From the NCBI RefSeq assembly GCF_016859125.1, contig NZ_CP069338.1, positions 9,737,501 through 9,801,500 on the forward strand: a stretch of 64,000 nucleotides of DNA, read 5' to 3'. Of the stretch, positions 1 through 64,000 are shown piece after piece. How positions within the stretch are numbered: position 1 is the stretch's first letter; each line of letters opens with the position of its first letter. The translations under genes were made by a program, and so were the position numbers. The stretch comes from Archangium violaceum. GTDB lineage: Bacteria; Myxococcota; Myxococcia; Myxococcales; Myxococcaceae. The notes under the pieces were generated by a model. The model searched no databases. It was not told where the DNA came from and worked only from the letters and a program-made list of their open reading frames with translations.

Positions 1-1553
1 ACGTCGAGGGCTGGGTCAACGCACTGCGGCTCAAGGATCCCCAATTCGAGCTCCAGCCGCTGATCGACAGGACGCAGCGGCTCTTCCTGGCGCTTCAGGA
101 CGCCTGGTTCCGGCGGGACATGTCCCCCGTGCGGCCCTTCCTCTCGGACGCCACCTACCAGCGCTTCGAGGTGCAGCTCCAGCTCATGAAGGACCAGGGC
201 GTGCGCGACGCCATCACCGACATCCAGGTGCTGGACGTGCAGCTCATCGGGCTCGACCAGGGTCAGTGGTTCGACACCGTCCACATGCGCGTGCGCGCCC
301 GGATGCGCGACACCGACGTGGCCGCCTCCGCCTCCGAGGCCGAGGCCCTCGCCGCCGCGAAGCGCGCGTCGCTGGAGTCCTTCACCGAGGTCTGGTCCTT
401 CGTCCGCAAGCCCGGTGTCCAGACACGGCTCGGCGAGGACCTCTTCCAGGGCAAGTGCCCCCACTGCGGCGCCCCGTTCAACGGCGGGGCCTCCAACCGC
501 TGCGAGTACTGCAACGCCATCGTCAACTCGGGCAACTACGACTGGACGCTCTCGGAGATCACCCAGGGGATCGAACACGTGCGCCACTACGCCCACGTGG
601 ACAACCTGCGCGAGGCGCGCGAGGCCGACCCGGCCCTCAACCTGGAGATCCTCGAGGACCGCGCCTCGCTGCTGTTCTGGAAGTGGATCGACGCCCAGAG
701 CCACGGCACCACGAAGCGCCTGCACAAGGTGGCCGCGCCCCAGGCCATCGACAGGTTGGACGAGGAGCTCGGGGAGCTGCGCCAGCAGGGCCGGCGCAAG
801 GTGTTCCTGGAGTGCGCCGTGGGCGGGGTCATCACCCGCGGCTTCGAGCTGGACCCGAACGGCTTCGACCGGGCCCACATCGAGGTGCGCTGGAGCGCCC
901 GCATGGGCGTTGGCCCCGCCAACGAGCGCCCCCCTTCCCTGCCAACCGTCCCGCAGCGCTGGGTCTTCACGCTGCTGCGCAAGCACGGCGCTCGGACCAA
1001 CACCGACAACGGCATGTCCACCAACCGGTGCCCCCAGTGCAACGCGCCCCTCACCGACTCGGCCGCCATCACCTGCGACTACTGCGGCACCGCGCTCGGC
1101 AGTGGCGAGCGGGACTGGGTGCTGGCCTCGGCGGCTCCCTTCGAGTCCTGGGACGCCCGCACGCCCGCGGTGGACCAGACGGCGTTCGTCCAGGGGCCGG
1201 TGGATGACGTCATCACGGATCCCCAGGAGCGCCAGCGCCTGCTCTACATGATGGCCGCGCTCGCCGCCTCCGATGGCGAGGTGGGCCGCTCCGAGCGCAA
1301 GCTGCTCGAGCTGTGCGCGCGCCGCTGGAGCGTGCCCTGGAGCAACGTGGAGATGGCCCTCAACATGGGGCCCCAGCTCTTCACCCGGCTCGTCCAGCGC
1401 CGCACGCCCGAGGCCGAGGTCTTCCTGCGCAACCTGGTGGAGATGGCGCTCGTGGATGGGCGGATCGACCGCAAGGAGCGGCGGATGCTCGAGTTCGCCG
1501 CCGGCCACCTGGATCTCACCGACAAGCTGCCGGAGCTGCTGCGCGAGCGGTAG
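1..1553 (+). CDS. Tim44-like / double zinc-ribbon / TerB-domain protein (5' partial)
   Basis: The frame is open to the left edge, so the true start lies outside; the first ATG inside (120) is in mid-domain. Domains in order, numbered from that ATG: a Tim44-like alpha/beta domain (about 1-100); a CxxC...CxxC zinc ribbon (CPHC near 113, CEYC near 128); a second Tim44-like segment (about 200-295); a second zinc ribbon (CPQC near 304, CDYCGT near 319); and a C-terminal TerB-like helical domain (about 365-477) with two acidic DGE/DGR turns. Tim44-like domains occur on membrane-associated proteins and TerB is an acidic helical fold of debated role. The alternating Tim44/ribbon arrangement suggests a duplicated unit. 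The biological function is unknown. Confidence 0.8.
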   Translation, partial: VEGWVNALRLKDPQFELQPLIDRTQRLFLALQDAWFRRDMSPVRPFLSDATYQRFEVQLQLMKDQGVRDAITDIQVLDVQLIGLDQGQWFDTVHMRVRARMRDTDVAASASEAEALAAAKRASLESFTEVWSFVRKPGVQTRLGEDLFQGKCPHCGAPFNGGASNRCEYCNAIVNSGNYDWTLSEITQGIEHVRHYAHVDNLREAREADPALNLEILEDRASLLFWKWIDAQSHGTTKRLHKVAAPQAIDRLDEELGELRQQGRRKVFLECAVGGVITRGFELDPNGFDRAHIEVRWSARMGVGPANERPPSLPTVPQRWVFTLLRKHGARTNTDNGMSTNRCPQCNAPLTDSAAITCDYCGTALGSGERDWVLASAAPFESWDARTPAVDQTAFVQGPVDDVITDPQERQRLLYMMAALAASDGEVGRSERKLLELCARRWSVPWSNVEMALNMGPQLFTRLVQRRTPEAEVFLRNLVEMALVDGRIDRKERRMLEFAAGHLDLTDKLPELLRER

Positions 1554-1574
1554 CGAGCCCCGGCCTCGCGGCCT

Positions 1575-2159
1575 CTACACCACGACCTCGCGCCTGGGCA
1601 GCGCGACCGTCGATACCGGACCGACCTCGTCGGTGTAGCAGAAGGCGAGGTACGCCAGGGTGAGTGGCAGCGTGAGGACGATGGCGAAGGCGGTGAGCCC
1701 GGCCACTCCCGCGAGGACCGCCGGGATGAGCCAGTTGAGGAAGTACGCCGCCCAGTCGTTCCTGCGCCGGAAGACGCGGCCGCTCTCGGCGAGGGCGTCG
1801 AGTGTCTTGCGGCCATCGGCGGCGAGCATCGGCGCGTGGAACCAGTAGAGCGAGAGGAGCACGCCCGGAACGATGAGGAGCATGTAGCCGATGGCGATGG
1901 GAATCCCCATGGCCAGGGTGAGTCCCCAGCTCTTCAGGAAGTTGCCCTGCCGCTCATAGGAGGCCTGCCAGCGGACGGGGCGTCCGGTGCGAGCGGATTC
2001 GATCGTCTCCTGGAGCAGGTTGAGCGTGAACCAGGGTCCCGGGATGATGACGAACCATCCCACGAGCACCACCAGTCCCCCGAGCAGAAGTCCCCCCACG
2101 TTCGCCAGGAAGAAGTCCCAGCTCCGCTTGATGCGTTGATCGATGCGTGAGTCCATCAT
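1575..2159 (-). CDS. Polytopic membrane protein, function unknown
   Basis: A 194-residue protein with about five hydrophobic helices: two near 20-50, one near 100-120 and a pair near 150-185. Short charged loops resemble those of DUF4013/glycerophosphoryl-phosphodiesterase-type membrane domains. The chosen start is the ATG preceded by GGAGG about 10 nt upstream; an in-frame start 33 nt earlier has no ribosome site. It converges on the Tim44/TerB gene with only 21 nt between stops. No catalytic motif is visible, so no function is assigned. Confidence 0.7.
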   Translation of the reverse strand: MMDSRIDQRIKRSWDFFLANVGGLLLGGLVVLVGWFVIIPGPWFTLNLLQETIESARTGRPVRWQASYERQGNFLKSWGLTLAMGIPIAIGYMLLIVPGVLLSLYWFHAPMLAADGRKTLDALAESGRVFRRRNDWAAYFLNWLIPAVLAGVAGLTAFAIVLTLPLTLAYLAFCYTDEVGPVSTVALPRREVVV

Positions 2160-2280
2160 GGCGCTTGTTCCTCCAGAGGAAGAGGTCGTCACCCCCTCCC
2201 AGGAATGGAATGCGTGACGGACGCGTTGTGACTCCCGCTTCGGGGAGGAGGCGACCGAGCCCCCGCCAGGCAGGCAGGGG

Positions 2281-4017
2281 TCAGAGCGGGCGGCGGCGGC
2301 GCGCGGCCCATGCGGCCAGCAGCATCACCCCGGCCCAGAGCCCCATGCCCGAAGCGCTTCCGCAGCCGCATCCCACGTCCAGTGCAATGGGGGGCATGGG
2401 AAGGCTCACGCTGTTGACCTCGAAGGTGTTGGGCGCGGAGACGGGGCTGCGTACGCCGAGCAGCTCCGCGGAGGCGCGCAGCTCATGGACGCCCTGCGGG
2501 AGCGCCTCGGGGACGTCGTACGCGAAGTGGCCATTGGACTCCGGCTCGAGCCGCGTCAGGGGCCTTCCATCGAGAAAGAGATGGACCCGCTGGACGCCAG
2601 GCCTGACACGCCCTTCGATGCGGAGCGTCGGCTCTACCTGGGTGGCTCCGTTCACGGGCTGCGTCAACCTGGGCGGGTCGGGCAGCCGGAAGGGGCTGGA
2701 GTCGATCTGCTCGGAGCCGCGCACCGTCCCGCCGTCCACGTCTTCGGGGCCGGCCCCATGCGTGCCGCCGTCCACCTCCGTCCGGCCGGGCTCCCCGGCG
2801 CGCACCCGGGTCTCGCATGCCAGGGGAGAGCCCTGGAGGAACACCACGCCCCCGCCACCTCCACCTCCCGTTCCGACGGGAAAGGCAATCTCGCCCACGT
2901 TGCCTCCCGGGCCGCCCGAGGCCTCCGCCAGACCGCACTCCAGCCTCTTCGCGGTCCGGATGGAGATGGCCCCGCCCGCCCCACCACCCCCCGCGCCGTC
3001 GTCCCGGGCCTTCCCCGGTGCGGTGGTTCCCATCGCGCTGAAGCGTCCCTCCTGGCCTTGTACGTTCCCGGCACGGATGAGCATCAATCCGCCCCCGCTC
3101 CCGCCTCCCGTGTTGGCGCCGTTGTTGCCCTCCCCCGCTCCACCGCCACCGCCAAAGACGAGGCGCTCATAGGGCAGGTACACCAGTGGCGCCCCGCCCA
3201 GGCCTCCCACGTCCCGCTCGTTGTCAGCGGGGGCGGCCCGCCCACCCTGGCCTCCCATCCCGGCATGCCCTCCGCCTCCACCGCCGGAGTTGTGGCAGAT
3301 GCCCCCTCCGCCGCCGTGGGTCAGGTTGCCACGCCCGGAGGCCGTGCCCGCGCTGCCGGCCACCAGACCCTCTCCTTTGTAGGCGCCTCCCGCGTCCACC
3401 GGCGTGTCCAGGCCCGTGCACTCGTTGAGGTTGATGTAGGAGAGGTCCAGGGCACCGCCCCGAAAGCCCGCGCCATCCACGGTGATGAGGCCGTCGTTGC
3501 GCAGGCTGCCGGTGACCATCATCGCGAGGATGCCGCCCACGCCCCCGTCCCAGGGCTCGGCGCGCAGCGAGGCCCCCGAGCTCACCTCCAGCGCCGTGTA
3601 CTCGGGCACCTCCACCACCTGCGACAGGTTGGCCGCATAGCCATACAGCAGCGGCGCGGTGAGGCCGAGCACCCCTCCTTCCGACACCGAGGCCACCCGC
3701 GCGTACTCGAAGCGGCCCACCGGTCCGTCGCCGAGGTCGATGGGATTCTGATCTCCAGAGTCCGGCGCGGGTGACAGGCCCGTGGACTGGTGGAGGAGCA
3801 CCAGGTCTCCAGCCGCGAACCCCGTGGCGTCCGCGACCGTCAGCGTACTCGTGCCCTCCGCCGCGTCGGCCGTGAGCCGCGCATAGCGGTTGAGGACGAC
3901 GCCCGAGGACGTGATGATCAGCTCGCCGTCCTTGCCCGAACCCAGCTCGAAGGTGTCCGGTTCCGCCCACGAGCGACCCGCCACGAGCAACCCAATCAAG
4001 AACAGGGCAATCCGCAT
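2281..4017 (-). CDS. AgmC-like glycine-rich cell-surface protein with MYXO-CTERM tail
   Basis: 578 residues. A signal peptide (1-18, ending SWA) is followed by a region resembling the N-terminal part of AgmC-type adventurous-gliding proteins: a 'fatty' beta segment (FAAGDLVLLHQSTG), then long Gly-rich stretches (about 215-405, many GGGGG runs). One Ig/bacterial-type beta domain (about 445-545) follows. The end is a typical MYXO-CTERM signal: a CGCG motif, a hydrophobic helix (LWAGVMLLAAWAA) and a terminal Arg cluster (RRRR). MYXO-CTERM proteins are processed and displayed at the myxobacterial cell surface. It may be a shorter AgmC paralogue; a motility role is inference from family only. Confidence 0.8.
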   Translation of the reverse strand: MRIALFLIGLLVAGRSWAEPDTFELGSGKDGELIITSSGVVLNRYARLTADAAEGTSTLTVADATGFAAGDLVLLHQSTGLSPAPDSGDQNPIDLGDGPVGRFEYARVASVSEGGVLGLTAPLLYGYAANLSQVVEVPEYTALEVSSGASLRAEPWDGGVGGILAMMVTGSLRNDGLITVDGAGFRGGALDLSYINLNECTGLDTPVDAGGAYKGEGLVAGSAGTASGRGNLTHGGGGGICHNSGGGGGGHAGMGGQGGRAAPADNERDVGGLGGAPLVYLPYERLVFGGGGGAGEGNNGANTGGGSGGGLMLIRAGNVQGQEGRFSAMGTTAPGKARDDGAGGGGAGGAISIRTAKRLECGLAEASGGPGGNVGEIAFPVGTGGGGGGGVVFLQGSPLACETRVRAGEPGRTEVDGGTHGAGPEDVDGGTVRGSEQIDSSPFRLPDPPRLTQPVNGATQVEPTLRIEGRVRPGVQRVHLFLDGRPLTRLEPESNGHFAYDVPEALPQGVHELRASAELLGVRSPVSAPNTFEVNSVSLPMPPIALDVGCGCGSASGMGLWAGVMLLAAWAARRRRPL

Positions 4018-4080
4018 GGAGAGGATGTTGCCATGGAGAGCGGCATCACTCCCTGGCGAGGAAATCGAGCCCGACGGATG

Positions 4081-4152
4081 ATTCTACCCGGGTGATATTG
4101 ACAGGAGTTCCACCCAGGTGTTATTGCCTGAATTCTACCCGGGTAAATTCCC
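4081..4152. promoter_or_regulatory. Three operator-like direct repeats with ACCC(G/A)GGT palindromic cores
   Basis: Three imperfect repeats start at 4082, 4108 and 4133, so they are 26 and 25 bp apart. Each reads TTCYACCCRGGT followed by an AT-rich tail (GATATT, GTTATT, AAATTC). The ACCCGGGT core of copies 1 and 3 is a perfect palindrome, and copy 3 extends to TACCCGGGTA. They lie between the divergent MYXO-CTERM and DUF2239 genes, ending 27 nt before the DUF2239 start. Helical phasing of about 2.5 turns and position suggest binding sites for a dimeric regulator; the regulator is not identified. Confidence 0.55.
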
Positions 4153-4178
4153 CGGGTTGCACGAAGGAGTCGGGTACG

Positions 4179-4799
4179 GTGTCGGAAAAGCAGAAGAACT
4201 ACACGGGTTTCGCGGGTCACCAGCTCATCGGCTCGGGGGCGCTGGAGGACGTCGCCTTGAAGGCGAAGGAGCGGCTCGACAGGGACGAGAGCTCTCAGAT
4301 CCTCATCTTCGACGACGAGACCGGGGAGCCCATCCACCCGGACTTCCGGGGGACGCGGGAGCAGTTCCTGGAGAAGCTCGCGAAGAAGATGGCCCGGGCG
4401 GCGGGCGGGTCCGAGGAAGCGGAGGAGCCGCGAAGGTCCGGTCCGGGCCGGCCGAAGCTGGGGGTGGTGTCCCGGGAAGTGTCGCTGCTGCCGCGCCACT
4501 GGGAGTGGCTCAACGAGCAGCCCGGCGGAGCGTCGGTGACCTTGCGCAAGCTCGTCGAGGAAGCGAAGCGCGCGAGCCAGGGGACGGATCGGGCGCGGCG
4601 CTCGTGGGAGGCGGCCTACAAGTTCATGCAGGCCATGGCGGGAGACTTCCCCGGCTTCGAGGAAGCCTCACGCGCCTTCTTCGCGAAGAGTCACGAGCGC
4701 TTCGATGCGCAGATCCAGACCTGGCCGAAGGACGTGAGGAATCACCTCCGGAAGCTGGTGGCGATCGCCATCCGGGACGAGAAGGCGACCGCCTCCTGA
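4179..4799 (+). CDS. DUF2239 family protein
   Basis: A 206-residue soluble protein recognisable as DUF2239: an N-terminal segment with YTGFAGHQLIGSG and ILIFDDETGEPI, a basic GPGRPKLG linker, LLPRHWEWLNEQPGGAS in the middle and a helical C-terminus (about 120-200) rich in Arg/Lys. The start is a GTG with AAGGAG 8-9 nt upstream; the frame extends further 5' but runs through the operator-like repeats. It is convergent with zwf, 3 nt between stops. The family's function is not established. The basic RPK segment hints at nucleic-acid contact, which is inference. Confidence 0.8.
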   Translation: MSEKQKNYTGFAGHQLIGSGALEDVALKAKERLDRDESSQILIFDDETGEPIHPDFRGTREQFLEKLAKKMARAAGGSEEAEEPRRSGPGRPKLGVVSREVSLLPRHWEWLNEQPGGASVTLRKLVEEAKRASQGTDRARRSWEAAYKFMQAMAGDFPGFEEASRAFFAKSHERFDAQIQTWPKDVRNHLRKLVAIAIRDEKATAS

Positions 4800-4802
4800 A
4801 CC

Positions 4803-6347
4803 TCACTCCCCGTTCCAGGTGTGCCCGTGGCGCGCGAGCAGGCGGCTGGCCGCCTCCGGGCCCCAGCTCCCGGCGGCGTAGTTCGGCTCGGCGCCGCCCC
4901 TGGACCACTCATCCAGCACGGGCATGACCAGCTCCCAGGCCCGCTCGACCATGTCCTCCCGCGTGTAGAGCGTGGAGACCCCGAGCATGCTGTCCAGCAG
5001 CAGCCGCTCGTAGGCCTCGGGCGGCGGCCCCTCCCGCATGGATTCGTAGAAGTAGCTCATGTCCATGTCGCGCACGCGCACCGCTCGCCCGGGAGCCTTC
5101 ATCGCCACTCGCAACGTGACGCTCTCGCGCGGTTGGATCCGGATGATCAACTGGTTGGCGGACAGCCGCTCCCGCTGCTCGGTGCCGAACAGGTTCCCCC
5201 TGCCCTCCTTGAACTGCACCACCACCTCCGTGACACGCTCCTTCATCCGCTTGCCGGAGCGCACGTAGAAGGGCACGCCGGCCCAGCGCGCGTTGTCGAA
5301 GCGCATGGTGAGCATCGCGTAGGTCTCCACTCCCGAGGTGGGCGAGACGCCCGGCTCCTCGCGGTACCCGCACACGGGCTCGCCAGCGATGAGGCCCGCC
5401 CCGTACTGCCCGCGCACGCACTCGGCGCGGATGCGCTCGGGGGTGAAGGGCCGTGCCGCCTCCAGCACCCGGACCTTCTCGTCACGCACGGCTTCCGGAT
5501 CGAGGCTCGCGGGCGGCTCCATGGCGATCAGCGAGAGCACCTGGAAGGCATGGTTCTGGATCATGTCCCGCATCGCCCCCGACTGCTCGTAGTACCGGCC
5601 CCGCCCCTCGACGCCCAGGGGCTCGGCGCACGTCACCTGGACGTGATCGATGTGCCGGTGGTTCCACAGCGGCTCGAAGATGCCGTTGGCGAACCGGAGC
5701 ACCAGCAGGTTCTGCACCATCTCCTTCCCGAGGTAGTGATCCATCCGGTAGATGCGCTGCTCGTCGAAGTACCGGCGGATGCGGGTGTTGAGCTGCCGCG
5801 CGCTTTCGAGATCCGTGCCGAAGGGTTTCTCGACGACGATGCGTGACCAGCCCTTCGCGTTGGATCGGGACAACCCCGACTCGCCCAGCCGCTCCACCAC
5901 GTCACCGAAGAACGTGGGTGACACCGAGAGATAGAAGAGACGATTGCCCCGCGTCCGGCGCTCCTCTTCCACCTGGCCGAGCAACTCGCCCAGCCGCGCG
6001 TAGTCCCAGGCCGAGGTGATGTCCATCGACATGTAGAACAGCCCCCGGGCGAACGTGTTCCACGCCCTCTCGTCCACCCTGCCGGCCCCGTGGGCCCGCT
6101 CGACGGCGGCGCGCATCCGCGCTCGGAATCCCTCGTGCCCCAACTGGGAGAGAGAGGCCCCGACGAGGGTGAACTCCGCCGGGAGCTGTCCCTCCTGGAA
6201 GAGCCGGAAGAGCGCGGGAACGAGCTTGCGTGCCGCCAGATCACCGGACGCTCCGAAGAGGATCATCGTGCACGGTTCGGGGATCTCCCTGGCGCGCTCG
6301 CCGGCTGCCTCGATCCCATCCCATACCTTCATCGCTGATTGCATCAT
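4803..6347 (-). CDS. zwf: Glucose-6-phosphate 1-dehydrogenase
   Basis: Oxidises glucose-6-phosphate to 6-phosphogluconolactone with NAD(P)+, the entry step of the oxidative pentose phosphate pathway. Seen: the Rossmann motif GASGDLAARKL near residue 28, the substrate signature RMDHYLGKE (family form RIDHYLGKE), EKPFGTD, and a C-terminal domain with MLGVSTLYTREDMVE. The length (about 514 residues) fits the family. Two adjacent ATGs are possible; GGAG lies 3-6 nt upstream of them, and the longer in-frame extension has no ribosome site. It is divergent from the cyclitol cluster, whose cyclase would use sedoheptulose-7-phosphate from the same pathway. Confidence 0.95.
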   Translation of the reverse strand: MMQSAMKVWDGIEAAGERAREIPEPCTMILFGASGDLAARKLVPALFRLFQEGQLPAEFTLVGASLSQLGHEGFRARMRAAVERAHGAGRVDERAWNTFARGLFYMSMDITSAWDYARLGELLGQVEEERRTRGNRLFYLSVSPTFFGDVVERLGESGLSRSNAKGWSRIVVEKPFGTDLESARQLNTRIRRYFDEQRIYRMDHYLGKEMVQNLLVLRFANGIFEPLWNHRHIDHVQVTCAEPLGVEGRGRYYEQSGAMRDMIQNHAFQVLSLIAMEPPASLDPEAVRDEKVRVLEAARPFTPERIRAECVRGQYGAGLIAGEPVCGYREEPGVSPTSGVETYAMLTMRFDNARWAGVPFYVRSGKRMKERVTEVVVQFKEGRGNLFGTEQRERLSANQLIIRIQPRESVTLRVAMKAPGRAVRVRDMDMSYFYESMREGPPPEAYERLLLDSMLGVSTLYTREDMVERAWELVMPVLDEWSRGGAEPNYAAGSWGPEAASRLLARHGHTWNGE

Positions 6348-6496
6348 CCGCTCCAAGTCTGGCTCCTTGGCACTTGCCTGACGGTTGGATGGAGCCTGTG
6401 AAGCTTGTGACCCCGCGAGGATGAAGGTCACGCGGGACTCACAAACGCAGCGCCCGGACTCCTCCTGTGCAGACCCAATCCCTCACAGGAGAGATC

Positions 6497-8218
6497 ATGG
6501 AGCGGAACGGCAAGGGCGGCCTCGGATTGCTCGTCCACCAGGTGCGCAGTGGCGAACTGGACCGGGAGGGTTTCCTCCTGGCCGCGGGGCAGGCGGGCGT
6601 CCCAGCCGAGCGCGCGGCGGCACTGGCGGACGAGGCCCTGGCCGCCTGGGAGAACCAGCGCCGGCTGCGAGAGAACCCTCGCGAGGCCCATGACTTCATC
6701 GTCATTGGCGCGGGCTCGGCCGGGTGCGTGCTGGCCGCCCGGCTGTCCGAGGACCCGGCCAATCAGGTGCTGGTGCTCGAGGCGGGAGGCCCCGGCACGC
6801 ATCCGGACGTGTTCATCCCGTCGCGCTGGAAGCAATTGCTCGGCACCGAGCTGGACTGGAACTACCAGACGGTGCCCCAGCGGCATGCCGCGGATCGGAT
6901 CGTCCCCTGTCCTCGCGGCAAGATGCTCGGAGGCTGCGCCAGCAACAACGCCAGTGTCTGGGCGCGGGGCCACCGCCTGGACTTCGACGGCTGGGCCGCC
7001 CAGGGCAATCCCGGCTGGGATGACGAGACGGTCCGCCGCGTCTTCAAGGACCTGGAGGACTACTCCGGTGGCGAGGACGAGTACCGGGGCGTGGGTGGCC
7101 CGCTGCGCATCTCCCGCGCGGTGGATCCGCATCCTCTCGCCCGGGCCTTCATGGAGGCTGCCCAGCTGGCGGGGTTCCCGACGACGCGCGACTACAATGG
7201 CGAGCGGATGGAGGGCGCGGGTTTCTTCGACCTGAGTGTCGCCGACGGCGAGCGCTTCAGCGTGGCCCGGGCCCTGCTCTTTCCGGCCATGCGCCGGCCC
7301 AACCTGACGGTGCTCACCCACGCCGAGGTGACGCGGCTGATCTTCGAGGGCCGCCGGTGTACGGGCGTGGAGTTCCGTCATGGCGGCCAGGTGCGCCGGG
7401 TGCGCGCCCTGCGCGAGGTGGTGCTGTCGGCCGGTGCCATCAACTCCCCGAAGATGCTGATGCAGTCCGGGGTGGGGCCGGCGGACGAGCTCCGCGCCCT
7501 GGGCATCCCCGTAGTGCACGCCCTGCCGGGCGTGGGCCAGGAGCTGCAGGATCACATCCTGGTGGCGGGCATCAATTACGAGAGCCGCATTCCCCTGCCA
7601 CCGCCTCGGGGCAATGGCGCCGAGGCGACCTTGTGGTGGAGGTCCCAGCCGGGGCTCTCCCGCCCCGACATCCAACCCATCCTCCACCAGTTCCCCGTCG
7701 TCACCGACGAACTGGGCCCCCTGCCCGACAACGGCTACTCCATCATCCCCGGCCTGGTCCGTCCCGCTTCCCGGGGCCGCATGCGGCTGGCTTCCGCGGA
7801 CCCCTCCGCTCCGCCAGTCCTCGACATGAACTACCTGGGCCACGAGGCGGACGTCGAGGCGCTGCGGGTCGCCGTCGAGCTGTCCCGGGAGCTGGGTGCT
7901 TCGCGCGCCTTCGACCGCTTCCGCAAGCGTGAGCTCATGCCCGGACCGCTCGGCCGCGCCGGGATGGTGGAGTGGATCCGCAAGGCGACCACCTGCTTCT
8001 TCCACCCCACCAGCACCTGTCGCATGGGCGTGGACGAGCGCTCGGTGGTGGACCCGCGGTTGCGCGTCCATGGCCTCGAGGGCCTGCGCGTGGCGGACGC
8101 GTCGATCATGCCGGAGATCACCTCCGGCCCCACCAATGCCCCCACCATCATGATTGGGGAGCAGGCCTCGCGCTTCATCCTCTCTCGGACCGATGCCGGG
8201 AGGAACAGGAATGGCTGA
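6497..8218 (+). CDS. GMC-family FAD oxidoreductase (choline-dehydrogenase-like)
   Basis: 573 residues. A helical extension of about 60 residues precedes the FAD-binding motif VIGAGSAGCVLAARL. The GMC signatures follow: GGCASNNASVWARG, SAGAINSPKMLMQSGVGP and the C-terminal catalytic segment HPTSTCRMG...GLRVADASIMP...NAPTIMIGEQAS with the active-site His/Asn pair. GMC enzymes oxidise alcohols, here probably a cyclitol hydroxyl. AGGAG sits 5 nt before the chosen ATG. It overlaps the next gene by 8 nt and opens the coupled gene set. The N-terminal helical extension is unusual for the family. Confidence 0.85.
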   Translation: MERNGKGGLGLLVHQVRSGELDREGFLLAAGQAGVPAERAAALADEALAAWENQRRLRENPREAHDFIVIGAGSAGCVLAARLSEDPANQVLVLEAGGPGTHPDVFIPSRWKQLLGTELDWNYQTVPQRHAADRIVPCPRGKMLGGCASNNASVWARGHRLDFDGWAAQGNPGWDDETVRRVFKDLEDYSGGEDEYRGVGGPLRISRAVDPHPLARAFMEAAQLAGFPTTRDYNGERMEGAGFFDLSVADGERFSVARALLFPAMRRPNLTVLTHAEVTRLIFEGRRCTGVEFRHGGQVRRVRALREVVLSAGAINSPKMLMQSGVGPADELRALGIPVVHALPGVGQELQDHILVAGINYESRIPLPPPRGNGAEATLWWRSQPGLSRPDIQPILHQFPVVTDELGPLPDNGYSIIPGLVRPASRGRMRLASADPSAPPVLDMNYLGHEADVEALRVAVELSRELGASRAFDRFRKRELMPGPLGRAGMVEWIRKATTCFFHPTSTCRMGVDERSVVDPRLRVHGLEGLRVADASIMPEITSGPTNAPTIMIGEQASRFILSRTDAGRNRNG

Positions 8219-9089
8219 GACGACTTCGCAGGGTCCCCGGATCCAGGGGGCCCTGATGATGCCCTTCTCCAACGTGCGACACCTGTCGTACGCCGAGCAG
8301 TTGGAGGCCACTCGTCTTGCCGGCTTCGGCCAGCTGTCGATGCACCCCCACCAGGCTCGAGCCGAGCTCGAGCGCCGGACGGCGGAGGAGATGCTCAAGA
8401 TGGCCGCCGACGCCGGCGTCGAGCTCACCCGGCTCGACCCGCTCAGCAACTGGAACCCGCTGTGGCTGCCCACGAACATGGATGCGCAGTACGTGCGGGA
8501 CTTCGACATCCCGGCCTCGCAGTTCTTCGAGCTCTGCGAGGCGCTGCAGATCCGTTATGCGAGCGTGAACGCCACCTTCGCCGCGGGCGTGTATACCCAC
8601 GACGAGGTGGTCGAGCACTTCGCTGCGGCGGCCCGACGCGCTGCGGAGAGCGGTGTCATCCTCGATCTGGAGAATATACCCTTGTGGGGTGTGCGAACGG
8701 TCCGTGACGCCTGGTCGATCGTCGCCGACTCCGGGGATGCCGACGCGGGCATCGTCTTCGACACGCTTCACTATGTCCGCAGCGGCTCGACGCCCGAGAT
8801 GCTTCGCGAGGTTCCCGGTGAGCGCATCCACGTCGTCCAGCTCAACGACGGCCCGCTGTCACTGCCGCCCGGCGTGACGTTGGAGACCAACTGCTTCGAG
8901 CGCGACTGGCCGGGCGAGGGCGAGTTCCCGCTGGTCGAACTCTTGCAGATCCTTGCCGAGAAGGACGCGCTGAGGCAGGTCAACCCGGAGGTCTTCTCTC
9001 CGACGAACGACGGTCGGTCGCCCGCGGAGATCGCGCGGCTCTCTCGCGAATCGCTCCAGCGGACACTCGCCGATGCCGGTGTCGCCTGA
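8211..9089 (+). CDS. Sugar-phosphate isomerase/epimerase-type TIM-barrel protein
   Basis: 292 residues of the AP-endonuclease-2-like TIM-barrel family (Hyi/IolE/xylose-isomerase-like). Candidate metal ligands are the Glu of DLENIP, Asp/His of FDTLHY, the Asp of VQLNDG and the Glu of NPEVFS. The start overlaps the GMC stop by 8 nt and has GGGAGG 7 nt upstream, so translation is probably coupled. Family members isomerise or epimerise sugars and inosose intermediates, or dehydrate them. Here the substrate is likely a keto-cyclitol made by the cyclase nearby, by context only. Confidence 0.75.
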   Translation: MAETTSQGPRIQGALMMPFSNVRHLSYAEQLEATRLAGFGQLSMHPHQARAELERRTAEEMLKMAADAGVELTRLDPLSNWNPLWLPTNMDAQYVRDFDIPASQFFELCEALQIRYASVNATFAAGVYTHDEVVEHFAAAARRAAESGVILDLENIPLWGVRTVRDAWSIVADSGDADAGIVFDTLHYVRSGSTPEMLREVPGERIHVVQLNDGPLSLPPGVTLETNCFERDWPGEGEFPLVELLQILAEKDALRQVNPEVFSPTNDGRSPAEIARLSRESLQRTLADAGVA

Positions 9090-9224
9090 CGACGGCTCCC
9101 GTCCACCACGTCTTCTCGTCCCGTCTCCAGCTGGAGCGCAGGACCGGCACGCTCGTCGCCCGCGGCCGGCGCGCAGCTCCCCCAAGCGGGGGTAGAGCCG
9201 AAGCCGCAAGAGGCGAGCCCCGTC

Positions 9225-9278
9225 GAGCTGAGCCGGGAGCAGGCATCGCGCTTCATCCTCGCGACGTGTCAGGGCTGA
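9225..9278 (+). pseudogene. 3'-end remnant of a second GMC oxidoreductase
   Basis: The reading EQASRFILATCQG-stop matches the C-terminus of the intact GMC enzyme (EQASRFILSRT). At DNA level 25 of 26 bases are identical between 9235-9260 and 8157-8182. Upstream, between 9090 and 9230, I see no further recognisable coding segment. This 253-bp gap between the TIM-barrel and cyclase genes therefore holds the scar of a lost paralogue, or of a duplication/deletion around the TIM-barrel gene. Confidence 0.6.
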
Positions 9279-9342
9279 CCGTCACATCCGCGTCCCGCGC
9301 CATCAGACAGACCAGTACACGGAAACAATAGGAGACGAGATC

Positions 9343-10527
9343 TTGAATCAAGACATGTCGCGGACCTGGATCGTCAGTGCGGCCCTGCCCGTCCACTATC
9401 AGGTGCGGGTGGTCGACGGCCTGCTCGACCCCAACAACCGGGCGCTGCTGGAGGCGGGCGCCACCCAACGGTCCGGCCCCCTCCGCAGACTCGTGGTGAT
9501 CGACGCGCTCGTGGACCGCCTCTACGGGGTCCAGCTCCGTCACTACCTCCATCACCACGGCGTGAAGTACCAGATCGTCACGCTGCCCATCTCCGAGACG
9601 GACAAGACCATGGAGTCGGTCTTCGCCGTGGTGAAGGGCATCAACGAGTTCGGCCTCTCGCGCCGCCACGAGCCCATCATCGCCATCGGCGGCGGAGTGC
9701 TCATGGACATCGTCGGGCTCGCCGCGAGCCTCTACCGCCGCAGCACGCCGTATGTGCGGGTCCCCACCACGCTGATCGGCCTCGTGGACGCCGGCGTGGG
9801 CGCGAAGACGGGGGTCAACCACTCCTCGCACAAGAACCGGCTCGGGACGTACTTCCCCGCCAAGGACACGCTGCTCGATCGCAGCTTCCTGCGGACACTG
9901 GACACCCGGCACATCGTCAACGGCCTGGCGGAGATCCTGAAGATCGCCCTCATCAAGGATCGGACCCTGTTCGAGCTGCTCGAGCGCCACGGCACCACGC
10001 TCATCGAGGAGCGCTTCCAGGGAAGGACTCCCGAGAGCGATCGGGCGGCGACGCAGGTCATCGATCGCGCCATCACCGGGATGCTCGAGGAACTGGAGCT
10101 GAACCTGTGGGAGCACAAGCTGGAGCGGGTGGTCGACTACGGCCACACCTTCAGCCCCACCGTGGAGATGTTGGCGCTGCCGGAGCTGCTGCACGGCGAG
10201 GCGGTGAACATCGACATGGCGCTGACCACGATCCTCTCCGTGCAGCGCGGGCTCATCAGCATCGAGGAGCGGGATCGCATCTTCGCGCTCATGCGCAAGC
10301 TGGAGCTCCCCGTGTACCACCGGCTCTGCGAGCCCTCGGTGCTGGAGGAGGCCCTGGCCGACACGGTCCGTCACCGCGACGGGCTCCAGCGGCTGCCGCT
10401 CGCCATCGGCATCGGCTCGGCGTGCTTCGTCAACGACGTCCAACCGTCCGAGCTGCGCGAGGCGATCTCCACCCTGCGGGAGATGGACTCCGACTCGCAG
10501 CTCACGCTGGAGGCCGCCCATGCGTGA
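9343..10527 (+). CDS. Sugar-phosphate cyclase, 2-epi-5-epi-valiolone synthase type
   Basis: A 394-residue dehydroquinate-synthase-superfamily enzyme. Seen: the NAD-binding GGGVLMDIVG (about 115-124), RVPTTLIGLVDAGVGAKTGV, a HKNRLGTYFP segment, NGLAEILKIALIKD, VVDYGHTFSP and ELLHGEAVN. The YRRSTPYVRVPTT and HKNRLGTY forms fit the EEVS/DDGS branch rather than true DHQ synthases. EEVS cyclises sedoheptulose-7-phosphate to 2-epi-5-epi-valiolone with NAD+ and a divalent metal. The start is taken as TTG because AGGAG lies 8 nt before it; the ATG 12 nt later is too far from the site. EEVS versus desmethyl-4-deoxygadusol synthase cannot be settled by eye. Confidence 0.85.
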   Translation: MNQDMSRTWIVSAALPVHYQVRVVDGLLDPNNRALLEAGATQRSGPLRRLVVIDALVDRLYGVQLRHYLHHHGVKYQIVTLPISETDKTMESVFAVVKGINEFGLSRRHEPIIAIGGGVLMDIVGLAASLYRRSTPYVRVPTTLIGLVDAGVGAKTGVNHSSHKNRLGTYFPAKDTLLDRSFLRTLDTRHIVNGLAEILKIALIKDRTLFELLERHGTTLIEERFQGRTPESDRAATQVIDRAITGMLEELELNLWEHKLERVVDYGHTFSPTVEMLALPELLHGEAVNIDMALTTILSVQRGLISIEERDRIFALMRKLELPVYHRLCEPSVLEEALADTVRHRDGLQRLPLAIGIGSACFVNDVQPSELREAISTLREMDSDSQLTLEAAHA

Positions 10528-11275
10528 GGGGCTGATCATCGGAGATCTCGAGGATCCCTCCGTGGTGTACGGCGTGCACGGCACCAGGGGGCTCTCCCAG
10601 TGGAAGTGCCTGGCGCGGCGGGCCGGATTGTTCGGCGCGTGGGAGGCCGTCGAGTGGGCCTGGATTCCCCCGGGCGGCGTCAGCGGGGAGCACGTGCACA
10701 CCCGCACCGAGGAGATCTACTTCATCCTCTCCGGCCGCGGAGAGATGACGCTCGACGGCAAGCGGCACCCGGTGGGCCCGGGCAACCTCATCCTGACGGG
10801 ACTCGGGACCACGCACGGCCTGCGCAACGTCGGAGACGAGGGCCTGGGCTGGCTGGTGATCGAAGTGATGAGCCCGGCCACCGCGGCGGCGTTGCGCGGC
10901 TCGGGCTCCCCGGATGTCCCCAGCAGAACCCAAACCCAACGAGGAGGAAGCGACGTGCCGAACGCCGTGGTTCTCAACCTGCGACAGACCTACGAAGTCA
11001 ATCCACGCACCGTCTTCACCGGCCCCCTGCGCAGCATCCGCCTGGTGGACCTGAAGCCCGGACAGCGGGCGGAGCTGTCCGCGGAGGGCGAGGAGCATAC
11101 CCTGTTCGCGCTCCGCGGCTCCGGGGAGATCTCCTCGGGAGGGGCGACCGTGCCCCTGAAGTACGGCGTCTCCGTCACGCTTCCCCTGGGGACCGGTATG
11201 TCCGTCACCGCCGGGGAGGACGGACTGGAGTACTTCCTGGCGAGCCTCGAAGTGCCGGGAGGTGGAGCGCGATGA
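10520..11275 (+). CDS. Two-domain cupin protein (cyclitol cluster)
   Basis: 251 residues. The N-terminal cupin has a complete metal site (GEHVHTRTEEIYFILSG, then GTTHGLRN). The C-terminal half (about 146-245) is beta-rich and cupin-like but lacks the His/Glu ligands. The two are joined by a polar linker of about 25 residues. Its start overlaps the cyclase stop by 8 nt. An in-frame GTG at 10955, preceded by a strong AGGAGG, lies inside the linker, so the second half may also be made separately. Cupins include isomerases, epimerases and dioxygenases; the reaction here is unknown. Confidence 0.8.
   Translation: MREGLIIGDLEDPSVVYGVHGTRGLSQWKCLARRAGLFGAWEAVEWAWIPPGGVSGEHVHTRTEEIYFILSGRGEMTLDGKRHPVGPGNLILTGLGTTHGLRNVGDEGLGWLVIEVMSPATAAALRGSGSPDVPSRTQTQRGGSDVPNAVVLNLRQTYEVNPRTVFTGPLRSIRLVDLKPGQRAELSAEGEEHTLFALRGSGEISSGGATVPLKYGVSVTLPLGTGMSVTAGEDGLEYFLASLEVPGGGAR
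10942..10957 (+). promoter_or_regulatory. Internal ribosome-binding site and in-frame GTG inside the two-domain cupin gene
   Basis: AGGAGG (10942-10947), 7 nt, then GTG (10955-10957) in the same frame as the surrounding cupin gene, exactly at the domain boundary. This is as strong a ribosome site as any at the true starts in this cluster. It suggests either a once-separate second cupin gene whose upstream stop was lost, or deliberate dual translation of the full and C-terminal products. Confidence 0.5.
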
Positions 11276-11655
11276 TCATCTCCACCATCGACAGGACCTC
11301 CAGCACGCGCGAGCGCGGCGAGGAGATCCGATGGCGCTCGTTGGCACGGCGCGGGATGTTGCATTCCGAGTGCGAGTCCTTCGATTACGTGCGGCTCGCG
11401 CCGGGCACCGAGTTCGCGCTCCGAGGCCGAGAGGGTACCGAGAGCGCGTGGTTCGCCCTCGCCGGCACGGGGCAGCTCCTGGACTCGAACCCGGAGTTCA
11501 AGGGGCGCCCCATCGTGACGGGAGACCTGGTGCTCCTGCCCGCCGGCTCGGAGATGCGCCTCGCCAGTGGGGCCAACGGGTTGGAGCTGCTCTGGCTCGA
11601 GGTGATGCCCCGCGCCATTTCCCAATCCCTTCCCCTGAGGAGACCCGTGGCATGA
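11272..11655 (+). CDS. Small single-domain cupin-like protein
   Basis: 127 residues with the beta-sandwich rhythm of a cupin (LAPGTEFALRGREGTESAWFALAGTGQLL ... VTGDLVLLPAGSEMRLAS). The usual two-His/Glu motif and second His are missing, so no normal metal site is visible. The ATG overlaps the preceding stop as ATGA, indicating translational coupling. It may be a structural partner of the neighbouring cupins or a metal-free binding protein. Function is unknown. Confidence 0.75.
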   Translation: MIISTIDRTSSTRERGEEIRWRSLARRGMLHSECESFDYVRLAPGTEFALRGREGTESAWFALAGTGQLLDSNPEFKGRPIVTGDLVLLPAGSEMRLASGANGLELLWLEVMPRAISQSLPLRRPVA

Positions 11656-12716
11656 GTACGATTCAACCAAGCACCTGGCCGGAAGGCACGATGAGCGCGG
11701 TGGCCATCACGGCGCCGGGGCGTGTCGAGCTCACGCGGATTCCAATCCCCGGACCCCGGCCGGACGAAGTGCTGATCCGCCCCGCGTATGTCGGGCTGTG
11801 CGGCACGGATCTGGAGCTGCTGCACGGCAAGGCCTCGTACCTGCAGGACGGCAGGGCCCACTTCCCGCTGGTGTTCGGCCACGAGTGGTGCGGCCGGGTG
11901 GTCGCCGTGGGCGAGGACGTGAAGGGGATCTCCGTGAGCAACCGCGTGGTGGGCCAGACCATGGTTCCCTGCGGGCTGTGCCGGATGTGCCAGCGCGGCC
12001 AGCGGCAACACTGCGAGCGGCTGGTGGAGGTCGGCCTCTACGGACTGCAGGGCGCCGCGGCCGAGTACATCCGCATGCCCATGCGCTCGCTCACCGTGTT
12101 GCCGGACGCCCTCTCCGACCTGAGCGCCGCGTTCATCGAGCCGGCGGTCACCGTGGTGGGCGGCTTCGACAAGGCCGGCTGCGGACTGGAGGACGAGGTC
12201 GCGGTGGTGGGCACCGGAACGATCGGTCTGCTCGCCGTGCAGCTCGCCTCGCGGATGGCGCGGAGCGTGGATGCGATCGGCATCGACGAGGCGGGGCTGA
12301 AGCTGGCCGCCGCCTGCGGGGCCCGGCGCACGCTGCGGCCGGATCAAGCCCGGAACGGCTCGTACTCGCTGGTCATCGAGGCCTCCGGTTCCTCGCGAGC
12401 GTTCATGCGGAGCATCGAGCTCACCGAGACCGGTGGTCGGGTCGCGGTGGTCGGCGTGGCGAACGATCCAGTGGCCGGTTTCGCTCCCGGAGAGCTCGTC
12501 CTGCGAGGGATCGATCTCCTCGGCATCCGGCATGGCCTGGACTACTACGACCGGACGATCCAGCTCTTCGTCGACGGCGTGCTGGACGCGAAGCCGCTGA
12601 TCGCCGGAGTGCTTCCTCCGGAGCAGGCCGGACACGCCTTCGAGCTGCTCGCGCACGGCCGCTCGGGTCCCCCCAAGGTGCTGCTGAACTTCAACGACGA
12701 TCGGAGGGAGTCATGA
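11652..12716 (+). CDS. Zinc-dependent alcohol/polyol dehydrogenase (MDR family)
   Basis: 354 residues. The catalytic zinc ligands are in GLCGTD and GHEWCG. The structural zinc has four cysteines (CGLCRMCQRGQRQHC). The NAD-binding motif is VGTGTIGLLAVQLA, followed by a C-terminal MDR domain. It resembles sorbitol/threonine dehydrogenase-type members that act on polyols. The start is coupled to the upstream cupin (ATG overlapping TGA). In the cluster it probably interconverts a hydroxyl and ketone on the cyclitol ring; the substrate is not known. Confidence 0.85.
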   Translation: MSTIQPSTWPEGTMSAVAITAPGRVELTRIPIPGPRPDEVLIRPAYVGLCGTDLELLHGKASYLQDGRAHFPLVFGHEWCGRVVAVGEDVKGISVSNRVVGQTMVPCGLCRMCQRGQRQHCERLVEVGLYGLQGAAAEYIRMPMRSLTVLPDALSDLSAAFIEPAVTVVGGFDKAGCGLEDEVAVVGTGTIGLLAVQLASRMARSVDAIGIDEAGLKLAAACGARRTLRPDQARNGSYSLVIEASGSSRAFMRSIELTETGGRVAVVGVANDPVAGFAPGELVLRGIDLLGIRHGLDYYDRTIQLFVDGVLDAKPLIAGVLPPEQAGHAFELLAHGRSGPPKVLLNFNDDRRES

Positions 12717-13492
12717 TCCGGCGAACCGTCGCGGCCTGGGACGAGTCCGCGCGGACGCGGACCGCGGGCGTGCAGTGGCTGGTCAACCGGGAGCTCATCC
12801 CGGAGGCGCTCGGGATGCTGATGGTCCAGGAGCTGTCCGGGGGCACCCGGTTGCCGGCGCACAGCCTGCCCGGAGCCGAGTCGGTCACCTTCCTGCTGTC
12901 GGGCAAGGGGGACTGGCTCACGGAAGGCGGGGGCACCTGGCAGCTGACTCCCGGAGAGGGTGTGTTCAACCCACCGGGGACCCGCCGGTCCTTCGAGACA
13001 GAGAAGGACCGGAACGCGGTGCTCCTGGTTGTGTACGGGGGCACCAACGATCCCCGGGACGCGTTGCCCCACGCGGTGAACGGCGGCGGGTGTGGCTGCC
13101 GCATCTCCCGGATGGCGGACCACGGCAAGCACAGCCCCCTGGGCGAGGCCGGTGGCTTCATCGACATGGGCGTGCACTGGCTGGCGACCTCGCAGACGGT
13201 CGGTACCCGCTCGGTGGTCGTGGCCACCTCGACCTTCACCCCGGGAGGCAGCCACCAGCTCCACCGGCACCCGAATGCCGATGAGTTCTTCCTGGTGCTG
13301 CAAGGGGGCGGACAACACCTCACGAAGGACGGCCCGGTGCGGTTGAACCCGGGCGACCTGGCCTACATCCCGGCCGGCGAATGGCACGGGTTCCAGACCG
13401 ATCCCGGCGTCACCACCCGGACCGTCTACGGCTACCTGGGCGCGGGGAGCCTCGCCCAGGCCGGCTACGAACTGTTGGAGGAAGAGACATGA
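12713..13492 (+). CDS. Bicupin protein
   Basis: 259 residues with two cupin domains. The first (about 30-110) keeps only one likely ligand (AHSLPGAESVTFLLSG). The second (about 165-245) has a full 3-His/1-Glu set (HQLHRHPNADEFFLVLQGGG ... PAGEWHGF). A Cys/Gly-rich link (GGGCGCR) connects them. GGAGGGAG precedes the ATG, which overlaps the dehydrogenase stop by 4 nt. The domain order of intact versus degenerate sites is opposite to that of the first two-domain cupin in this cluster. Function is unknown. Confidence 0.8.
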   Translation: MIRRTVAAWDESARTRTAGVQWLVNRELIPEALGMLMVQELSGGTRLPAHSLPGAESVTFLLSGKGDWLTEGGGTWQLTPGEGVFNPPGTRRSFETEKDRNAVLLVVYGGTNDPRDALPHAVNGGGCGCRISRMADHGKHSPLGEAGGFIDMGVHWLATSQTVGTRSVVVATSTFTPGGSHQLHRHPNADEFFLVLQGGGQHLTKDGPVRLNPGDLAYIPAGEWHGFQTDPGVTTRTVYGYLGAGSLAQAGYELLEEET

Positions 13493-14271
13493 ACGAGCGT
13501 ATCGCCATCGTGACCGGTGCCAGTTCCGGCATCGGCAAGGCCACCGCCATCGCCCTGGCCGAGAAGGGTTTCGACGTGGGGATCGGCTACAACTCGAACA
13601 CCGAGGGAGCCCGGCAGGTCGCGGCGGAGGTGGAGGCCTACGGGGTGCGCGCCCTGCCCTTCCGCATGGAGCTGACGAATCCACCGGCCGCGGCGGACGC
13701 GGTGGAGCGGGCGATCAGCGAGCTGGGCGGCGTGGACGTCTTCGTGAACAACGCCGGCGTCAACCGACGTGCCTCGTTCCTCGAGGAGACGCCGGAGGAC
13801 TGGCAACGCATCCTCACCATCAACACCACGGGCCCCTTCCTGTGCGCGCAGGTGGCGGCACGCCGCATGGTGGCGCGGGGGCGCGGTGGGCGCATCGTGA
13901 ACGTGACGTCCGTGCACGAGCTGGTGCCCATCCTGGGAGGCTCCTCCTACTGCGCCTCCAAGGGCGCACTGGGCCTGCTCACCAAGGTGATGGCGCTGGA
14001 GCTGGCGAAGTACGGCATCTCCGTCAACGCGATCAGCCCGGGAGAGACGGCCACGCCGATGAACGGAGTCCCCGAGAGCCGTGACGCCGCGGAGATCTCC
14101 CGGCCCGCGATTCCCCTCGGCCGGCCCGGACGCTCCCGCGAGGTCGCGGCGATCATCGCCCACCTGGCGGGACCGGACGCCGCCTACATCACGGGCATCA
14201 CCCTCACCGTCGACGGGGGCCTGCTGTTGATGAGCGCCATCCCCAACCAGGAGTACGCGGGCCGCTCTTGA
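13489..14271 (+). CDS. Short-chain dehydrogenase/reductase
   Basis: A 260-residue classical [11 protein letters not shown] cofactor motif near residue 8, NNAGVN, a catalytic Ser in NVTSVHEL, YCASK (Tyr-x-x-x-Lys) and a C-terminal TVDGGL. It resembles 3-oxoacyl-ACP-reductase/glucose-dehydrogenase-like members acting on sugars and cyclitols. Coupled to the bicupin by an ATGA overlap with GGAGG upstream. Probably a redox step on the cyclitol; the substrate is unproven. Confidence 0.88.
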   Translation: MNERIAIVTGASSGIGKATAIALAEKGFDVGIGYNSNTEGARQVAAEVEAYGVRALPFRMELTNPPAAADAVERAISELGGVDVFVNNAGVNRRASFLEETPEDWQRILTINTTGPFLCAQVAARRMVARGRGGRIVNVTSVHELVPILGGSSYCASKGALGLLTKVMALELAKYGISVNAISPGETATPMNGVPESRDAAEISRPAIPLGRPGRSREVAAIIAHLAGPDAAYITGITLTVDGGLLLMSAIPNQEYAGRS

Positions 14272-14321
14272 TCACATCCAGGCCGCGACGACTCCATTCC
14301 CACACAGGAAAGGAATCCACC

Positions 14322-14873
14322 ATGAGCCGTACCACCAAGGGCATTCCCGGCGCGCGCGCCGTCCACCACGTCGCCGAGACCGTTCCCAACCTCGATCAGG
14401 CGGTCAACTTCTTCGTCAACGTCCTCGGGGCCGAGCTGCTGTACCGGAGCGGTCCCGTCGAGGACAAGACGGGCGACTGGATGACCCGCCACCTCAACGT
14501 GCACCCCCGCGCCTCGACGCACATCGCCATGCTCCGGTTCGGGCCCTCCACCAACCTCGAGCTGTTCGAGTACACCGCGCCCGGCCAGCGGCAGCAGCTC
14601 CCGCGCAACAGCGACTGGGGCGGCCACCACCTGGCGATCGGCGTCGAGAACGTGGATGCCGCGGTCGACTACCTCCGGTCGGTGCCCGGCGTGAAGATCC
14701 TCGGCGAGCCCCAGACCATCACCGAGGGGCCCATCGCCGGAGACCGCTGGGTCTACTTCCTGACCCCGTGGGGCATGCAGATGGAGGTCCTCCACATGCC
14801 CCAGGGCATGCCGTACGAGAAGGACACGGACGCCCGCCTGTTCGATCCGAGCGAGCCCTGGGACTCCCGGTAG
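14322..14873 (+). CDS. VOC-family protein, CetB-like epimerase candidate
   Basis: 183 residues of the vicinal-oxygen-chelate (glyoxalase) fold with two beta-alpha-beta-beta-beta halves. Candidate ligands are His in VHHVAETVPNLDQAVNFF, Glu in LELFEY, His in GGHHLAIGV and Glu in MEVLHMP. NLDQAVNFFVNVLG and WVYFLTPWGMQMEV are typical of the family that includes CetB. CetB is known to epimerise 2-epi-5-epi-valiolone to 5-epi-valiolone in cetoniacytone biosynthesis. With an EEVS-type cyclase five genes upstream, the same step is likely here (inference). AAAGGA lies 8-9 nt before the ATG. Confidence 0.8.
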   Translation: MSRTTKGIPGARAVHHVAETVPNLDQAVNFFVNVLGAELLYRSGPVEDKTGDWMTRHLNVHPRASTHIAMLRFGPSTNLELFEYTAPGQRQQLPRNSDWGGHHLAIGVENVDAAVDYLRSVPGVKILGEPQTITEGPIAGDRWVYFLTPWGMQMEVLHMPQGMPYEKDTDARLFDPSEPWDSR

Positions 14874-15010
14874 AACCCTCCAGGCCAACCGGCAGCGCGG
14901 GTTCCCCCCGCCTGACCGGTCTCCTGGTGAAAAACCGTTCCCTGGTGGACAATCGTCCCGCTGGCGCCGCTCGTGATCCCTGCCCCCCCCGCGAGTGCCG
15001 CCACGGAGCC

Positions 15011-16921
15011 ATGGCGAACACCACGACCCACGAGCCCTCTCCCTCCCCCAAGCCATTCGAGCCTCGAGGACAGGCCCGCCTGTCCGTGGCGAGCCGCTCA
15101 TGGATCCTGGCCCGGCTGGACGCCCTGCTCTCGGAGTCCCTGCGGCGGGCCGAGCCCGCGGATCGCGTCCGCTACCGGGTCATGGTCGGTGCCGCCTGCT
15201 TCCTGACCCTGGCCAATGCGCTGTTCATCCTGCGGTCCCTCCAACTGCGCACCGTCCCGTACGCGGCCCTCCTCGCCGGCATCGGCTACCTGGGGACACT
15301 GGTGCTGGCACGCAGGGCCCGCACTCCCACGGCGCCGGCGATGCTCCTGCTGGTGACCCTGAGCATCGGGCTGGTGGGGTCCATCTTCGTGAACAAGAAA
15401 CCCACCGGTGGCGAGCATGCCGTGAACATGCTGCTGCCCATCCTCGCCGTGTACCTGGTGGGGCCGCGCCGGGGGCTGCCCATCACCCTCCTGGTGTTCG
15501 CGACAGTGGGGCTGGCCCACCCGTACTACCGATTACAGATTGGCATCGACCCCAGCGCCTTCACCGCCGGGAACATCTGGTTCGGCCACCTCTTCGCGGG
15601 CATCTGCCTCCTGGGCGCTTGGGGACTGAGCGCGCTGCACAGCACCGCGCGCAACGCGGCGCAGGCCTCGCTCGAGCGGACGCTGAGGGAGCTCCGGGAC
15701 AGCGAGAGCAAGCTCAACAGCGTCCTCGAGAGCACCGACGACATCGTGGTCTCGGTGGATCCCCAGGGGCGCGTGATCACCGCGAACTCGGCCGCGAAGC
15801 TCGCCTACCAGCGCGCGGGCATCGTGCTCGAGCCGGGGCTGCCGCTCTTCCAGAATGAGACGCCCGAGCGGCGCGCGGAATGGGAGGCACGGCTGGCCCA
15901 GGTGCTCCAGGGCCAGCGCCTGCGCATCGAGCAGGTGTATGGGAGCGAGGGCTCCCGCATCGTGATGGACATCAGCCTGCATCCCATTGTGGGAGCGGAC
16001 GGCCGGGTGGTGGGCGTGACGCTCTTCGGCCACGACGTCACCGCCCGCCGGGAGGCCGAGACGCGGCTGGGGGAGATGCACCGCACCCTGGTGGACGTCT
16101 CGCGTCAGGCGGGCATGGCCGAGGTCGCCACTGGCGTGCTCCACAACGTGGGCAACACCCTCAACAGCGTCAACATCTCCACGAGCCTCGTCACCGAGCG
16201 GCTCCGCAAGTCCCGCATCTCCGGCCTGACCAAGGCCGCCCAGCTCCTGCGCGAGCATGCCTCCGACATCCCCTCCTTCCTCGCCCGGGATCCGCAGGGC
16301 CAGAAGCTTCCGGCCTACCTCATCGCCCTGTCGGACCAGCTCCAGGAGGAGCGTGACGGCATGATCCAGGAGATGCACGCCCTGGGTGAAAGCCTCGAGC
16401 ACATCAAGTCCATCGTCAGCATGCAGCAGAAGCACGCGCGGACCGCGGGCGCCGTGGAGCAGGTGGCCGTGCCGCAGCTCATCAACGAGGCGTTGCGCCT
16501 GCACGCCGTCTCCTTCGAGCGCCTGGGCATCCGCGTGGATCGCGACTACGCCGAGGTTCCCCTCATCTACGTCGACCGGCACAAGCTGCTGCAGATCCTC
16601 ATCAACCTGATGGGCAACGCGCGGCATGCGCTGGTGGAGAGCCCGAGGCAGGACAAGTGCCTGGGCATCCACGTCCGGCTCTCGCCCTCGGGGGAGCAGC
16701 TGCACATCGAGGTGGCCGACAACGGCGTCGGCATCGCTCCGGAGAACCTGGGGCGCATGTTCACCCAGGGTTTCACCACCAAGAAGACGGGCCATGGCTT
16801 CGGCCTGCACATCAGCGCCCTGGCCGCCGCGGAGATGAAGGGCCGGCTCACCTGCACCAGCCCGGGCCCCGGTCAGGGCGCCACCTTCACGCTCGAGCTG
16901 CCGATGGAGGCCCAGGCCTGA
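15011..16921 (+). CDS. Membrane-bound PAS-domain sensor histidine kinase
   Basis: 636 residues. About six transmembrane helices (roughly 55-215) are followed by a PAS/PAC domain (about 230-345). A non-standard phosphoacceptor box [16 protein letters not shown] has the His near 378. The HATPase domain has the N box ([11 protein letters not shown]), G1 (VADNGVGIA), F (FTTKKTGHG) and G2 (GHGFGLH). The H-box type HNVGN is common in myxobacterial orphan kinases. No response regulator is adjacent, so it is an orphan. It may or may not regulate the cyclitol cluster, from which a 137-bp gap separates it. The start is the ATG after a weak GGAG. Confidence 0.88.
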
Positions 16922-17039
16922 GGTGGGCCGCGTCACCCGGCCCGGCTACGATGCGCTCCGCCTCAACCGGGTGCCTGGTGGCTCCTCACCGCGGGCGCCC
17001 GTTCTCACTTCGTACACGTACAGGGCAAGGGGAAGCAAC

Positions 17040-17831
17040 ATGGGCATGCTGAAGGACAAGGTCATCCTCGTGACTGGCGCGAGCTCGGGTATCGGCTGGG
17101 CGACGGCGCTCGCGCTCGCCGAGGCGGGAGCCCGCGTCGTCGCGAGCGCGCGGCGCGAGGAGAAGGGCCGTGAGCTCGTCGCGCGCATCAAGGAGCGGGG
17201 TGGCGAGGCCACCTGGGTGAAGGCGGACATGACGAGCGAGCGCGATGTCGAGGCGCTCGTCCAGACGGCCCTCTCCACCCATGGCCGGCTCGACGGAGCC
17301 TTCAACAACGCGGGCGGCGGCATCATGAAGCCGTTCACCGAGACGACCAATGAGGACTACGAGTTCCTCATGAACACCAACCTCCGCGGGGCCTTCTGGT
17401 GCATGAAGCACCAGCTCAAGGCCATGCTCGCGAGCGGCGGAGGCGCCATCGTCAACTGCGCCTCGGTGGGCGCCATGCGGGCCGTGCCCGGAGTCTCCGT
17501 CTACAGCGCGACCAAGGCCGCCATCATCTCGCTCACGCGCGGCGCCGCGGTCGAGTACGCGCAGCAGGGCATCCGCATCAACTCGGTGAGCCCCGGCGTC
17601 ATCGAGTCGGAGATGGCCACGGCGGGCTGGCGGCTCGATGAGCCCCAGGGGCGTGCCTTCGCCGCGGCGCTCCACCCGATGAACCGCGTGGGGACTCCCG
17701 ACGAGGTGGCCTCGCTCGTCACCTTCCTCCTCAGCGACAAGGCCTCGTTCATCACCGGCCAGGACTTCGCGATCGACGGCGGCATGACCGCGTCGGGAGT
17801 GTCGCTCCTCGCGATGAAGCAGGCCGGCTGA
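17040..17831 (+). CDS. Short-chain dehydrogenase/reductase
   Basis: A 263-residue classical SDR with TGASSGIG near residue 13, [15 protein letters not shown] (Ser), YSATK (Tyr/Lys) and AIDGGMTA near the end. GGGGAAG lies 5-6 nt upstream of the ATG. It resembles glucose-1-dehydrogenase/3-oxoacyl reductase-like SDRs; the substrate is not deducible. It is distinct from the SDR inside the cyclitol cluster and separated from it by the histidine kinase. Confidence 0.88.
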
Positions 17832-17941
17832 GCCTGGAGTCTCCGCCAGCGACCCGGAGGCGGTGAGGTTGGCGGCTCACCTGCCCTCCTTGCAGGGGAG
17901 AGCAAATTGGCAATCGGGGCTCGCGTTCACAGCCTGTGGGC

Positions 17942-19093
17942 ATGAGAGCGCTGACCTATGAAGGCCCCTACCGAGTCGCAGTCCGGAACAAGCCCGACCC
18001 GAAGATCGAGCATCCCCAGGACGGCATCGTTCGCGTGACGAGCGCCGCCATCTGCGGCTCCGATCTCCACCTGCTGCACGGGCTCATCCCGGATACCCGC
18101 ATCGGGTTCACCTTCGGTCACGAATTCACGGGGATCGTCGAGGAGGTCGGCCCCGGCGCCCAGGGCATCAAGAAGGGTGATCGGGTCATGCTGCCGTTCC
18201 AGATCTTCTGTGGCGGCTGCTATTTCTGCACCCGGGGCCTGACCGCGTGCTGCGACAGCACCAACCCGGCGACCGACGCGGCGACGGGGATATACGGCTA
18301 CTCGCACACCATGGGGGGATATGACGGGGGCCAGGCCGAGTACGTCCGCGTTCCCTTCATCGGGGTGGACGCCGAGAAGATTCCCGATGATGTCGAGGAG
18401 CTCGACGCACTCCCCATCACGGACGCCTTCACCACCGGCTATCAGGCGGCGGAGATGTGCGATCTCCGGGGGGGCGAGACCGTCCTGGTGCTCGGGTGCG
18501 GCCCGGTGGGCCTGTTCGCGATGTGGTCGGCCTGGGCGATGGGCGCCGGCCGGGTCATCGCCGTCGATCACATCGACTACCGCCTCGAGTTCGCGAGGAA
18601 CTGGTTCGGTGTCGAGACGCTCAACTTCAAGGACCTCGACCTCGTCACCACGGTGAAGGGAATGACGGAAGGCCGGGGCGCCGACGCGACCATCGACGCC
18701 GTTGGCTGCGAGGCCGCGGGCTCGCCGGTACATCGCGTGCTCGGCGTCTACGGGAAGCTGGAGGCGGGTTCGCCGCAGGCGATCAACTTCGCGATCCACG
18801 CGACGCGCAAGGGCGGGACGATCTCCCTCATGGGCGGCTATGGCCCTCCGTTCAACGGTGTCGACATCGGCACCTATATGAACAAGGCGCAGACGATGCG
18901 TACCGGCCAGGCCAGCGTGAAGCGCTACATGCCGCACCTGCTCGAGCACGTCCGGGCCGGGCGGATCAAGCCGAGCAAGGTCTTCACCCACCGGCTGCCA
19001 CTGGAGCAGGCGCCCCAGGCCTACCACACGTTCGCCCAGAAGAAGGACGGCTGCATCAAGGTGGCGCTCTTCCCCAACGGAACCCTTCACTAG
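17942..19093 (+). CDS. Zinc-dependent alcohol dehydrogenase, FdhA-like
   Basis: A 383-residue MDR enzyme. Catalytic ligands lie in ICGSDLHLLHG and FGHEFTG. The structural zinc cysteines are in CGGCYFCTRGLTACC and the NAD motif is VLGCGPVGLFAMW. The GIYGYSHTMGGYDGGQAEYV loop is typical of the glutathione-independent formaldehyde-dehydrogenase-like (FdhA) subgroup. That subgroup oxidises formaldehyde or other small aldehydes/alcohols. The start is the ATG at 17942 or an in-frame GTG 6 nt earlier; neither has a clear ribosome site, so a leaderless message is possible. It is followed 13 nt later by a small partner gene. Confidence 0.85.
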   Translation: MRALTYEGPYRVAVRNKPDPKIEHPQDGIVRVTSAAICGSDLHLLHGLIPDTRIGFTFGHEFTGIVEEVGPGAQGIKKGDRVMLPFQIFCGGCYFCTRGLTACCDSTNPATDAATGIYGYSHTMGGYDGGQAEYVRVPFIGVDAEKIPDDVEELDALPITDAFTTGYQAAEMCDLRGGETVLVLGCGPVGLFAMWSAWAMGAGRVIAVDHIDYRLEFARNWFGVETLNFKDLDLVTTVKGMTEGRGADATIDAVGCEAAGSPVHRVLGVYGKLEAGSPQAINFAIHATRKGGTISLMGGYGPPFNGVDIGTYMNKAQTMRTGQASVKRYMPHLLEHVRAGRIKPSKVFTHRLPLEQAPQAYHTFAQKKDGCIKVALFPNGTLH

Positions 19094-19106
19094 AACGGAG
19101 ACGCTG

Positions 19107-19556
19107 ATGAATCCCACGCCAGAGGTGACCACTCCGGAGACAGTCCAGCGGCGCTCCGGGTACCAATCCCTTCAGCCCGTGACAAGGCCGGACTACTGGG
19201 GCGTCGATCTCGATCCCTCACGCCGGCCGGGTGTCCCGATGATGAGGGAGAACCCGCAGCCGTTTCCGAATACGCGCTACCCACCGGAACGCCAGCCCGG
19301 TGAGCCGGCGTCGCCCATGCACGGCCGCCCCAACAAGCAGATGCCACCCGTGTTTGGCACCTCCATCCCGCTGCGCGGGCTCTCCGGGGTGATCCGCAAG
19401 CTCGCCTACTCGTATCCGGACCACTATCCGCGCCACTGGCTGTTGATGATGCTGGGGGACAGGGTCGACTCGTGGAGCTACAACGCACGGCGGTACCTGC
19501 CGGTCGCGTTGCCGCTCGCCGCCGCCCTGCTCCTCATCCGCCGCGCGCGCGACTGA
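19107..19556 (+). CDS. Conserved hypothetical protein with C-terminal membrane anchor
   Basis: 149 residues: a Pro-rich polar N-terminus (about 1-85), an amphipathic stretch, and a single hydrophobic helix near 129-144 ending in Arg-Arg-Ala-Arg. The helix suggests a tail-anchored protein facing the cytoplasm. It follows the FdhA-like dehydrogenase by 13 nt with a GGAG-containing spacer, so the two are probably one operon. No catalytic motif is recognised; a role alongside the dehydrogenase is only inferred. Confidence 0.65.
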   Translation: MNPTPEVTTPETVQRRSGYQSLQPVTRPDYWGVDLDPSRRPGVPMMRENPQPFPNTRYPPERQPGEPASPMHGRPNKQMPPVFGTSIPLRGLSGVIRKLAYSYPDHYPRHWLLMMLGDRVDSWSYNARRYLPVALPLAAALLLIRRARD

Positions 19557-19631
19557 GGCGCCGCCCATCGTTGACGTCGTCCCTATTCCTGGTACGGAAG
19601 GCCCCGCTCTGAACCAGGAGGGGGAGAAGAC

Positions 19632-22600
19632 GTGAATCAACAGCGGATGAATGGCGCCCGGTTTCTGTGGGCGATTGGATTTCTGGCATGGATGGTGGGC
19701 TGCACCGACTCGCCCCCGCCCCAGGTGGTGGGCCAGATGGTGTTCCTGACGCAGCCCGAACAGGCCGTGGCGGGCGCGCCCCTGGCCGTGGTGGAGGTGG
19801 CGGTACGGGACACCGGGGGCCGCCCTCTCACCGAGGTCTCGGAAGTCACTCTGACCCTGGCGGAAGGCCCTGAGGGAGCCACGCTAGAAGGCCCCGTCAC
19901 CGCGCGCGCCGTCAACGGTGTCGCCAGCTTCTCCGAGGTGGTGCTGAAGAAGGCCGGCAGTGGCTACGCGCTACGGGCCTCCACACCGGGATTGGACGCG
20001 GTCACCAGCGCCGCCTTCACCGTGAAGGCGGCTGCCGCGGCCACGCTGTCCTTCACGCAGCAACCGGTGGATGGCGTGGCGGGCGTGCCCCTCACCACCG
20101 AGGTGGCCCTCTACGACACCTTCGGCAACCCCGCCACGGAGGACACCTCGGAGGTGGTGCTGTCCCTCGCGGAGGGTCCCAAGGGCGCCACGTTGGAAGG
20201 CTCCCTCTCCTCTCGCGCCGCCCATGGCACGGCGCGCTTCTCCGAGGTGGTGCTGAAGAGGATGGGCACCGGCTATGCGCTGCGGGCCTCGCTCCCGGGA
20301 CAGGGAGGGGCCACCAGCGCCACCTTCACCGTGAAGGCGGCCGCCACGGCCACGCTGGCCTTCGCGCAGCAGCCGGTGGACGGCATGGCGGGCACGCCCT
20401 TCTCCGTCCAGGTGGCGCTGTCGGATGCCTTTGGCAACCCCGCCACGGAGGACACCTCGTCCGTGGCACTGGCGCTGGAGGGAGGCGGCACGCTGGCCAC
20501 GGCGGCGCCCGTCAGCGGTGTTGCCACCTTCACCGACGTCCGCGTGTCCGCGCCGGGTCACCACGTCCTGGAGGCCCGCCTGGGCGCGCTGCCCGTGGCC
20601 ACCAGCGCCCGCTTCGAGATGCGAGCGCCCCAGCCCCCCGCCTTCGCCGAGGCGCACCAGGACGCAGCCTTCGTCCAGCCCGGGGGCACCGTCCGCTTCC
20701 ACGTCTCGGCCCATGACCCGCAGGGCGCGGCGTTGGGCTTCGCGTGGCTGGCGGCCGTCGGCACGCTGGGGACGGCGGAGGACACCGCGACGACGAGCAC
20801 CGTCGTCTGGACGGCACCCGCGTGCCTGCCGGCGGGCACGGCGTCGCCCATCGTCGTCACCGCCACCGTCCGCAACGAATTGGACCAGGAGGCCGTCACC
20901 CGCTTCCAGGTGGGGGGCCTGCCGGACTGCCCCCGGTGGCTGCCGACCGCCAGCATGGCCTCGAGGCGCCAGGCGCACACGGCGACGTTGCTGCCTTCCG
21001 GCGAGGTGCTGGTGGCGGGCGGCTCCACCACCTCCGAGTGGCTGGCCTCGGCGGAGCTGTACGACCCGCGGACGGGCACGTGGACGAGCACCGGCAGCCT
21101 GGCCGAGCCACGGGGCAAACACACCGCGACACTGCTGCCCTCCGGCAAGGTGCTGGTGGTGGGCGGGGAGAACGACTCCGGCGCCCTGGCCACGGCGGAG
21201 GTGTACGACCCGGAGACGGGTACCTGGACGCGCACCGGCAGCCTGGCCCTGGCGCGCTACGACCACGCGACGACGCTGCTGGCCTCGGGACAGGTGCTGG
21301 TGACGGGCGGCTGGACCGGCGTCGGCTTCCTGGACACGGTGGAGGTGTACTCCCCGCACACGGGAACGTGGTCCACCGAAACCGGCAGGATGGTCTCGGC
21401 CCGCAGGTGGCACTCGGCCACGCTGCTTCCCTCCGGCAAGGTGCTGGTGACGGGCGGGTACACGGCCCGCCATACCTTCCTGGCCACGGCGGAGGTGTAC
21501 GACCCGTGGACGCACACCTGGACGAGCACCGGCAGCATGGCCTCGGCCCGCAGGTGGCACTCGGCCACGCTGCTTCCCTCCGGCAGCGTGCTGGTGGCGG
21601 GCGGCAACAACGGCTCCGCCTCGCTGGCCACGGCGGAGCTGTATGACCCGCGGACGGGCACCTGGGCGAGCACCGCCAGCCTGGGCTCGGCGCGCGAGAT
21701 GCACGCGGTGGAGCAACTGCCCTCGGGCACGCTGCTGGTGATGGGCGGGTACAGCAGCGAGGGCTTCCTGGCCACGGCGGAGGTGTACGACCCGCGCACG
21801 GGCACATGGACGCGCACCGGAGACATGGCCACGGCCCGCGGTGGGCACACGGCGACGCTGCTGTCCTCGGGCCGGGTGCTGGTGGCGGGTGGACAGCGCG
21901 CGGACGACCTGCCCGGGGCGGAGCTGTACGACCCGGGAGCGCGCACCTGGACGAGCGCCGGCGGCATGGCCTCGAAGCGGGAGGGACACACCGCGACGCT
22001 GCTGCCCTCGGGCAGGCTGCTGGTGGCGGGTGGCTTCAACGACTCCACCTGGCTGGCCACGGCGGAGCTGTACGATCCGGGCACGAACACCTGGACGAGC
22101 ACCGGCGACATGACGATGCCCCGCAGCGGGCACACGGCGACGCTGTTGCCCTCGGGCAAGGTGCTGGTGGCGGGCGGGCTGAACGGCTCCGGCTACCTCG
22201 TCACGGCGGAGCTGTACGACCCGGAGACGGACACCTGGACGAGCACCGGCGACATGACGATGCCCCGCAGATGGCACACGGCGACGCTGCTGCCCTCGGG
22301 GCAGGTGTTGGTGACGGGCGGGGAGCGCAACTACGGCCCCACGGCGTTCGCCGAGCTGTACGACCCGCGGACGGGCACCTGGACCGACACCGCCAGCATG
22401 GCCGCGACGCGGAGCGGGCACACGGCGACGTTGCTGCCCTCGGGCAAGGTGCTGGTGACGGGCGGTTCGGGCAGATCCTCCTACGAAGCCACGGCGCAGC
22501 TGTACGATCCGCGGACGGGCACCTGGACGAGCGCCGGCAGCATGGCCTCGGCGCGTGAAAGGCACACGGCGACGCTGCTGCCCTCGGGCAAGGTGCTGGT

Positions 22601-22949
22601 GGCGGGTGGCTACAACAGCTCCGCCTCGCTGACCACGACGGAGCTGTACGATCCGGGGACGAACACCTGGACGAGCACCGGCGGGATGAGCTCGACGCGG
22701 AGCGACCATACGGCGACGCCGCTGCCCTCGGGCCAGGTGCTGGTGACGGGCGGCGACAGCCTCTCCACCTCCGCGCCCACGGCGGAGCTCTACGACCCGG
22801 GGACGGGCACCTGGGCGCGCACCAGCGGCCCGACGGCGGCGCAGGTCTGGCACACGGCGACGCTGCTGCCCTCGGGTCGTGTGCTGCTGACGGGGGGACA
22901 CAGCGCCTCCTCGGGCTTCCTGGCCACGGTGGAGCTGTACACGCCCTGA
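19632..22949 (+). CDS. Kelch-repeat surface lipoprotein with bacterial Ig-like repeats
   Basis: 1105 residues. The signal peptide ends at a lipobox (MVGC, Cys24), so it is an outer-surface lipoprotein candidate. Three Ig/filamin-like repeats of about 100 residues (35-325) share the pattern TFGNPATEDTSxVxLxL ... FTVKAAA. A fourth beta domain (about 330-435) leads into 14 kelch-type repeats of 47-49 residues (HTATLLPSGKVLVAGG ... AELYDPxTGTWTSTG). These would form two beta-propellers. Such proteins are abundant in myxobacteria and have no assigned function. The GTG start is set by a strong AGGAGGGGG upstream. Confidence 0.85.
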   Translation: MNQQRMNGARFLWAIGFLAWMVGCTDSPPPQVVGQMVFLTQPEQAVAGAPLAVVEVAVRDTGGRPLTEVSEVTLTLAEGPEGATLEGPVTARAVNGVASFSEVVLKKAGSGYALRASTPGLDAVTSAAFTVKAAAAATLSFTQQPVDGVAGVPLTTEVALYDTFGNPATEDTSEVVLSLAEGPKGATLEGSLSSRAAHGTARFSEVVLKRMGTGYALRASLPGQGGATSATFTVKAAATATLAFAQQPVDGMAGTPFSVQVALSDAFGNPATEDTSSVALALEGGGTLATAAPVSGVATFTDVRVSAPGHHVLEARLGALPVATSARFEMRAPQPPAFAEAHQDAAFVQPGGTVRFHVSAHDPQGAALGFAWLAAVGTLGTAEDTATTSTVVWTAPACLPAGTASPIVVTATVRNELDQEAVTRFQVGGLPDCPRWLPTASMASRRQAHTATLLPSGEVLVAGGSTTSEWLASAELYDPRTGTWTSTGSLAEPRGKHTATLLPSGKVLVVGGENDSGALATAEVYDPETGTWTRTGSLALARYDHATTLLASGQVLVTGGWTGVGFLDTVEVYSPHTGTWSTETGRMVSARRWHSATLLPSGKVLVTGGYTARHTFLATAEVYDPWTHTWTSTGSMASARRWHSATLLPSGSVLVAGGNNGSASLATAELYDPRTGTWASTASLGSAREMHAVEQLPSGTLLVMGGYSSEGFLATAEVYDPRTGTWTRTGDMATARGGHTATLLSSGRVLVAGGQRADDLPGAELYDPGARTWTSAGGMASKREGHTATLLPSGRLLVAGGFNDSTWLATAELYDPGTNTWTSTGDMTMPRSGHTATLLPSGKVLVAGGLNGSGYLVTAELYDPETDTWTSTGDMTMPRRWHTATLLPSGQVLVTGGERNYGPTAFAELYDPRTGTWTDTASMAATRSGHTATLLPSGKVLVTGGSGRSSYEATAQLYDPRTGTWTSAGSMASARERHTATLLPSGKVLVAGGYNSSASLTTTELYDPGTNTWTSTGGMSSTRSDHTATPLPSGQVLVTGGDSLSTSAPTAELYDPGTGTWARTSGPTAAQVWHTATLLPSGRVLLTGGHSASSGFLATVELYTP
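20951..22946 (+). repeat. 14 tandem coding repeats of about 141-147 bp (kelch units)
   Basis: Units of 141-147 bp encode the kelch motif. Some neighbours are near-identical at DNA level: the boundary blocks around 21391-21440 and 21535-21585 share a long GCCCGCAGGTGGCACTCGGC stretch, and the 22107- and 22250-region units share GACATGACGATGCCCCGCAG. Patches of identity within diverged units indicate recent unit duplication or gene conversion. Confidence 0.75.
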
Positions 22950-22978
22950 GGAGGGCCGGCCACCGGTGAGGCGGCTCA

Positions 22979-23007
22979 GTGGGCCAGCAGGGACTCGAAC
23001 CCTCGGG
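22979..23007 (-). other. tRNA 3'-end remnant (T-arm plus acceptor strand)
   Basis: On the minus strand, GAGGG-TTCGAGT-CCCTG forms a T-arm with a consensus 7-nt loop and 4 of 5 stem pairs. It is followed by a 7-nt acceptor strand CTGGCCC and an A. No D-arm, anticodon arm or matching 5' acceptor (GGGCCAG) is found upstream within 90 nt, so this is not an intact tRNA. Such fragments are typical scars of site-specific integration into tRNA genes. Confidence 0.4.
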
Positions 23008-23083
23008 TCGCCTCCCCTCCTCGGTTCTTTTCCGATCCGCTGCCCGGTGCTCCCTGGGAACGCGGCGCCGACGTCTCCTCTGG

Positions 23084-23316
23084 CGCCGGCACGAGGCCGA
23101 GCTCAATCGCTTCCCTCAATTCCTGTGCGAGGTGGACGGTGTCGACATCCACTTCTGGCATGTCCGGGGCAAGGGGCCCTCTCCCCTGCCGCTGCTGCTG
23201 ACGCACGGCTGGCCCGGCTCCATCTACGAGTTGCTCCCGGGCTGTTCCTCGAGGACGTGCGCGCGTTCTTCCGGGAGCTTCGCAACCCCGCTACCCCCGC
23301 CCTCGCCTCTCCTTGA
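23084..23316 (+). pseudogene. Epoxide hydrolase remnant with internal deletion
   Basis: One frame encodes the N-terminal epoxide-hydrolase (EHN) segment: FPQFLCEVDGVDIHFWHVRG then LLLTHGWPGSIYELLPG (about 23105-23243). It passes directly, with a frame change near 23240, into what looks like the very C-terminus of the same family (GLFLEDVRAFFRELRNP, ending at 23316). The catalytic core of about 300 residues is missing. The gene is therefore dead. Its 3' end overlaps the end of the convergent glycosyltransferase gene by 26 nt. Confidence 0.65.
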
Positions 23317-24664
23317 GCCGCTGCAGCAGCCGATCATACAACCGACGCCGTGGGGAGCCTGGCACGGCGATGAGCCGGTCCTTCATGCTTCGAAACCTGC
23401 GCACCACCTCCCACGCGAGGCTGGAGTCGATCTCCCCCAGCGTGGAGTACAGGTGAGAGAGCTCGGCGTCCTTGCTCGTGAGCGTGGCCGAGAGCTGCCG
23501 CACCTGCTCCTGGAGCCTCTCGGTGTGGGCACGCTCGGCTTCGAGTCCTGACTTCAGCGCCGCCAGCTCGGCCTCGAGCTCGCGCTGACGAGCCTGAGCC
23601 TCGCCCAACTCCCGCGCCCTCGTCTCGGCCAACCCGTGAGCGTACAGCCGAGCCAGGAAGGCGTCCGCATACACCTGTCCTTCCCGACCATAGGCGAGCC
23701 GGGTCTGCTCTCCGAGCATCACCCCCGTCTCCGGCAGCCGTGCGTAGAACGATTCCAGCTCCTCCACCCGCCGGCGGAGCGAGTACTCGCGCCAGATGCG
23801 CTCCGCCAGCGCGGCCACGTCCACCCGCCTCGCCTCGTCCAGCAGGAGCCTCTCCAATTCCTCGCGTGACGGGCGAGACCGGGTGAGCCGGCCGGAGAAG
23901 TTCCGTGTCGCCAGGGCATCCAGCCGCTCCACCGTCAGCAACCCGTCGCACCCGTGCACGTCGTACAACAGGCAAGGCTTCTGGAGAGCCGCCGCCAGCA
24001 GCGCCGTCCGACCGATGGTGATGACCCGGTCGAAGTCCCGCAGCAGCTCGGCGGTGATCTCCACGGAGTTGTGTGGCAGGCCGAAGTGCGTCCACTCCAG
24101 TCCCGGGCGCGCGACACACAAGGCGTCCAGGGAGCTCGCCAGCGTCTCGTCGAGGTGGTTGGTCACCACGGCGATGCGCCGGGCCTCTCCCGGATGCCCG
24201 GGGGCCGCTGGCACCAGCCCGTCATCGTCGAACCAGTTGCGAAACACCGCGAGCCGCACCGCCGCTCCGAACCGCGTCGCGCGCAACCCATCCACCACTT
24301 CCTCGGAGACCCCCAGCCCCTGCGCTACCCCCTCCCAGACGATGGGGGCGGCCTCGAGGGTCGGCAGGACGCCGAGCGAGGAGAAAATCGCTCTCGCCCG
24401 AAGCCGGAGCGCCCCCAGATAGTAGAGGCACGGCGAGTGATGGACGTGGAGGATCTCCGGATCGAACGCCTCGATGAGCGCTCCCTCTCCCACCGAGAAG
24501 ACAGTAACGCCCCGGCGGACGAACTCCTCGGAGATGCGCCCCCGTTGAAAGGTGAAGATGGCCACCTGGTGCTCCGCGCGCTTCAGCGCGGAACAAAGCT
24601 CCAGGCAGTACAGCTCCGAACCCGCTCGGACATCCAGATGGTGGTTGGTGAAGAGAATCCTCAT
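23291..24664 (-). CDS. Glycosyltransferase-like protein with C-terminal coiled coil
   Basis: 457 residues. The N-terminus [19 protein letters not shown] is the GT-B/family-4 style opening, followed by [12 protein letters not shown] (about 72-83) and a second Rossmann-like half with [18 protein letters not shown] (about 213-230) where the GT4 nucleotide-sugar domain sits. Residues about 350-410 form an Ala/Glu/Leu-rich coiled coil, and the tail is strongly basic. The usual GT4 EX7E motif is not obvious, so catalytic activity is uncertain. It may glycosylate surface polysaccharide or protein, or be a non-catalytic member. Confidence 0.65.
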
Positions 24665-24790
24665 GTGATGATGAGGTCCTATCTCATGTTTGAGCTTCCT
24701 CCGCAGCTGGTTCGCTCCCCAGAACGGCCCCCCGCCCCCCGAGCATCAAAAGGAGTAGGCCGACCCTACCGGCGCCGTTACCCTGCCGGC

Positions 24791-25840
24791 ATGATGATCC
24801 GACAGCTCCTGCTCTCTCTCCTCCTCACCGCGGCGGCCTGTGCCCATGGCCAGGGCGCGCCCGCCACCGCCACTCCGACCCCGGACGCCGCGGGTGGCCC
24901 CGCGTACGACGCCGAGCTGACCACGTACGCGTACCCCTATGAGGTGCGCTTCCACCCTGTCGAAGCCCAGGGCCTGCAGCTGCGCATGGCGTACATGGAC
25001 GTGGCCCCCGCGAAGCCCAACGGAACCACGGTGGTGCTGCTGCACGGGAAGAACTTCGCGGGAGGCCACTGGGAGGACACCATCCGCGCGCTCTCCGAGC
25101 GAGGCTTCCGCGTGGTGGTGCCGGACCAGATCGGCTTCGGCAAGTCCAGCAAGCCCGAGCGCTTCCAGTTCACCTTCCAGGCCCTGGCCACCCACACGCG
25201 GGAGCTGCTGGACGCGCTGCACGTGGAGCGCGCGGTGGTGGTGGGCCACTCCATGGGCGGGATGCTCGCCACGCGCCTGGCGTTGATGTTCCCCGAGCGC
25301 TTCTCCGGGCTGGTGCTCGTCAACCCCATTGGCCTGGAGGACTGGAAGCGGGTGGTGCCCTACCGAACCATCGACGCGTGGTACCAGAACGAGCTGAAAT
25401 CCACGCCCGAGAGCGTGCGCGAGTACATGCGCGTGAGCTACTTCGGCGGCCAGTGGAAGCCGGAGTACGACAAGCTGGTGCGGATGCAGGCCGGCTGGCT
25501 GCGCGGCCCGGATCGCGAGCGCATCGCGTGGGTCTCCTCGCTGGCCTACGACATGATCTTCACCCAGCCCGTCGTGCATGAGTTCCCCGACGTGCGCGTG
25601 CCCACGCTGCTCATCATCGGCCAGAGGGATCGCACCGCGCTCGGCCGGCCCTGGGCGCCCGAGTCGGTGAGGGCGTCGCTCGGTGACTACCCCACGCTCG
25701 GCCGGAAGGCGGCGGCGGCGATTCCGGGCGCCCGCCTGGTGGAGCTCCCCGGCGTCGGCCACGTCCCCCAGGTGGAGGACTTCGAGCGCTACCTGGAGGC
25801 GCTGCTGCAGTTCCTCCCGGTGCGGCCCGAGGCCGGCTGA
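24791..25840 (+). CDS. Alpha/beta-hydrolase lipoprotein
   Basis: 349 residues. The signal peptide ends in lipobox TAAAC (Cys19), suggesting an envelope-anchored enzyme. The hydrolase fold shows [14 protein letters not shown] (oxyanion loop), the nucleophile elbow [10 protein letters not shown], a catalytic Asp in IIGQRDRTA and the His in GVGHVPQ. Its sequence is closest in style to hydrolases annotated as epoxide hydrolases, haloalkane dehalogenases or lactone esterases. The substrate is unknown. It is divergent from the glycosyltransferase, with a 126-bp shared upstream region. Confidence 0.85.
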
Positions 25841-25935
25841 GCGGCCCTTCGGCTATGGGAAGCCCCAACACATGCCGGAGCGGGTGCGGATGTGTTAGGG
25901 AAGGGACGGCGTTCTATCCACCATCGGAGAGTGAC

Positions 25936-26397
25936 ATGGCTCATTTCGACGAGACCGCCGTTGCGCAACGCTACGGGCGATTGCCCAAATCCGACGACGA
26001 CGCGGTGCAGTACCTCAAGGCGCTCAAGGTCATCATCAGCGCCGACGGGGAGGCCCATGAGGCCGAGCTGAAGGCGCTCCGCAAGGGGCTCGAGAAGCTG
26101 GGGCTCACGCCGGACCTCGCCAAGGAGGTCGAGTCCTTCGACGGCCACGGCGCCAATCTCGAATCCGTCCTGCCGAAGATGAAGCCCGGCGGCCTGCGCG
26201 CGCGGATGCTCGTGCGCGACGCCATCGAGCTGTCCCGCGCGGATGGAAAGTACGCCCAGGAGGAGAAGGACTCCGTCGCACGGGCCGCCCAACTCCTCGG
26301 GGTGAACGAGACGACGGTGAAGTCCATCGAGTCGCTCGTCGAGCTCGAGCACGCCGTGAAGCATCTGCGCAAGGCGCTGTTCCCGAAGAAGAAGTAA
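25936..26397 (+). CDS. TerB-like acidic helical protein
   Basis: 153 residues, all helical. Two acidic turns typical of TerB folds are present (SADGEAHEAELKAL near 36, SRADGKYAQEEKDSV near 97) and the C-terminus is basic. The start is the ATG nine nt after GGAGAG. It resembles the C-terminal domain of the first gene in the window. TerB proteins are linked to tellurite/stress response systems but their biochemical role is unclear. It is followed by a strong terminator hairpin, so it is probably monocistronic. Confidence 0.75.
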   Translation: MAHFDETAVAQRYGRLPKSDDDAVQYLKALKVIISADGEAHEAELKALRKGLEKLGLTPDLAKEVESFDGHGANLESVLPKMKPGGLRARMLVRDAIELSRADGKYAQEEKDSVARAAQLLGVNETTVKSIESLVELEHAVKHLRKALFPKKK

Positions 26398-26413
26398 TGC
26401 CGTGAGAGGTCAT

Positions 26414-26446
26414 GAGGGAAGGAGAGGTCTCCCCTCTCCTTCCCTC
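26414..26446 (+). terminator. Perfect 14-bp hairpin after the TerB gene
   Basis: The arms GAGGGAAGGAGAGG (26414-26427) and CCTCTCCTTCCCTC (26433-26446) are exactly complementary around a 5-nt loop. It starts 17 nt after the TerB stop and ends 8 nt before the next start codon. A weak T/C tail follows. It probably terminates the TerB transcript, but it would also mask the ribosome site of the next gene if transcription read through. Confidence 0.6.
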
Positions 26447-26454
26447 CTCCCGCC

Positions 26455-28401
26455 ATGTACCGCCTGCGCCTGACCTCCAACCAACTGGCCCTGTTCAGCT
26501 CCGTCACCCGGAGCGATGCGCTCAAACGCGAGATGATCTCCGCGACGACGAAGCTCCCACCGGGGACCGTCGTGCGGCTCGGAGAGCGGACCCTGCGGCT
26601 GGGCGCCCCCCTGGGCAGCGGCCTGGTCGGAACGGTCTCCGAGGCCCGCTGCGCCGACACCGGGGAGCGCTTCGCCCTGAAGCGGGCCCGCGCGGCCATC
26701 CGCACCTTCCAGGAGTTCTTCCGGCTGGAGGCCGCCGCCACCGAGGCGCTGTCCGGCCTCACCGCACTGCGCCCCGCCCGCATCATCGAGCGCACCAGCC
26801 ACGCCCTGCTCAAGGAGTTGCTGCACGGGTCCACCCTGCAGATGCTCATCCTCCAGGGCGCCCTTGGCCAGGAGCAGCGCGACTCCTTCGTCGAGGTGCT
26901 GCGGCAGGTGGCCGACATCCACACGCGCCTGGGCTTCCTGGTCGATCTCTCGCCCAAGAACGTCTGCTGGCAGGACGGGTGGGTGCTGGTCGACGCCGGC
27001 CCCAAGACCCACACCACCGACTACGTCACCCTCCTGGCGGAGCCGGGCTGGGAGCAGTACGTGCGGTATTTCGAGCGCAAGGGAAGCCTCGCCCGGGGCG
27101 GCTCCGCGCCCTCCGTGCTCGTCCGCCCCGTATCGGACGCGGGCATCGCCAACGCCCGCTCCTTCGCCTTCGTCCGGGACTGGTGGATGTGGATTCCCTA
27201 TGATCCCCACGTCGAGCCCGGCCGGTTCTTCGTCACGATCGACGAGACACAGCAGGAGGACGAAGCGGCCTTCCGCGTCGAGCTCGACCGGGGCGCCGAG
27301 CTGGTGCCCGTGCCGGGCGTGGAGGCACGGCTGGCCGAGAGCGAGCTCGTCCGGGCCTGTGCGCTCGAGGCCTGGAAGCGCCAGCACCCGCACCTTCCCG
27401 CCCTCGCGCAGGGGGAGCCCCGGCCGCTGCCGTTCACGACGAGCCGGGAGCCGCTCAGCCTCGCGGCGCTGGCCACCGAGACGGAGCCCTGGGGACTGGC
27501 CAAGGCGCTCAAGCGGGCCTTCCCGGCGCGGGAGGAGCTCCAGGTGCCGGACCTGCCCGTCCAACCCTACCCCCACTGGACCGAGCTCGGGCGCGCGGGC
27601 AGTCCCCACCGCCCCACCGACATCCTGTGCCACGAGCCCTTGAGGACGTCCCGGGTGGCGCTCGATACGCTCCTGAGCCGCCACCGGCACTTCACGGCGA
27701 CCCCGCCCCTGACCCGCACGGATGGCCCGTTCTGCGAGTTGCTGTGCATCCCCTCGGGGGATTGCCGGCGGGCCGTGCTCTTCCTTCCCGGCTTCCGGGC
27801 CTCCGTCGAGGCGGAGGCGGCACTCGTCTCGGCGCTGCTCGCCAGGGGGCTCGATGGGCTGTTCGTCCTGACCCACATGGGAGTGCGCAACAGCAGCGGG
27901 CAGGCCCTGGTGACCGCGGGCCGCTGGGAGACGGTCCTGCTCTGGGATGTCATCGACTACGTCACCGAGTGCCTGGGTGCCAGCGAGGTCGTCCTCGTCT
28001 CGGCGTCCCACGGGGCGATCGCCGCCGTGCTCGTGGCCGACCTGCACCCGCGCGTCACGGCCCTTACCCTGGACTCGTGTGTCCGGCGCCCGCTGGATCT
28101 CGTCGCGCATCTGGCCCAGGCCCGGGGCGAGTCGCCCGGAACCGCCATCCAATCGCTGGTGGAGCACCACATCCCCCAGCCCTTCCAGCTCCGGGAGCCC
28201 ACGCGCAGCCACCTACGCGTGCTGTCGATGTACTCGCGCCAGGACCGGCTCGTCGCCGCATGCGGAGCCATGCCCGTGGGAACCCTGACCCTCTACGAGG
28301 GTGGGCATGCCGCCACCATGCGCCACGACAGCTCCGAGAAGGGAGTGCCCGAGGTCTGTGTCGACGCCCTCCATGCGTTCCTCGGAGAGACCTCCTCCTG
28401 A
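26455..28401 (+). CDS. Kinase-like / alpha-beta-hydrolase fusion protein
   Basis: 648 residues. The first 200 residues read as a degraded protein-kinase fold: a glycine-loop-like LGSGLVGTVSEARC (about 52), FALKRAR with the VAIK-type Lys (about 73) and a catalytic-loop-like LVDLSPKNVCW (about 161; Asp and Asn kept). DAG stands in place of DFG. A middle segment (about 200-390) is unassigned. The C-terminal 230 residues are an alpha/beta hydrolase: VLFLPGFRA, the elbow SASHGAIAAV (Ser about 517), an Asp in SRQDRL and a His in GGHAAT. The combination is not one I know. Both active sites look largely preserved; the substrates are unknown. Confidence 0.7.
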   Translation: MYRLRLTSNQLALFSSVTRSDALKREMISATTKLPPGTVVRLGERTLRLGAPLGSGLVGTVSEARCADTGERFALKRARAAIRTFQEFFRLEAAATEALSGLTALRPARIIERTSHALLKELLHGSTLQMLILQGALGQEQRDSFVEVLRQVADIHTRLGFLVDLSPKNVCWQDGWVLVDAGPKTHTTDYVTLLAEPGWEQYVRYFERKGSLARGGSAPSVLVRPVSDAGIANARSFAFVRDWWMWIPYDPHVEPGRFFVTIDETQQEDEAAFRVELDRGAELVPVPGVEARLAESELVRACALEAWKRQHPHLPALAQGEPRPLPFTTSREPLSLAALATETEPWGLAKALKRAFPAREELQVPDLPVQPYPHWTELGRAGSPHRPTDILCHEPLRTSRVALDTLLSRHRHFTATPPLTRTDGPFCELLCIPSGDCRRAVLFLPGFRASVEAEAALVSALLARGLDGLFVLTHMGVRNSSGQALVTAGRWETVLLWDVIDYVTECLGASEVVLVSASHGAIAAVLVADLHPRVTALTLDSCVRRPLDLVAHLAQARGESPGTAIQSLVEHHIPQPFQLREPTRSHLRVLSMYSRQDRLVAACGAMPVGTLTLYEGGHAATMRHDSSEKGVPEVCVDALHAFLGETSS

Positions 28402-28455
28402 GGGCCGTGTGAGGACGCGGAAGTCGGTGGGAGCAACCGAGCGGCTCGACCTCGG

Positions 28456-28830
28456 TCAGGAGCCAGTCTCGGGCGTCTTGTCGCGGGGCAGCATGCGGCC
28501 ACCAATCATGCTGATGCGCCGGTCCAGCAGGCGCTGGCGCGCGTCGGAGCAGATGTCCTCGGGCTTCCACTCGAAGGCCGGATCGAACTCCACCTGGACC
28601 GACGCGACGCCCTCCTCCGCCATCAGGCGCTGCTCGATTTCGCGCATGAAGTAGGCGGCCATCATGCACATGGGCGAGGTGAGCTGCATGCGCACCGTCA
28701 CCCGCCCCGCGTCGTTCTCCACCTTCTGGAGCAGCCCCATCTCCCCGATACTCAGCGGCACTCCCGCGCCGTAGCTGCACGGGTCCGGAATGGACTGGAT
28801 GCGAGCCAGCAGCTCCGCCTCAGTGGCCAT
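28456..28830 (-). CDS. DUF59/MIP18-type metal-sulfur cluster assembly-like protein
   Basis: 124 residues of the DUF59 (PaaD/SufT-like) fold: IPDPCSYGAGVPLSIGEMGL, then VTVRMQLTSPMCMMAAYF with the family Cys, and VQVEFDPAFEWKPEDI. DUF59 proteins help iron-sulfur cluster assembly on client enzymes or sit in ring-hydroxylating systems. The start is chosen for AGGAG before the ATG. It overlaps the upstream amidohydrolase by 11 nt, so the pair is translationally coupled and probably functions together. Confidence 0.8.
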   Translation of the reverse strand: MATEAELLARIQSIPDPCSYGAGVPLSIGEMGLLQKVENDAGRVTVRMQLTSPMCMMAAYFMREIEQRLMAEEGVASVQVEFDPAFEWKPEDICSDARQRLLDRRISMIGGRMLPRDKTPETGS

Positions 28831-29899
28831 GGCTCTCCTCCCGGAAGCTGTAGGGACCCGGCTTCCCGTTGGCGCGCTCCTTGGAGAAGGCGTCATGGGC
28901 GATGCGGGCCTTCGCGGCGGCGATGTCGATGCCCGCGTACCGGGCATAGTTCTCGCCGAGGATCATCCGTTTCACCTCCGGCGTCACCTGCATGCCCGCC
29001 ACGCTCACCAGGTCGTCCGGGAGCTGGAAGTCATTCCAGAACTTCTGGATCGCCGGCTGCGGGTGGCAGAACACCGTGCCGGAGCCCCACATGATCTTGG
29101 ACGGCCCCGCCCACTTGAGCAGCCCGGCCAGGGCCTCGGCGAACCAGCGCTCGCGCTTCACGATGAGCGCCCCCGTCACCTCGAGGTTCACGTACACGTT
29201 GGGGAACAGGGAGAGCTGCATCCCCGTCTCGTCCAGGAACGCCATGCCGCCGTGGACGATCTCGAAGTTCAGCTCGGGGAACGCATCCGCCGCGCCACCG
29301 ATGTCGTCCACCTTGTAGGGCTCGAGCGGCACGGCGCCCATCGGCAGGCCCTTGTGCACCGCGATGTTCTTGATGCCCAGCTTGCGCGCGCGCTCGAAGA
29401 GCGGGAACGCGATGGTCGGATCATCCATGCGCCAGCCCGTGTGGCGGAACGACTCGCCCAACCAGGCCGCGGGGTAGAGCTTCAACCCGCTCGGCTTCAG
29501 CGCTTCCACCTGTTGCTCCAGCTCCTCCAGTGCCGCCGTGCCACGCAGCGGATCCACCCCCGCGTAGACGAGGAAACGGTCCGGGTAGAGCTTGCGGATC
29601 TCCAGCGTCTTCTCCAACGAGCACAGCCCGTCGCTGTAGAGCGTCTGCAGTGGCAGTACGTGGTGCACCGCGAGATCGATATCGCTCTCCACGAAGAGGA
29701 TGCGGGCCAGCTCCTTGACGGACCAGTCCTTGAGGAAGCGCTCCGGCTGCTCGATCCGATAGCCATCCCCCGAGAAGCCGGTGTGCAGCCCGAAGATCAA
29801 CTGCGCCAGGGACTCGGCATACCTCCCCGCGCGGTAGTTGGACGGATGGAGGTTGTAGGCATGCGTCACCGCATCGACAACGAAGGCGTCACCAATCAC
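28820..29899 (-). CDS. Amidohydrolase-2 (ACMSD-like) family protein
   Basis: A 359-residue TIM-barrel metal hydrolase/decarboxylase. Seen: VDAVTHAYN near the start in place of the usual HxH strand-1 motif (only one His), SGLKLYPAAW, IAVHKGLP, IVHGGMAFLDE and KIMWGSGTVF. The family covers decarboxylases and hydrolases acting on aromatic or cyclic acids. The first metal motif is altered (THAYN rather than HxH), which may change metal content. It heads the operon with the DUF59 gene and is divergent from the large kinase gene, leaving a 268-bp intergenic region with no other gene seen. Confidence 0.8.
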   Translation of the reverse strand: MIGDAFVVDAVTHAYNLHPSNYRAGRYAESLAQLIFGLHTGFSGDGYRIEQPERFLKDWSVKELARILFVESDIDLAVHHVLPLQTLYSDGLCSLEKTLEIRKLYPDRFLVYAGVDPLRGTAALEELEQQVEALKPSGLKLYPAAWLGESFRHTGWRMDDPTIAFPLFERARKLGIKNIAVHKGLPMGAVPLEPYKVDDIGGAADAFPELNFEIVHGGMAFLDETGMQLSLFPNVYVNLEVTGALIVKRERWFAEALAGLLKWAGPSKIMWGSGTVFCHPQPAIQKFWNDFQLPDDLVSVAGMQVTPEVKRMILGENYARYAGIDIAAAKARIAHDAFSKERANGKPGPYSFREESHGH

Positions 29900-30167
29900 C
29901 AGGGCTCCCCTTTGGAGTGGAAGGACAGCCTATTCATGATCGCCACGGGGACGTCTGCGATTGCCGCCTCGAGTGGGTCCTCTTCCTCGGAGTGAAGTGC
30001 CTCACTGGATTCATACATCGCGGCTGGAAGATTGGTGCATATCAGGCCACCCACGCCCCGGTTGTCCTACCTTCCAGGTGATTCAGTCAGATGCGGATTT
30101 GGTAAGTTGTCCATCGCACACGCGAGCGCGTGGTTCGAGCTCGAGCCTCAGGGGGAAGGCGCACGGC

Positions 30168-33100
30168 ATGTACAGCTCCAGCGACGACATGGCTCCATCC
30201 AGCAGCGCACCTGGAGTTCTTCCGCGAGGGGCGATCGTCGGTGGCCGCTTCGGCATCGAGACCCTGGCGGGGCGTGGCGGCATGGGCTCCATCTATCGCG
30301 CCAGGGACAGCGAGACGGGCCAGCCCGTTGCCCTCAAGCTGCTGCATGGGGCCACGATTCCGGAGGCGGTGCACCGCTTCCATCGCGAGGGCACGTTGCT
30401 CTCGGAGCTGCGCCACCCCGGCATCGTCTCCTACGTCGCACATGGCACCACCGAGCGCGACCAGCCCTACCTGGTCATGGAGTGGCTCGAGGGTGAGGAC
30501 CTGGCGCAGCGCCTGCGGCGGAGGCCACTGAGCCTGTCCGAGTCCTTGTCGCTGCTGCGCCGGGCCGCCGAGGCACTGGCCGAGGCCCATCGCCAGGGCA
30601 TCGTCCACCGCGACATCAAACCCGCCAACCTGTTCCTGAGAGGCGGCCATCCCGAGGACGTGGTGGTGCTGGACTTCGGCCTGGCCCGTCTCACCGAGCC
30701 CGCCGTGGTGACCGTGACGGGGAGCAACACCGTCGTGGGCTCCCCGGGCTACATGTCGCCGGAGCAGGCCTCCAGCCAGTCGGAGATCCTCCCCTCCGCG
30801 GACATCTTCTCGCTGGGCTGTGTGCTGTATGAGTGCCTCACGGGGAAGCCGCCCTTCGCGGCGCCCCACTTCGCCGCCGCGTTGGCCAAGATCCTGTACG
30901 CCGATCCGGCCCCGCTGCACGCGCTCCGTCCTCACCTGCCCGCCGGGCTGCAGCTGCTGGTGGACCGGATGTTGATCAAGGACCCGAAGCGGCGGCTGCC
31001 GGATGCGACCTCCCTGTTGCAGGCACTCGCGGCCCTGGAGTCCGCGCCCGAGGTGCCGCTGCCCGGCGCCAGGACGGACCTGCTCCTCCACCGGATGGAA
31101 GGGGGCGAGCAGAAGCTGGTCAGCGTCCTGCTGGTGTCCCTCCTGGGCGTGACCCAGGAGGAGACCGTGAACTGGGAGCAGGGCCTCGCGCTGCGTGACT
31201 CGCTGCGCACGGAGTTCTTCCCCCATGGGGCGCAGGTGGAGCTGCTGGCGGACGGCTCACTGGTCGCCACGCTGGTGCTGGAGCACGGCACCGCCACGGA
31301 TCAGGCGGTGCTGGCGGCGCGCTTCGCGCTCACCTTCAAGGAGCGCTGGCCGGAAGCCGCGGTGGTGCTGGTCACGGGTCTGAGCATCCTCGACGAGCGC
31401 CTGCCGGTGGGCGAGTCCATGGACAGGGCGGGCCGGTTGCTGCGCCGGGCCGAGCGGATGCCTTCGACCTCGTCCGTGGTGCTGGACGATGTCACGGCCG
31501 GGCTGCTCGGGCCCGGCTTCCAGCTCACCCGCTCGGAGTCGGGAACCTTCCTGCTGGAAGGCGAGCAGCTGGGTGCCGACGCCTCCCGTCCCCTGCTGGG
31601 CAAGCCGACCCCCTGCGTGGGCCGCGAGCACGAGCTGGCCCTGCTCGACTTCACCTTCAACGCCTGCATCGAGACGCCTGCCGCGCGGGCGCTCCTGGTG
31701 ACGGCCGCGGCGGGAGTGGGCAAGTCCCGGTTACGCCACGAGTTCCTGCGCCGCATCGAGCGGAAGGAGCAGCGATTCCTGCTGTTGCAGGGACGCGGAG
31801 AGCCGATGCACGCGGGAGCCTCGTACGGTTTGCTGGGCCAGGCGCTGCGGCAGCTGTGTGACATCGCGGAGGGAGGGAATCTGGAGGCGCGCCGCGTTCG
31901 GCTGTACCGGCGCGTGGCCCTGCATCTGCCCGATGAGCGGGCTCAGGAGGCCGTGGAGTTCCTGGGCGAGCTGTGCGCCATCCCCTTCCCCGAGGAACAC
32001 AGTCCCCGCTTGAAAGCGGCACGGAGCGACCCCCGGCTGATGAGCTCGCGGGTGGGTCAGGCGCTGGTGACCTTCCTCGAGGCCGAGTGCGCCCACCAAC
32101 CGGTGCTGCTGGTGCTGGAGGATCTGCACTGGAGCGATGCGCTGACCCTCAAGCTGGTGGACGAGGTGTTGCGGAAGCTGGCCGAGCAGCCCCTGATGGT
32201 GTTGGCGCTGGCGAGGCCCGAGGTGAAGGAGCTCTTTCCGGGACTCTGGTCCCGGCACCTGCAGGAAGTGTCGCTGCCGGGTCTGGGCCACAAGGCGGGA
32301 GCGCGGCTGGTGAGGGAGGTACTGGGGCCGCAAGTGCCCGAGGCGGTGGTGCGGCGGGCGGTGGAGATGGCCGACGGCAACGCGCTCTTCCTGGAGGAGC
32401 TCATCCGCATGGCGGCGGAGGGCCGAGGGGAGGAGGCGCCGGGGACGGTGCTGGCGGTGCTGCAGGCGCGACTGACTCGCATGGAGCCCGGAGCCCGGCG
32501 GGTGCTCCTGGCGGCGAGCATCTTCGGCCGCACGTTCTGGTCGGGAGGCGTGAAGGGACTGGTGCATCGGGAGCTCGAGGCGGAGCAGGTGGAGGAGTAC
32601 CTGGAGCGACTGGTGGAGCAGGAAGTCATCGAGGCACTGCCCGACAGCCGCTTCCCGGGAGTGGCGGAGTACCGTTTCCGGCATGCGCTGGTGAGGGATG
32701 CGGCCTATGCCCTGGTACCGGACGGCCATCGAGTCGTGGGCCACCAGCTCGCGGGGGTCTGGCTGGAGCAGGTGGGCGAGCATGAGCCGATGGAGCTCGC
32801 CACGCACTACCAGCGCGGACAGCGGCTGGAGCGCGCCGCCCACTTCTACACCCGAGCCGCCGAGCAGCTCTTCGAGCGGCGAGACCTCCAGGGGGCGATG
32901 CGCTGCTTGGAGGCGGCCCTGGCCTGTGGCATGAGCGGTGCGCCACTGACGCGGCTGCGGGCGCTCCAGGCCGTGGTGGCCTTCTGGATGGATGATCTGC
33001 CGATGTCCCTGGCACAGGGCAGTGCCGTGTTGAACGAATTGAAGGTGGGGAGCCGGCTGTGGTGCTGGTTGATGGGCGGACTGCTCGTCGGGAACCTCTA

Positions 33101-34139
33101 TCACGGCCACCTGGAGGAGGTGGGCAGGCTGGGCGAGCTCCTGCGACGAACCACTCCCGAGCCGGAAGCCGTCCTGGCCTACATTCAAGCCGTTCACATG
33201 TTGCAGGACATGCACATCTTCTCGGGGGCACGAGAGAACGCGGAGGCCTCGATCGCGCGGCTCGAGGAGGTAGTCGCTCCCCTCCTGGCCGATGATGTCC
33301 TGGTGCGCAGTCACATCAGACTGACGAAGGGCGTCCTCTTCCACTTCTTCGAAGCCAGGCCGTGGGAAGCCTTCACCCAGCTCGAGCTGGGGATCCGTGA
33401 GCTCCGTGAGAGCGAAATGGAACAGGGCAGGAACACGATACAGATCAACGTCCTCCAAACCCTCTTCGGGGAAACGTTGGCCGCGCTGGGCGACATGGCC
33501 GGCGCCCTGGCACAGCTGCGAGGGGCCCTGGCCGACGCTCGGCGGCTGGAACAGCACATCATGGCCGCCTATGTGCAGGAACGGTTGCTCATGCTGCTCT
33601 CCGGCAGCCCCGAGCCCGTGCACCGCCAGGAGGCTCGGGCCATGATCCTGGAGTACACGGGGAGCCAGGAGGCCAATTCGCTCCGGGAAGGAGTCGGCCA
33701 CGTCATACTCGCGAGGTTGGCGGCGGCCGACGGCGAGCTGGACGAGGCCGAGACCCATGCACGCCAGGCCTGTGAGCTGTTGGCGCCCTTCCGGCTCTAC
33801 CTCGTCGACGCGCGAACGACCCTCGGCACCCTCCTGCTCTCTCGAGCGAAGCTCACGGAGGCCCGGCAGGTGGCGGAGCTCGGTGTCCAGGAGTTGGAAC
33901 GGATGGGAAACAACGGGGTGTACGCCGTGGCCATGCACCTGGCACGGGTGGAAGCCTGCTTCGCGCGGGGAGATGATCCCGCGGGAGACGCGGCGCTCCG
34001 CGAGGCGTTGCGGTGTGTACGTGCTCGCGCCAGCGACATCCCCGACCCCACCGCCCGCGAGCGGTTCCTGCAACAGGTGCCCGAGAACGCCCGGCTCCTG
34101 GAGCTGGCCCGGCAGCGCTGGAACGACGCGGCGGCGTGA
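30168..34139 (+). CDS. Large Ser/Thr protein kinase with cyclase-like, AAA ATPase and TPR-like regions
   Basis: 1323 residues. Active-looking kinase domain (about 28-300): GRGGMGSIY, VALKLLHG, HRDIKPANL, LDFGLAR and a SPGYMSPEQ activation loop. Residues about 305-470 resemble a degenerate class-III cyclase domain (EGGEQKLVSVLLVSLLG ...). An AAA/STAND ATPase follows (Walker A AAAGVGKSR near 515, Walker B VLLVLEDLHW near 645). The last 500 residues are helical, TPR-like. This layout is common in myxobacterial signalling proteins that couple kinase and STAND modules. The start ATG has GGGGGAAGG about 9 nt upstream; longer frames lack a site. Confidence 0.88.
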   Translation: MYSSSDDMAPSSSAPGVLPRGAIVGGRFGIETLAGRGGMGSIYRARDSETGQPVALKLLHGATIPEAVHRFHREGTLLSELRHPGIVSYVAHGTTERDQPYLVMEWLEGEDLAQRLRRRPLSLSESLSLLRRAAEALAEAHRQGIVHRDIKPANLFLRGGHPEDVVVLDFGLARLTEPAVVTVTGSNTVVGSPGYMSPEQASSQSEILPSADIFSLGCVLYECLTGKPPFAAPHFAAALAKILYADPAPLHALRPHLPAGLQLLVDRMLIKDPKRRLPDATSLLQALAALESAPEVPLPGARTDLLLHRMEGGEQKLVSVLLVSLLGVTQEETVNWEQGLALRDSLRTEFFPHGAQVELLADGSLVATLVLEHGTATDQAVLAARFALTFKERWPEAAVVLVTGLSILDERLPVGESMDRAGRLLRRAERMPSTSSVVLDDVTAGLLGPGFQLTRSESGTFLLEGEQLGADASRPLLGKPTPCVGREHELALLDFTFNACIETPAARALLVTAAAGVGKSRLRHEFLRRIERKEQRFLLLQGRGEPMHAGASYGLLGQALRQLCDIAEGGNLEARRVRLYRRVALHLPDERAQEAVEFLGELCAIPFPEEHSPRLKAARSDPRLMSSRVGQALVTFLEAECAHQPVLLVLEDLHWSDALTLKLVDEVLRKLAEQPLMVLALARPEVKELFPGLWSRHLQEVSLPGLGHKAGARLVREVLGPQVPEAVVRRAVEMADGNALFLEELIRMAAEGRGEEAPGTVLAVLQARLTRMEPGARRVLLAASIFGRTFWSGGVKGLVHRELEAEQVEEYLERLVEQEVIEALPDSRFPGVAEYRFRHALVRDAAYALVPDGHRVVGHQLAGVWLEQVGEHEPMELATHYQRGQRLERAAHFYTRAAEQLFERRDLQGAMRCLEAALACGMSGAPLTRLRALQAVVAFWMDDLPMSLAQGSAVLNELKVGSRLWCWLMGGLLVGNLYHGHLEEVGRLGELLRRTTPEPEAVLAYIQAVHMLQDMHIFSGARENAEASIARLEEVVAPLLADDVLVRSHIRLTKGVLFHFFEARPWEAFTQLELGIRELRESEMEQGRNTIQINVLQTLFGETLAALGDMAGALAQLRGALADARRLEQHIMAAYVQERLLMLLSGSPEPVHRQEARAMILEYTGSQEANSLREGVGHVILARLAAADGELDEAETHARQACELLAPFRLYLVDARTTLGTLLLSRAKLTEARQVAELGVQELERMGNNGVYAVAMHLARVEACFARGDDPAGDAALREALRCVRARASDIPDPTARERFLQQVPENARLLELARQRWNDAAA

Positions 34140-34174
34140 GCCAGGGCGGACATTTCCCCAAGGAGAGAAACATC

Positions 34175-34606
34175 ATGTCGAAGCAGACCCAGAACGCCTC
34201 GTTCGTGCTGAAGAACCCGGCAGGACTCTACGACCCATCACCCAATGGCTATTCACACGTGGCGGTGGTCTCCCCCGGGACACGGCTCGTCTATATCGCC
34301 GGGCAAGGAGGTGAGAACGAAGCGGGAGCGCTCCAGCCGGATTTCCGGCTGCAGGTTCGGCAAGCCTTGAGCAACCTGAGTACGGCCCTGACGGCCGCCG
34401 GAGCCCGGACGAGCGATATCGTCAAGCTCACGGTGCTCGTGGTGGACCATACCGAGGAGAAGTTGCGTGTTTTCGGGGCGGAGCTCGCGCATGCGCTCGG
34501 CGACGGCCCGAAGCCCACCTGCACGTTGATCCCCGTACCGAGACTCGCTCTCGATGGAATGCTCTTCGAGGTCGAGGCGGTAGCCGCCCTTCCCGTCCAG
34601 GGCTGA
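34175..34606 (+). CDS. RidA/YjgF family protein
   Basis: 143 residues: VYIAGQGGENEAG, LQVRQALSNLSTALTAAGA, VKLTVLVVDH and TLIPVPRLALDGMLFEVEAVA with the conserved Arg and Glu. RidA proteins deaminate reactive enamine/imine intermediates from PLP enzymes. It is longer at the N-terminus than minimal RidA (about 128), as in the larger Rid subgroups. AAGGAG lies 10 nt upstream of the ATG. It is 35 nt downstream of the large kinase gene and may share its transcript. A tmRNA scar begins 10 nt after its stop. Confidence 0.85.
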   Translation: MSKQTQNASFVLKNPAGLYDPSPNGYSHVAVVSPGTRLVYIAGQGGENEAGALQPDFRLQVRQALSNLSTALTAAGARTSDIVKLTVLVVDHTEEKLRVFGAELAHALGDGPKPTCTLIPVPRLALDGMLFEVEAVAALPVQG

Positions 34607-34615
34607 GCGTTTCCA

Positions 34616-34658
34616 GGTTCGACAATTCGGCGCGGCGGGTTCGATTCCCGCCGCCTCC
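34616..34658 (+). other. tmRNA (ssrA) 3'-end fragment, probable attachment-site scar
   Basis: GCGGG-TTCGATT-CCCGC (34635-34651) is a perfect T-arm with 5-bp stem and 7-nt loop, followed by the acceptor strand CGCCTCC. That strand pairs with the GGGGGCG 5' end usual for bacterial tmRNAs. Preceding bases (GACAATTCGGCGC) also resemble the region before the tmRNA T-arm. No 5' half, tag frame or pseudoknot region is present: the space upstream is the ridA gene. ssrA 3' ends are classic integration sites, so this is likely an att remnant of an integrated element. Confidence 0.6.
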
Positions 34659-34709
34659 CATGACGAAGCCATGGTCCCCTCTCCAACCTTGCCCTGCACT
34701 GGGAGGAGC

Positions 34710-34883
34710 ATGTTGGACATGAACAAAGGTGGAACCAGGACGAGGAGCACCTGGAGGCTGGCGGGTCTTATCCTGGTGCTCGTAACGGCCCTCGCAGCCC
34801 AGGCGGAGCCGCCCTCCTCCACGATCCCTGGCCGTAAGCCGGACTCCAGTGAGCCCTGGAGCGCTTTTCTGGATCTTCTGTAG
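34710..34883 (+). pseudogene. Truncated secreted-protein gene (signal peptide only)
   Basis: A 57-residue frame with good initiation (GGGAGGAGC before ATG) and a clear signal peptide (RLAGLILVLVTALAAQA, cleavage after AQA) but only 25 residues of mature protein. It stops exactly where the insertion-sequence region begins. Most likely the 5' part of a secreted-protein gene cut by the transposase insertion. The toxin-like frame on the other side of the element (from 36369) might be its lost 3' part; this is inference. Confidence 0.5.
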
Positions 34884-36290
34884 CTGAGGTGGGCGCGCCA
34901 GGGTGGACGGAGGGTCTCCGGTGAGAGACAGGAGAGGGGCAGTGCGGAGAGGTGGCTGTCACTCTCGCAAGAGCCCTGGTCGCGGAGTTGCAGTGCGTGC
35001 CGCCCCTGCGAGTGCTGGCGGGGAGGCGGGGAGTGGCGGGGCCGAGTGTGGGGGAGGTGATGGGGCGCGTGCTGCGCATCCAGGGGATGAGCGTGCGCGG
35101 GGTGCAGATGGGGCCCGGGGGACTGGTGGTGCAGGTGCGCCCCCGCCAGCGCAAGCCGCGCTGTGGAGTGTGCGGCCGGCCCGCCCCAGGCTACGACACG
35201 AAACCCGGGCGACTGTGGCGGCACCTGGCGCTGGGAGAAACCATCTTCTGGCTGCGGTACGCCCCGCGCCGGGTGCGCTGCCGGGAGCATGGAGTGAGGG
35301 TGGAGCGGGTGCCCTGGGCGGCGCACGGCTCGAGCTTCACGCACGCCTTCGAGGAGCTGGTGGCCTGGCAGGCGCAACGTCTGGACAAGTCGTCCATCTG
35401 CCGGTTGCTGGGCATCAACTGGCGCACGGTGGGCACCATCATCGAGCGGCTGGTGGAGGAGCGCCTGTCGCCTGGGCGCCTGGAGGGGCTGCAAGTCATT
35501 GGGGTGGACGAGCTGGGCTGGCGCGCCGGGCACCAGTACGTGAGTCTGGTGGTGGACCACCTGCGCTCGCGAGTCGTCTGGGTGGCGGAGGGGAAGAACG
35601 AAGAGACGCTCAACGGCTTCTTCGACGAGCTGGGAGAGGAGAGGACGAAGCAGTTGACGCACGCGACGATGGACCTGTCGGCGGCCTTCAGCAAGGCGGT
35701 GGGCAACCGGGCCCCACACGTGCGCAAGGTGTTCGACCGCTTCCACGTGCAGAAGCTGGCGAACGAAGCGCTGGACACGGTGCGCCGGCAGCAGGTGCGG
35801 GAGCAGGCGGGGAGCCAGGAGGGCAAGGCGCTCAAGCACAGCCGTTGGGCGCTGCTGAAGAATCCGTGGAACCTGACGGTGCGCCAGGGAGAGAAGCTCA
35901 GCGAGTTGAAGAAGACGAACCAGACGCTCTACCGGGCCTATCTGCTCAAGGAGAGCCTGGCACGGGGCATGGACTACGTGCAGCCCAAGCGGGCCTCGGA
36001 GCACCTGGACAAGTGGTGTCAGTGGGCCAGCCACTCCAGGCTCGCCCCCTTCGCGAAGCTGGCGAAGACAGTCCAGCGGCACAAGGACGGCATTCTCGCC
36101 TATGTCGAGACGGGGCTGAGCAACGGAGTGGTGGAGGGAATCAACAACAAGATTCGAGCCCTCATCCGTCGCGCCTATGGCTTGCGCAATCCCAAGGCAT
36201 TCAGGGCGATGATACTGCTGTGCTGCGGAGGCATGGAGTTCACGCCGCCCCTGCCAGTAGCGGCGTAGCCCCTCGCAGTAGAAGCAGGCA
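34884..36290 (+). mobile_element. Insertion sequence, ISL3-type
   Basis: About 1.4 kb around an ISL3-type transposase. The ends are not resolved. Weak similarity exists between CTTCTGTAGCTGAGGTGGGC at the left (from 34875) and the reverse complement of the right flank (CTTCTACTGCGAGGGGC, ending about 36284). A 7-bp GGAGCGC occurs at both outer flanks (34858 and 36308), but without matching inverted repeats inside it. Boundaries given are therefore approximate. Confidence 0.55.
35060..36268 (+). CDS. ISL3-family transposase
   Basis: 402 residues. An N-terminal zinc-binding helix region has CGVCGRPAPGYDTK and VRCREHG. A helix-turn-helix segment follows (VAWQAQRLDKSSICRLLGIN). The DDE catalytic core has GVDELGW, MDLSAAFSKAV and the Glu in NGVVEGINNKI, then a C-terminal RRAYGLRNPKAFRAMIL. 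All three acidic residues are intact, so it is probably active. The ATG preceded by GGGGGAGGTG is chosen over an in-frame GTG 108 nt upstream. Confidence 0.85.
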   Translation: MGRVLRIQGMSVRGVQMGPGGLVVQVRPRQRKPRCGVCGRPAPGYDTKPGRLWRHLALGETIFWLRYAPRRVRCREHGVRVERVPWAAHGSSFTHAFEELVAWQAQRLDKSSICRLLGINWRTVGTIIERLVEERLSPGRLEGLQVIGVDELGWRAGHQYVSLVVDHLRSRVVWVAEGKNEETLNGFFDELGEERTKQLTHATMDLSAAFSKAVGNRAPHVRKVFDRFHVQKLANEALDTVRRQQVREQAGSQEGKALKHSRWALLKNPWNLTVRQGEKLSELKKTNQTLYRAYLLKESLARGMDYVQPKRASEHLDKWCQWASHSRLAPFAKLAKTVQRHKDGILAYVETGLSNGVVEGINNKIRALIRRAYGLRNPKAFRAMILLCCGGMEFTPPLPVAA

Positions 36291-36368
36291 GCTGGGGACC
36301 GAGCTCCGGAGCGCCGACAGATTCGACTGCAACCCGGCCAGCAGGGCAGCGGAGCCAGGCGCCCTGTC

Positions 36369-37151
36369 ATGCACAGCCGCGGCTTTCTGGCACCCCAGGT
36401 CGTGCCCCTGTCTCATTCATGCCTCGAACTCTCGCGGGGACTTGCGTCCCATGGCCATCGCGCGGCTCCGCACACCCTTGAACCCCAAGTCCTCCCCGTG
36501 CGCACCCGGCCTCGGTTCCTCGACCCTGCCCACTCGACGTACCGAAGACCCGCTTTTCTTGGCAAGGTCGCACATGAGGCCATTGGCAGAGCGTACAGCG
36601 TGCAGCATCCCACCAGCGTCGTCTTTCTCAACACCGTCGACCTCTACAGAATTGTGGAGAAGGGGGAGTTGGGGGACCCCGAGCGTCTTCCAGAGTTCGT
36701 GAGGCGCTTGCGCCCGGACATCACTGATACCCGCCTCCTCGTGCTGTTCGAGCTCAAGCCGGACAATGAGAAGTCACGCGAGATAGGGAGAAAAGAGGCG
36801 GGGCGCTACCTGGCGGCACTCAACGAGGTTGCCGAGCCTGACAAGAGGCTCGTGGGAGGCACCGGCTTCGAGGGGTCGCTCTTCCTCGAATTCGAGAACG
36901 GGGGAGCACTCTGGCAGTTGTCCTGGCGAACGCCAGAGCCCGGAGTGACGCTGTACCGCTGGAGCTACCGGCGCAAGAAGCCCAATGCTTCCTGGAAGGA
37001 GCGGACGGCCCAGAAGGCAGAGGAGTTGCCCAGGGAAGAAATAGAACAGCGCGGTGAGTTGGCCGAGCAGGCGATCCGAGCCGCCTATGAAGGGAACGAA
37101 CGCGCCAAGGGATTCCAGGGCCAGGTCTACCTGCCTGTGGACTGCCGCTGA
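36369..37151 (+). CDS. PD-(D/E)XK nuclease-like toxin-domain protein (possibly 5'-truncated)
   Basis: The region from about residue 60 on matches a myxobacterial toxin-domain pattern: YRRPAFLGKVAHEAIGRAY, then VVFLNTVDLYRIV. DITDTRLLVLFELKPDNEKS follows, with an Asp and an Glu-x-Lys spaced as in PD-(D/E)XK nucleases. A helical tail ends the protein. The first 55 residues read as non-native, low-complexity coding. No ribosome site marks the start, and no signal peptide is seen. It lies just downstream of the insertion sequence, so the original 5' part may be lost. It could be a polymorphic toxin fragment; the next gene would be the partner. Confidence 0.5.
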   Translation: MHSRGFLAPQVVPLSHSCLELSRGLASHGHRAAPHTLEPQVLPVRTRPRFLDPAHSTYRRPAFLGKVAHEAIGRAYSVQHPTSVVFLNTVDLYRIVEKGELGDPERLPEFVRRLRPDITDTRLLVLFELKPDNEKSREIGRKEAGRYLAALNEVAEPDKRLVGGTGFEGSLFLEFENGGALWQLSWRTPEPGVTLYRWSYRRKKPNASWKERTAQKAEELPREEIEQRGELAEQAIRAAYEGNERAKGFQGQVYLPVDCR

Positions 37152-37238
37152 GCGGGCGCGAGGCGCCTGCCGCCCTCGGAGCGCGCGAAGTGCCCGGCGC
37201 TTGAGGCGCGTCTGACCGCTGTGGTAGGGCGAAAAGCC

Positions 37239-38039
37239 ATGACCCCGGAACAGCCCTCGGTGCTCGAGTTTCCAGCGTGGCTCTACGGCACCACCGCCGC
37301 CATCCGCCGCAAGGCGAGAGCCGAGGGACGCTGGTGGGCCCGGGAGTACCTCAAGACCGGTGCCTTTCCCCATCCCCGGCAGATGCGCCAGGTGCCGCCC
37401 GGCGAGGTGCTGGTGATGCACTCAGCGGCCGAATTCGACTTGGGCCGCACGCGCTGGTGGATGCACATGTTCGGCGACGTCTTCATGGACTTGAATGGAG
37501 GCGTCCCGAAGGAGGAGCGTCAACGCATGAGGGACGCCTTCGAGTCCTTCTGCCTGGGCACCCCGTGGGGCGCCCTGGAATATACCGTGTCTCCGTCCCC
37601 GCCGCGGAGCGCGGAGCGCGTGGCGAACCGGCTCGCTTCGGTGCTCCGCTTCTGGGATGTGCTCCAGGGCCCTCGCTACGCGTTCTGGCCCGGTAGGAAG
37701 TACACGCTGGAAGAACTCATGGAGGATATCTACGGCAAGACCCTGGAGGCCTGGTGCCCCGGAGGCCCGGCCTCGGTCCGCGAGCACCTAGCCCTGACGG
37801 TGGAGCGCATGTCTCGCGCTACCCGCGAGGCTTGCGAGGAGGCCGTGCTCCGGGTGATTCCCGTCCTGGTGGAGGGGGACAACGATTTGAAGCACCACGA
37901 GGTGCTCAGCGACCCGGACTTCCTGCACGAGCGCCTCTCCGCGCTTCCCCTGGAGAAGTTCGAGGATTTCTCCAGCGCCGACAAATACGCGGTGGCCGTA
38001 CAGTTGGCTGCCTGGGACAGGGAGTTGGGACAGCATTAA
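37239..38039 (+). CDS. Hypothetical protein, possible partner/immunity protein of the upstream toxin-like gene
   Basis: 266 residues, soluble, rich in Trp, Arg and Glu, with no signal peptide. Seen: FGDVFMDLNGGVPKEERQRMRDAFESF, AFWPGRKYTLEELM and a helical C-terminus. I do not recognise the family. It starts 87 nt after the toxin-like gene on the same strand. That is the usual layout of an effector and its immunity protein in myxobacteria, but no direct evidence supports immunity. An in-frame GTG 18 nt upstream is an alternative start. Confidence 0.6.
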   Translation: MTPEQPSVLEFPAWLYGTTAAIRRKARAEGRWWAREYLKTGAFPHPRQMRQVPPGEVLVMHSAAEFDLGRTRWWMHMFGDVFMDLNGGVPKEERQRMRDAFESFCLGTPWGALEYTVSPSPPRSAERVANRLASVLRFWDVLQGPRYAFWPGRKYTLEELMEDIYGKTLEAWCPGGPASVREHLALTVERMSRATREACEEAVLRVIPVLVEGDNDLKHHEVLSDPDFLHERLSALPLEKFEDFSSADKYAVAVQLAAWDRELGQH

Positions 38040-38504
38040 TACTACGAGGTCACCTCGGAAGTACCGGCATTGTCAGCGATCTTGCGGGCTCTGGGTTTGA
38101 TTACTTTGGTGCAGATCTCGCTTGGGACGAGTTGGATGTGGCCGGGAAGCAGACTCAGTCAAGAGTGAAGGAAGAATACTCCCGCTTCTATGCGCTGCTG
38201 ACAGCGCTTCTTCACAACCAGCCAAACAGCACAACTCGAACTGTTGGCGTTCACGAGGAAGCGCGGGAATTTGGACGAGCCGAGCGTCGCGGCATGAGAC
38301 TGGCGGGCAGAGGTAGGTGGGGGTAGCGCAGAGGGCCGGGACGAGGGCACCCAAAAGAAGAGAGCCCGGAGCTGGTACCTCCGGACCCTCAGGCCGAATC
38401 ACGGGGACGCGATGCGGGCCTCGGCAGCAGTTCGAGCGCGGGCGCACGGCCGGCCCGCAGCCGGAGGGTTTTGTATTGTCCGAACAACAAACGAGGAGAA
38501 GGCC
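38040..38504 (+). other. Gap with low-GC coding remnant
   Basis: 465 bp without an intact gene. From about 38078 to 38326 one frame reads like real protein (DLAGSGFDYFGADLAWDELD, then SRFYALLTALLHN). Its base composition is visibly lower in GC than the neighbours. It has no start codon or ribosome site and ends in an arginine-rich tail. It is probably the 3' fragment of a foreign or lost gene. The remaining part upstream of 38505 is a probable promoter region with a TTGT-CCGA-ACAA palindrome near 38476-38487. Confidence 0.4.
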
Positions 38505-39527
38505 ATGAAACCGCAAGGAAGGAAGCTCCCCGGTCCCCACGTGTTCTCGCGCCTCGCCATCACGGTGGCCGCCGCCGCCGTTCTTCATGCGGCACCCGCG
38601 TCTGCCCAGCTGCCCCCGCCCAGCGGGCCCATCATCTGGGGAGGCTATACGCAGAATCAAATCGACGCGCTGTATGACCAGAACTTCTGGGACAACGCCC
38701 CGCCGGACCCGCGGATGCGGGACCAGGTGAACAGCGACGCGGTGCGCTCCCGGTACGGCGAGCCCGAGCGCCTCCAGTACGGGCTCTCGCGGTACGAGTT
38801 CCTCGATCTCTACCGCACGAAGGCGAAGGGCAAGGCGCCCATCATGGTCTACATCCATGGTGGCTCCTGGCAGCGCGGCTCGGCACGCAACGCGGCGGTG
38901 CCGGCCGAGATGTTCATGGAGGCCGGGGTGCATTACCTCGCGCTCGACTTCGTCAACACGCTGGAGAACGGCGGCAACCTCCTGGAGATGGCCGAGCAGG
39001 TTCGCCGGGCCGTGGAGTGGGCGTACCGCAACGCCGGCACGTTCGGCGGCGACCGTGACCAGCTCTACGTCTCCGGCCACTCCTCTGGTGGCCACCTGTG
39101 CGGCGTGGTGATGACCACGGACTGGAGCCAGCACGGGCTGCCGGCCGACACGGTGAAGGGCGGCGTGTGCAGCAGCGGCATGTTCGAGCTCTACCCCGTC
39201 TCGCTCTCCGCGCGCGCCTCGTACGTCCGCTTCACGCCGGAGACGCTCGAGCTGCTGAGCCCCCAGCGCCAGCTGCGGTTCCTCCACGCGCCCATCGTCC
39301 TCGCCTACGGCACGAACGAGAGTCCCGAATTCATCCGCCAGACGCGCGACTTCGCGGAGGCGCTGAAGGCCGCGGGCAAGCCCCACAAGGTCCTCGTGGG
39401 CGTGGGCTACAACCATTTCGAGATGAATGAGACGTATGGCAATCCCTACGGCCTGTTGGGACGCGCGTCACTGGAGTTGATGGGACGCGAGCCACACCAG
39501 GGGCAGCAGAACAAAGACAACAGGTAG
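38505..39527 (+). CDS. Secreted alpha/beta-hydrolase (esterase/kynurenine-formamidase-like)
   Basis: 340 residues. The signal peptide ends at HAAPASA. The hydrolase fold shows an HGGSW oxyanion motif (YIHGGSWQRGS), the nucleophile elbow VSGHSSGGHL, an acidic loop near YGTNESPEF and the catalytic His in YNHFEM. This is the carboxylesterase/BD-FAE/kynurenine-formamidase-like subgroup (HSL-type HGG). GAGGAGAAGG lies just upstream of the ATG. It is followed 13 nt later by a nucleoside hydrolase lipoprotein, with which it probably forms an operon. Confidence 0.85.
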   Translation: MKPQGRKLPGPHVFSRLAITVAAAAVLHAAPASAQLPPPSGPIIWGGYTQNQIDALYDQNFWDNAPPDPRMRDQVNSDAVRSRYGEPERLQYGLSRYEFLDLYRTKAKGKAPIMVYIHGGSWQRGSARNAAVPAEMFMEAGVHYLALDFVNTLENGGNLLEMAEQVRRAVEWAYRNAGTFGGDRDQLYVSGHSSGGHLCGVVMTTDWSQHGLPADTVKGGVCSSGMFELYPVSLSARASYVRFTPETLELLSPQRQLRFLHAPIVLAYGTNESPEFIRQTRDFAEALKAAGKPHKVLVGVGYNHFEMNETYGNPYGLLGRASLELMGREPHQGQQNKDNR

Positions 39528-39540
39528 AGGAGCTCCCCAT

Positions 39541-40566
39541 ATGAATACCCGTCGCCGCAATCTCCCCTTCGCCGCGCTCACCACGCTGCTGCTCGCCGCC
39601 TGCCGCTCGTCCCCCCCGCCCGTCATCGCGGACGTGGACTCGGACTATGACGACATCGCCTCGCTCGCGTACCTGTGCCAGGAGCACCAGCGCGGCACCC
39701 TGCGGCTCGCCGCCGTCACCGTCACGAACAGCGGCGCCGGCTACCCGGGCAAGGCCGTGCGCAACGTGCGCTGCGTGCTGGAGGCCTGCGGGCTGAAGGA
39801 GGTCCCCGTAGCCGATGCCACGCCCATCACGCCCAATGCCTTCCCGGCCCGCATCCGGGACAACGTGGACGGCATTCTCGACAACATCTTCGCCGACTGC
39901 ACCGCCAGCGCGGAGTCCACGCAGAAGAGCGCCCCGGCGCTGCTGGCCGAGGTGGCCCTGGCCGCGTCCGAGCCCGTGACGGTGGTGGCCACCGGGCCGC
40001 TGTCCAACCTGGCCGCGGCGCTCCAGGCCGAGCCCGAGCTGAAGGAGCGGATTGCGCGGACCTTCATCATGGGTGGGGCCGTGTCCGTGCCCGGCAACCT
40101 CTGCTGCGGGGTGTCTGACGCCTTCGACAAGACGCAGGAGTTCAACATCTTCGCGGACCCGCCCGCCGCGGCCGCAGTGCTGCGCTCGCTGCCGGCCGAG
40201 AGCGTCTCGCTCGTCCCGTTGGATGCGACGAACAAAATCCCGCTGACGCGGGCCTATGCCCAGCGCCTCTCCGAGCAGGCCACCACCGGGCCCGCCAAGG
40301 TCGTCTCCGCCGTCGCCAACCACCCCAACATCCTCGCGGGTGTCGACGCGGGCCGGCTGTTCTGGTGGGACCCGCTGGCGGCCATGGCGGCCTTCCATCC
40401 CGAGGTCGTCACCTTCGAGCCGCAGGCCCTGGAGGTGGTGATCGACGGGGCCTCGGCGGGACGGACGCGCGTGGCCGAAGGCGGGCAGCGCACCCGCGTG
40501 GGCGTGGGCGCCGACGCCCAGCGCTTCGAGGACCTGCTGCTGGAGGTGCTCAACTCCCGCGAGTAG
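39541..40566 (+). CDS. Nucleoside hydrolase lipoprotein (IUNH family)
   Basis: 341 residues. The signal peptide ends in lipobox LLAAC (Cys21). The catalytic Asp cluster is DVDSDYDDIASL (family DTDxGxDDAxAL). VVATGPLSNLAAAL, FIMGGAV, EFNIFADPPAAAAVL and WWDPLAAM complete the calcium-binding site. IUNH enzymes hydrolyse the N-glycosidic bond of nucleosides. A lipoprotein form suggests scavenging of nucleosides at the cell surface, as would suit a predator that lyses prey. GAGGAG precedes the ATG. It is convergent with the following gene, 3 nt between stops. Confidence 0.88.
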   Translation: MNTRRRNLPFAALTTLLLAACRSSPPPVIADVDSDYDDIASLAYLCQEHQRGTLRLAAVTVTNSGAGYPGKAVRNVRCVLEACGLKEVPVADATPITPNAFPARIRDNVDGILDNIFADCTASAESTQKSAPALLAEVALAASEPVTVVATGPLSNLAAALQAEPELKERIARTFIMGGAVSVPGNLCCGVSDAFDKTQEFNIFADPPAAAAVLRSLPAESVSLVPLDATNKIPLTRAYAQRLSEQATTGPAKVVSAVANHPNILAGVDAGRLFWWDPLAAMAAFHPEVVTFEPQALEVVIDGASAGRTRVAEGGQRTRVGVGADAQRFEDLLLEVLNSRE

Positions 40567-40569
40567 GCC

Positions 40570-43500
40570 TCAGTCCGAGCCCGCCGCCGAGCCGATAGGC
40601 TTGACCTCGGGAGCCGGGGACTCCTTCTTCGGCTCCGCCGTCTTCAGGTCCACCGCCAGCGCGTCGACGCCGTGGTAGCCCTTGGCGCTCACCTCGCCGC
40701 CCCGGAAGAGCGCCCAGCCCTGGAGCTGGCTCGGCATGAAGGAGCGGGTCATGTGCCACAGCTGCGGGCCGCTGTTGGCCAGGTAGAGGTAGAGCATCCG
40801 CTTCGGGTTCCACGGGTTGGGCAGCGCCACCGCGAGCCCGTCATCCGAGCGCCCATACGTCTTCCCCTGCCAGCGGAAGAACCGGCGGCCGATCTCCACC
40901 GGCAGCTTCTTCTCCGCGGCGAGCCGCGCCACCAGCCCGTTGTCCTCGGCACCACCGAGCACGAACAAGTCCCGGCTCGCCAGCTGCGCATCCGTCACCT
41001 CGGCGTCCGGCTCGAGCGGCGCGAGCTGGTCCGTGAAGGCATCCGCCACGACATCGCGGAAGTTCAGGGTCAGCGTGCGATCCGCCTCCACGCCGCGAGC
41101 AGTACCGTGGACGAAGAGCAGCTGGCTGAAATCATCCAGCGCGTTGGAGAGCACCTGGAAGTGCTCTCGCGGCACGGGGATGTCGTTGGACGGGTTGAAC
41201 ACCACGCGCACGGGCTGCTCGGCCACGTGGAAGGAGAAGGTCTCGCGCGCGTCCTTCACCTCCACGCGCTCCAGCGTCGAGCCCTTGGCGGAGACGAGCT
41301 CCACGGAGGAGACGAAGTGATAGGGCTTGCCCCCCTGCTCCACCTTGACCGTCACGTCGTAGCCGTCCTTGGCCTTCGTGGCGCTGGCAGCAATGCGCGG
41401 CTCGGGCAGGCCGCCGCGCTCCACCCACTGGGAGATGAAGGGCTTGAGATCCCTCCCCGCGGCCTCCGAGGCGGTGCGCACGAAGTCCGCCGTGGTGATG
41501 TTCTTGTTGGCGTAGCGCTCGTGGACGGTGCGCATCACCTTCGAGAAGGCCTTGTTGCCGAGCAGCAGCCGCAGCTGATGCAGCAGGAAGGTGCCCTTGA
41601 TGCGCGGAATCGCGTAGGTGCCGTAACGGCTGTACGAGGTGCGCGCGGCCGTGGGCACCACATCCTCCTCGCGAGAGGTGAGGTACAGGTAGCGGCTGTT
41701 GAGCTCCGCCAGGGCATCGCGCTGCTGCTCGAAGGCCTTGTCCGCGGAGTCCGGCAGCTTGTTGAGCTGGTTCCAGTAGGCGGCCGTGCCACTCACGAGC
41801 CAGTTCTCGCCATCGGTGGCGGGGAACATGGTGTTGGCCCACAGGAGCTTCTTGTCGAAGCCGAGGGCGTCCTTGACCTTGGTGGTATCCCGCTTCGTCG
41901 CAGCGGCCTTCTCCTCCTTCGCGAGGGCCTTGGCGCGAGCGGCCTTGAGCTTGTCGGCGACGAAGATGGGGCTGAAGGTGGTGTAGCCGAGCGTCAGGTG
42001 GGGCGAGGCGCCGGGGAGGTCCTGGATCCACCGGCCACCCACCATCTTCTCGCGCAGGGTCGTCTTGCCGTAATGGGCGAGGAACATGAGCCGGCTGGCC
42101 ATCTCACCGGTGGTGATCTTCCCATCGCAGGCGTGGGGCCGGTTGATGGGGCTGGAGGCCATCATGCGGATGGCGTTGTCCAGGTCGATGCCGCCCTTGC
42201 CGTACTGCTCGAAGTACTTCTGGAAGGCGATGTCCCGGTTCCAGGTGTTGAAGGCCAGGTCCACGGGCGCGTTCTGGGGGTTGGGGATGTACTCCTTGCG
42301 CACCTCGAGGTCCCGGTTGTTGTTGTTGGCCCAGATGAAGTCCTTGAGGTTGCCCGGGGTGTTGGCGGCGTTGCCCCTGCTTCCGGTGCGCCACAGCTTC
42401 GTCTTCTTCGTGCCGAGCGTGAAGCAGGCGCCCTCACCCGTCTTGGCGTCCGCCAGGGTCCAGTCGTTGGTGTAGAGGCCGTTGTTGCGATCCTTCAGGA
42501 TGCGCGTCACGTCCTCGATGGACGAGGCGTACTGGGCCGCCTTGCGGATGCGGTTGCTCTGGGGCGTGCCATCGGGATCGAAGGGCGTCTGACCCACCGT
42601 GGTCTCTCCGATGACGATCCCCGCGTCGTTGATGAACCAGTCCGCGCCGCTGTGGATGCCGCCCGGGAAGGTCTGCATGATGAAGCGGTGGCCGCGGGTG
42701 GGCTGCACGTCCAGCATCACGTCCCAGTGGACGCCCGTGTAGCCGTTCCACATGAAGATCTGCCCCATGATGAACTGACCATCCTTGGTGGCCGAGCGGG
42801 TGGCCACGAAGGACGAGCAGTGATCACCCTCGCCCGCCCGGGCCGACTCGTCCTCGGCCTTGAGGAAGGAGCGCCCGGTGAGCGACGTGGCGCTCACGCG
42901 GTTGGCGTCCTCGAGCTGGCCCAGGTCCACCGCCGAGTTGAGCGAGGCGATGTCCAGCACATCCAGCTCGCGGTCCTTGAACTTCACGCCGGCCTTGTTG
43001 ACGCCGTCGGCGATGCCCTTCATCTCCTCGAGGTACTCGGGGTCGTACTTGCGCAGGAAGATCGAGTCGGTGAGCAACCGCACCTGGGACCAGCCATTGA
43101 CGGCGTCCTGGCGGTTCTTCTGGATGCCCAGCTTCTCCATGTAGCGGACGATGTCCTCGGCCACGAGCTCGCCGTACTGCTGGCCGCGCTCGTACGGCTC
43201 GCCCTCGATGTGGATGTACTTCCATCCGCCGTCGTCGTAGCGGAAGCCCTTGCCGGCCCAGCGCACGGACTCCATGGGGATGTAGGCGGTGATGTCGTCC
43301 ACCTCCTCGAGGCGCACGTCATCGACCCAGGCGGAGCCGGTGGCCTTGCCGTTGCGGCCCAGGTGCACCTGCACGCGGTCCGAGGCCTGGATGGCGAAGA
43401 AGAGCACCGAGACGCGGCCGTCCTGGTCCGCGCCCTGGGTGGGCGAGCAGTTGGTGAAGGGGAAGCTCTTCATCGACAGGCAGGCGCCGATCGCCGTGGG

Positions 43501-43851
43501 GTAGCGCGCCTGGGGATCGGCCTGCACGCCCCGGGTGCGCACCCACGCGCTCAGACGGTAGAGGCGGCCCACCTGGAGCTTCACGGGCTCGGACTGGACG
43601 GTGGTCTCGGCGCCGCTGGCCGGGTTCTCGATGAAGAGCCCCCGCGCGCCCTCGGCCTTGCCGTCCGGACTGGAGGTCACCCTGCCCTCGCCCGTCGAGG
43701 TCCAGCCGGTGGGATGTCCCGAGGAGGCCAGTGACTCGAAGCCAGCGTTGAGCACGGGCACCTGCGCGGCCCATGAAGCGGGCGCGTGGAGCGCTCCCGC
43801 GGTGAGCAGCAGTGCGCCGAGGAATCGCGAGGTCATTCGGAGAGGGGTCAT
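40570..43851 (-). CDS. Secreted C45-type (phospholipase-B/acyltransferase-like) hydrolase fused to M1-like C-terminal region
   Basis: 1093 residues. The signal peptide ends at ASWAAQ. A carbohydrate-binding-like beta domain (about 30-190) is followed by an Ntn-hydrolase domain of the C45/LAMA-PLB type. Its catalytic Cys is probably near 344 (GDHCSSFVATRS); MGQIFMWNGYTG and TFPGGIHSGADWFINDAG are typical. Residues about 720-860 resemble the post-catalytic part of M1 aminopeptidases (IKGTFLLHQLRLLLGNKAF, ISQWVERGGLPEPRI), with no HEXXH seen. The C-terminus (about 900-1060) is unassigned. It is likely an exported amidase or lipase; the fusion order is unusual. Confidence 0.75.
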   Translation of the reverse strand: MTPLRMTSRFLGALLLTAGALHAPASWAAQVPVLNAGFESLASSGHPTGWTSTGEGRVTSSPDGKAEGARGLFIENPASGAETTVQSEPVKLQVGRLYRLSAWVRTRGVQADPQARYPTAIGACLSMKSFPFTNCSPTQGADQDGRVSVLFFAIQASDRVQVHLGRNGKATGSAWVDDVRLEEVDDITAYIPMESVRWAGKGFRYDDGGWKYIHIEGEPYERGQQYGELVAEDIVRYMEKLGIQKNRQDAVNGWSQVRLLTDSIFLRKYDPEYLEEMKGIADGVNKAGVKFKDRELDVLDIASLNSAVDLGQLEDANRVSATSLTGRSFLKAEDESARAGEGDHCSSFVATRSATKDGQFIMGQIFMWNGYTGVHWDVMLDVQPTRGHRFIMQTFPGGIHSGADWFINDAGIVIGETTVGQTPFDPDGTPQSNRIRKAAQYASSIEDVTRILKDRNNGLYTNDWTLADAKTGEGACFTLGTKKTKLWRTGSRGNAANTPGNLKDFIWANNNNRDLEVRKEYIPNPQNAPVDLAFNTWNRDIAFQKYFEQYGKGGIDLDNAIRMMASSPINRPHACDGKITTGEMASRLMFLAHYGKTTLREKMVGGRWIQDLPGASPHLTLGYTTFSPIFVADKLKAARAKALAKEEKAAATKRDTTKVKDALGFDKKLLWANTMFPATDGENWLVSGTAAYWNQLNKLPDSADKAFEQQRDALAELNSRYLYLTSREEDVVPTAARTSYSRYGTYAIPRIKGTFLLHQLRLLLGNKAFSKVMRTVHERYANKNITTADFVRTASEAAGRDLKPFISQWVERGGLPEPRIAASATKAKDGYDVTVKVEQGGKPYHFVSSVELVSAKGSTLERVEVKDARETFSFHVAEQPVRVVFNPSNDIPVPREHFQVLSNALDDFSQLLFVHGTARGVEADRTLTLNFRDVVADAFTDQLAPLEPDAEVTDAQLASRDLFVLGGAEDNGLVARLAAEKKLPVEIGRRFFRWQGKTYGRSDDGLAVALPNPWNPKRMLYLYLANSGPQLWHMTRSFMPSQLQGWALFRGGEVSAKGYHGVDALAVDLKTAEPKKESPAPEVKPIGSAAGSD

Positions 43852-43928
43852 GTCCTTCCCGGAGTGAGGTGGAAATGCGGGGTCCGCGTACTTCTCCCGC
43901 TCCGCCCCCCATCGTCAACCCTCGGCCG

Positions 43929-44714
43929 TCACTCCTTCCAGATGGGACGGCGCTGGATTCCTCCGGGTGGCGCCGAGTTCAGGACAATGGGCGGAATGAG
44001 GGGATACTGCGAGCGGGTGCGGATACCCCGTACCCTCGCCAACCGGACGAGCGCGATGCCTTCGACGAAGACGTGGGCGTCGGTGGCCAGGGCGAATGCA
44101 TTTCCCACCCCTGATTTGCGCTCGCGCTCCATCCTGGACGCGTAGGCCTCGATCGCGGCCAATAACCCCTTTTCAAAGCCCTGGGGATCCCCCCGCACCA
44201 GCGCGCTCAGCACGTCGAAGCGAGGGTACTCGGCGCCCTCGAGGACCCGCTCCATGCGATCCATTCCCTCGAGCAACTCCTCCCGTGTGCCGCCCGGAGA
44301 CACGAGCCTGGGCAGGAGGAGGAAGAACCAGAAGTCCTCCTCGTACTCCATGCCCTCCTGCCACTTCGTCTCCGCGAGCGCATCGATGCGCCGGGCCAGC
44401 CCCACGTCCCCGAGCGCCAGGGCATCCAGCAGGGGTTCGGCGCGACCGCGTGCCATGTAATACGGATCCACCCCGGACCCGAGATGCTTCCGCTCGAGGA
44501 ACTGCAGCCAGGCATCCGCGGCCTGGTACAGACAGAAGAAGAAGCCCTCGGCGTCGTAGTTGGCGAGCAGCAGCCCGCAGGCCATCCTCCGGTAGAGGAG
44601 GCAGACGTCGAGCACGTGCTTGGGGTGCACGCCCCCCTGACGCAGCGACTCGAGCCGCAGATCGATGAGCTGCCCGATGTTCTCGTTGGTGAACTCAAGT
44701 TCCTTGATACCCAT
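43929..44714 (-). CDS. Imm49-family immunity protein (copy 1)
   Basis: 261 residues, all helical. Diagnostic blocks are VHPKHVLDVCLLYRRM, YMARGRAEPLLDALALGDV and EYEEDFWFFLLLP, matching Imm49-type immunity proteins of polymorphic-toxin systems. It is the last gene of the T6SS accessory operon (6 nt after TIGR02270) and a close paralogue of the 46513-47283 gene. Immunity proteins bind and neutralise a cognate effector. The partner of this copy is not obvious in the operon. Confidence 0.78.
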   Translation of the reverse strand: MGIKELEFTNENIGQLIDLRLESLRQGGVHPKHVLDVCLLYRRMACGLLLANYDAEGFFFCLYQAADAWLQFLERKHLGSGVDPYYMARGRAEPLLDALALGDVGLARRIDALAETKWQEGMEYEEDFWFFLLLPRLVSPGGTREELLEGMDRMERVLEGAEYPRFDVLSALVRGDPQGFEKGLLAAIEAYASRMERERKSGVGNAFALATDAHVFVEGIALVRLARVRGIRTRSQYPLIPPIVLNSAPPGGIQRRPIWKE

Positions 44715-44720
44715 GGTCCC

Positions 44721-46040
44721 TCACCCCGCGGTCATCAGCTTGTCGAAGGTGTTGACCAGAATGCGTGAGCCCGAAGCCGCCTCGAGTTGCCCGCGTTGGC
44801 GTGCCACGAGACCGTGTGTCTGGAGCCGGACCGCTCCGGCGGTGCGAAGGGCCAGTTCCAGCGCCAGGACATGCCGGCGGCGCATGGCCGCCCGCTCGAG
44901 CGCCAGCAGGAGCGTGTCGCCGCTGAACGGCTGCCCGAACAGGTAACGCATACGAGGGTCGAATTGCCCGCGGGCCTGCTGCCACCACCTGGCGATGGCA
45001 TCGACGGCCGGCACGGGGAGATCCTCCTCGGGCTTCGGAACCAGGTCCGTCTCGAGGTCCTCCTCCAGGGGAGGCAGCGCCTCGTCCGATTCCGGCGGTG
45101 CTCCGGCGTAGCGGCCCTCGATGCGCAGGCCCGTGATGGCGGAGAAGGACTCCGCCGCGAGAGCGGCGACAGGAGCCTCGCGCATCGCCTCGAGACACGC
45201 ATCCGCCGCGGCAAGCCGTCCACTGAAGCCCAGCGCCCAGAGGGCCGAAGCCCGGGCGTTCTCTTCACCCAGACCCCTCAGCACGAGCTCCAACTCCCTG
45301 TCCCCGCCTCCGAACGCCAACACCCCCCACGCCCAGGCGCGCTCCGCGGAGGGCACCTGGGCCAGCTCTCGGCAGGCCACCCAGGCCGCTCGTGAGCCAG
45401 ACAGGAGCCCCAGCTCGATACCCGCCCTGCGCACGGCGGGAGCCGGCGCGGCGAGTGCGGCGGGGATGAGGCCCGCGCGAGAAGCCTCGGGAAGGAACCG
45501 CGCGCAACGCAGCGCCGCGCTCCGGACCCGGCTGTCCTCGTGCGCGAGGAGCGGGGCCAGGGTCCGCGCATCCGGCGCCTCGGCATGGAACGCCGACACC
45601 TGGAGCGCCAGGACCCGCAGGGCGGCGATGGGTGAAGTGAGCAGGGGCTTCAGCCGCTCGGCCCTCTCGGGTCCTTCCCAGAGCTCCAGCGCACGCTGGA
45701 TGGCCCTCCGACGACCCTCCTCCCCCTCCTCCAGGGCCATCAGCAGACCCTCGTACGCCGCGTCTCCGCGTTCGGCGAGCAGCACCCAGGCCGCAGCGGC
45801 GATGCGCTCCGGCTCGTCCGACTCCAACGCGGGCTCGACGAGCCGCTCGGTGATGAGCCTCCCACCCTCCGCGAGCGCCTCGAGGTGGGCCAGCAGACGC
45901 TGTTCCTCGCGGCCCGTCTCGTCGAGATCGAACAGCGGCGAGACCAGACACCGCTCACGCCTGGACCACAGGAAGGAGGCCTCGTCCAGGTGCTCTTCGA
46001 AGATATCCCAGCGGGGGAGCAGATCTTCGCGCAAGGCCAC
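44721..46040 (-). CDS. TIGR02270-family HEAT-repeat protein (T6SS-associated)
   Basis: 439 residues of alpha-helical repeat (HEAT-like; many Ala/Leu/Arg helices such as VRSAALRCARFLPEASRAGL) plus a C-terminal segment with FGQPFSGDTLLLALERAAMR, typical of TIGR02270. Members are found beside VgrG/PAAR/DUF4150 genes in T6SS accessory loci. I take the GTG at 46040 as start: it overlaps the upstream TAG stop (TAGTG) and has GGAAGAG 5 nt before it. The longer frame to an ATG at 46067 would overlap the upstream gene by 28 nt. Confidence 0.78.
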   Translation of the reverse strand: MALREDLLPRWDIFEEHLDEASFLWSRRERCLVSPLFDLDETGREEQRLLAHLEALAEGGRLITERLVEPALESDEPERIAAAAWVLLAERGDAAYEGLLMALEEGEEGRRRAIQRALELWEGPERAERLKPLLTSPIAALRVLALQVSAFHAEAPDARTLAPLLAHEDSRVRSAALRCARFLPEASRAGLIPAALAAPAPAVRRAGIELGLLSGSRAAWVACRELAQVPSAERAWAWGVLAFGGGDRELELVLRGLGEENARASALWALGFSGRLAAADACLEAMREAPVAALAAESFSAITGLRIEGRYAGAPPESDEALPPLEEDLETDLVPKPEEDLPVPAVDAIARWWQQARGQFDPRMRYLFGQPFSGDTLLLALERAAMRRRHVLALELALRTAGAVRLQTHGLVARQRGQLEAASGSRILVNTFDKLMTAG

Positions 46041-46504
46041 TAGTACTCTTCCTTGCAGATGGGACACACCTTCTTGTCCGAGCCCTGGCCGATGGCGACG
46101 ACGGGCGGCTGGAGCAACGGAGCCGGAGGCGTGTTCTTGTCATTGTGCAGCATGAGGTCCATGGCGCGGGCCACGTTCTTGCCTTCGATCTTCACGTCGA
46201 AGGAGTAGTTGACGAACTCGGCCTTGCCCTTGGTCTTGCTCGAGGCCACGCCGCCGCCCGCGGTGCCGCCCTCGTCACCGGTGCTGGTGCTGAAGTTCGA
46301 GTCCTTCAGGCACGGGGGTTTGCCCTCCACCGTCACGGTCTTGCTCGCCTGGGCCGTGTCCGCCGAGCGCGCGATGTTGGGGTACGGGATGGGGATGGGC
46401 CCTCCCGGGCTGGGCGTCTTGCAGACGTCCGGGAAGGCCACGGTGGTCCCGTTGCTGCTCTGCGTCACCACGGACATCTTGTTCACACCGACCGTGTTGG
46501 CCAT
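46040..46504 (-). CDS. PAAR-like DUF4150 protein
   Basis: 154 residues: VNKMSVVTQSSNGTTVAFPDVCKTPSPGG..., then PIPIPYPNIARSADT, the PAAR-like opening of DUF4150 proteins. Gly/Thr-rich SSKTKGKAEFVNYSFDVKIEGKNVARAMDLMLHN ends in a CPIC zinc-like pair. These proteins cap the VgrG spike of T6SS and carry or recruit effectors. It overlaps the next gene's start by 1 nt. The effector in this operon has no PAAR domain of its own, so this is the likely spike tip for it. Confidence 0.85.
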   Translation of the reverse strand: MANTVGVNKMSVVTQSSNGTTVAFPDVCKTPSPGGPIPIPYPNIARSADTAQASKTVTVEGKPPCLKDSNFSTSTGDEGGTAGGGVASSKTKGKAEFVNYSFDVKIEGKNVARAMDLMLHNDKNTPPAPLLQPPVVAIGQGSDKKVCPICKEEY

Positions 46505-46512
46505 GGGTCACC

Positions 46513-47283
46513 TCATGTCCAGAGGGGCTGGCGTTGGAGCCCTTCGGGGGGAGTGGAGAGAGAGGAAGCGGGGACGAGCCGGTACTCGGAGCGGATGCTC
46601 AGGCCCCGAATCCTCGCGACCCGGACGAGCGCGACGCCCTCGACGAACACCTCGGCCTCGGTGGACAGGGCATACGGGTTGCCCATTCCCGAACCGCCCT
46701 CGCGCTCCATCTCGGCCGCCCAGGCGTCGGTCAGGGCCTCCAGCCCTTGCTCGAAACCACTGACATCACCGTGGAGCAACGCCTTGAGCACGTCATATCG
46801 CGGATATGTGATTCCCTGGAGGGCCTGCTCCATCTGCCTCAGCCCATCGAGCAGCGACTGCGCATCCGAGGTGGGGGACGCGAGCTTCGGCAGGAGCAGG
46901 AAGAACCAGAAGTCCTCCTCGTACTCCATGCCCTCGCGCCACGTCGTCTCCGCGAGCGCGTCGATGCGCTGGGCCAGTGCCACATCCCCGAGGGCCAGGG
47001 CATCCAGCAGGGGCTCGGCACGGCCGCGCGCCATGTAATACGGGTCCAGGTCGGACCAGGAGTGCTTGCGCTCGAGGAACTGGAGGTACGTGTCGGCCGC
47101 GCGGAAGAGGCAGAAGAAGAAGGTACCGGCGTCGTTGCCGGACAAGAGCTCACCGCAGCCCAGGCGCCGGAACATGCGAGCCAGGTCGAGCACGTGCTTG
47201 GGGTGCACGTTCCCCTTGCGCAGCTCCGCGATCCGCAGCTCGATGAGCTGGATCAGGTTGGCGTTGATGAGTGATGGATCCAT
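46513..47283 (-). CDS. Imm49-family immunity protein (copy 2)
   Basis: 256 residues, helical, with the same Imm49 blocks as copy 1: VHPKHVLDLARMFRRL, YMARGRAEPLLDALALGDV, EGMEYEEDFWFFLLLP. About half of all positions agree with copy 1, the middle being nearly identical and the ends diverged. GGAG precedes the ATG. It sits between the Imm11-type gene and DUF4150. The duplication suggests protection against related variants of one toxin family. Confidence 0.78.
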   Translation of the reverse strand: MDPSLINANLIQLIELRIAELRKGNVHPKHVLDLARMFRRLGCGELLSGNDAGTFFFCLFRAADTYLQFLERKHSWSDLDPYYMARGRAEPLLDALALGDVALAQRIDALAETTWREGMEYEEDFWFFLLLPKLASPTSDAQSLLDGLRQMEQALQGITYPRYDVLKALLHGDVSGFEQGLEALTDAWAAEMEREGGSGMGNPYALSTEAEVFVEGVALVRVARIRGLSIRSEYRLVPASSLSTPPEGLQRQPLWT

Positions 47284-47305
47284 GGTGTCTCCGGTGAGCC
47301 AGCAG

Positions 47306-47896
47306 TCACCACGTGAAGCGCTCGCCCTGCTCGCAAACCGCCAATCCAGTTAACTTCTCGTCCTTGAGCCGCTGGACCAGATCTGAGCGAATGACGATGA
47401 CTCTTGGCCACTCTCCCAACCGGAAGAGTTTTGCATCAGGAGGGATTTTCTCCTTCAAAACCTTCAATTTCTTGACCCTGAGAACCCGCCCATCAACGCT
47501 GCTCACGTTGAACGCTGAATTCTCGCGATCCATGCATGGCACTGTCAACAGAAGGTTGGCGACGTAGAACCGCCCCTTCGTCGGACGTCCGCGTTTGTCG
47601 TTCAAGGTGAACGGCAAATACTCGACCACGTTCCCAGCAACACCTTCAGCTTCGAGTACCTCCCGAGCTTTGGAAGATATGATCAACTCTGCCGAGATGT
47701 TGTCGACGAAATCGCAGAGCATGTCCCCCCCCTCCTCGGACAGGCTGAAGGTGGTGGACTCCGTAATGAGTCCTTTCAGGCTGACACCACGCGCGAGCTT
47801 CGAGTCATCGGGAACATTTCCGCTGATGTCCCTTATGTGGGCAACCCGAGGGTCCTCATTTGTGGTGAAAACCAGATAAGATATTTCATTGCTCAT
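47306..47896 (-). CDS. Imm11/DUF1629-family immunity protein
   Basis: 196 residues with lower GC than its neighbours. Features fitting Imm11 (DUF1629): a middle segment with AREVLEAEGVAGNVVEYLPF, RFYVANLLLTVPCMDRE, RVLRVKKLKVLKEKIPPDAKLFRL, and a WPRVIVIRSDLVQRL tail. It is 26 nt downstream of the AHH-nuclease gene on the same strand, the standard position of a cognate immunity gene. It is the best candidate for neutralising that nuclease (inference). Confidence 0.75.
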   Translation of the reverse strand: MSNEISYLVFTTNEDPRVAHIRDISGNVPDDSKLARGVSLKGLITESTTFSLSEEGGDMLCDFVDNISAELIISSKAREVLEAEGVAGNVVEYLPFTLNDKRGRPTKGRFYVANLLLTVPCMDRENSAFNVSSVDGRVLRVKKLKVLKEKIPPDAKLFRLGEWPRVIVIRSDLVQRLKDEKLTGLAVCEQGERFTW

Positions 47897-47922
47897 TGCT
47901 CACCCATCTATGGCTCGTGCCA

Positions 47923-49068
47923 TCACTTCGGTTCGAGAACGAAAAAACCCTTTTCGAGAAATTCTTCTCGCTGCTCATTGCAGAGATCTGTCATCTCTCG
48001 ACTAAAATCGGTGGCGGCGTTCTCCTCGGCATCATGGGGTTGCTCGGAGGGATTCCTCAGGGCGTCATCCAGAATCTTACGGATGGGCTCCAGTTTCTTC
48101 TCGAGCGACTTCGAATAGGGCTTGTGGTCCGCGCCCATCTGCCAGGGGATGTGCGCGGCCAGATCCAGGATGCGTGCTGGGTAGACCTCGTTCGGCAGCA
48201 GGATCATGTTGACCTGGTTGTGGATGTTCCATGAGCCCTGCATGACCACCCTCGCCCGCGACATGTAGTTGATCTCGCTGGGATTGGAGCTGGGTCCATT
48301 GAGCACGTACTCCTGGAAGGCGCTGGCGGGGATCATGTGGTGGTGGTCGTGCTCGTACGGGTACCACTTCCCGAGGCCCTGCCCTCCTGGAACGTTGGTC
48401 TCCTTGATGTGGAAGTTGACGGGCGCGACACGCTGCCACACGTCCTCGCGGATTTCGGACGAGACCCCCGTGAAATCGGACTCGTAGTTCTTGACCTCGT
48501 TGTCCTTGGTCGCGCCGAAGACCCGCCGGAAGTCCTTGGGGTGCAGGATCATGCGGTGTTTGACGTCCCAGGCGTGGGGATCCTGCGCGAGCCAACCCAG
48601 TGACTTCCCGTACCGCCCTCTGTACGCATCGAGGAATCTCATCCCCTTGCCCGCCCCCGAGCGCTCCTTATGGGCCGCGATGTCCTCGGCGAGATGGGTG
48701 AACTCCGGCGTCGTCCTGCTGTGGGTCTCCTTGCGCCGGGTGATGTCCAGGACGATGTAGCCGAGCAACATCGCCACCTCCCGGTTGTCCTTTCGAGCCC
48801 GGCCCCCCAATACCGGATGAGGGCGTGTGTTGTAGACGTGCGGTTCGCTCTCCGCTCGCTTGATGCCGTTGGCGCGGTAGTGGCACGGGTGCGTGTCGTA
48901 CCGGGCCGAGGGAATCGCGATGCACTCGTCGTTGGACTCGCCGTAGCCGTGCTTCCAGAAACACGGCTTGCCCGGGGCCTTGTTGTGAAGATCGGTGAGG
49001 ACCTTCCTGTCATCGATGTGTCTGCTGTCCGGAGCATTGACGGCTTTAGAACTCTTATCCGAGCTCAT
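47923..49068 (-). CDS. AHH/HNH-type nuclease effector (T6SS)
   Basis: 381 residues. The C-terminal half has an AHH-like motif: YPYEHDHHHMIPASAFQEYVL (about 233-253), then WNIHNQVNMILLPNEVYPARIL and HIPWQMGADHKPYSKSLEKK. Together these give the His-His-Asn/His pattern of HNH/AHH metal nucleases. The N-terminal half (PCFWKHGYGESNDECIAIPS, CHYRANGIKRAE) has no PAAR or VgrG segment. The ATG overlaps the upstream KS-like gene by 4 nt and has GGAG 7 nt before it. It probably degrades DNA in competitors or prey; the longer upstream frame is not used. Confidence 0.8.
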   Translation of the reverse strand: MSSDKSSKAVNAPDSRHIDDRKVLTDLHNKAPGKPCFWKHGYGESNDECIAIPSARYDTHPCHYRANGIKRAESEPHVYNTRPHPVLGGRARKDNREVAMLLGYIVLDITRRKETHSRTTPEFTHLAEDIAAHKERSGAGKGMRFLDAYRGRYGKSLGWLAQDPHAWDVKHRMILHPKDFRRVFGATKDNEVKNYESDFTGVSSEIREDVWQRVAPVNFHIKETNVPGGQGLGKWYPYEHDHHHMIPASAFQEYVLNGPSSNPSEINYMSRARVVMQGSWNIHNQVNMILLPNEVYPARILDLAAHIPWQMGADHKPYSKSLEKKLEPIRKILDDALRNPSEQPHDAEENAATDFSREMTDLCNEQREEFLEKGFFVLEPK

Positions 49069-50174
49069 CGACGAACTCCGTGTTGCTGTGGGGAAGAAAC
49101 AGGAGACTCGGCCCGGCGCAGGAGCGCGGCGGCCACCGCCCCCGTGTCGGCGCTGGACCAGATCAGCACATCGCCTCCGGCGGCATGGCCACGGAACAAA
49201 GCGCGTGCTCCAGTCACCACCGAGAGGGCACCACTGGCCGCGCCCGTGTCCCCCAGGGATGCGGCAAGCCAGTACTGGGCGGCCGAGGAGAGCGCCCGGT
49301 TCGCGGAGAGACGCACAAGCGCGTTGGCCCACTCCTCCGCCCGGGCATCCTCTCCGTTCAGATCTCCGTAGATGGATGCAATCGCCCTGTCGCGAGGGAG
49401 GACCTTCTCGATGACCTCGGACAAGGCAACACCGGCGGAGCGAGCCCCGGAGGCCCGGCTCTCCCGTTCCTGTCCCAGTGAGATCCCCTCCACGACGCAC
49501 TGGAGGGTGGCCTTGCGTGCCCTGGCCCTGGCCAGGGGCTCGACGAGGAAGGCCGCCGCGCCTTCGCCGGGCATGAGCCCGCGAGGCGTGAGGTTCGTCT
49601 TCAAGCGTCTGGAGGCCGCGAGCACCTGGAGCGTATCGCTCTCGAGCAGGCTGTCCACGCCCACGACGAGCGCGCGCTCTGTCTGGCCGCGCTCGATGGC
49701 CACCGAAGCCTCGTGAAGCGCCCAGAGCGCCGCGGCATGGCCTCGGAAGAGGACGCGCCGGCGGTTCTCCATGATGGGAAGCCGGGTACGAGACGCGAGC
49801 TCACCCACGAGGTGCTCCTCGAGGAGCTCGTCGTAGAAGTCGATCTCCGCGTTCCTCGTGCGCGAGAGGCCCACGTAGAGAGAAGTGCCCTGCCAGAACC
49901 CGGCCCCTTCCTGATGGAGCGAGGCATGGTGCAGCAAATCCTCCACGGCGTGGGTCGCCATGCGGAGGTAGCGCCCCATGCCCTGGAATCCATCGGTGAT
50001 GCCACGCAGTGGATGGGCGGTGAGGAGCGTATTGGCGTTCCCGTCATCCGCGGGTACCTCGAAGTCCACGGGCCAGGGCCTCACCATTCCGCAACGGAGG
50101 GCTCCGTACGCCGTCACCACATCATGCCCGACCGTCGTCACGAGGCCGAGACCCGTTATCGCCAGATGCGCCAT
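49065..50174 (-). CDS. Ketosynthase/thiolase-like T6SS accessory protein lacking the catalytic Cys
   Basis: 369 residues with the FabF/thiolase fold: ITGLGLVTTVG at the N-terminus, LVVGVDSLLESDTL, GLMPGEGAAAFLVEPLA and LGDTGAASGALSV near the C-terminus. The nucleophile strand reads FRGHAAALWALHEA where true synthases have a Cys; the usual His pair is also lost. So it cannot be a condensing enzyme. Such proteins recur next to DUF2169 and DUF4150 genes in T6SS loci, where they probably help load effectors on the spike. Confidence 0.8.
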   Translation of the reverse strand: MAHLAITGLGLVTTVGHDVVTAYGALRCGMVRPWPVDFEVPADDGNANTLLTAHPLRGITDGFQGMGRYLRMATHAVEDLLHHASLHQEGAGFWQGTSLYVGLSRTRNAEIDFYDELLEEHLVGELASRTRLPIMENRRRVLFRGHAAALWALHEASVAIERGQTERALVVGVDSLLESDTLQVLAASRRLKTNLTPRGLMPGEGAAAFLVEPLARARARKATLQCVVEGISLGQERESRASGARSAGVALSEVIEKVLPRDRAIASIYGDLNGEDARAEEWANALVRLSANRALSSAAQYWLAASLGDTGAASGALSVVTGARALFRGHAAGGDVLIWSSADTGAVAAALLRRAESPVSSPQQHGVRR

Positions 50175-50179
50175 GGTCC

Positions 50180-51199
50180 CTATCTAGAGGAAGAAGCCGA
50201 CACCGCGATGTCCCAGACATCGTCAGGGCCATCCTTCAAGGGAACACTCCCCCGCCACAGCAGCATGATGCGATGGATATCGGTATCGATGATGCAGGTA
50301 TCGAGTTTCATCTCCAGCCGGGTGTCCCCCGCGAACGACAGGCGCACGGTGACTTCCGGAGGCGGCTGGGCGGGCAGCTGGAAGGACAGCGGTTGGGGAG
50401 ACGCGTTGACGAGCGAGACGGGCTCGTCTCCCTTCAAATAGCCCGGTGCCACCAGTCCGGGCGAGGCGGCGTTGTAGAAGCGCGGGTCGAAGTCCCTCGG
50501 CAACCGGGGCATGCGCTGCTTGCGCCAGGCCTCGTCGTAGGTGCCGGCGTAGGCGGCGCGCGGCTGCCAGTGCGGTGAGATGAAGCCGAAGCCCGCCGGT
50601 GGCACCACCTGGCCGAACTGCCTCAGGGGCTGCTCCGGATCCTCCAGGTTCGGCAGGCGGAGCCCTTCCTCGAACCGCCGTGAGTCCGAGCGGAAGCCCA
50701 CTCCCACGGGGTTGCGCGGCTCGAAGGTGTGCCGGGCCGGGGCCGGGTGACTCCGGTCCCACCCACCGAAGGCCCGCTCGTAGTGCAGGGGTATCCGCTC
50801 GAAGGGGAGCGGCCGGGTCATCGAGAGGGTCCCCAGGCTCTTGAACCACACGCGATCGCCCGTGACACGAACGGATTTCCGCAGCGGCCCCACCTGCAAG
50901 GAAACCACGAGCGACGTGGTGTTCCGCTCGGTGGCATGCGCATGCCCCACCAGCACGATGTCCGTCGCGGGCTTGCCGGGCGCGCACTCCGGCTCGTAGC
51001 GGTAGCTGGACGTCTCGGGCTCTCCCCAATACTCGCCCGCGAGTTGGATGGGCACCTGCTCGTCCGCCACGCGAAGCTGCCCCTGCGCGAGCAGGTAGGT
51101 GGCCTTGACGACGACCACCAGCAGAGGCCGCCCCTCCGGGTCCGCCAGAGCCAGGGGCTCGCAGACGAACGGGGTTCGGTTGTCGATGGGGTTCCGCAT
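50180..51199 (-). CDS. DUF2169-family T6SS adaptor protein
   Basis: 339 residues matching DUF2169: GRPLLVVVVKATYLL, GEYWGEPETSSYRYEPECAP, the ATDIVLVGHAHA block, PLHYERAFGG, EPRNPVGVGF and PPAGFGFISPHWQPR. Known DUF2169 proteins (Tap-type adaptors) link effectors to the VgrG/PAAR spike. It is the first gene of the operon, 5 nt before the KS-like gene. The operon has no core T6SS genes (sheath, tube or baseplate) in this window, so the machinery must be elsewhere. Confidence 0.88.
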   Translation of the reverse strand: MRNPIDNRTPFVCEPLALADPEGRPLLVVVVKATYLLAQGQLRVADEQVPIQLAGEYWGEPETSSYRYEPECAPGKPATDIVLVGHAHATERNTTSLVVSLQVGPLRKSVRVTGDRVWFKSLGTLSMTRPLPFERIPLHYERAFGGWDRSHPAPARHTFEPRNPVGVGFRSDSRRFEEGLRLPNLEDPEQPLRQFGQVVPPAGFGFISPHWQPRAAYAGTYDEAWRKQRMPRLPRDFDPRFYNAASPGLVAPGYLKGDEPVSLVNASPQPLSFQLPAQPPPEVTVRLSFAGDTRLEMKLDTCIIDTDIHRIMLLWRGSVPLKDGPDDVWDIAVSASSSR

Positions 51200-51393
51200 G
51201 GCGCTCGTTCGATTATGTCACGGCCCGGAAAGTGCCTGTTTTGACCCGGAAATGGGAGGGAGGAGTGGGGCACGGTGGGTGAAGCATCCCTTCACTCACG
51301 GAGAAGGTCCGGCCGCGATACCTGCCCGGAGTCCCAGCCAGCCTCGACGCTTTACTTTGGCCAGGAACAATTTCGGGCCATGCTGCGTCGCGA

Positions 51394-52953
51394 GTGCGTT
51401 CTACATCCTGGATCATCCTGTGGCTGTGCGCCGGCTGCACCGCGCACGTTGTGCCCACCATCGCCTCGTCGAATGTGGCGGCTCCGTCCCTGGAGGCCTC
51501 GGCGTCTCCTGGCTCGGCGGCCGGCCAGCCCGACACAGCGCCTTCACAGGAGAACGGGGCGTCACAGCCTCCGGTGCTCCCGGAGCGCGTGACACAGGTG
51601 GTCGAGCACAATGACGCGGCCCTCCAGGCCTCCGTCGGCGCCGCGGACAGTGGTGACGACGAGGGAGAAGAGGATGAGCCGGCGGACGCCTCGGATGCGG
51701 ATGAGGGCGAGGCCCAGGAGGCCCAGGCAACGACGGGCGAGGCCCCCACCGGGCCGCTGTACACCGCGGAGCTGTCGGACGAGCAATTGACGGAGATGTG
51801 GAAGAAGGACCCCGCCAGCCTCGGGTCCATCTCCGTGGGGTTCGTCGAGAGCGGCCGGATGGTGAACGCGGAGCGCTTCCCCGAGGGGGATGATTGGATC
51901 GTCGTCTCGCCCGAGCTGGCGTGGGGCACCCGGGAAACACTGGACTACATCGCCAAGGCCATCCGCGAGGTGCGAGCCGCGTATCCGAAGGCTCCCCCGC
52001 TCCGGGTGAACCAGCTCAGCTCGCGCGAGGGCGGCTACCTGCGGCCCCACAAGAGCCACCAGAACGGCCGGGACGTGGACCTGGGCTTCTACTACCCCAC
52101 CGCCGAGCCCATCCGGGTGCGGGCGCGCGAGAAGCACATCGACCTCGAGCTGAACTGGGCCCTCATCAAGGCGCTCGCCGTGCACACCGACGTGCAGATG
52201 ATCCTCGTGGACAAGCGCGTCCAGAAGGTCCTGTACGAGTACGCGCTGCGCAAGGGCGAGAACAAGGAGTGGCTGGACTCGCTCTTCCACGCCGGCTCGA
52301 AGTCCCTCATCAAGCACGCGCGCGGCCACCGCGACCACTTCCACGTGCGCTTCTACAACCCGCGCGCCCAGGAGCTGGGACGGCGCATCGCCCCGCTGCT
52401 CGCGCTGCAGCCCGACAAGAACATCCAGATGCACCGGGTGCGCTCGGGCGACACGCTCGGCGCCATCGCGCTGCGCTATGGCTCCAGCGTGCAGTCCATC
52501 AAGAAGGCCAACCGGATGCGCAGCACCTTCCTGCGCCTCGGCCAGGTGCTCGCGGTGCCCCTGCGGGGCCCCTGCACCCGCTGCCCCGTGCCTCCGCCCC
52601 TCGTCGTTCCTCCGCGGCGGATGCCGCCCGAGCTCGTCGAGCAGGCGCCGGCCGTGGCCACGAAGCAGACGCCCCAGGCCGCTCCGGCGTCCGCCGCTCC
52701 CGCCCCCGTCCCGGAGCAGACGGCGGAGGTCACCCTGCAGGCGCCGGCCGCCGCGACGCCCCCGCCCTCCTCGGAGCAGCCCGCCGTGGCCGCGCAGCCC
52801 GAGAACACGGGCGGCAGCGCGCCGGCGAGCACGCCCGGGACGAAGCCCGGCGTGCCCGAGACGCCTCGGGAGGTCCCCTCGGGCGTGAGCCTGCCGGCGG
52901 TGACCCACACCTCGGCGTCGATCCTTCCGGTGATGCCGTCGTTGACGCGGTAG
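51394..52953 (+). CDS. MepA-like (M74) murein endopeptidase lipoprotein with LysM domain
   Basis: 519 residues. Lipobox LCAGC (Cys15) is followed by an acidic, disordered stretch (about 75-115). The M74 domain (about 120-330) has the LAS-type zinc motifs HKSHQNGRDVDLGF (about 219) and HRDHFHVRF (about 313). A LysM domain (about 347-392, HRVRSGDTLGAIALRYGSS) and a Pro/Ala-rich tail follow. MepA cleaves D-Ala-mDAP cross-links. It starts with GTG and no clear ribosome site. It is divergent from the T6SS operon and may remodel peptidoglycan. Confidence 0.85.
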   Translation: MRSTSWIILWLCAGCTAHVVPTIASSNVAAPSLEASASPGSAAGQPDTAPSQENGASQPPVLPERVTQVVEHNDAALQASVGAADSGDDEGEEDEPADASDADEGEAQEAQATTGEAPTGPLYTAELSDEQLTEMWKKDPASLGSISVGFVESGRMVNAERFPEGDDWIVVSPELAWGTRETLDYIAKAIREVRAAYPKAPPLRVNQLSSREGGYLRPHKSHQNGRDVDLGFYYPTAEPIRVRAREKHIDLELNWALIKALAVHTDVQMILVDKRVQKVLYEYALRKGENKEWLDSLFHAGSKSLIKHARGHRDHFHVRFYNPRAQELGRRIAPLLALQPDKNIQMHRVRSGDTLGAIALRYGSSVQSIKKANRMRSTFLRLGQVLAVPLRGPCTRCPVPPPLVVPPRRMPPELVEQAPAVATKQTPQAAPASAAPAPVPEQTAEVTLQAPAAATPPPSSEQPAVAAQPENTGGSAPASTPGTKPGVPETPREVPSGVSLPAVTHTSASILPVMPSLTR

Positions 52954-52966
52954 TGGGTGTGGGAGC

Positions 52967-53003
52967 GGAGCGGGAGCGCGGGGACTCCGCGCTCCCCCGC
53001 TCC
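52967..53003. terminator. Bidirectional terminator between convergent genes
   Basis: GGGAGCGCGG (52972-52981) pairs perfectly with CCGCGCTCCC (52987-52996) around a 5-nt loop. An outer GGAGC/GCTCC pairing is separated by a small bulge. It lies in the 63-bp gap between the stops of the endopeptidase and HMG-CoA lyase genes. It is symmetric and so could serve both. There is no U-tract. Confidence 0.55.
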
Positions 53004-53016
53004 CGGGTGACGCGGA

Positions 53017-53961
53017 TCAGGTCTGGGCCCGACGGCTCGCCTTCTTCTCGCGCTCGCCCAGGGCCGCCTGGAGGAACTTCCCCGCCAGCTTCCGGCCGAT
53101 GAGCTCCTGGGCGACCATGCCCGCCTCGACCAGCTTGTCGAGGTTGATGCCCGTCTGCACGCCCATGCCGTGGAGCATGTAGACGATGTCCTCGGTGGCC
53201 AGGTTTCCGGCCGCTCCCGGAGCGTAGGGGCAACCGCCCAACCCGCCGATGCTGGCGTCGAACGTCGTCACGCCCATCTGCAGGCCCACCAGCGCGTTCG
53301 CCAGCGCCGTGCCGCGCGTGTCGTGCAGGTGCAGCGCCAGCTTCTCCACCGGGATGTGCTCGAGCAGCGCGGAGAGGATGGCGTCCGTCTGCCTCGGCGT
53401 GCCCACGCCGATCGTGTCACCCAGGCTGAGCTGGTAGATGCCACCGTCCACCAGCGCGCGGCTGATCTCCACCACGCGCGATACGGGCACCTCGTTCTCG
53501 TAGGGGCAGCCCCACACCGTGGACAGGTAGCCACGCACCCGCATCCCCGCCTTCAGGGCCGCCTCGGTGGTCTGCCTCGCCTCGGCCACCGCCTCGGCGA
53601 TGCTCTTGTTGATGTTCTTCTTCGAGTGGGCCTCGGACGCGGAGATGAAGACCGCGGCCTCCTCCAGGCCCGCCTCCTTGGCGCGCGACAGGCCCTTGAG
53701 GTTGGGCACCAGCGCCGAGAAGGTGACGCCCTCGCGCCGCCCCACCAGACGCAGCAGCTCCTCCGCGTCCGCGAGCTGGGGAATCCACTTCGGGGACACG
53801 AAGGACGTGACCTCGATGCGCTTCTCCCCCGCGGCGATCAACGCCTCGACGAGCCGCGCCTTGTCGCGCGTGGGCAACGTGCGCAGCTCGTTCTGCAGGC
53901 CGTCGCGAGGGCCGACCTCGTAGATGTCGACCCGTTCCGGCAGCCTGCCGAGCCCTGTCAC
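53017..53961 (-). CDS. Hydroxymethylglutaryl-CoA lyase
   Basis: Cleaves HMG-CoA to acetoacetate and acetyl-CoA (leucine catabolism). A TIM-barrel protein with [11 protein letters not shown] (near 15), [40 protein letters not shown] and the signature [18 protein letters not shown] carrying the catalytic Cys. The GTG at 53961 overlaps the previous stop as GTGA; an in-frame GTG at 53991 would overlap by 34 nt. It is the last gene of the unit with the B12 subunit and methyltransferase. Confidence 0.9.
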
Positions 53962-54362
53962 GCGCGGGCCGCGATGTTGGTTCGTATCCACTGGACGATG
54001 TCCTGCGTCGAGCTTCCGGGTGTGAAGATCTCCGTCACCCCCAGGTTCTTGAGCTTGGGGATGTCGTCGTCCGGGATGATGCCCCCGCCGAACACCGCGA
54101 TGTCATTCGCGTTGCTCTTCTTCAGCAGATCGATCACCGCCGGGAAGAGCGTCATGTGCGCTCCCGACATGATGGACATGCCGATCGCGTCGACGTCCTC
54201 CTGGATGGCGGCGTTGACGATCATCTCGGGCGTCTGGTGCAACCCCGTGTAGATGACCTCCATGCCCGCGTCGCGCAAGGCCCGAGCGATGATCTTCGCT
54301 CCGCGGTCGTGACCATCCAGGCCCGGCTTGGCCACCAGAATTCGTAGCTTCCTCTCAGCCAT
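53958..54362 (-). CDS. B12-binding small subunit of an acyl-CoA mutase (IcmB-like)
   Basis: 134 residues: [18 protein letters not shown] with the DxHxxG cobalamin-binding motif, [26 protein letters not shown] with the SxL region, and [11 protein letters not shown]. Such stand-alone subunits pair with a large subunit lacking the B12 domain (MCM/ICM split type). The large subunit is 0.8 kb upstream in the same direction. The start overlaps the methyltransferase stop by 8 nt. Mutase specificity is set by the large subunit. Confidence 0.9.
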
Positions 54363-55083
54363 GTCGCAGCTCAGCTCCCACGATGAGATCGGTTGACGTG
54401 CCCGACGGCGGCTCCCCCTCCAGCCCGCCATGCACCCAGCACATCGAAAATCCCGTGAAGTCCAACAGTTGGATCAAATCCGCAAGGGGATAGTAACGGA
54501 CGGCATATTGCCCTGAAAGGACGCGTCCGTCCGGGAATGTCAGTCGCCTGGAGGCCTCGTCCCGACCACGCGCCGCGTCGAAACGGCTCCGCTCCTCCAG
54601 CAGGCTTCCGTCCGGTAATCGAGTGGAGAAGGAGGCCTCGGGTTGGGCCGCGAGCCGCTCGTACGGCACGGTGTGCAGCACCAGACGCCCTCCCGGCCGC
54701 AGGCACCGCGCCACCTCGCTCAGCAGGGCCACGTGCTCCTCGTCCGAGAAGACGAACAGTGTCGAATACCAGGCGTACGCCCCCGCCAGCGAGCCCGTGC
54801 GGAATGGGAGGGAGCGGAGATCCGCTCGCACCGCTGGAAAGCCTGGGAGCCGCTCCTGGAGTGAAAGAGCATCCAGTTCCAGGCCGATGACACGGCCCGC
54901 CAGGGGGCCCTGCGCATTGAGGCGCGCGGCGTGCCGGCCGTGGCCACAGCCCAGGTCCACCACGGGCCCGGGCACCCGGAGATCCGCGAAGTGCTTCGCG
55001 AGATATGCCGCCTCCTTCGCCGTCATCTCTTCCGAGATGAACGGCAGCGTGGAGCGCAGGTACAGCTCGCCGAAGAAGCTCAT
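54355..55083 (-). CDS. Class I SAM-dependent methyltransferase
   Basis: 242 residues: [16 protein letters not shown] (motif I, near 48), GLELDALSL (motif II), [19 protein letters not shown] and a C-terminal beta half. The substrate is not recognisable. The ATG with GGAGG 8 nt upstream is preferred over the longer frame. It is coupled to the B12-subunit gene by an 8-nt overlap, so it belongs to the mutase unit. A methyltransferase in this place is not part of the known mutase pathway, and its role is open. Confidence 0.8.
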
Positions 55084-55148
55084 GGCGTTGGCCTCCAGGG
55101 CCAAAGGCCACGGGTTATCCGACCCTGTGACCCGGAGACCCGGCACAT

Positions 55149-55190
55149 CCCCTCACCCCGACCCTCTCCCAGAGGGAGAGGGAGGGAGGG
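55149..55190. repeat. CCCTCACCCC...CCCTCTCCC palindromic intergenic element
   Basis: CCCTCTCCC (55162-55170) and GGGAGAGGG (55174-55182) are perfectly inverted around a 3-nt loop (AGA). The arms are extended by G/C-rich imperfect flanks (CCCCTCACCCCGA on one side, AGGGAGGGGG on the other). It starts 6 nt beyond the mutase large-subunit stop. It resembles the repetitive 'CCCTCACCCC...CTCTCCC' palindromes seen in intergenic DNA of many high-GC bacteria, and could act as a terminator for the large subunit. Confidence 0.6.
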
Positions 55191-55195
55191 GGCGC

Positions 55196-57097
<1,902 letters not shown>

Positions 57098-57162
57098 GGT
57101 TGCGCGGGATGTAGCATCGGGGTGTAGGGGTCGCAAGCCGCCCGGCTCCCGATGTCCAGACG

Positions 57163-58359
57163 TCAGCGGCCCCGAGCGAGTCCCACCTTCAACCGGCGCA
57201 CCGCTTCATCCAGCACCGCCTCCGTCTTGCAGAAGGCGAAGCGCGCCATCCCCTGCCCCAGGGACTTGTGCTCGGGACCATAGAAAACACTCGGAGGGAT
57301 GGCCGCTACTCCCACCTCCGTCACCAGGTGGCGGCAGAAGGCCACGTCGTCCGCGAAGCCCCACCCGGAGATGTCCGTCATGATGAAGTAGCTGCCCTCG
57401 GGCACGTACGCCTTCAGCCCCGCTTCCGCGAGGCCCGACAGCAGACGCTCGCGCCTGGCCAGATAGGTGGCGGACAGCTCCTGGAAATACGCGTCCGGCA
57501 TCCGCAGCGCCGCCGCCATCGCCGCCTGCAGAGGCGACGCCGTGGCGAATGTCACGAACTGGTGGGCCCGCTGCACCGCGTCACGCAAGGCCGGTGGCGC
57601 GATGATCCATCCAATCTTCCAACCGGTGAGGCTGAAGGACTTGCCGCCGCTGCTCACGCCTACCGTCCGGTCGGTCAGTGAGGGCACCGTGGCGGGACGC
57701 ACGTACCGCGCCGGACCGAAGACGATGTGCTCGTACACCTCGTCCGAGAGCACCCGCACATCGAACTCGGCGCACAGCTCGCCGAGGAACTCGAGCTCCT
57801 CGCGGGTGAACACCTTGCCGGTGGGATTGTGGGGCGTGTTGAGGATGAGCAACCGCGTCCGGGGACCGAAGGCCGCGCGCACCTCGTCGCGGTCGAACCA
57901 CCAGGTGGCGTGCGCGGCATCCGGCGGACGCAGCGGCACATAGCGCGCCTTCGCACCGATGAAGCCGATGTTGGCGTCGTACGAATCGTAGAAGGGCTCG
58001 AAGGCCACCACCTCGTCGCCCGGATCCACCAGGCCCAACATCACGCAGAGGATGGCCTCGGTGGCACCGCTGGTGACGGTCACCATGGTGTCCGGATCGA
58101 TGCCGGTGTGTCCGTGGAAGCGCGCGCCGTGCTCGGCGATGGCCACGCGCAAGTCTCGCAGGCCGGTGCTGGGGGCGTACTGGTTCACCCCATCGGTGAT
58201 GGCCCTGCGGGCGGCTTCCTTGATGGCCTCGGGCCCGTCGAAGTCCGGGAAGCCCTGCCCCAGGTTCATGGCCCCGTGCTTCAGGGCCAACGCGCTGAAC
58301 TCGGAGAAGACGGTGGTGCCGAGGTGGGCCACGCGGCCCGCGAGGATTGGCCTGCTCAT
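57163..58359 (-). CDS. Class I/II PLP aminotransferase (methionine/kynurenine-transaminase-like)
   Basis: 398 residues: [45 protein letters not shown] (Asn and Arg environment), [11 protein letters not shown] and the PLP Lys in [16 protein letters not shown] (about 240). The PDFDGPE and NTPHNPTGK blocks are those of YbdL/kynurenine-oxoglutarate transaminase members, which act on methionine and aromatic/branched amino acids. It is in the same orientation as the mutase gene (65-bp gap) and might supply branched-chain keto acids, but that is a guess. Confidence 0.88.
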
Positions 58360-58375
58360 GCGTACGCTCCCTTGT

Positions 58376-59323
58376 TCAGGGGCGCACGATAGCGTCCATC
58401 CGCATCGGGCGCGCCACCGCTTCGCGCCGCGCCGTCGCCCGGCTCCAGCCCAGGGCCAGGCCCACCACCACCATCACCAGCGGCACCGCGCAGATCAGGT
58501 CCGTCGCGTAGTGGAAGCGGCCTACCAGGGTAGCGAGGATGAGGCCGAGCCCCGGCACCAACATCACCCGGAAGAAGCGCGGGACGAAGCGGAAGGCGTA
58601 CACGAACACCACCAGCGTGGTCCCGGTGTGGCCCGAGGGGAAGCAGTCCCGGGCGAACGGCGGCATGCGCATCACCGAGTCCAGGAAGGGCGTCACCCAC
58701 ACGCCCTGGAGCGGCTGGGAGAACTCGCTGAAGAGGAAGTAGCGCGGGCCGATGGCCGGCACCAACGCGTAGCAGACATAGTTGAAGGTGAAGAAGAGAC
58801 TGAGCGCCAGCAGGTACTCGTGGAAGGCGTCACGGCGACCGGTGAAGTACATCACCAGGCCCAGTGCCAACGGCCAGACGAAGTGGCCGTAGTAGCAGAT
58901 CATCAGGATGTCGGTGAGCCAGGGCGGCACCACGTGCCCGAGCAGCACCGAGGCCTGGAAGCCGAACAGCCGCTGGTCCATGGTGGCGAGCTGGGCGTCG
59001 CGCAACCCCGGGGTGACGGCGGTCACCATCGGATTGAGCAGCCCATGGCTGAGGCTCAACACGGGCAGCAGCCAGAAGGAGGCCACGAAGGCCAGCAGCC
59101 GGTGCCGGGGGAAGTAGGACTCCAGGGTGCGCAGCACCAGGGGCCCGAGCGCGAAGATGGCGAAATGAACGGCGGACCTCGTGGAGCCAGGAGCCCACCG
59201 CGCGGGGCCCACGAGCGCCAGGGCGGCCAGTGAGCAGGCGACGACAATGACGATGTCGACTCCCCGCAGGTGGACGTCCCGAGCCCTCGCTCGAGCTTGG
59301 TTGTACGAGGTCCAAGGGTTCAC
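58376..59323 (-). CDS. PAP2/inositol-phosphorylceramide-synthase-like membrane phosphatase/transferase
   Basis: 315 residues with about six transmembrane helices. The acid-phosphatase-like motifs are CFPSGHTGTT (motif C2) and GRFHYATDLI (motif C3); a GPRYF segment precedes the first. This matches the PAP2 superfamily and in particular the inositol-phosphorylceramide-synthase/AUR1-like members. The start is GTG overlapping the exporter stop (GTGA). Next to a ceramide locus, a headgroup transfer or phosphatase step on ceramide-type lipids is likely but unproven. Confidence 0.78.
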   Translation of the reverse strand: MNPWTSYNQARARARDVHLRGVDIVIVVACSLAALALVGPARWAPGSTRSAVHFAIFALGPLVLRTLESYFPRHRLLAFVASFWLLPVLSLSHGLLNPMVTAVTPGLRDAQLATMDQRLFGFQASVLLGHVVPPWLTDILMICYYGHFVWPLALGLVMYFTGRRDAFHEYLLALSLFFTFNYVCYALVPAIGPRYFLFSEFSQPLQGVWVTPFLDSVMRMPPFARDCFPSGHTGTTLVVFVYAFRFVPRFFRVMLVPGLGLILATLVGRFHYATDLICAVPLVMVVVGLALGWSRATARREAVARPMRMDAIVRP

Positions 59324-61806
59324 GCCGACTTACGCTCCCCCGGTTCCGAAGCGGCCTCAGTGGCAACAGGCGCGCCGATCTCCAGGCTCCGAATCATGCC
59401 CCCCTCCTTCCTCCGCCCGGACCACCGCTCCATCAACGCGAGCATGGCCGGGAAGAAGACCGTGGTGCCCAGGAAGGTGCACACCACTCCCAGAATTGCA
59501 ATCTGACCGATTGAGCGCAGTCCGGCGTGATGTGAGATCAACAGTGCGCCGTAGCCCGCGGCGTTGGACAGCGTGGCCACCACCGCCGCCAGGCCCGTGT
59601 GACGGACCACGTGACCCAGCGAGCCGGGGCCCTCCTCCTCGTACCGGTGGTAGAGGTGCACCGAGTTGTCCACGGCGATGGCGAGCAGGCTGGGCAGCAC
59701 CACGGCGTTGATGAAGTTGAGCTGGACGTCGAAGAGGTACATGCCGCCAGCCAGGCACAGCATGCCCAGGAACAGTGGCCCGGCCACCAGGCAGGCACGC
59801 TTGAAGCTGCGCAGGCTGGCGAGGATGGTCAGGAAGACCACGGTCGCGGCGGCCCAGAGGATGAACGGACCATCCCCGCGCACCATGGAGAAGATGCGGG
59901 CGGCGATCCGGTTGCTGTCCAGCACCGCGAGGTCCACGCCCCGGGCCCTGGCTCCGTCGACCACCTCGTCGATCTGCGAGGCCCACGCCGATAGCTCACG
60001 GGTGTCGTGGTTGGACACCGAGGGGAACAACAGGAGGAACATGCCCTTGCCGTCGAGCGCCTCGAAGCGGCGCCGCACCTCCTCGGGCACCTGCTCCGGC
60101 CCGTACGGCTGGGCATCCAGCATCTTCTTCACGGTCTCCACGCGCGGATCGTTGCGCGCGCTCTCGGGCAGCTTCCGCAGCGTCTCGCGCAGCGCGGCGA
60201 GCTGCTCCTGGTGCGCCGGCACGTCCTGCGGCAGCAGATCATTGAGCGACGCGTACTGCTTGAAGGTGGACTCCTCGCCGTGCTTCGTCTTCACGTCGGT
60301 GATGACCTGCTGGACCACCTGCGCCTGCCGCAGATCGTCCACCAGGAGGATGGCGGGGTTGAGGGGCGAGCCGAGCTGCTCGACGATGTGGTCATCGAGC
60401 TGCACGGAGGACGCATCGCCCTTGAGCTTGCGCATGTTCGTCTCGAAGCCCACGCGCGGCAGCACATAGAGCGAGTAGCCCGCGAAGCCGAGCACCGCCA
60501 GCAGGATGCCGGCGATGACCGGCGTGGGCCAGCGCTTGCCGGTCGGCTGGAAGGCCTTCTCCGGGGCCTCGGGCGCGTGGCTCGCGGCCGGCTTGCGACC
60601 TGGCCGCAGACGCTCGGCGAGCACCAGCAGCGCGGGGCCCAGGCCGTACGCCATCAGCACGGAGAGGATGACGCCCACGCCGGCCAGCAGACCGAACTGC
60701 TTGAAGGCCTCGAACTGGGCGAACACGAGCACGAAGAAGGCGGCCGCGTTCGTCAGCGCCGAGGTGATGGCTCCGGCGAAGGTGCCGCGCACGGCCTCGG
60801 CCAGCGCCTCGGCGGCCGGGTGCTCGCGCCGCTCCTCCCAGTAGCGCATGGCCAGGTGGATGCCGTACTCCAGGCCCAGGCCGATGAGGATGGCCACCAG
60901 GAAGCCCGTGACGATGTTGAGGTGGCCGATGGCCAGCTCCGCGAAGGCGAACGTCAGCGACACGCCGAAGACGACGGGCACGCCCACCACGGCCAGCGCC
61001 CACAGCCGCCGCGTGGCCAGCAGGATGATGCCCACCGCCATCACCGCGGAGAGGATGCCCGCGCGCGTCAGGTCGCGGCGCATCACCCGATCCTCCTCGA
61101 GCCGGGCCTGGAAGGCGCCCGCGTAGTCCAGCCGCACCCCGGGCCAGCCCTGGGCCACCTCGGCGGCCACGCGCTTCACGTCGTCCACCAGCTTCTGCGC
61201 GAACACGAGATCGCCCGCGGTGCCGCCCGGCTTCACCATCAGGTACACCTCGGAGCCGTCCGCGCTCCCGAGGTACTCGCGCATGGGGGCGTCCGGGGTG
61301 TACTTCTTGATGATGGCCTCGAAGTCCGGCGGCGCGTCCTGCGCGTCGAGCAGGTCCACCGCGAGCGCCTGCTGCTTCTCGTAGCGCAGCCGCGCGTCCA
61401 CGTCCTGGCGCAGCTCGCGCAGCTTCTCCGTGGGCAGCAGCAGCAGGCCGCGCTCCTTGAAGAACTCCACGTTGAAGTGGTGCTCCACGTAGCGCACCTC
61501 GGGCAGCGCCTCGAGCTTGCTGGCCAGCGCGTCGGAGAAGGCGCGCAGCTGCTCGGGCTTCGCCCCCTGAGCGCGCACCACCAGGTAGCCGTCGCCTCCG
61601 GCCTTCTGGGCCACCCGGTTGAGGTCCTTCACCTCGCGGGCCTCGCTGGGCAGCAGCTCCACGAAGGAGCCACGGAACTCCAGCCGCCCGGACAGCAACG
61701 CGCCGCCGAGAGCCAGGACCGTGAATGCGAGGAGGACCCTCCAGGGACGCGTCAGCGTTCCACGGATGAAGGCCTCGGACCAACGACGACGAAGAGACTC
61801 AGCCAA
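59320..61806 (-). CDS. MMPL/RND-family lipid exporter
   Basis: 828 residues in two RND-type halves, each with a membrane helix, a large periplasmic loop and five helices. GLGLEYGIHLAMRYWEER and ALLAIAVDNSVHLYHRYEEE are the paired helix-4-type signatures. LSNAAGYGALLISHHAG closes the second half. The protein resembles hopanoid/lipid transporters such as HpnN. The probable start is TTG; no better start is seen upstream. It heads a two-gene operon with the PAP2 gene (4-nt overlap). With serine palmitoyltransferase divergent, it may move sphingolipids (inference). Confidence 0.82.
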   Translation of the reverse strand: MAESLRRRWSEAFIRGTLTRPWRVLLAFTVLALGGALLSGRLEFRGSFVELLPSEAREVKDLNRVAQKAGGDGYLVVRAQGAKPEQLRAFSDALASKLEALPEVRYVEHHFNVEFFKERGLLLLPTEKLRELRQDVDARLRYEKQQALAVDLLDAQDAPPDFEAIIKKYTPDAPMREYLGSADGSEVYLMVKPGGTAGDLVFAQKLVDDVKRVAAEVAQGWPGVRLDYAGAFQARLEEDRVMRRDLTRAGILSAVMAVGIILLATRRLWALAVVGVPVVFGVSLTFAFAELAIGHLNIVTGFLVAILIGLGLEYGIHLAMRYWEERREHPAAEALAEAVRGTFAGAITSALTNAAAFFVLVFAQFEAFKQFGLLAGVGVILSVLMAYGLGPALLVLAERLRPGRKPAASHAPEAPEKAFQPTGKRWPTPVIAGILLAVLGFAGYSLYVLPRVGFETNMRKLKGDASSVQLDDHIVEQLGSPLNPAILLVDDLRQAQVVQQVITDVKTKHGEESTFKQYASLNDLLPQDVPAHQEQLAALRETLRKLPESARNDPRVETVKKMLDAQPYGPEQVPEEVRRRFEALDGKGMFLLLFPSVSNHDTRELSAWASQIDEVVDGARARGVDLAVLDSNRIAARIFSMVRGDGPFILWAAATVVFLTILASLRSFKRACLVAGPLFLGMLCLAGGMYLFDVQLNFINAVVLPSLLAIAVDNSVHLYHRYEEEGPGSLGHVVRHTGLAAVVATLSNAAGYGALLISHHAGLRSIGQIAILGVVCTFLGTTVFFPAMLALMERWSGRRKEGGMIRSLEIGAPVATEAASEPGERKSA

Positions 61807-62208
61807 GCTTGACCCCAGTCGAGTGGAGGCCCGCAGAAAGCAAACTTCCAGCCACCTGTCACGGCCTCAGCGAATCCCGGGGCAAACACCTTCCGAGCGG
61901 GAAGCCATCCTCCCCCGGTCGTTTTCCGACCAGGGCATGCAAGTCCCGAGTGTGCAACCGGTTGCGCACTCGCCTGCTCTCATGTGGGAATATCTGGACG
62001 TGTCAACCCCCCTGGAGGGCCCCTCCGGAGGGTGCGCGGGCCTCCGGACAGTCGATGCCTTGACACTCGGAGGGTGACTCAATATTGACGGCCACGCCTA
62101 GCCCCCCGAGGAGGACGCGCGCTGCGGTGCCCCAGGTCGCAATGAACACCGCAGGGAAGCGCGCCCCGGATTCGCGGAGCCGGATCTCCCGCACAAGAGA
62201 AGACCGCC
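61807..62208. other. 402-bp divergent intergenic region (exporter / serine palmitoyltransferase)
   Basis: No open frame with a plausible start fills this gap. It holds GGAGGGCCCCTCCGGAGGG-type G/C palindromes near 62018-62036 and the promoter-like site annotated separately near the right side. It presumably carries the promoters of the exporter operon and of the serine palmitoyltransferase gene. Confidence 0.5.
62060..62088 (+). promoter_or_regulatory. Sigma70-like promoter candidate for the serine palmitoyltransferase gene
   Basis: A perfect TTGACA (62060-62065) is followed at 17 nt by TATTGA (62083-62088). Only half of the -10 hexamer matches the consensus. It is 120 nt upstream of the ATG. 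High-GC genomes give few perfect TTGACA sites, which makes it worth noting, but the -10 is poor. Confidence 0.3.
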
Positions 62209-63750
62209 ATGAGTGACGTGTTCGAGAAGTGCCGCAGCTGGAAGGACTACCGCATTGCCAAGGCGACGGGCCTCTACCCGTACTACCGGTCCATCGAGGA
62301 GTCCTTCGGTGCCACCGAGGTCCAGATCGAGGGCCGCCGCATCATCATGGTGGGCTCGAACAACTACCTGGGCCTGAGCGCGGACCCGCGGGTGAAGGAG
62401 GCGGCGATCAAGGCGGTGGAGCGTTTTGGCACCACGTGCTCCGGCTCGCGACTGCTCAACGGCACCCTGGCGCTGCACGAGGAGTTGGAGCAGCGCCTGG
62501 CGAAGTTCCTCAACCGCGAGGCCGCGGTGGTCATCTCCACCGGCTTCCAGACGAACCTGGCGCTGTCCTCCATCCTGGGCCGCCACGACATCGTCTTCGC
62601 GGACCGGCAGAACCACGCCTCGCTGGTGGACGGCATCCGACTGTCGTTCGCCACCGAGCGCAAGTTCCGTCACAACGACCTGGACCACCTCGAGCAGCTG
62701 CTGCAGCAGGCGGCGGAGAAGGAGCCCAAGGCCGGGAAGATCATCATCACCGACGGCGTGTTCTCCATGGAGGGCGACCTCTGCAACCTGCCCCGCATCG
62801 TGGAGCTGGCCAAGAAGTACAACGCGCGGGTGATGACGGATGACGCCCACTCCATGGGCGTGCTGGGAGAGAAGGGCCGCGGCACCTCCGAGTACTTCGG
62901 GCTCGAGGCGGAGACGGACCTCGTCATGGGCACGTTCTCCAAGAGCTTCGCGTCGCTGGGCGGCGTGCTGGCCGGTCCCCAGGACGTCGTCAACTACATG
63001 CGGCACAAGTCGCGCTCGGTCATCTTCTCCGCGTCCATGACGCCGGCGTCGATCGCCGCGGCGACCAAGGCGCTGGAGATCATCGAGGCCGAGCCGCAGC
63101 GGCGCGCGCGCCTGCTGGACATCGCGGAGAAGATGCACAACGGATTCCGCGCCATGGGCTTCGACACGGGCGTGTCGGTGACGCCGGTGGTGCCGGTGCA
63201 CATCGGCGATCAGGTGAAGTGCTTCCGCTTCTGGAAGGCGCTGCACGAGGCGGGCGTGTTCGCCAACCCCGTGGTGCCGCCGGCGGTGGAGGCGGGCCAC
63301 GCGCTCATCCGCACCAGCTACATGGCCACGCACACGGACGAGCAGTTGGACCGGGTGCTCGACATCTTCGAGCAGATTGGCAAGAAGCTGGACATCATCC
63401 CCCAGACGCGGCCGTCCTCGTACACCCCGGTGCAGATCGCCCGCCCGGGCACCTTCGTGCTCGCCAACAAGGCGTCGGAGAAGTGGGCCGCCGCCAGCGC
63501 GGGCCTCAACGGAGGCAACGGCTTCTCGCTGGATCAGCTCTCGCGCATGTCGTCGCGCGAGGTGGCCGGCAAGCTGTTCGACGCGGTGGAGTCGCTCACC
63601 TGGCGCGCCGCCAACCTCCAGCCCGAGGACATCCGCAAGCTGGGCCAGATGCCGATGAAGCTGTGGGAGAAGCGCGCGAACCTGCCCGGGATGCTGCTGG
63701 AGAAGGGCGCCAACCTCCTCATCCGCAACGGGCACGAGGACAGGAGCTGA
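62209..63750 (+). CDS. spt: Serine palmitoyltransferase (alpha-oxoamine synthase) with C-terminal extension
   Basis: 513 residues. Alpha-oxoamine-synthase core: GSNNYLGLSADPRVKEAA, GTTCSGSRLLNGTLALHEEL, DRQNHASLVDGI, TDDAHSMGVLGEKGRGT, the PLP Lys in GTFSKSFASLGG (about 245) and a VVPPAVEAGHALIRTSYMA arm. It condenses serine with an acyl-CoA or acyl-ACP to a 3-keto-sphinganine, the first step of bacterial sphingolipid synthesis. A C-terminal extension of about 110 residues is additional to the normal ~400. The immediately following gene is a probable ceramide synthase, supporting this over KBL/HemA/BioF alternatives. Confidence 0.85.
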   Translation: MSDVFEKCRSWKDYRIAKATGLYPYYRSIEESFGATEVQIEGRRIIMVGSNNYLGLSADPRVKEAAIKAVERFGTTCSGSRLLNGTLALHEELEQRLAKFLNREAAVVISTGFQTNLALSSILGRHDIVFADRQNHASLVDGIRLSFATERKFRHNDLDHLEQLLQQAAEKEPKAGKIIITDGVFSMEGDLCNLPRIVELAKKYNARVMTDDAHSMGVLGEKGRGTSEYFGLEAETDLVMGTFSKSFASLGGVLAGPQDVVNYMRHKSRSVIFSASMTPASIAAATKALEIIEAEPQRRARLLDIAEKMHNGFRAMGFDTGVSVTPVVPVHIGDQVKCFRFWKALHEAGVFANPVVPPAVEAGHALIRTSYMATHTDEQLDRVLDIFEQIGKKLDIIPQTRPSSYTPVQIARPGTFVLANKASEKWAAASAGLNGGNGFSLDQLSRMSSREVAGKLFDAVESLTWRAANLQPEDIRKLGQMPMKLWEKRANLPGMLLEKGANLLIRNGHEDRS

Positions 63751-63754
63751 GACC

Positions 63755-64000
63755 ATGGCCGTCGCCGCCGAGAAGCAGAACCCCGAGTCCAGGCTGCCGC
63801 CCCTCCCCGCCGACGTGGAGGTGACTCCCGTCCGCACCTCGGCGGATCGCACGGCCTTCATCCGCTTCGTCTACTCCATCTACCAGGGCGACCCGAACTT
63901 CGTGCCGCACCTGGAGATGGAGCGCCGGGACTTCATGGATCCGCGCAAGCACCCCTTCTTCGAGTTCGGCGAGGTGGAGTTCTTCCTCGCCCGCCGGGGC
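63755..64000 (+). CDS. Probable bacterial ceramide synthase (GNAT-like acyltransferase), 3' partial
   Basis: 82 residues visible before the window ends. TPVRTSADRTAFIRFVYSIYQGDPNFVPHL and RRDFMDPRKHPFFEFGEVEFFLARRG are the opening blocks of the GNAT-like family that includes the bacterial ceramide synthase bCerS. The order spt-bCerS is typical of bacterial sphingolipid loci. The start is the ATG 4 nt after the spt stop, with AGGAG about 8 nt upstream. Assignment rests on the N-terminal third only. Confidence 0.6.
   Translation, partial: MAVAAEKQNPESRLPPLPADVEVTPVRTSADRTAFIRFVYSIYQGDPNFVPHLEMERRDFMDPRKHPFFEFGEVEFFLARRG

Follow-up and report, generated by a model that had tools for sequence, protein, structure and literature searches.

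A cupin-associated EEVS gene cluster of Archangium violaceum as a candidate for kinase-free C7-cyclitol biosynthesis

To our knowledge, the products of the characterised EEVS clusters are aminated or glycosylated. The cetoniacytone pathway (CetA and CetB) has an EEVS and a VOC epimerase, as does the operon described here, but cetoniacytone is aminated, and the operon has no aminotransferase. Both 2-epi-5-epi-valiolone and its epimer 5-epi-valiolone are ketones that bear a hydroxyl group beta to the carbonyl, and metal-assisted enolisation of such ketones would lead either to epimerisation or to the loss of water, which gives a valienone-type enone. In acarbose biosynthesis, this water loss is the step that AcbL performs on the phosphate. 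Two bicupins, BacB (bacilysin) and AerE (aeruginosin), are natural-product enzymes that isomerise cyclohexadienyl or cyclohexenyl rings. The acarbose route (AcbC, AcbM, AcbO, AcbL, and AcbN) begins with an EEVS, after which AcbM phosphorylates first, AcbO epimerises, and AcbL dehydrates the 7-phosphate (PMC7081202). In the validamycin system (ValA and ValD), ValD is named as a VOC epimerase in the title of a reference listed in PMC12041759, and a valD deletion strain has served as the source of 2-epi-5-epi-valiolone (PMC7081202). Nitrogen-free keto-carbasugars have also been reported from Streptomyces. Among the open-licence papers searched, few of which concern C7-cyclitols, we found no characterised EEVS cluster of the cupin type.

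The locus lies in a window of 64,000 nucleotides from the genome of Archangium violaceum, which is a single contig of 12.68 Mb. The preliminary description of this DNA placed nine plus-strand genes (6497–14873) around an EEVS-type cyclase. All nine were found, and Pfam and NCBIfam back the families named: a GMC oxidoreductase, a TIM-barrel protein, the cyclase, the cupin proteins cup1 and cup2, a Zn-dependent medium-chain dehydrogenase (ZnDH; 11652–12716; PF08240, 3.1e-26), a third cupin protein (cup3), an SDR oxidoreductase (13489–14271; PF13561, 1.3e-56; NCBIfam PRK12743 above the cut-off), and a VOC protein. The top NCBIfam relatives of ZnDH are threonine and scyllo-inosose dehydrogenases. 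It was also correctly stated that this set contains no kinase, aminotransferase, or glycosyltransferase. The genes had been described as mostly coupled by ATGA overlaps, and four such overlaps are present (cup1/cup2, cup2/ZnDH, ZnDH/cup3, and cup3/SDR), but the overlaps of GMC/TIM and EEVS/cup1 are of an 8-nt ATG...TGA type, the TIM and cyclase genes are separated by a gap of 253 nt, and the VOC gene more likely starts at ATG 14322, 50 nt past the SDR stop codon, than at TTG 14268. The VOC gene forms the right edge of the cluster, and the genes downstream from it vary among relatives. No sigma-70-like promoter was found between the GMC gene and the divergent zwf gene on its left, a negative result that carries little weight in this organism.

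The cyclase (9343–10527, starting at TTG 9343 or ATG 9355; PF01761/PF24621) scored 452 bits against ValA (4p53), 279 bits against DDGS (5tpr), and 143 bits against DHQS (3okf), and its identity to ValA was 58%. The principle that two fingerprint sites separate EEVS from DDGS has been described (PMC4426668); the cyclase has Asp and His at these positions, matching ValA, whereas DDGS has A/T and DHQS has N/V. Its Glu-His-His metal site is intact, as in ValA. In a tree of 67 sequences, the cyclase fell within a 30-row clade that includes ValA (support 97.6/99), with DDGS and DHQS outside. This tree was built without the two worst outgroups of a first tree, in which very long outgroups were present (DOIS and aroB branches of 8–10 changes) and DDGS was misplaced within the group, on a branch that was long and open. 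We rejected a DHQS, DDGS, or DOIS identity on the basis of the scores, fingerprint residues, and tree. Therefore, the EEVS-type assignment, which had been made from the sequence alone, is now well supported by family and active site, and the corresponding activity is predicted; a firm placement among the DHQ synthases, named beforehand as grounds for dropping the idea, was not seen. That zwf, GMC, and dehydrogenase genes are found in sugar catabolism, and that NCBIfam 3-dehydroquinate synthase models match the cyclase, but below their cut-offs, could be taken to indicate a catabolic or primary-metabolism operon in which the cyclase would be a paralogue of DHQ synthase. We consider this very improbable, given the grouping of the cyclase with EEVS by fingerprint residues and tree, the presence in the same genome of a separate aroB-like gene adjoining a chorismate synthase-like ORF, and the patchy occurrence of the operon among congeners described below. 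The genome also encodes a second EEVS at 1.93 Mb, which is 52% identical to the operon cyclase and lies in a locus of the acarbose type (ROK kinase, ADH, SDR, TIM, HAD, and GT). Seven myxobacterial cyclases were monophyletic (99.9/100) and nested among actinobacterial sequences, and the nearest group comprised S. coacervatus, S. viridochromogenes, and one more sequence (66/93). This nesting suggests that the myxobacterial cyclase gene was acquired from an actinomycete.

A close homologue of the cyclase (81–88%) was found in seven genomes of two genera among the 195 genomes in the phylum. Six other Archangium/Cystobacter-type genomes show the same gene order, with protein identities of approximately 70–95%, so its recurrence is more than chance; the relatives sharing the operon include Archangium lansinium and A. 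violaceum. The linkage of the neighbouring genes, on which the preliminary description had staked its interpretation, thus holds across these genomes. The distribution is nevertheless patchy, with the operon cyclase missing from two sampled congeners. The core common to the seven myxobacterial loci consists of GMC, cyclase, cup1, cup2, and VOC. The GMC oxidoreductase (6497–8218; choline dehydrogenase/alcohol oxidase-like; PF00732, 2.1e-49; PF05199, 1.6e-35) is present in all seven, the TIM gene in three, and two Cystobacter-type loci (L028 and L029) lack ZnDH, cup3, and SDR. Because TIM, ZnDH, cup3, and SDR do not occur in every relative, their roles appear to be loose, and the “heavily oxidised” product once proposed was a guess, given that the two Cystobacter-type relatives do without three of these proteins.

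The genome contains three zwf genes (glucose-6-phosphate dehydrogenase), and the copy at 4803–6431 on the minus strand (TIGR00871, 617 bits) is likely to belong with the cluster. A zwf gene adjoins the operon in six of the seven myxobacterial loci. The operon-type zwf (81–83% identity) occurs beside the operon in six operon-positive genomes, whereas the best zwf in each of the two operon-negative congeners reached only 62–63% and no operon-type copy was found there. We treat zwf as part of the unit because the operon-type gene tracks the presence of the operon, and its absence from the two operon-free congeners disfavours the view that it is a mere neighbour. An EEVS locus of S. clavuligerus likewise has pentose-phosphate genes. 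The TIM-barrel protein (8211–9089; AP_endonuc_2, PF01261, 8.2e-22; PDB 5hmq) appears to be an accessory. It is closest to the QuiC dehydroshikimate dehydratase (NCBIfam QuiC, 53 bits) and was rejected as an AcbO orthologue, since its best match among the TIM proteins encoded in kinase-type loci had an E of 0.016. When the translation of the gap between the TIM and cyclase genes (9090–9342, plus strand) was compared with the GMC tails of relatives, an in-frame leftover of the GMC C-terminal tail was found (EQASRFILATCQG*), so that the TIM gene looks like a late insertion at the 3' end of GMC.

In Streptomycetaceae, 49 of 395 genomes contained a cyclase homologue at an E of 1e-90 or better. Neighbourhoods were taken from 51 actinobacterial EEVS loci, and their genes were called and then clustered. 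The gene for cup1 was present in 24 of the 51 loci, nearly all of which also had cup2 and VOC, and 28 of 31 loci with cup1 had VOC as well; the loci were chosen because their cyclases resemble that of the window, and they are interrelated, so these counts are biased and describe a pattern rather than independent trials. The Streptomyces loci (L016, L065, L067, L068, L074, and others) share with the operon the same cyclase clade, the bicupin, the cupin, and the VOC. In three of them (L067, L068, and L074), ZnDH, cup3, and SDR are present as well, in the order of the operon (cyclase-cup1-cup2-...-ZnDH-cup3-SDR-VOC), which makes the Archangium set almost complete, and their ZnDH, SDR, and VOC proteins are 56–75% identical to those of the window. 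However, the Streptomyces loci lack zwf and TIM, their GMC oxidase is different or missing, and many contain a second protein that is DHQS/DOIS-like and degenerate, a GT, an acyltransferase, or HPPD/HgmA-like genes. The preliminary description knew of no such cupin load in other EEVS clusters, but the EEVS-cup1-cup2-VOC module is common in Streptomyces. Cupins are a recurrent EEVS companion that marks a family rather than a singleton.

The loci of the kinase type combine an AcbM-like ROK kinase with an AcbL-like ADH and also encode an SDR and a TIM protein; these families were assigned to the Acb proteins from gene position and domain content rather than from sequence comparison. This content is consistent with the acarbose route, and the gene order is that annotated in Agrobacterium vitis. 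A ROK kinase was detected in 23 of the loci that are not of the cupin type. In the 31 cupin-type loci, a joint ROK profile, covering the AcbM-like and ValC-type ROK proteins that fall in separate families, detected no ROK kinase, and no DegT aminotransferase, AcbL-type ADH/dehydratase, or AcbO-type TIM/epimerase was found; a glycosyltransferase was present in four. The operon shares with the acarbose system an EEVS at the start of the route, but it is not a kinase-type cluster, as the AcbM-type ROK kinase and the AcbO- and AcbL-type genes are missing from the window set. With validamycin it shares the EEVS-type cyclase and a VOC homologous to the ValD-type double VOC, which acts on the free cyclitol. 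Unlike that system, the operon has no ValC-type kinase, nucleotidyltransferase, pseudoglycosyltransferase, or aminotransferase, its VOC has a single domain, and L087 and L095, both of the validamycin type, lack the cupin pair. These two loci are intermediate, combining a VOC with a ValC-type ROK kinase, and therefore a VOC alone does not imply a kinase-free pathway.

The VOC protein (14322–14873; PF00903, 3.5e-10) is a putative cyclitol epimerase. The two halves of the double VOC encoded by L087 each showed 42–45% identity to this protein; the locus is called validamycin-type because its cyclase is 88.6% identical to ValA and its neighbours are ValB/ValC-like. The metal site of the window VOC (H16, E80, H103, and E155) was invariant in 24 homologues, and the structural model of this VOC was of modest confidence. 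The earlier suggestion of a CetB-like VOC epimerase candidate is supported in the form of a ValD-type VOC with a complete 2-His/2-Glu site. This site and the homology to the ValD-type halves point to C2 epimerisation of a free cyclitol. In four Streptomyces-type loci (L016, L017, L065, and L111), cup2 and VOC are fused as a single ORF.

The three cupin proteins are cup1 (10520–11275), a bicupin with two Cupin_2 stretches; cup2 (11272–11655), a single cupin; and cup3 (12713–13492), again a bicupin with two Cupin_2 stretches. The count of five cupin domains (2 + 1 + 2) given in the preliminary description is right, but it overstates the chemistry, because three of the domains have lost their metal ligands. 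The ligands survive in the N-terminal domain of cup1 (H58, H60, E65, and H99, without variation among 25 homologues of two phyla) and in the C-terminal domain of cup3 (HRHP...E...H motif, kept in nine homologues). The C-terminal domain of cup1 is degenerate, and cup2 showed no metal ligands in an alignment of 26 homologues; its sole Pfam match, AraC_binding, is marginal (E 0.021). The loss of ligands in three of five domains and the AraC_binding match of cup2 would agree with cupins that are non-catalytic on the C7 ring, cup1 and cup2 serving in binding, as chaperones, or in regulation while the VOC and oxidoreductases carry out the chemistry. This is unlikely in our view, because the cup1 ligands are invariant across two phyla, and because the AcbL-type dehydratase and AcbO-type epimerase are missing from the cupin-type loci, so that their steps would be left with no enzyme.

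The predicted structure of cup1 (pLDDT 76.6, from a model based on five sequences) is a bicupin, combining the fold and the His3-Glu metal site expected of metal-dependent bicupin isomerases. It matched AerE (Z 21.3, rmsd 2.5, 197 aligned residues) and BacB (Z 20.3, rmsd 3.0, 203 aligned residues), thus sharing their fold over approximately 200 residues, but many bicupins of other function match equally well, the identity of BacB and AerE to cup1 is 16%, and their pathway and substrate are different. Because of these ties, a BacB/AerE-like isomerase is only a lead for cup1. The N-terminal cupin of cup1 also matches gentisate 1,2-dioxygenase and quercetinase weakly, dioxygenases rank high among the structural matches of its model, and nine Streptomyces cupin-type loci adjoin HPPD-, homogentisate dioxygenase-, and fumarylacetoacetase-like genes. 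Such observations would fit an oxygenase role of cup1 or cup3, in which the cyclitol or an aromatised product is oxidised or cleaved to a ring-opened acid or a quinone. However, these matches are generic for bicupins, and the myxobacterial loci contain no HPPD/HgmA/FAH-like genes, so we regard an oxygenase as a distinctly unlikely explanation.

Our main reading, to which we assign a probability of approximately 0.58, is that the operon makes a small C7-cyclitol, probably nitrogen-free, through a variant EEVS pathway that needs no kinase. In this pathway, Zwf would increase the pentose-phosphate flux, and the cyclase, judging from its family and active site, would convert sedoheptulose 7-phosphate to 2-epi-5-epi-valiolone. 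The VOC would then epimerise the free compound at C2 via a metal-bound enediolate, like ValD. The cup1/cup2 pair would work on the same ketone, most likely through enolisation by the metal-bearing domain of cup1, followed by elimination of the C5 hydroxyl to a valienone-type enone or by a tautomer shift, and cup2 may be a non-catalytic partner that also contacts the VOC. With no AcbL-type gene found in the cupin-type loci, the first candidate for the dehydration is cup1, although we hold this assignment tentatively, at somewhat less than even odds. The GMC oxidoreductase, and in Archangium also ZnDH, cup3, and SDR, could modify the ring to yield a gabosine-like keto-carbasugar, with GMC, ZnDH, and SDR setting the oxidation state. 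A broader proposal, which we consider conceivable but rather doubtful, is that cup1/cup2 represent a type of C7-cyclitol dehydratase/tautomerase that has so far gone unrecognised and that, with the VOC, stands in for the kinase-dependent steps of AcbM, AcbO, and AcbL. They would then form a second, phosphate-free EEVS trunk leading to gabosine-like keto-carbasugars in Streptomyces and passed on to myxobacteria.

From the sequences, the pathway class (EEVS) is well supported, and the reaction of the cupins and the end product are predictions. If these are correct, a large share of the Streptomyces EEVS loci, together with this myxobacterial operon, would follow a separate trunk that includes a new enzymatic step, and such loci could be the genetic source of the nitrogen-free keto-carbasugars. 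The two trunks would then contrast within one superfamily and one genome, and the cupin step would be testable in vitro with an accessible substrate.

Downstream of the TIM-barrel gene of the window operon, positions 9090–9342 hold a remnant of the C-terminal tail of the GMC oxidoreductase, which is evidence for an insertion event. The source genome (G000) also has a second EEVS gene (C1:1932078–1933181), of the kinase type. Its locus (L019, 9522–17672) encodes the EEVS, an ROK kinase, an ADH, an SDR, a TreT-like glycosyltransferase, a TIM-barrel protein, an HAD phosphatase and an NAD-epimerase, and its product is probably a pseudo-oligosaccharide.

Eight Streptomyces cupin-type loci (L074, 11603–12763, with homologs in L066, L067, L068, L072, L073, L082 and L096) encode a degenerate DHQS/DOIS-like protein close to a true EEVS. 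Because its glycine-rich and substrate motifs appear to be lost, this protein may be a pseudo-cyclase. To the left of the EEVS in L066, L067, L068, L071, L074, L077, L079, L083 and L096, divergent HPPD-like, homogentisate dioxygenase-like (itself a cupin) and fumarylacetoacetase-like genes adjoin the EEVS module, reflecting either a shared location or a tie to aromatic metabolism. On a plasmid of S. clavuligerus (L143), 6-phosphogluconolactonase and ribulose-phosphate 3-epimerase genes adjoin the EEVS locus, a further instance of pentose-phosphate supply genes next to EEVS.

In two Myxococcaceae genomes (L022 and L023), PhyH dioxygenase and GH4-like genes accompany a deep-branching EEVS-like cyclase that nonetheless has the EEVS fingerprint. 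Two loci from another family of the same order (L024 and L025) encode an EEVS-like cyclase (38–42% identical) followed by a single-domain cupin (41–44% to cup1), together with GH4, MocA-type oxidoreductase, DegT aminotransferase and NUDIX genes. This arrangement represents an EEVS–cupin pairing of older origin.

Follow-up and report, generated by a model that had tools for sequence, protein, structure and literature searches.

The window analysed here, a stretch of 64,000 nucleotides from a genome of 12.7 Mb assembled as a single contig, contains a gene whose 648-residue product joins an N-terminal kinase-like domain to a C-terminal alpha/beta-hydrolase-like domain. It lies on the + strand at 26455-28401, exactly where a sequence-only reading of this DNA had placed it, and it stands behind a short TerB-like gene, with a perfect inverted repeat between the two (Table 1). 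The ATG at 26455 is the first usable start, with an in-frame stop 14 codons 5' of it and no ATG, GTG or TTG in the interval, and the GC content at third positions of the gene is 0.93. The protein shows no conspicuous membrane-spanning or signal segment, the nucleophile strand of the hydrolase being its most hydrophobic part, and, judging from its sequence, it is most likely soluble and cytosolic, with both domains in one chain.

Table 1. Features of the fusion gene and its surroundings (positions are those of the window)
Feature	Position	Strand	Basis or remark
Conserved TGTGtTAGGGA stretch	25891..25901	+	upstream of the TerB-like gene
TerB-like gene, 153 aa, conserved partner	25936..26397	+	Pfam TerB (PF05099), 42.4 bits, cut-off 24.4
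14-bp perfect inverted repeat, 5-nt loop	26414..26446	+	between the two genes, 8 nt 5' of the ATG
Fusion gene, 648 aa, N-terminal kinase-like and C-terminal alpha/beta-hydrolase-like	26455..28401	+	ORF call, G004 orthologue, dN/dS
Kinase-fold region, residues 31-214 (predicted)	26545..27096	+	31-182 by profile alignment; 183-214 by model only
Glycine-rich loop GSGLVGTV, residues 54-61	26614..26637	+	alignments
K76, VAIK-type lysine (in FALK)	26680..26682	+	invariant in kinase alignment
E92, alpha-C glutamate	26728..26730	+	invariant in kinase alignment
Catalytic loop LVDLSPKN, residues 162-169	26938..26961	+	D164 and N169 kept; H, R and Lys of HRDLKPxN changed
DAG (DFG-type), residues 180-182	26992..27000	+	hhalign places DFG there
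Middle segment, residues 215-430	27097..27744	+	model: low-confidence strands 234-285, helix 297-310
Alpha/beta-hydrolase-like domain, residues ~431-648	27745..28398	+	hhalign, MAFFT, Pfam, shuffles
Nucleophile elbow SASHG, residues 516-520	28000..28014	+	Ser518 at 28006-28008
Asp597, candidate triad acid	28243..28245	+	alignment
His618, candidate triad base	28306..28308	+	one column from the reference His

Only one other carrier of the fusion was found, a genome of the same genus (G004), where the orthologue has the same length, aligns without gaps at 87% amino acid identity and keeps the fusion intact. Comparison of the 64-kb window with the 38.8-kb G004 contig gave a single block of homology, 25918-28402 (87.5%), which comprises the TerB-like gene and the fusion. 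The right flank of the window, from about 28441, is found on a different G004 contig (94%), while the left flank of the G004 pair has a 94% match in a further genome, G006, where the pair is absent. At E ≤ 1e-10 the TerB-like gene occurs in the same two of 96 family genomes as the fusion. According to our analysis the two genes are most likely an accessory two-gene unit, and the places it occupies in the two genomes are unrelated. Like other TerB proteins (PF05099) the partner scores above the Pfam cut-off, but here it is paired with the fusion, and other ter genes are absent among the few neighbours scanned.

The intergenic hairpin has an RNA fold z of -4.6 in the window and of -5.4 for its G004 counterpart, and its 11-bp core has an exact match at this site only, in two of six genomes of the genus. 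No T-run terminator was found at the hairpin, which, as far as its sequence indicates, may serve as an attenuator of the fusion gene or as a non-canonical terminator for its TerB-like neighbour; the TGTGtTAGGGA stretch is a possible promoter element of the TerB-like gene. Among the 25 inverted repeats listed, of 30 in the window, this hairpin is the only perfect, spaced one, and GGAAGGAGAGG, allowing up to one mismatch, occurs at 11 sites in the window compared with about two expected in shuffles, two of these sites being the hairpin arms.

Several other genes of the neighbourhood deserve a mention. Just 5' of the pair, 24719-25840 encodes a separate, ordinary alpha/beta hydrolase (Abhydrolase_1, 100.9 bits) with an apparent lipoprotein-type N-terminus, as read by eye; in G004 the closest match to this gene is on a different contig. 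A 1392-aa ORF (29961-34139), which follows the fusion on the + strand, has close to its N-terminus a Ser/Thr kinase domain of canonical type (open-frame residues 94-366, profile E 3e-78). In the 1105-aa ORF at 19632-22949 a 'TLLPSGKVLVAGG'-like motif recurs many times, by eye as Kelch-type repeats, and the long ORF antisense to it is probably an artefact of GC-rich sequence.

The distribution of the fusion was followed through overlapping samples of family, order and phylum genomes, in which no more than 8 to 12 first-look candidates were scored per genome, so that distant relatives may be missed. Counting the genome of the window itself, full-length matches were obtained in two of 96 family genomes (12 more partial) and two of 145 order genomes (5 more partial), and for residues 176-648 in two of 195 phylum genomes (6 more partial). 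The phyletic check proposed by the sequence-only reading thus comes down to two genomes of one genus, and the splitting into two genes in relatives, which it had named as a possible refutation, was not observed, the G004 orthologue being a single ORF of the same length. No relative of the fusion was found in the genome contigs, viral contigs, plasmids and phages searched. Among 2074 ORFs of at least 150 aa, drawn from 159 loci and the window (overlapping loci repeat the fusion ORF), the kinase profile and the hydrolase profile were matched by 70 each, and the fusion alone matched both; since the G004 orthologue itself did not clear the two profiles together at the cut-off used, this screen misses some cases, and since most loci have flanks of about 1.5 kb and were sampled by similarity, the absence of other two-domain ORFs carries little weight.

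No Pfam or NCBIfam family scores above its cut-off on the fusion protein, and neither the kinase-hydrolase architecture nor the gene pair was found in the literature searched; in PMC2877116, which catalogues domains tethered to prokaryotic kinases, the word 'hydrolase' is absent from the main text. The protein combines two known superfamilies in an order not found elsewhere in the data and papers searched. The suggestion that no described family has this order is consistent with the Pfam, NCBIfam, plasmid, phage and literature searches, which fall short of proving it.

Kinase resemblance of the N-terminal half was found by several routes. The Pfam Pkinase model (PF00069) matches residues 51-171 with 23.2 bits, below its cut-off of 31.7 (E 5.2e-5 on the first 202 residues), p38 kinase was matched on residues 42-199 by phmmer against PDB sequences (E 4.9e-5), and residues 1-192 had matches at E ≤ 0.001 in 76 of 189 phylum genomes, mostly over residues ~24 to 182. 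With a profile of 36 myxobacterial kinases, all recruited using the query protein, the fusion scores 53.2 bits and none of 2000 shuffles more than 6.0, and hhalign aligns residues 31-182 with this profile at 98.5% probability (E 2.4e-15). Cross-controls, in which each half was compared with the profile of the other, reached 0.1-0.2% probability. In the 38-row alignment of these 36 kinases with the two fusion orthologues, 11 columns are invariant, K76, E92, E121, D164, P167 and N169 among them.

In common with Hanks-type Ser/Thr kinases such as PknA/PknB and YabT, the fusion has the glycine-rich loop, the VAIK lysine, the alpha-C glutamate, the catalytic Asp and the Asn, as well as the Asp and Gly of DFG. 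Where those kinases have HRDLKPxN and DFG, the fusion has LVDLSPKN and DAG: His and Arg of HRD are replaced with Asp164 and Asn169 kept, the Lys two positions after the catalytic Asp is Ser, and the Phe of DFG is lost. The alignment of DAG 180-182 with DFG comes from hhalign and one short-query alignment, while the other five of six short-query test alignments disagreed; the alternative position D189-Y190, suggested by an untrimmed alignment, was rejected. After DAG the activation segment, APE, the alpha-F Asp and alpha-G to alpha-I were not recognisable in the profile alignment or in the model; the profile alignment stops at 182 and the structure matches at ~203-214, and MAFFT placement beyond is unreliable. 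Taken together, LVDLSPKN, DAG and the lack of a recognisable C-lobe could mean that no phosphotransfer takes place. One kinase-like match, L104 (genome G008; 32% identity over residues 7-182), contains one in-frame TGA, possibly reflecting a broken gene or an assembly error.

For structural comparison residues 1-435 were folded with AF2 using the 36 kinase rows truncated behind the catalytic loop (HRDLKPxN), because in a mixed alignment of kinases and hydrolases, intended for folding the whole protein, MAFFT matched the hydrolases to the kinase half; of the mixed subsets tried, just one (4 kinases and 4 hydrolases) had every checked residue in register. A full-length AF2 model from the two orthologues alone, the one model to cover the hydrolase half, had a pLDDT of 32 and was discarded. 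In the model retained, pLDDT is 74-97 over residues 31-180 and below 50 for most of 209-272 and 315-435. Foldseek gave 760 PDB matches at E ≤ 0.001, the best 50 of which are all kinases, with 6b2q from a study of M. tuberculosis PknA/PknB at the top (E 5.1e-6). VIA returned Z ≥ 8 for 963 of 1000 chains, model residues 33-214 being spanned by at least a fifth of the rows, and the Z scores were 14.9 for HIPK2 (161 residues, 3.1 A, the best), 13.1 for YabT and 12.6 for Rio1. As the model was guided by kinase rows, the fold match shows compatibility and is not independent proof. With alignment and model taken together, residues ~31-214 are predicted to be a divergent, shortened kinase fold of the Hanks type. 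Its short C-lobe also resembles that of Rio1-like minimal kinases, but the fusion carries a hydrolase, and no RIO family was matched in Pfam up to E 10.

For the C-terminal half, Abhydrolase_1 (PF00561) matches residues 440-549 with 18.3 bits, below the cut-off of 25.8 (E 0.002), and against 28 hydrolases hhalign gives a probability of 87.9% (E 3.2e-6) for an alignment that covers the first part of the domain. The profile of these hydrolases, 24 of which were recruited with Pfam PF12146, scores the fusion at 18.6 bits, with at most 12.3 in 2000 shuffles. In MAFFT alignments Ser518 falls on Ser in 35 of 36 hydrolase rows (L091 is the exception) and Asp597 on Asp in all 36. For the reference His the 36 rows agree on A619, the column next after His618; in one set of four hydrolases the His match is exact. 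This offset fits a loop one residue shorter, which would leave His618 as the candidate base, and the triad is probably Ser518-Asp597-His618. Compared with alpha/beta hydrolases of PF00561 and PF12146, whose Ser and Asp are in register here and whose His comes within one column, the fusion differs in its SASHG elbow (the first Gly of GxSxG is Ser), in PG in place of HG near the oxyanion hole, in the sub-cut-off Pfam score and in the joining of the domain to a kinase-like one. Two further matches of this half were judged to be chance: alkaline phosphatases in the PDB (E 0.026 and 0.41 over about 57 residues) and NCBIfam SAV_915 (E 0.014 over 23 residues).

These results confirm what the sequence-only reading had observed and support in part its interpretation, in which a self-regulated lipase/esterase or a modifying enzyme was suggested as a candidate function. 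It had left unmentioned the changed H, R and Lys of HRDLKPxN, the loss of a recognisable C-lobe after DAG, the unassigned stretch between the halves and the offset of the His. Its glycine-loop-like segment, VAIK-type Lys, catalytic-loop Asp and Asn, and DAG replacing DFG were all recovered, and the possibility that the N-terminal half has no kinase fold, by which it was to be refuted, did not materialise, as the AF2 model matches kinases in both Foldseek and VIA. Both domain calls are supported, although the kinase part is less complete than the term 'kinase domain' implies; in the claimed Ser-Asp-His, Ser and Asp stand in register, but the reference His lies one column past His618.

About 215 residues separate the two halves, and neither PDB sequences (for residues 176-435) nor Pfam (for residues 181-435) gave a match to this part of the protein up to E 10.

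Between the two orthologues, the only two sequences from which it was calculated, dN/dS of the fusion is 0.204 (bootstrap 0.152-0.274). Along the protein it is 0.175 for residues 35-80, 0.506 for 81-160, 0.061 for 161-222, 0.312 for 223-290, 0.305 for 291-430 and 0.075 for 431-648. The low values from the catalytic loop to past DAG and in the hydrolase-like domain suggest that both active-site regions are being held, and since an equal-length, still-fused orthologue at 87% identity accompanies an overall dN/dS of 0.20, the gene is to be taken as real and selected. Synonymous divergence is 0.363 in the fusion, 0.203 in the TerB-like gene, and 0.198 and 0.109 in right-flank genes; the higher value of the fusion fits relocation or separate acquisition, without being decisive.

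Residues of the glycine loop, K76, E92, N169 and D180 type have the ATP-Mg binding roles in kinases. We tentatively propose, as the leading reading, that the fusion acts in the cytosol as a serine hydrolase, under the control or with the assistance of a kinase-like domain that binds ATP, and that it belongs to an accessory cassette with a TerB-like gene. The N-terminal domain would bind ATP-Mg through the glycine loop, K76, E92, N169 and D180 and keep the catalytic Asp164, while the predicted alpha/beta serine hydrolase at residues 431-648 would be the effector. The kinase-like domain, by binding a nucleotide or by phosphorylation, would then control or assist the hydrolysis step, the target of phosphorylation being the protein itself, the TerB-like partner or the substrate of the hydrolase, and residues 215-430 may couple the two domains. 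As the second gene of the cassette, the fusion would be expressed behind the conserved hairpin, which may limit read-through. What the data show directly is the fusion, the kinase match, the alignment of Ser and Asp, purifying selection and the gene pair; activity at either predicted site, the coupling and the part played by the hairpin are inferred. A working nucleotide site is favoured because the ATP/Mg residues are conserved and residues 161-222 strongly constrained, and the changed HRD and DFG with the missing C-lobe put a pseudokinase reading close behind.

That second reading, in which an active hydrolase is positioned or switched by a pseudokinase acting as a nucleotide- or protein-binding scaffold, is in our opinion unlikely, and yet it is the most serious of the alternatives. 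It would account for LVD in place of HRD, Ser for the HRDLKPxN lysine, DAG for DFG, a C-lobe unrecognisable past 182 and the relaxation of residues 81-160 (dN/dS 0.51), but a pure scaffold sits less easily with the retention of K76, E92, D164, N169 and D180 and with the dN/dS of 0.061 over 161-222.

It would be considerably less probable that the protein is a two-step enzyme, in which a metabolite or drug is phosphorylated by a Rio1/APH-like minimal kinase and also cleaved or released by the hydrolase. A kinase fold recognisable to ~214 only, the presence of Rio1 among the VIA matches (Z 12.6) and the patchy, accessory occurrence in two of 195 phylum genomes are in line with it; in sequence, however, the domain matches solely Hanks-type protein kinases, no small-molecule kinase family appears in Pfam up to E 10, and the surroundings of the pair show no conserved biosynthetic cluster.

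We regard as more doubtful still an anti-phage or conflict cassette, with the TerB-like gene and the fusion forming a defence or stress system and the hydrolase as its effector. The pair does occur as a two-gene unit at unrelated loci of two related genomes, and the kinase part has weak PADLOC matches to mad6 (E 3.3e-5) and PD-T4-6 (E 2.5e-4), but these span general kinase segments only, no defence gene was seen among the neighbours scanned with Pfam, and the viral contigs, plasmids and phages searched hold no copy.

That a decaying gene or a misassembly mimics a fusion, as sub-cut-off Pfam scores of both domains and the orphan distribution might suggest, is highly improbable in the face of an intact 648-aa orthologue in another genome (87% identity, dN/dS 0.204, bootstrap 0.152-0.274) and a third-position GC of 0.93.

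Returning to a hydrolase controlled or assisted by its kinase-like domain, one may go further and imagine an ATP-gated hydrolase switched in cis by a minimal kinase, within a TerB cassette whose hairpin sets the proportion in which the two proteins are made, the whole being an undescribed stress or conflict module; we put this forward as a speculation that is itself rather improbable.

If the kinase part does control the hydrolase, one protein would hold both a hydrolase and its direct switch, phosphorylation or ATP binding, and it would offer a simple test of how minimal functional kinase folds can be. The TerB-like partner would, besides, link a stress domain of which little is understood with a definable enzyme. 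ATP-controlled hydrolysis, if true, would make the fusion more than a variant of known superfamilies.
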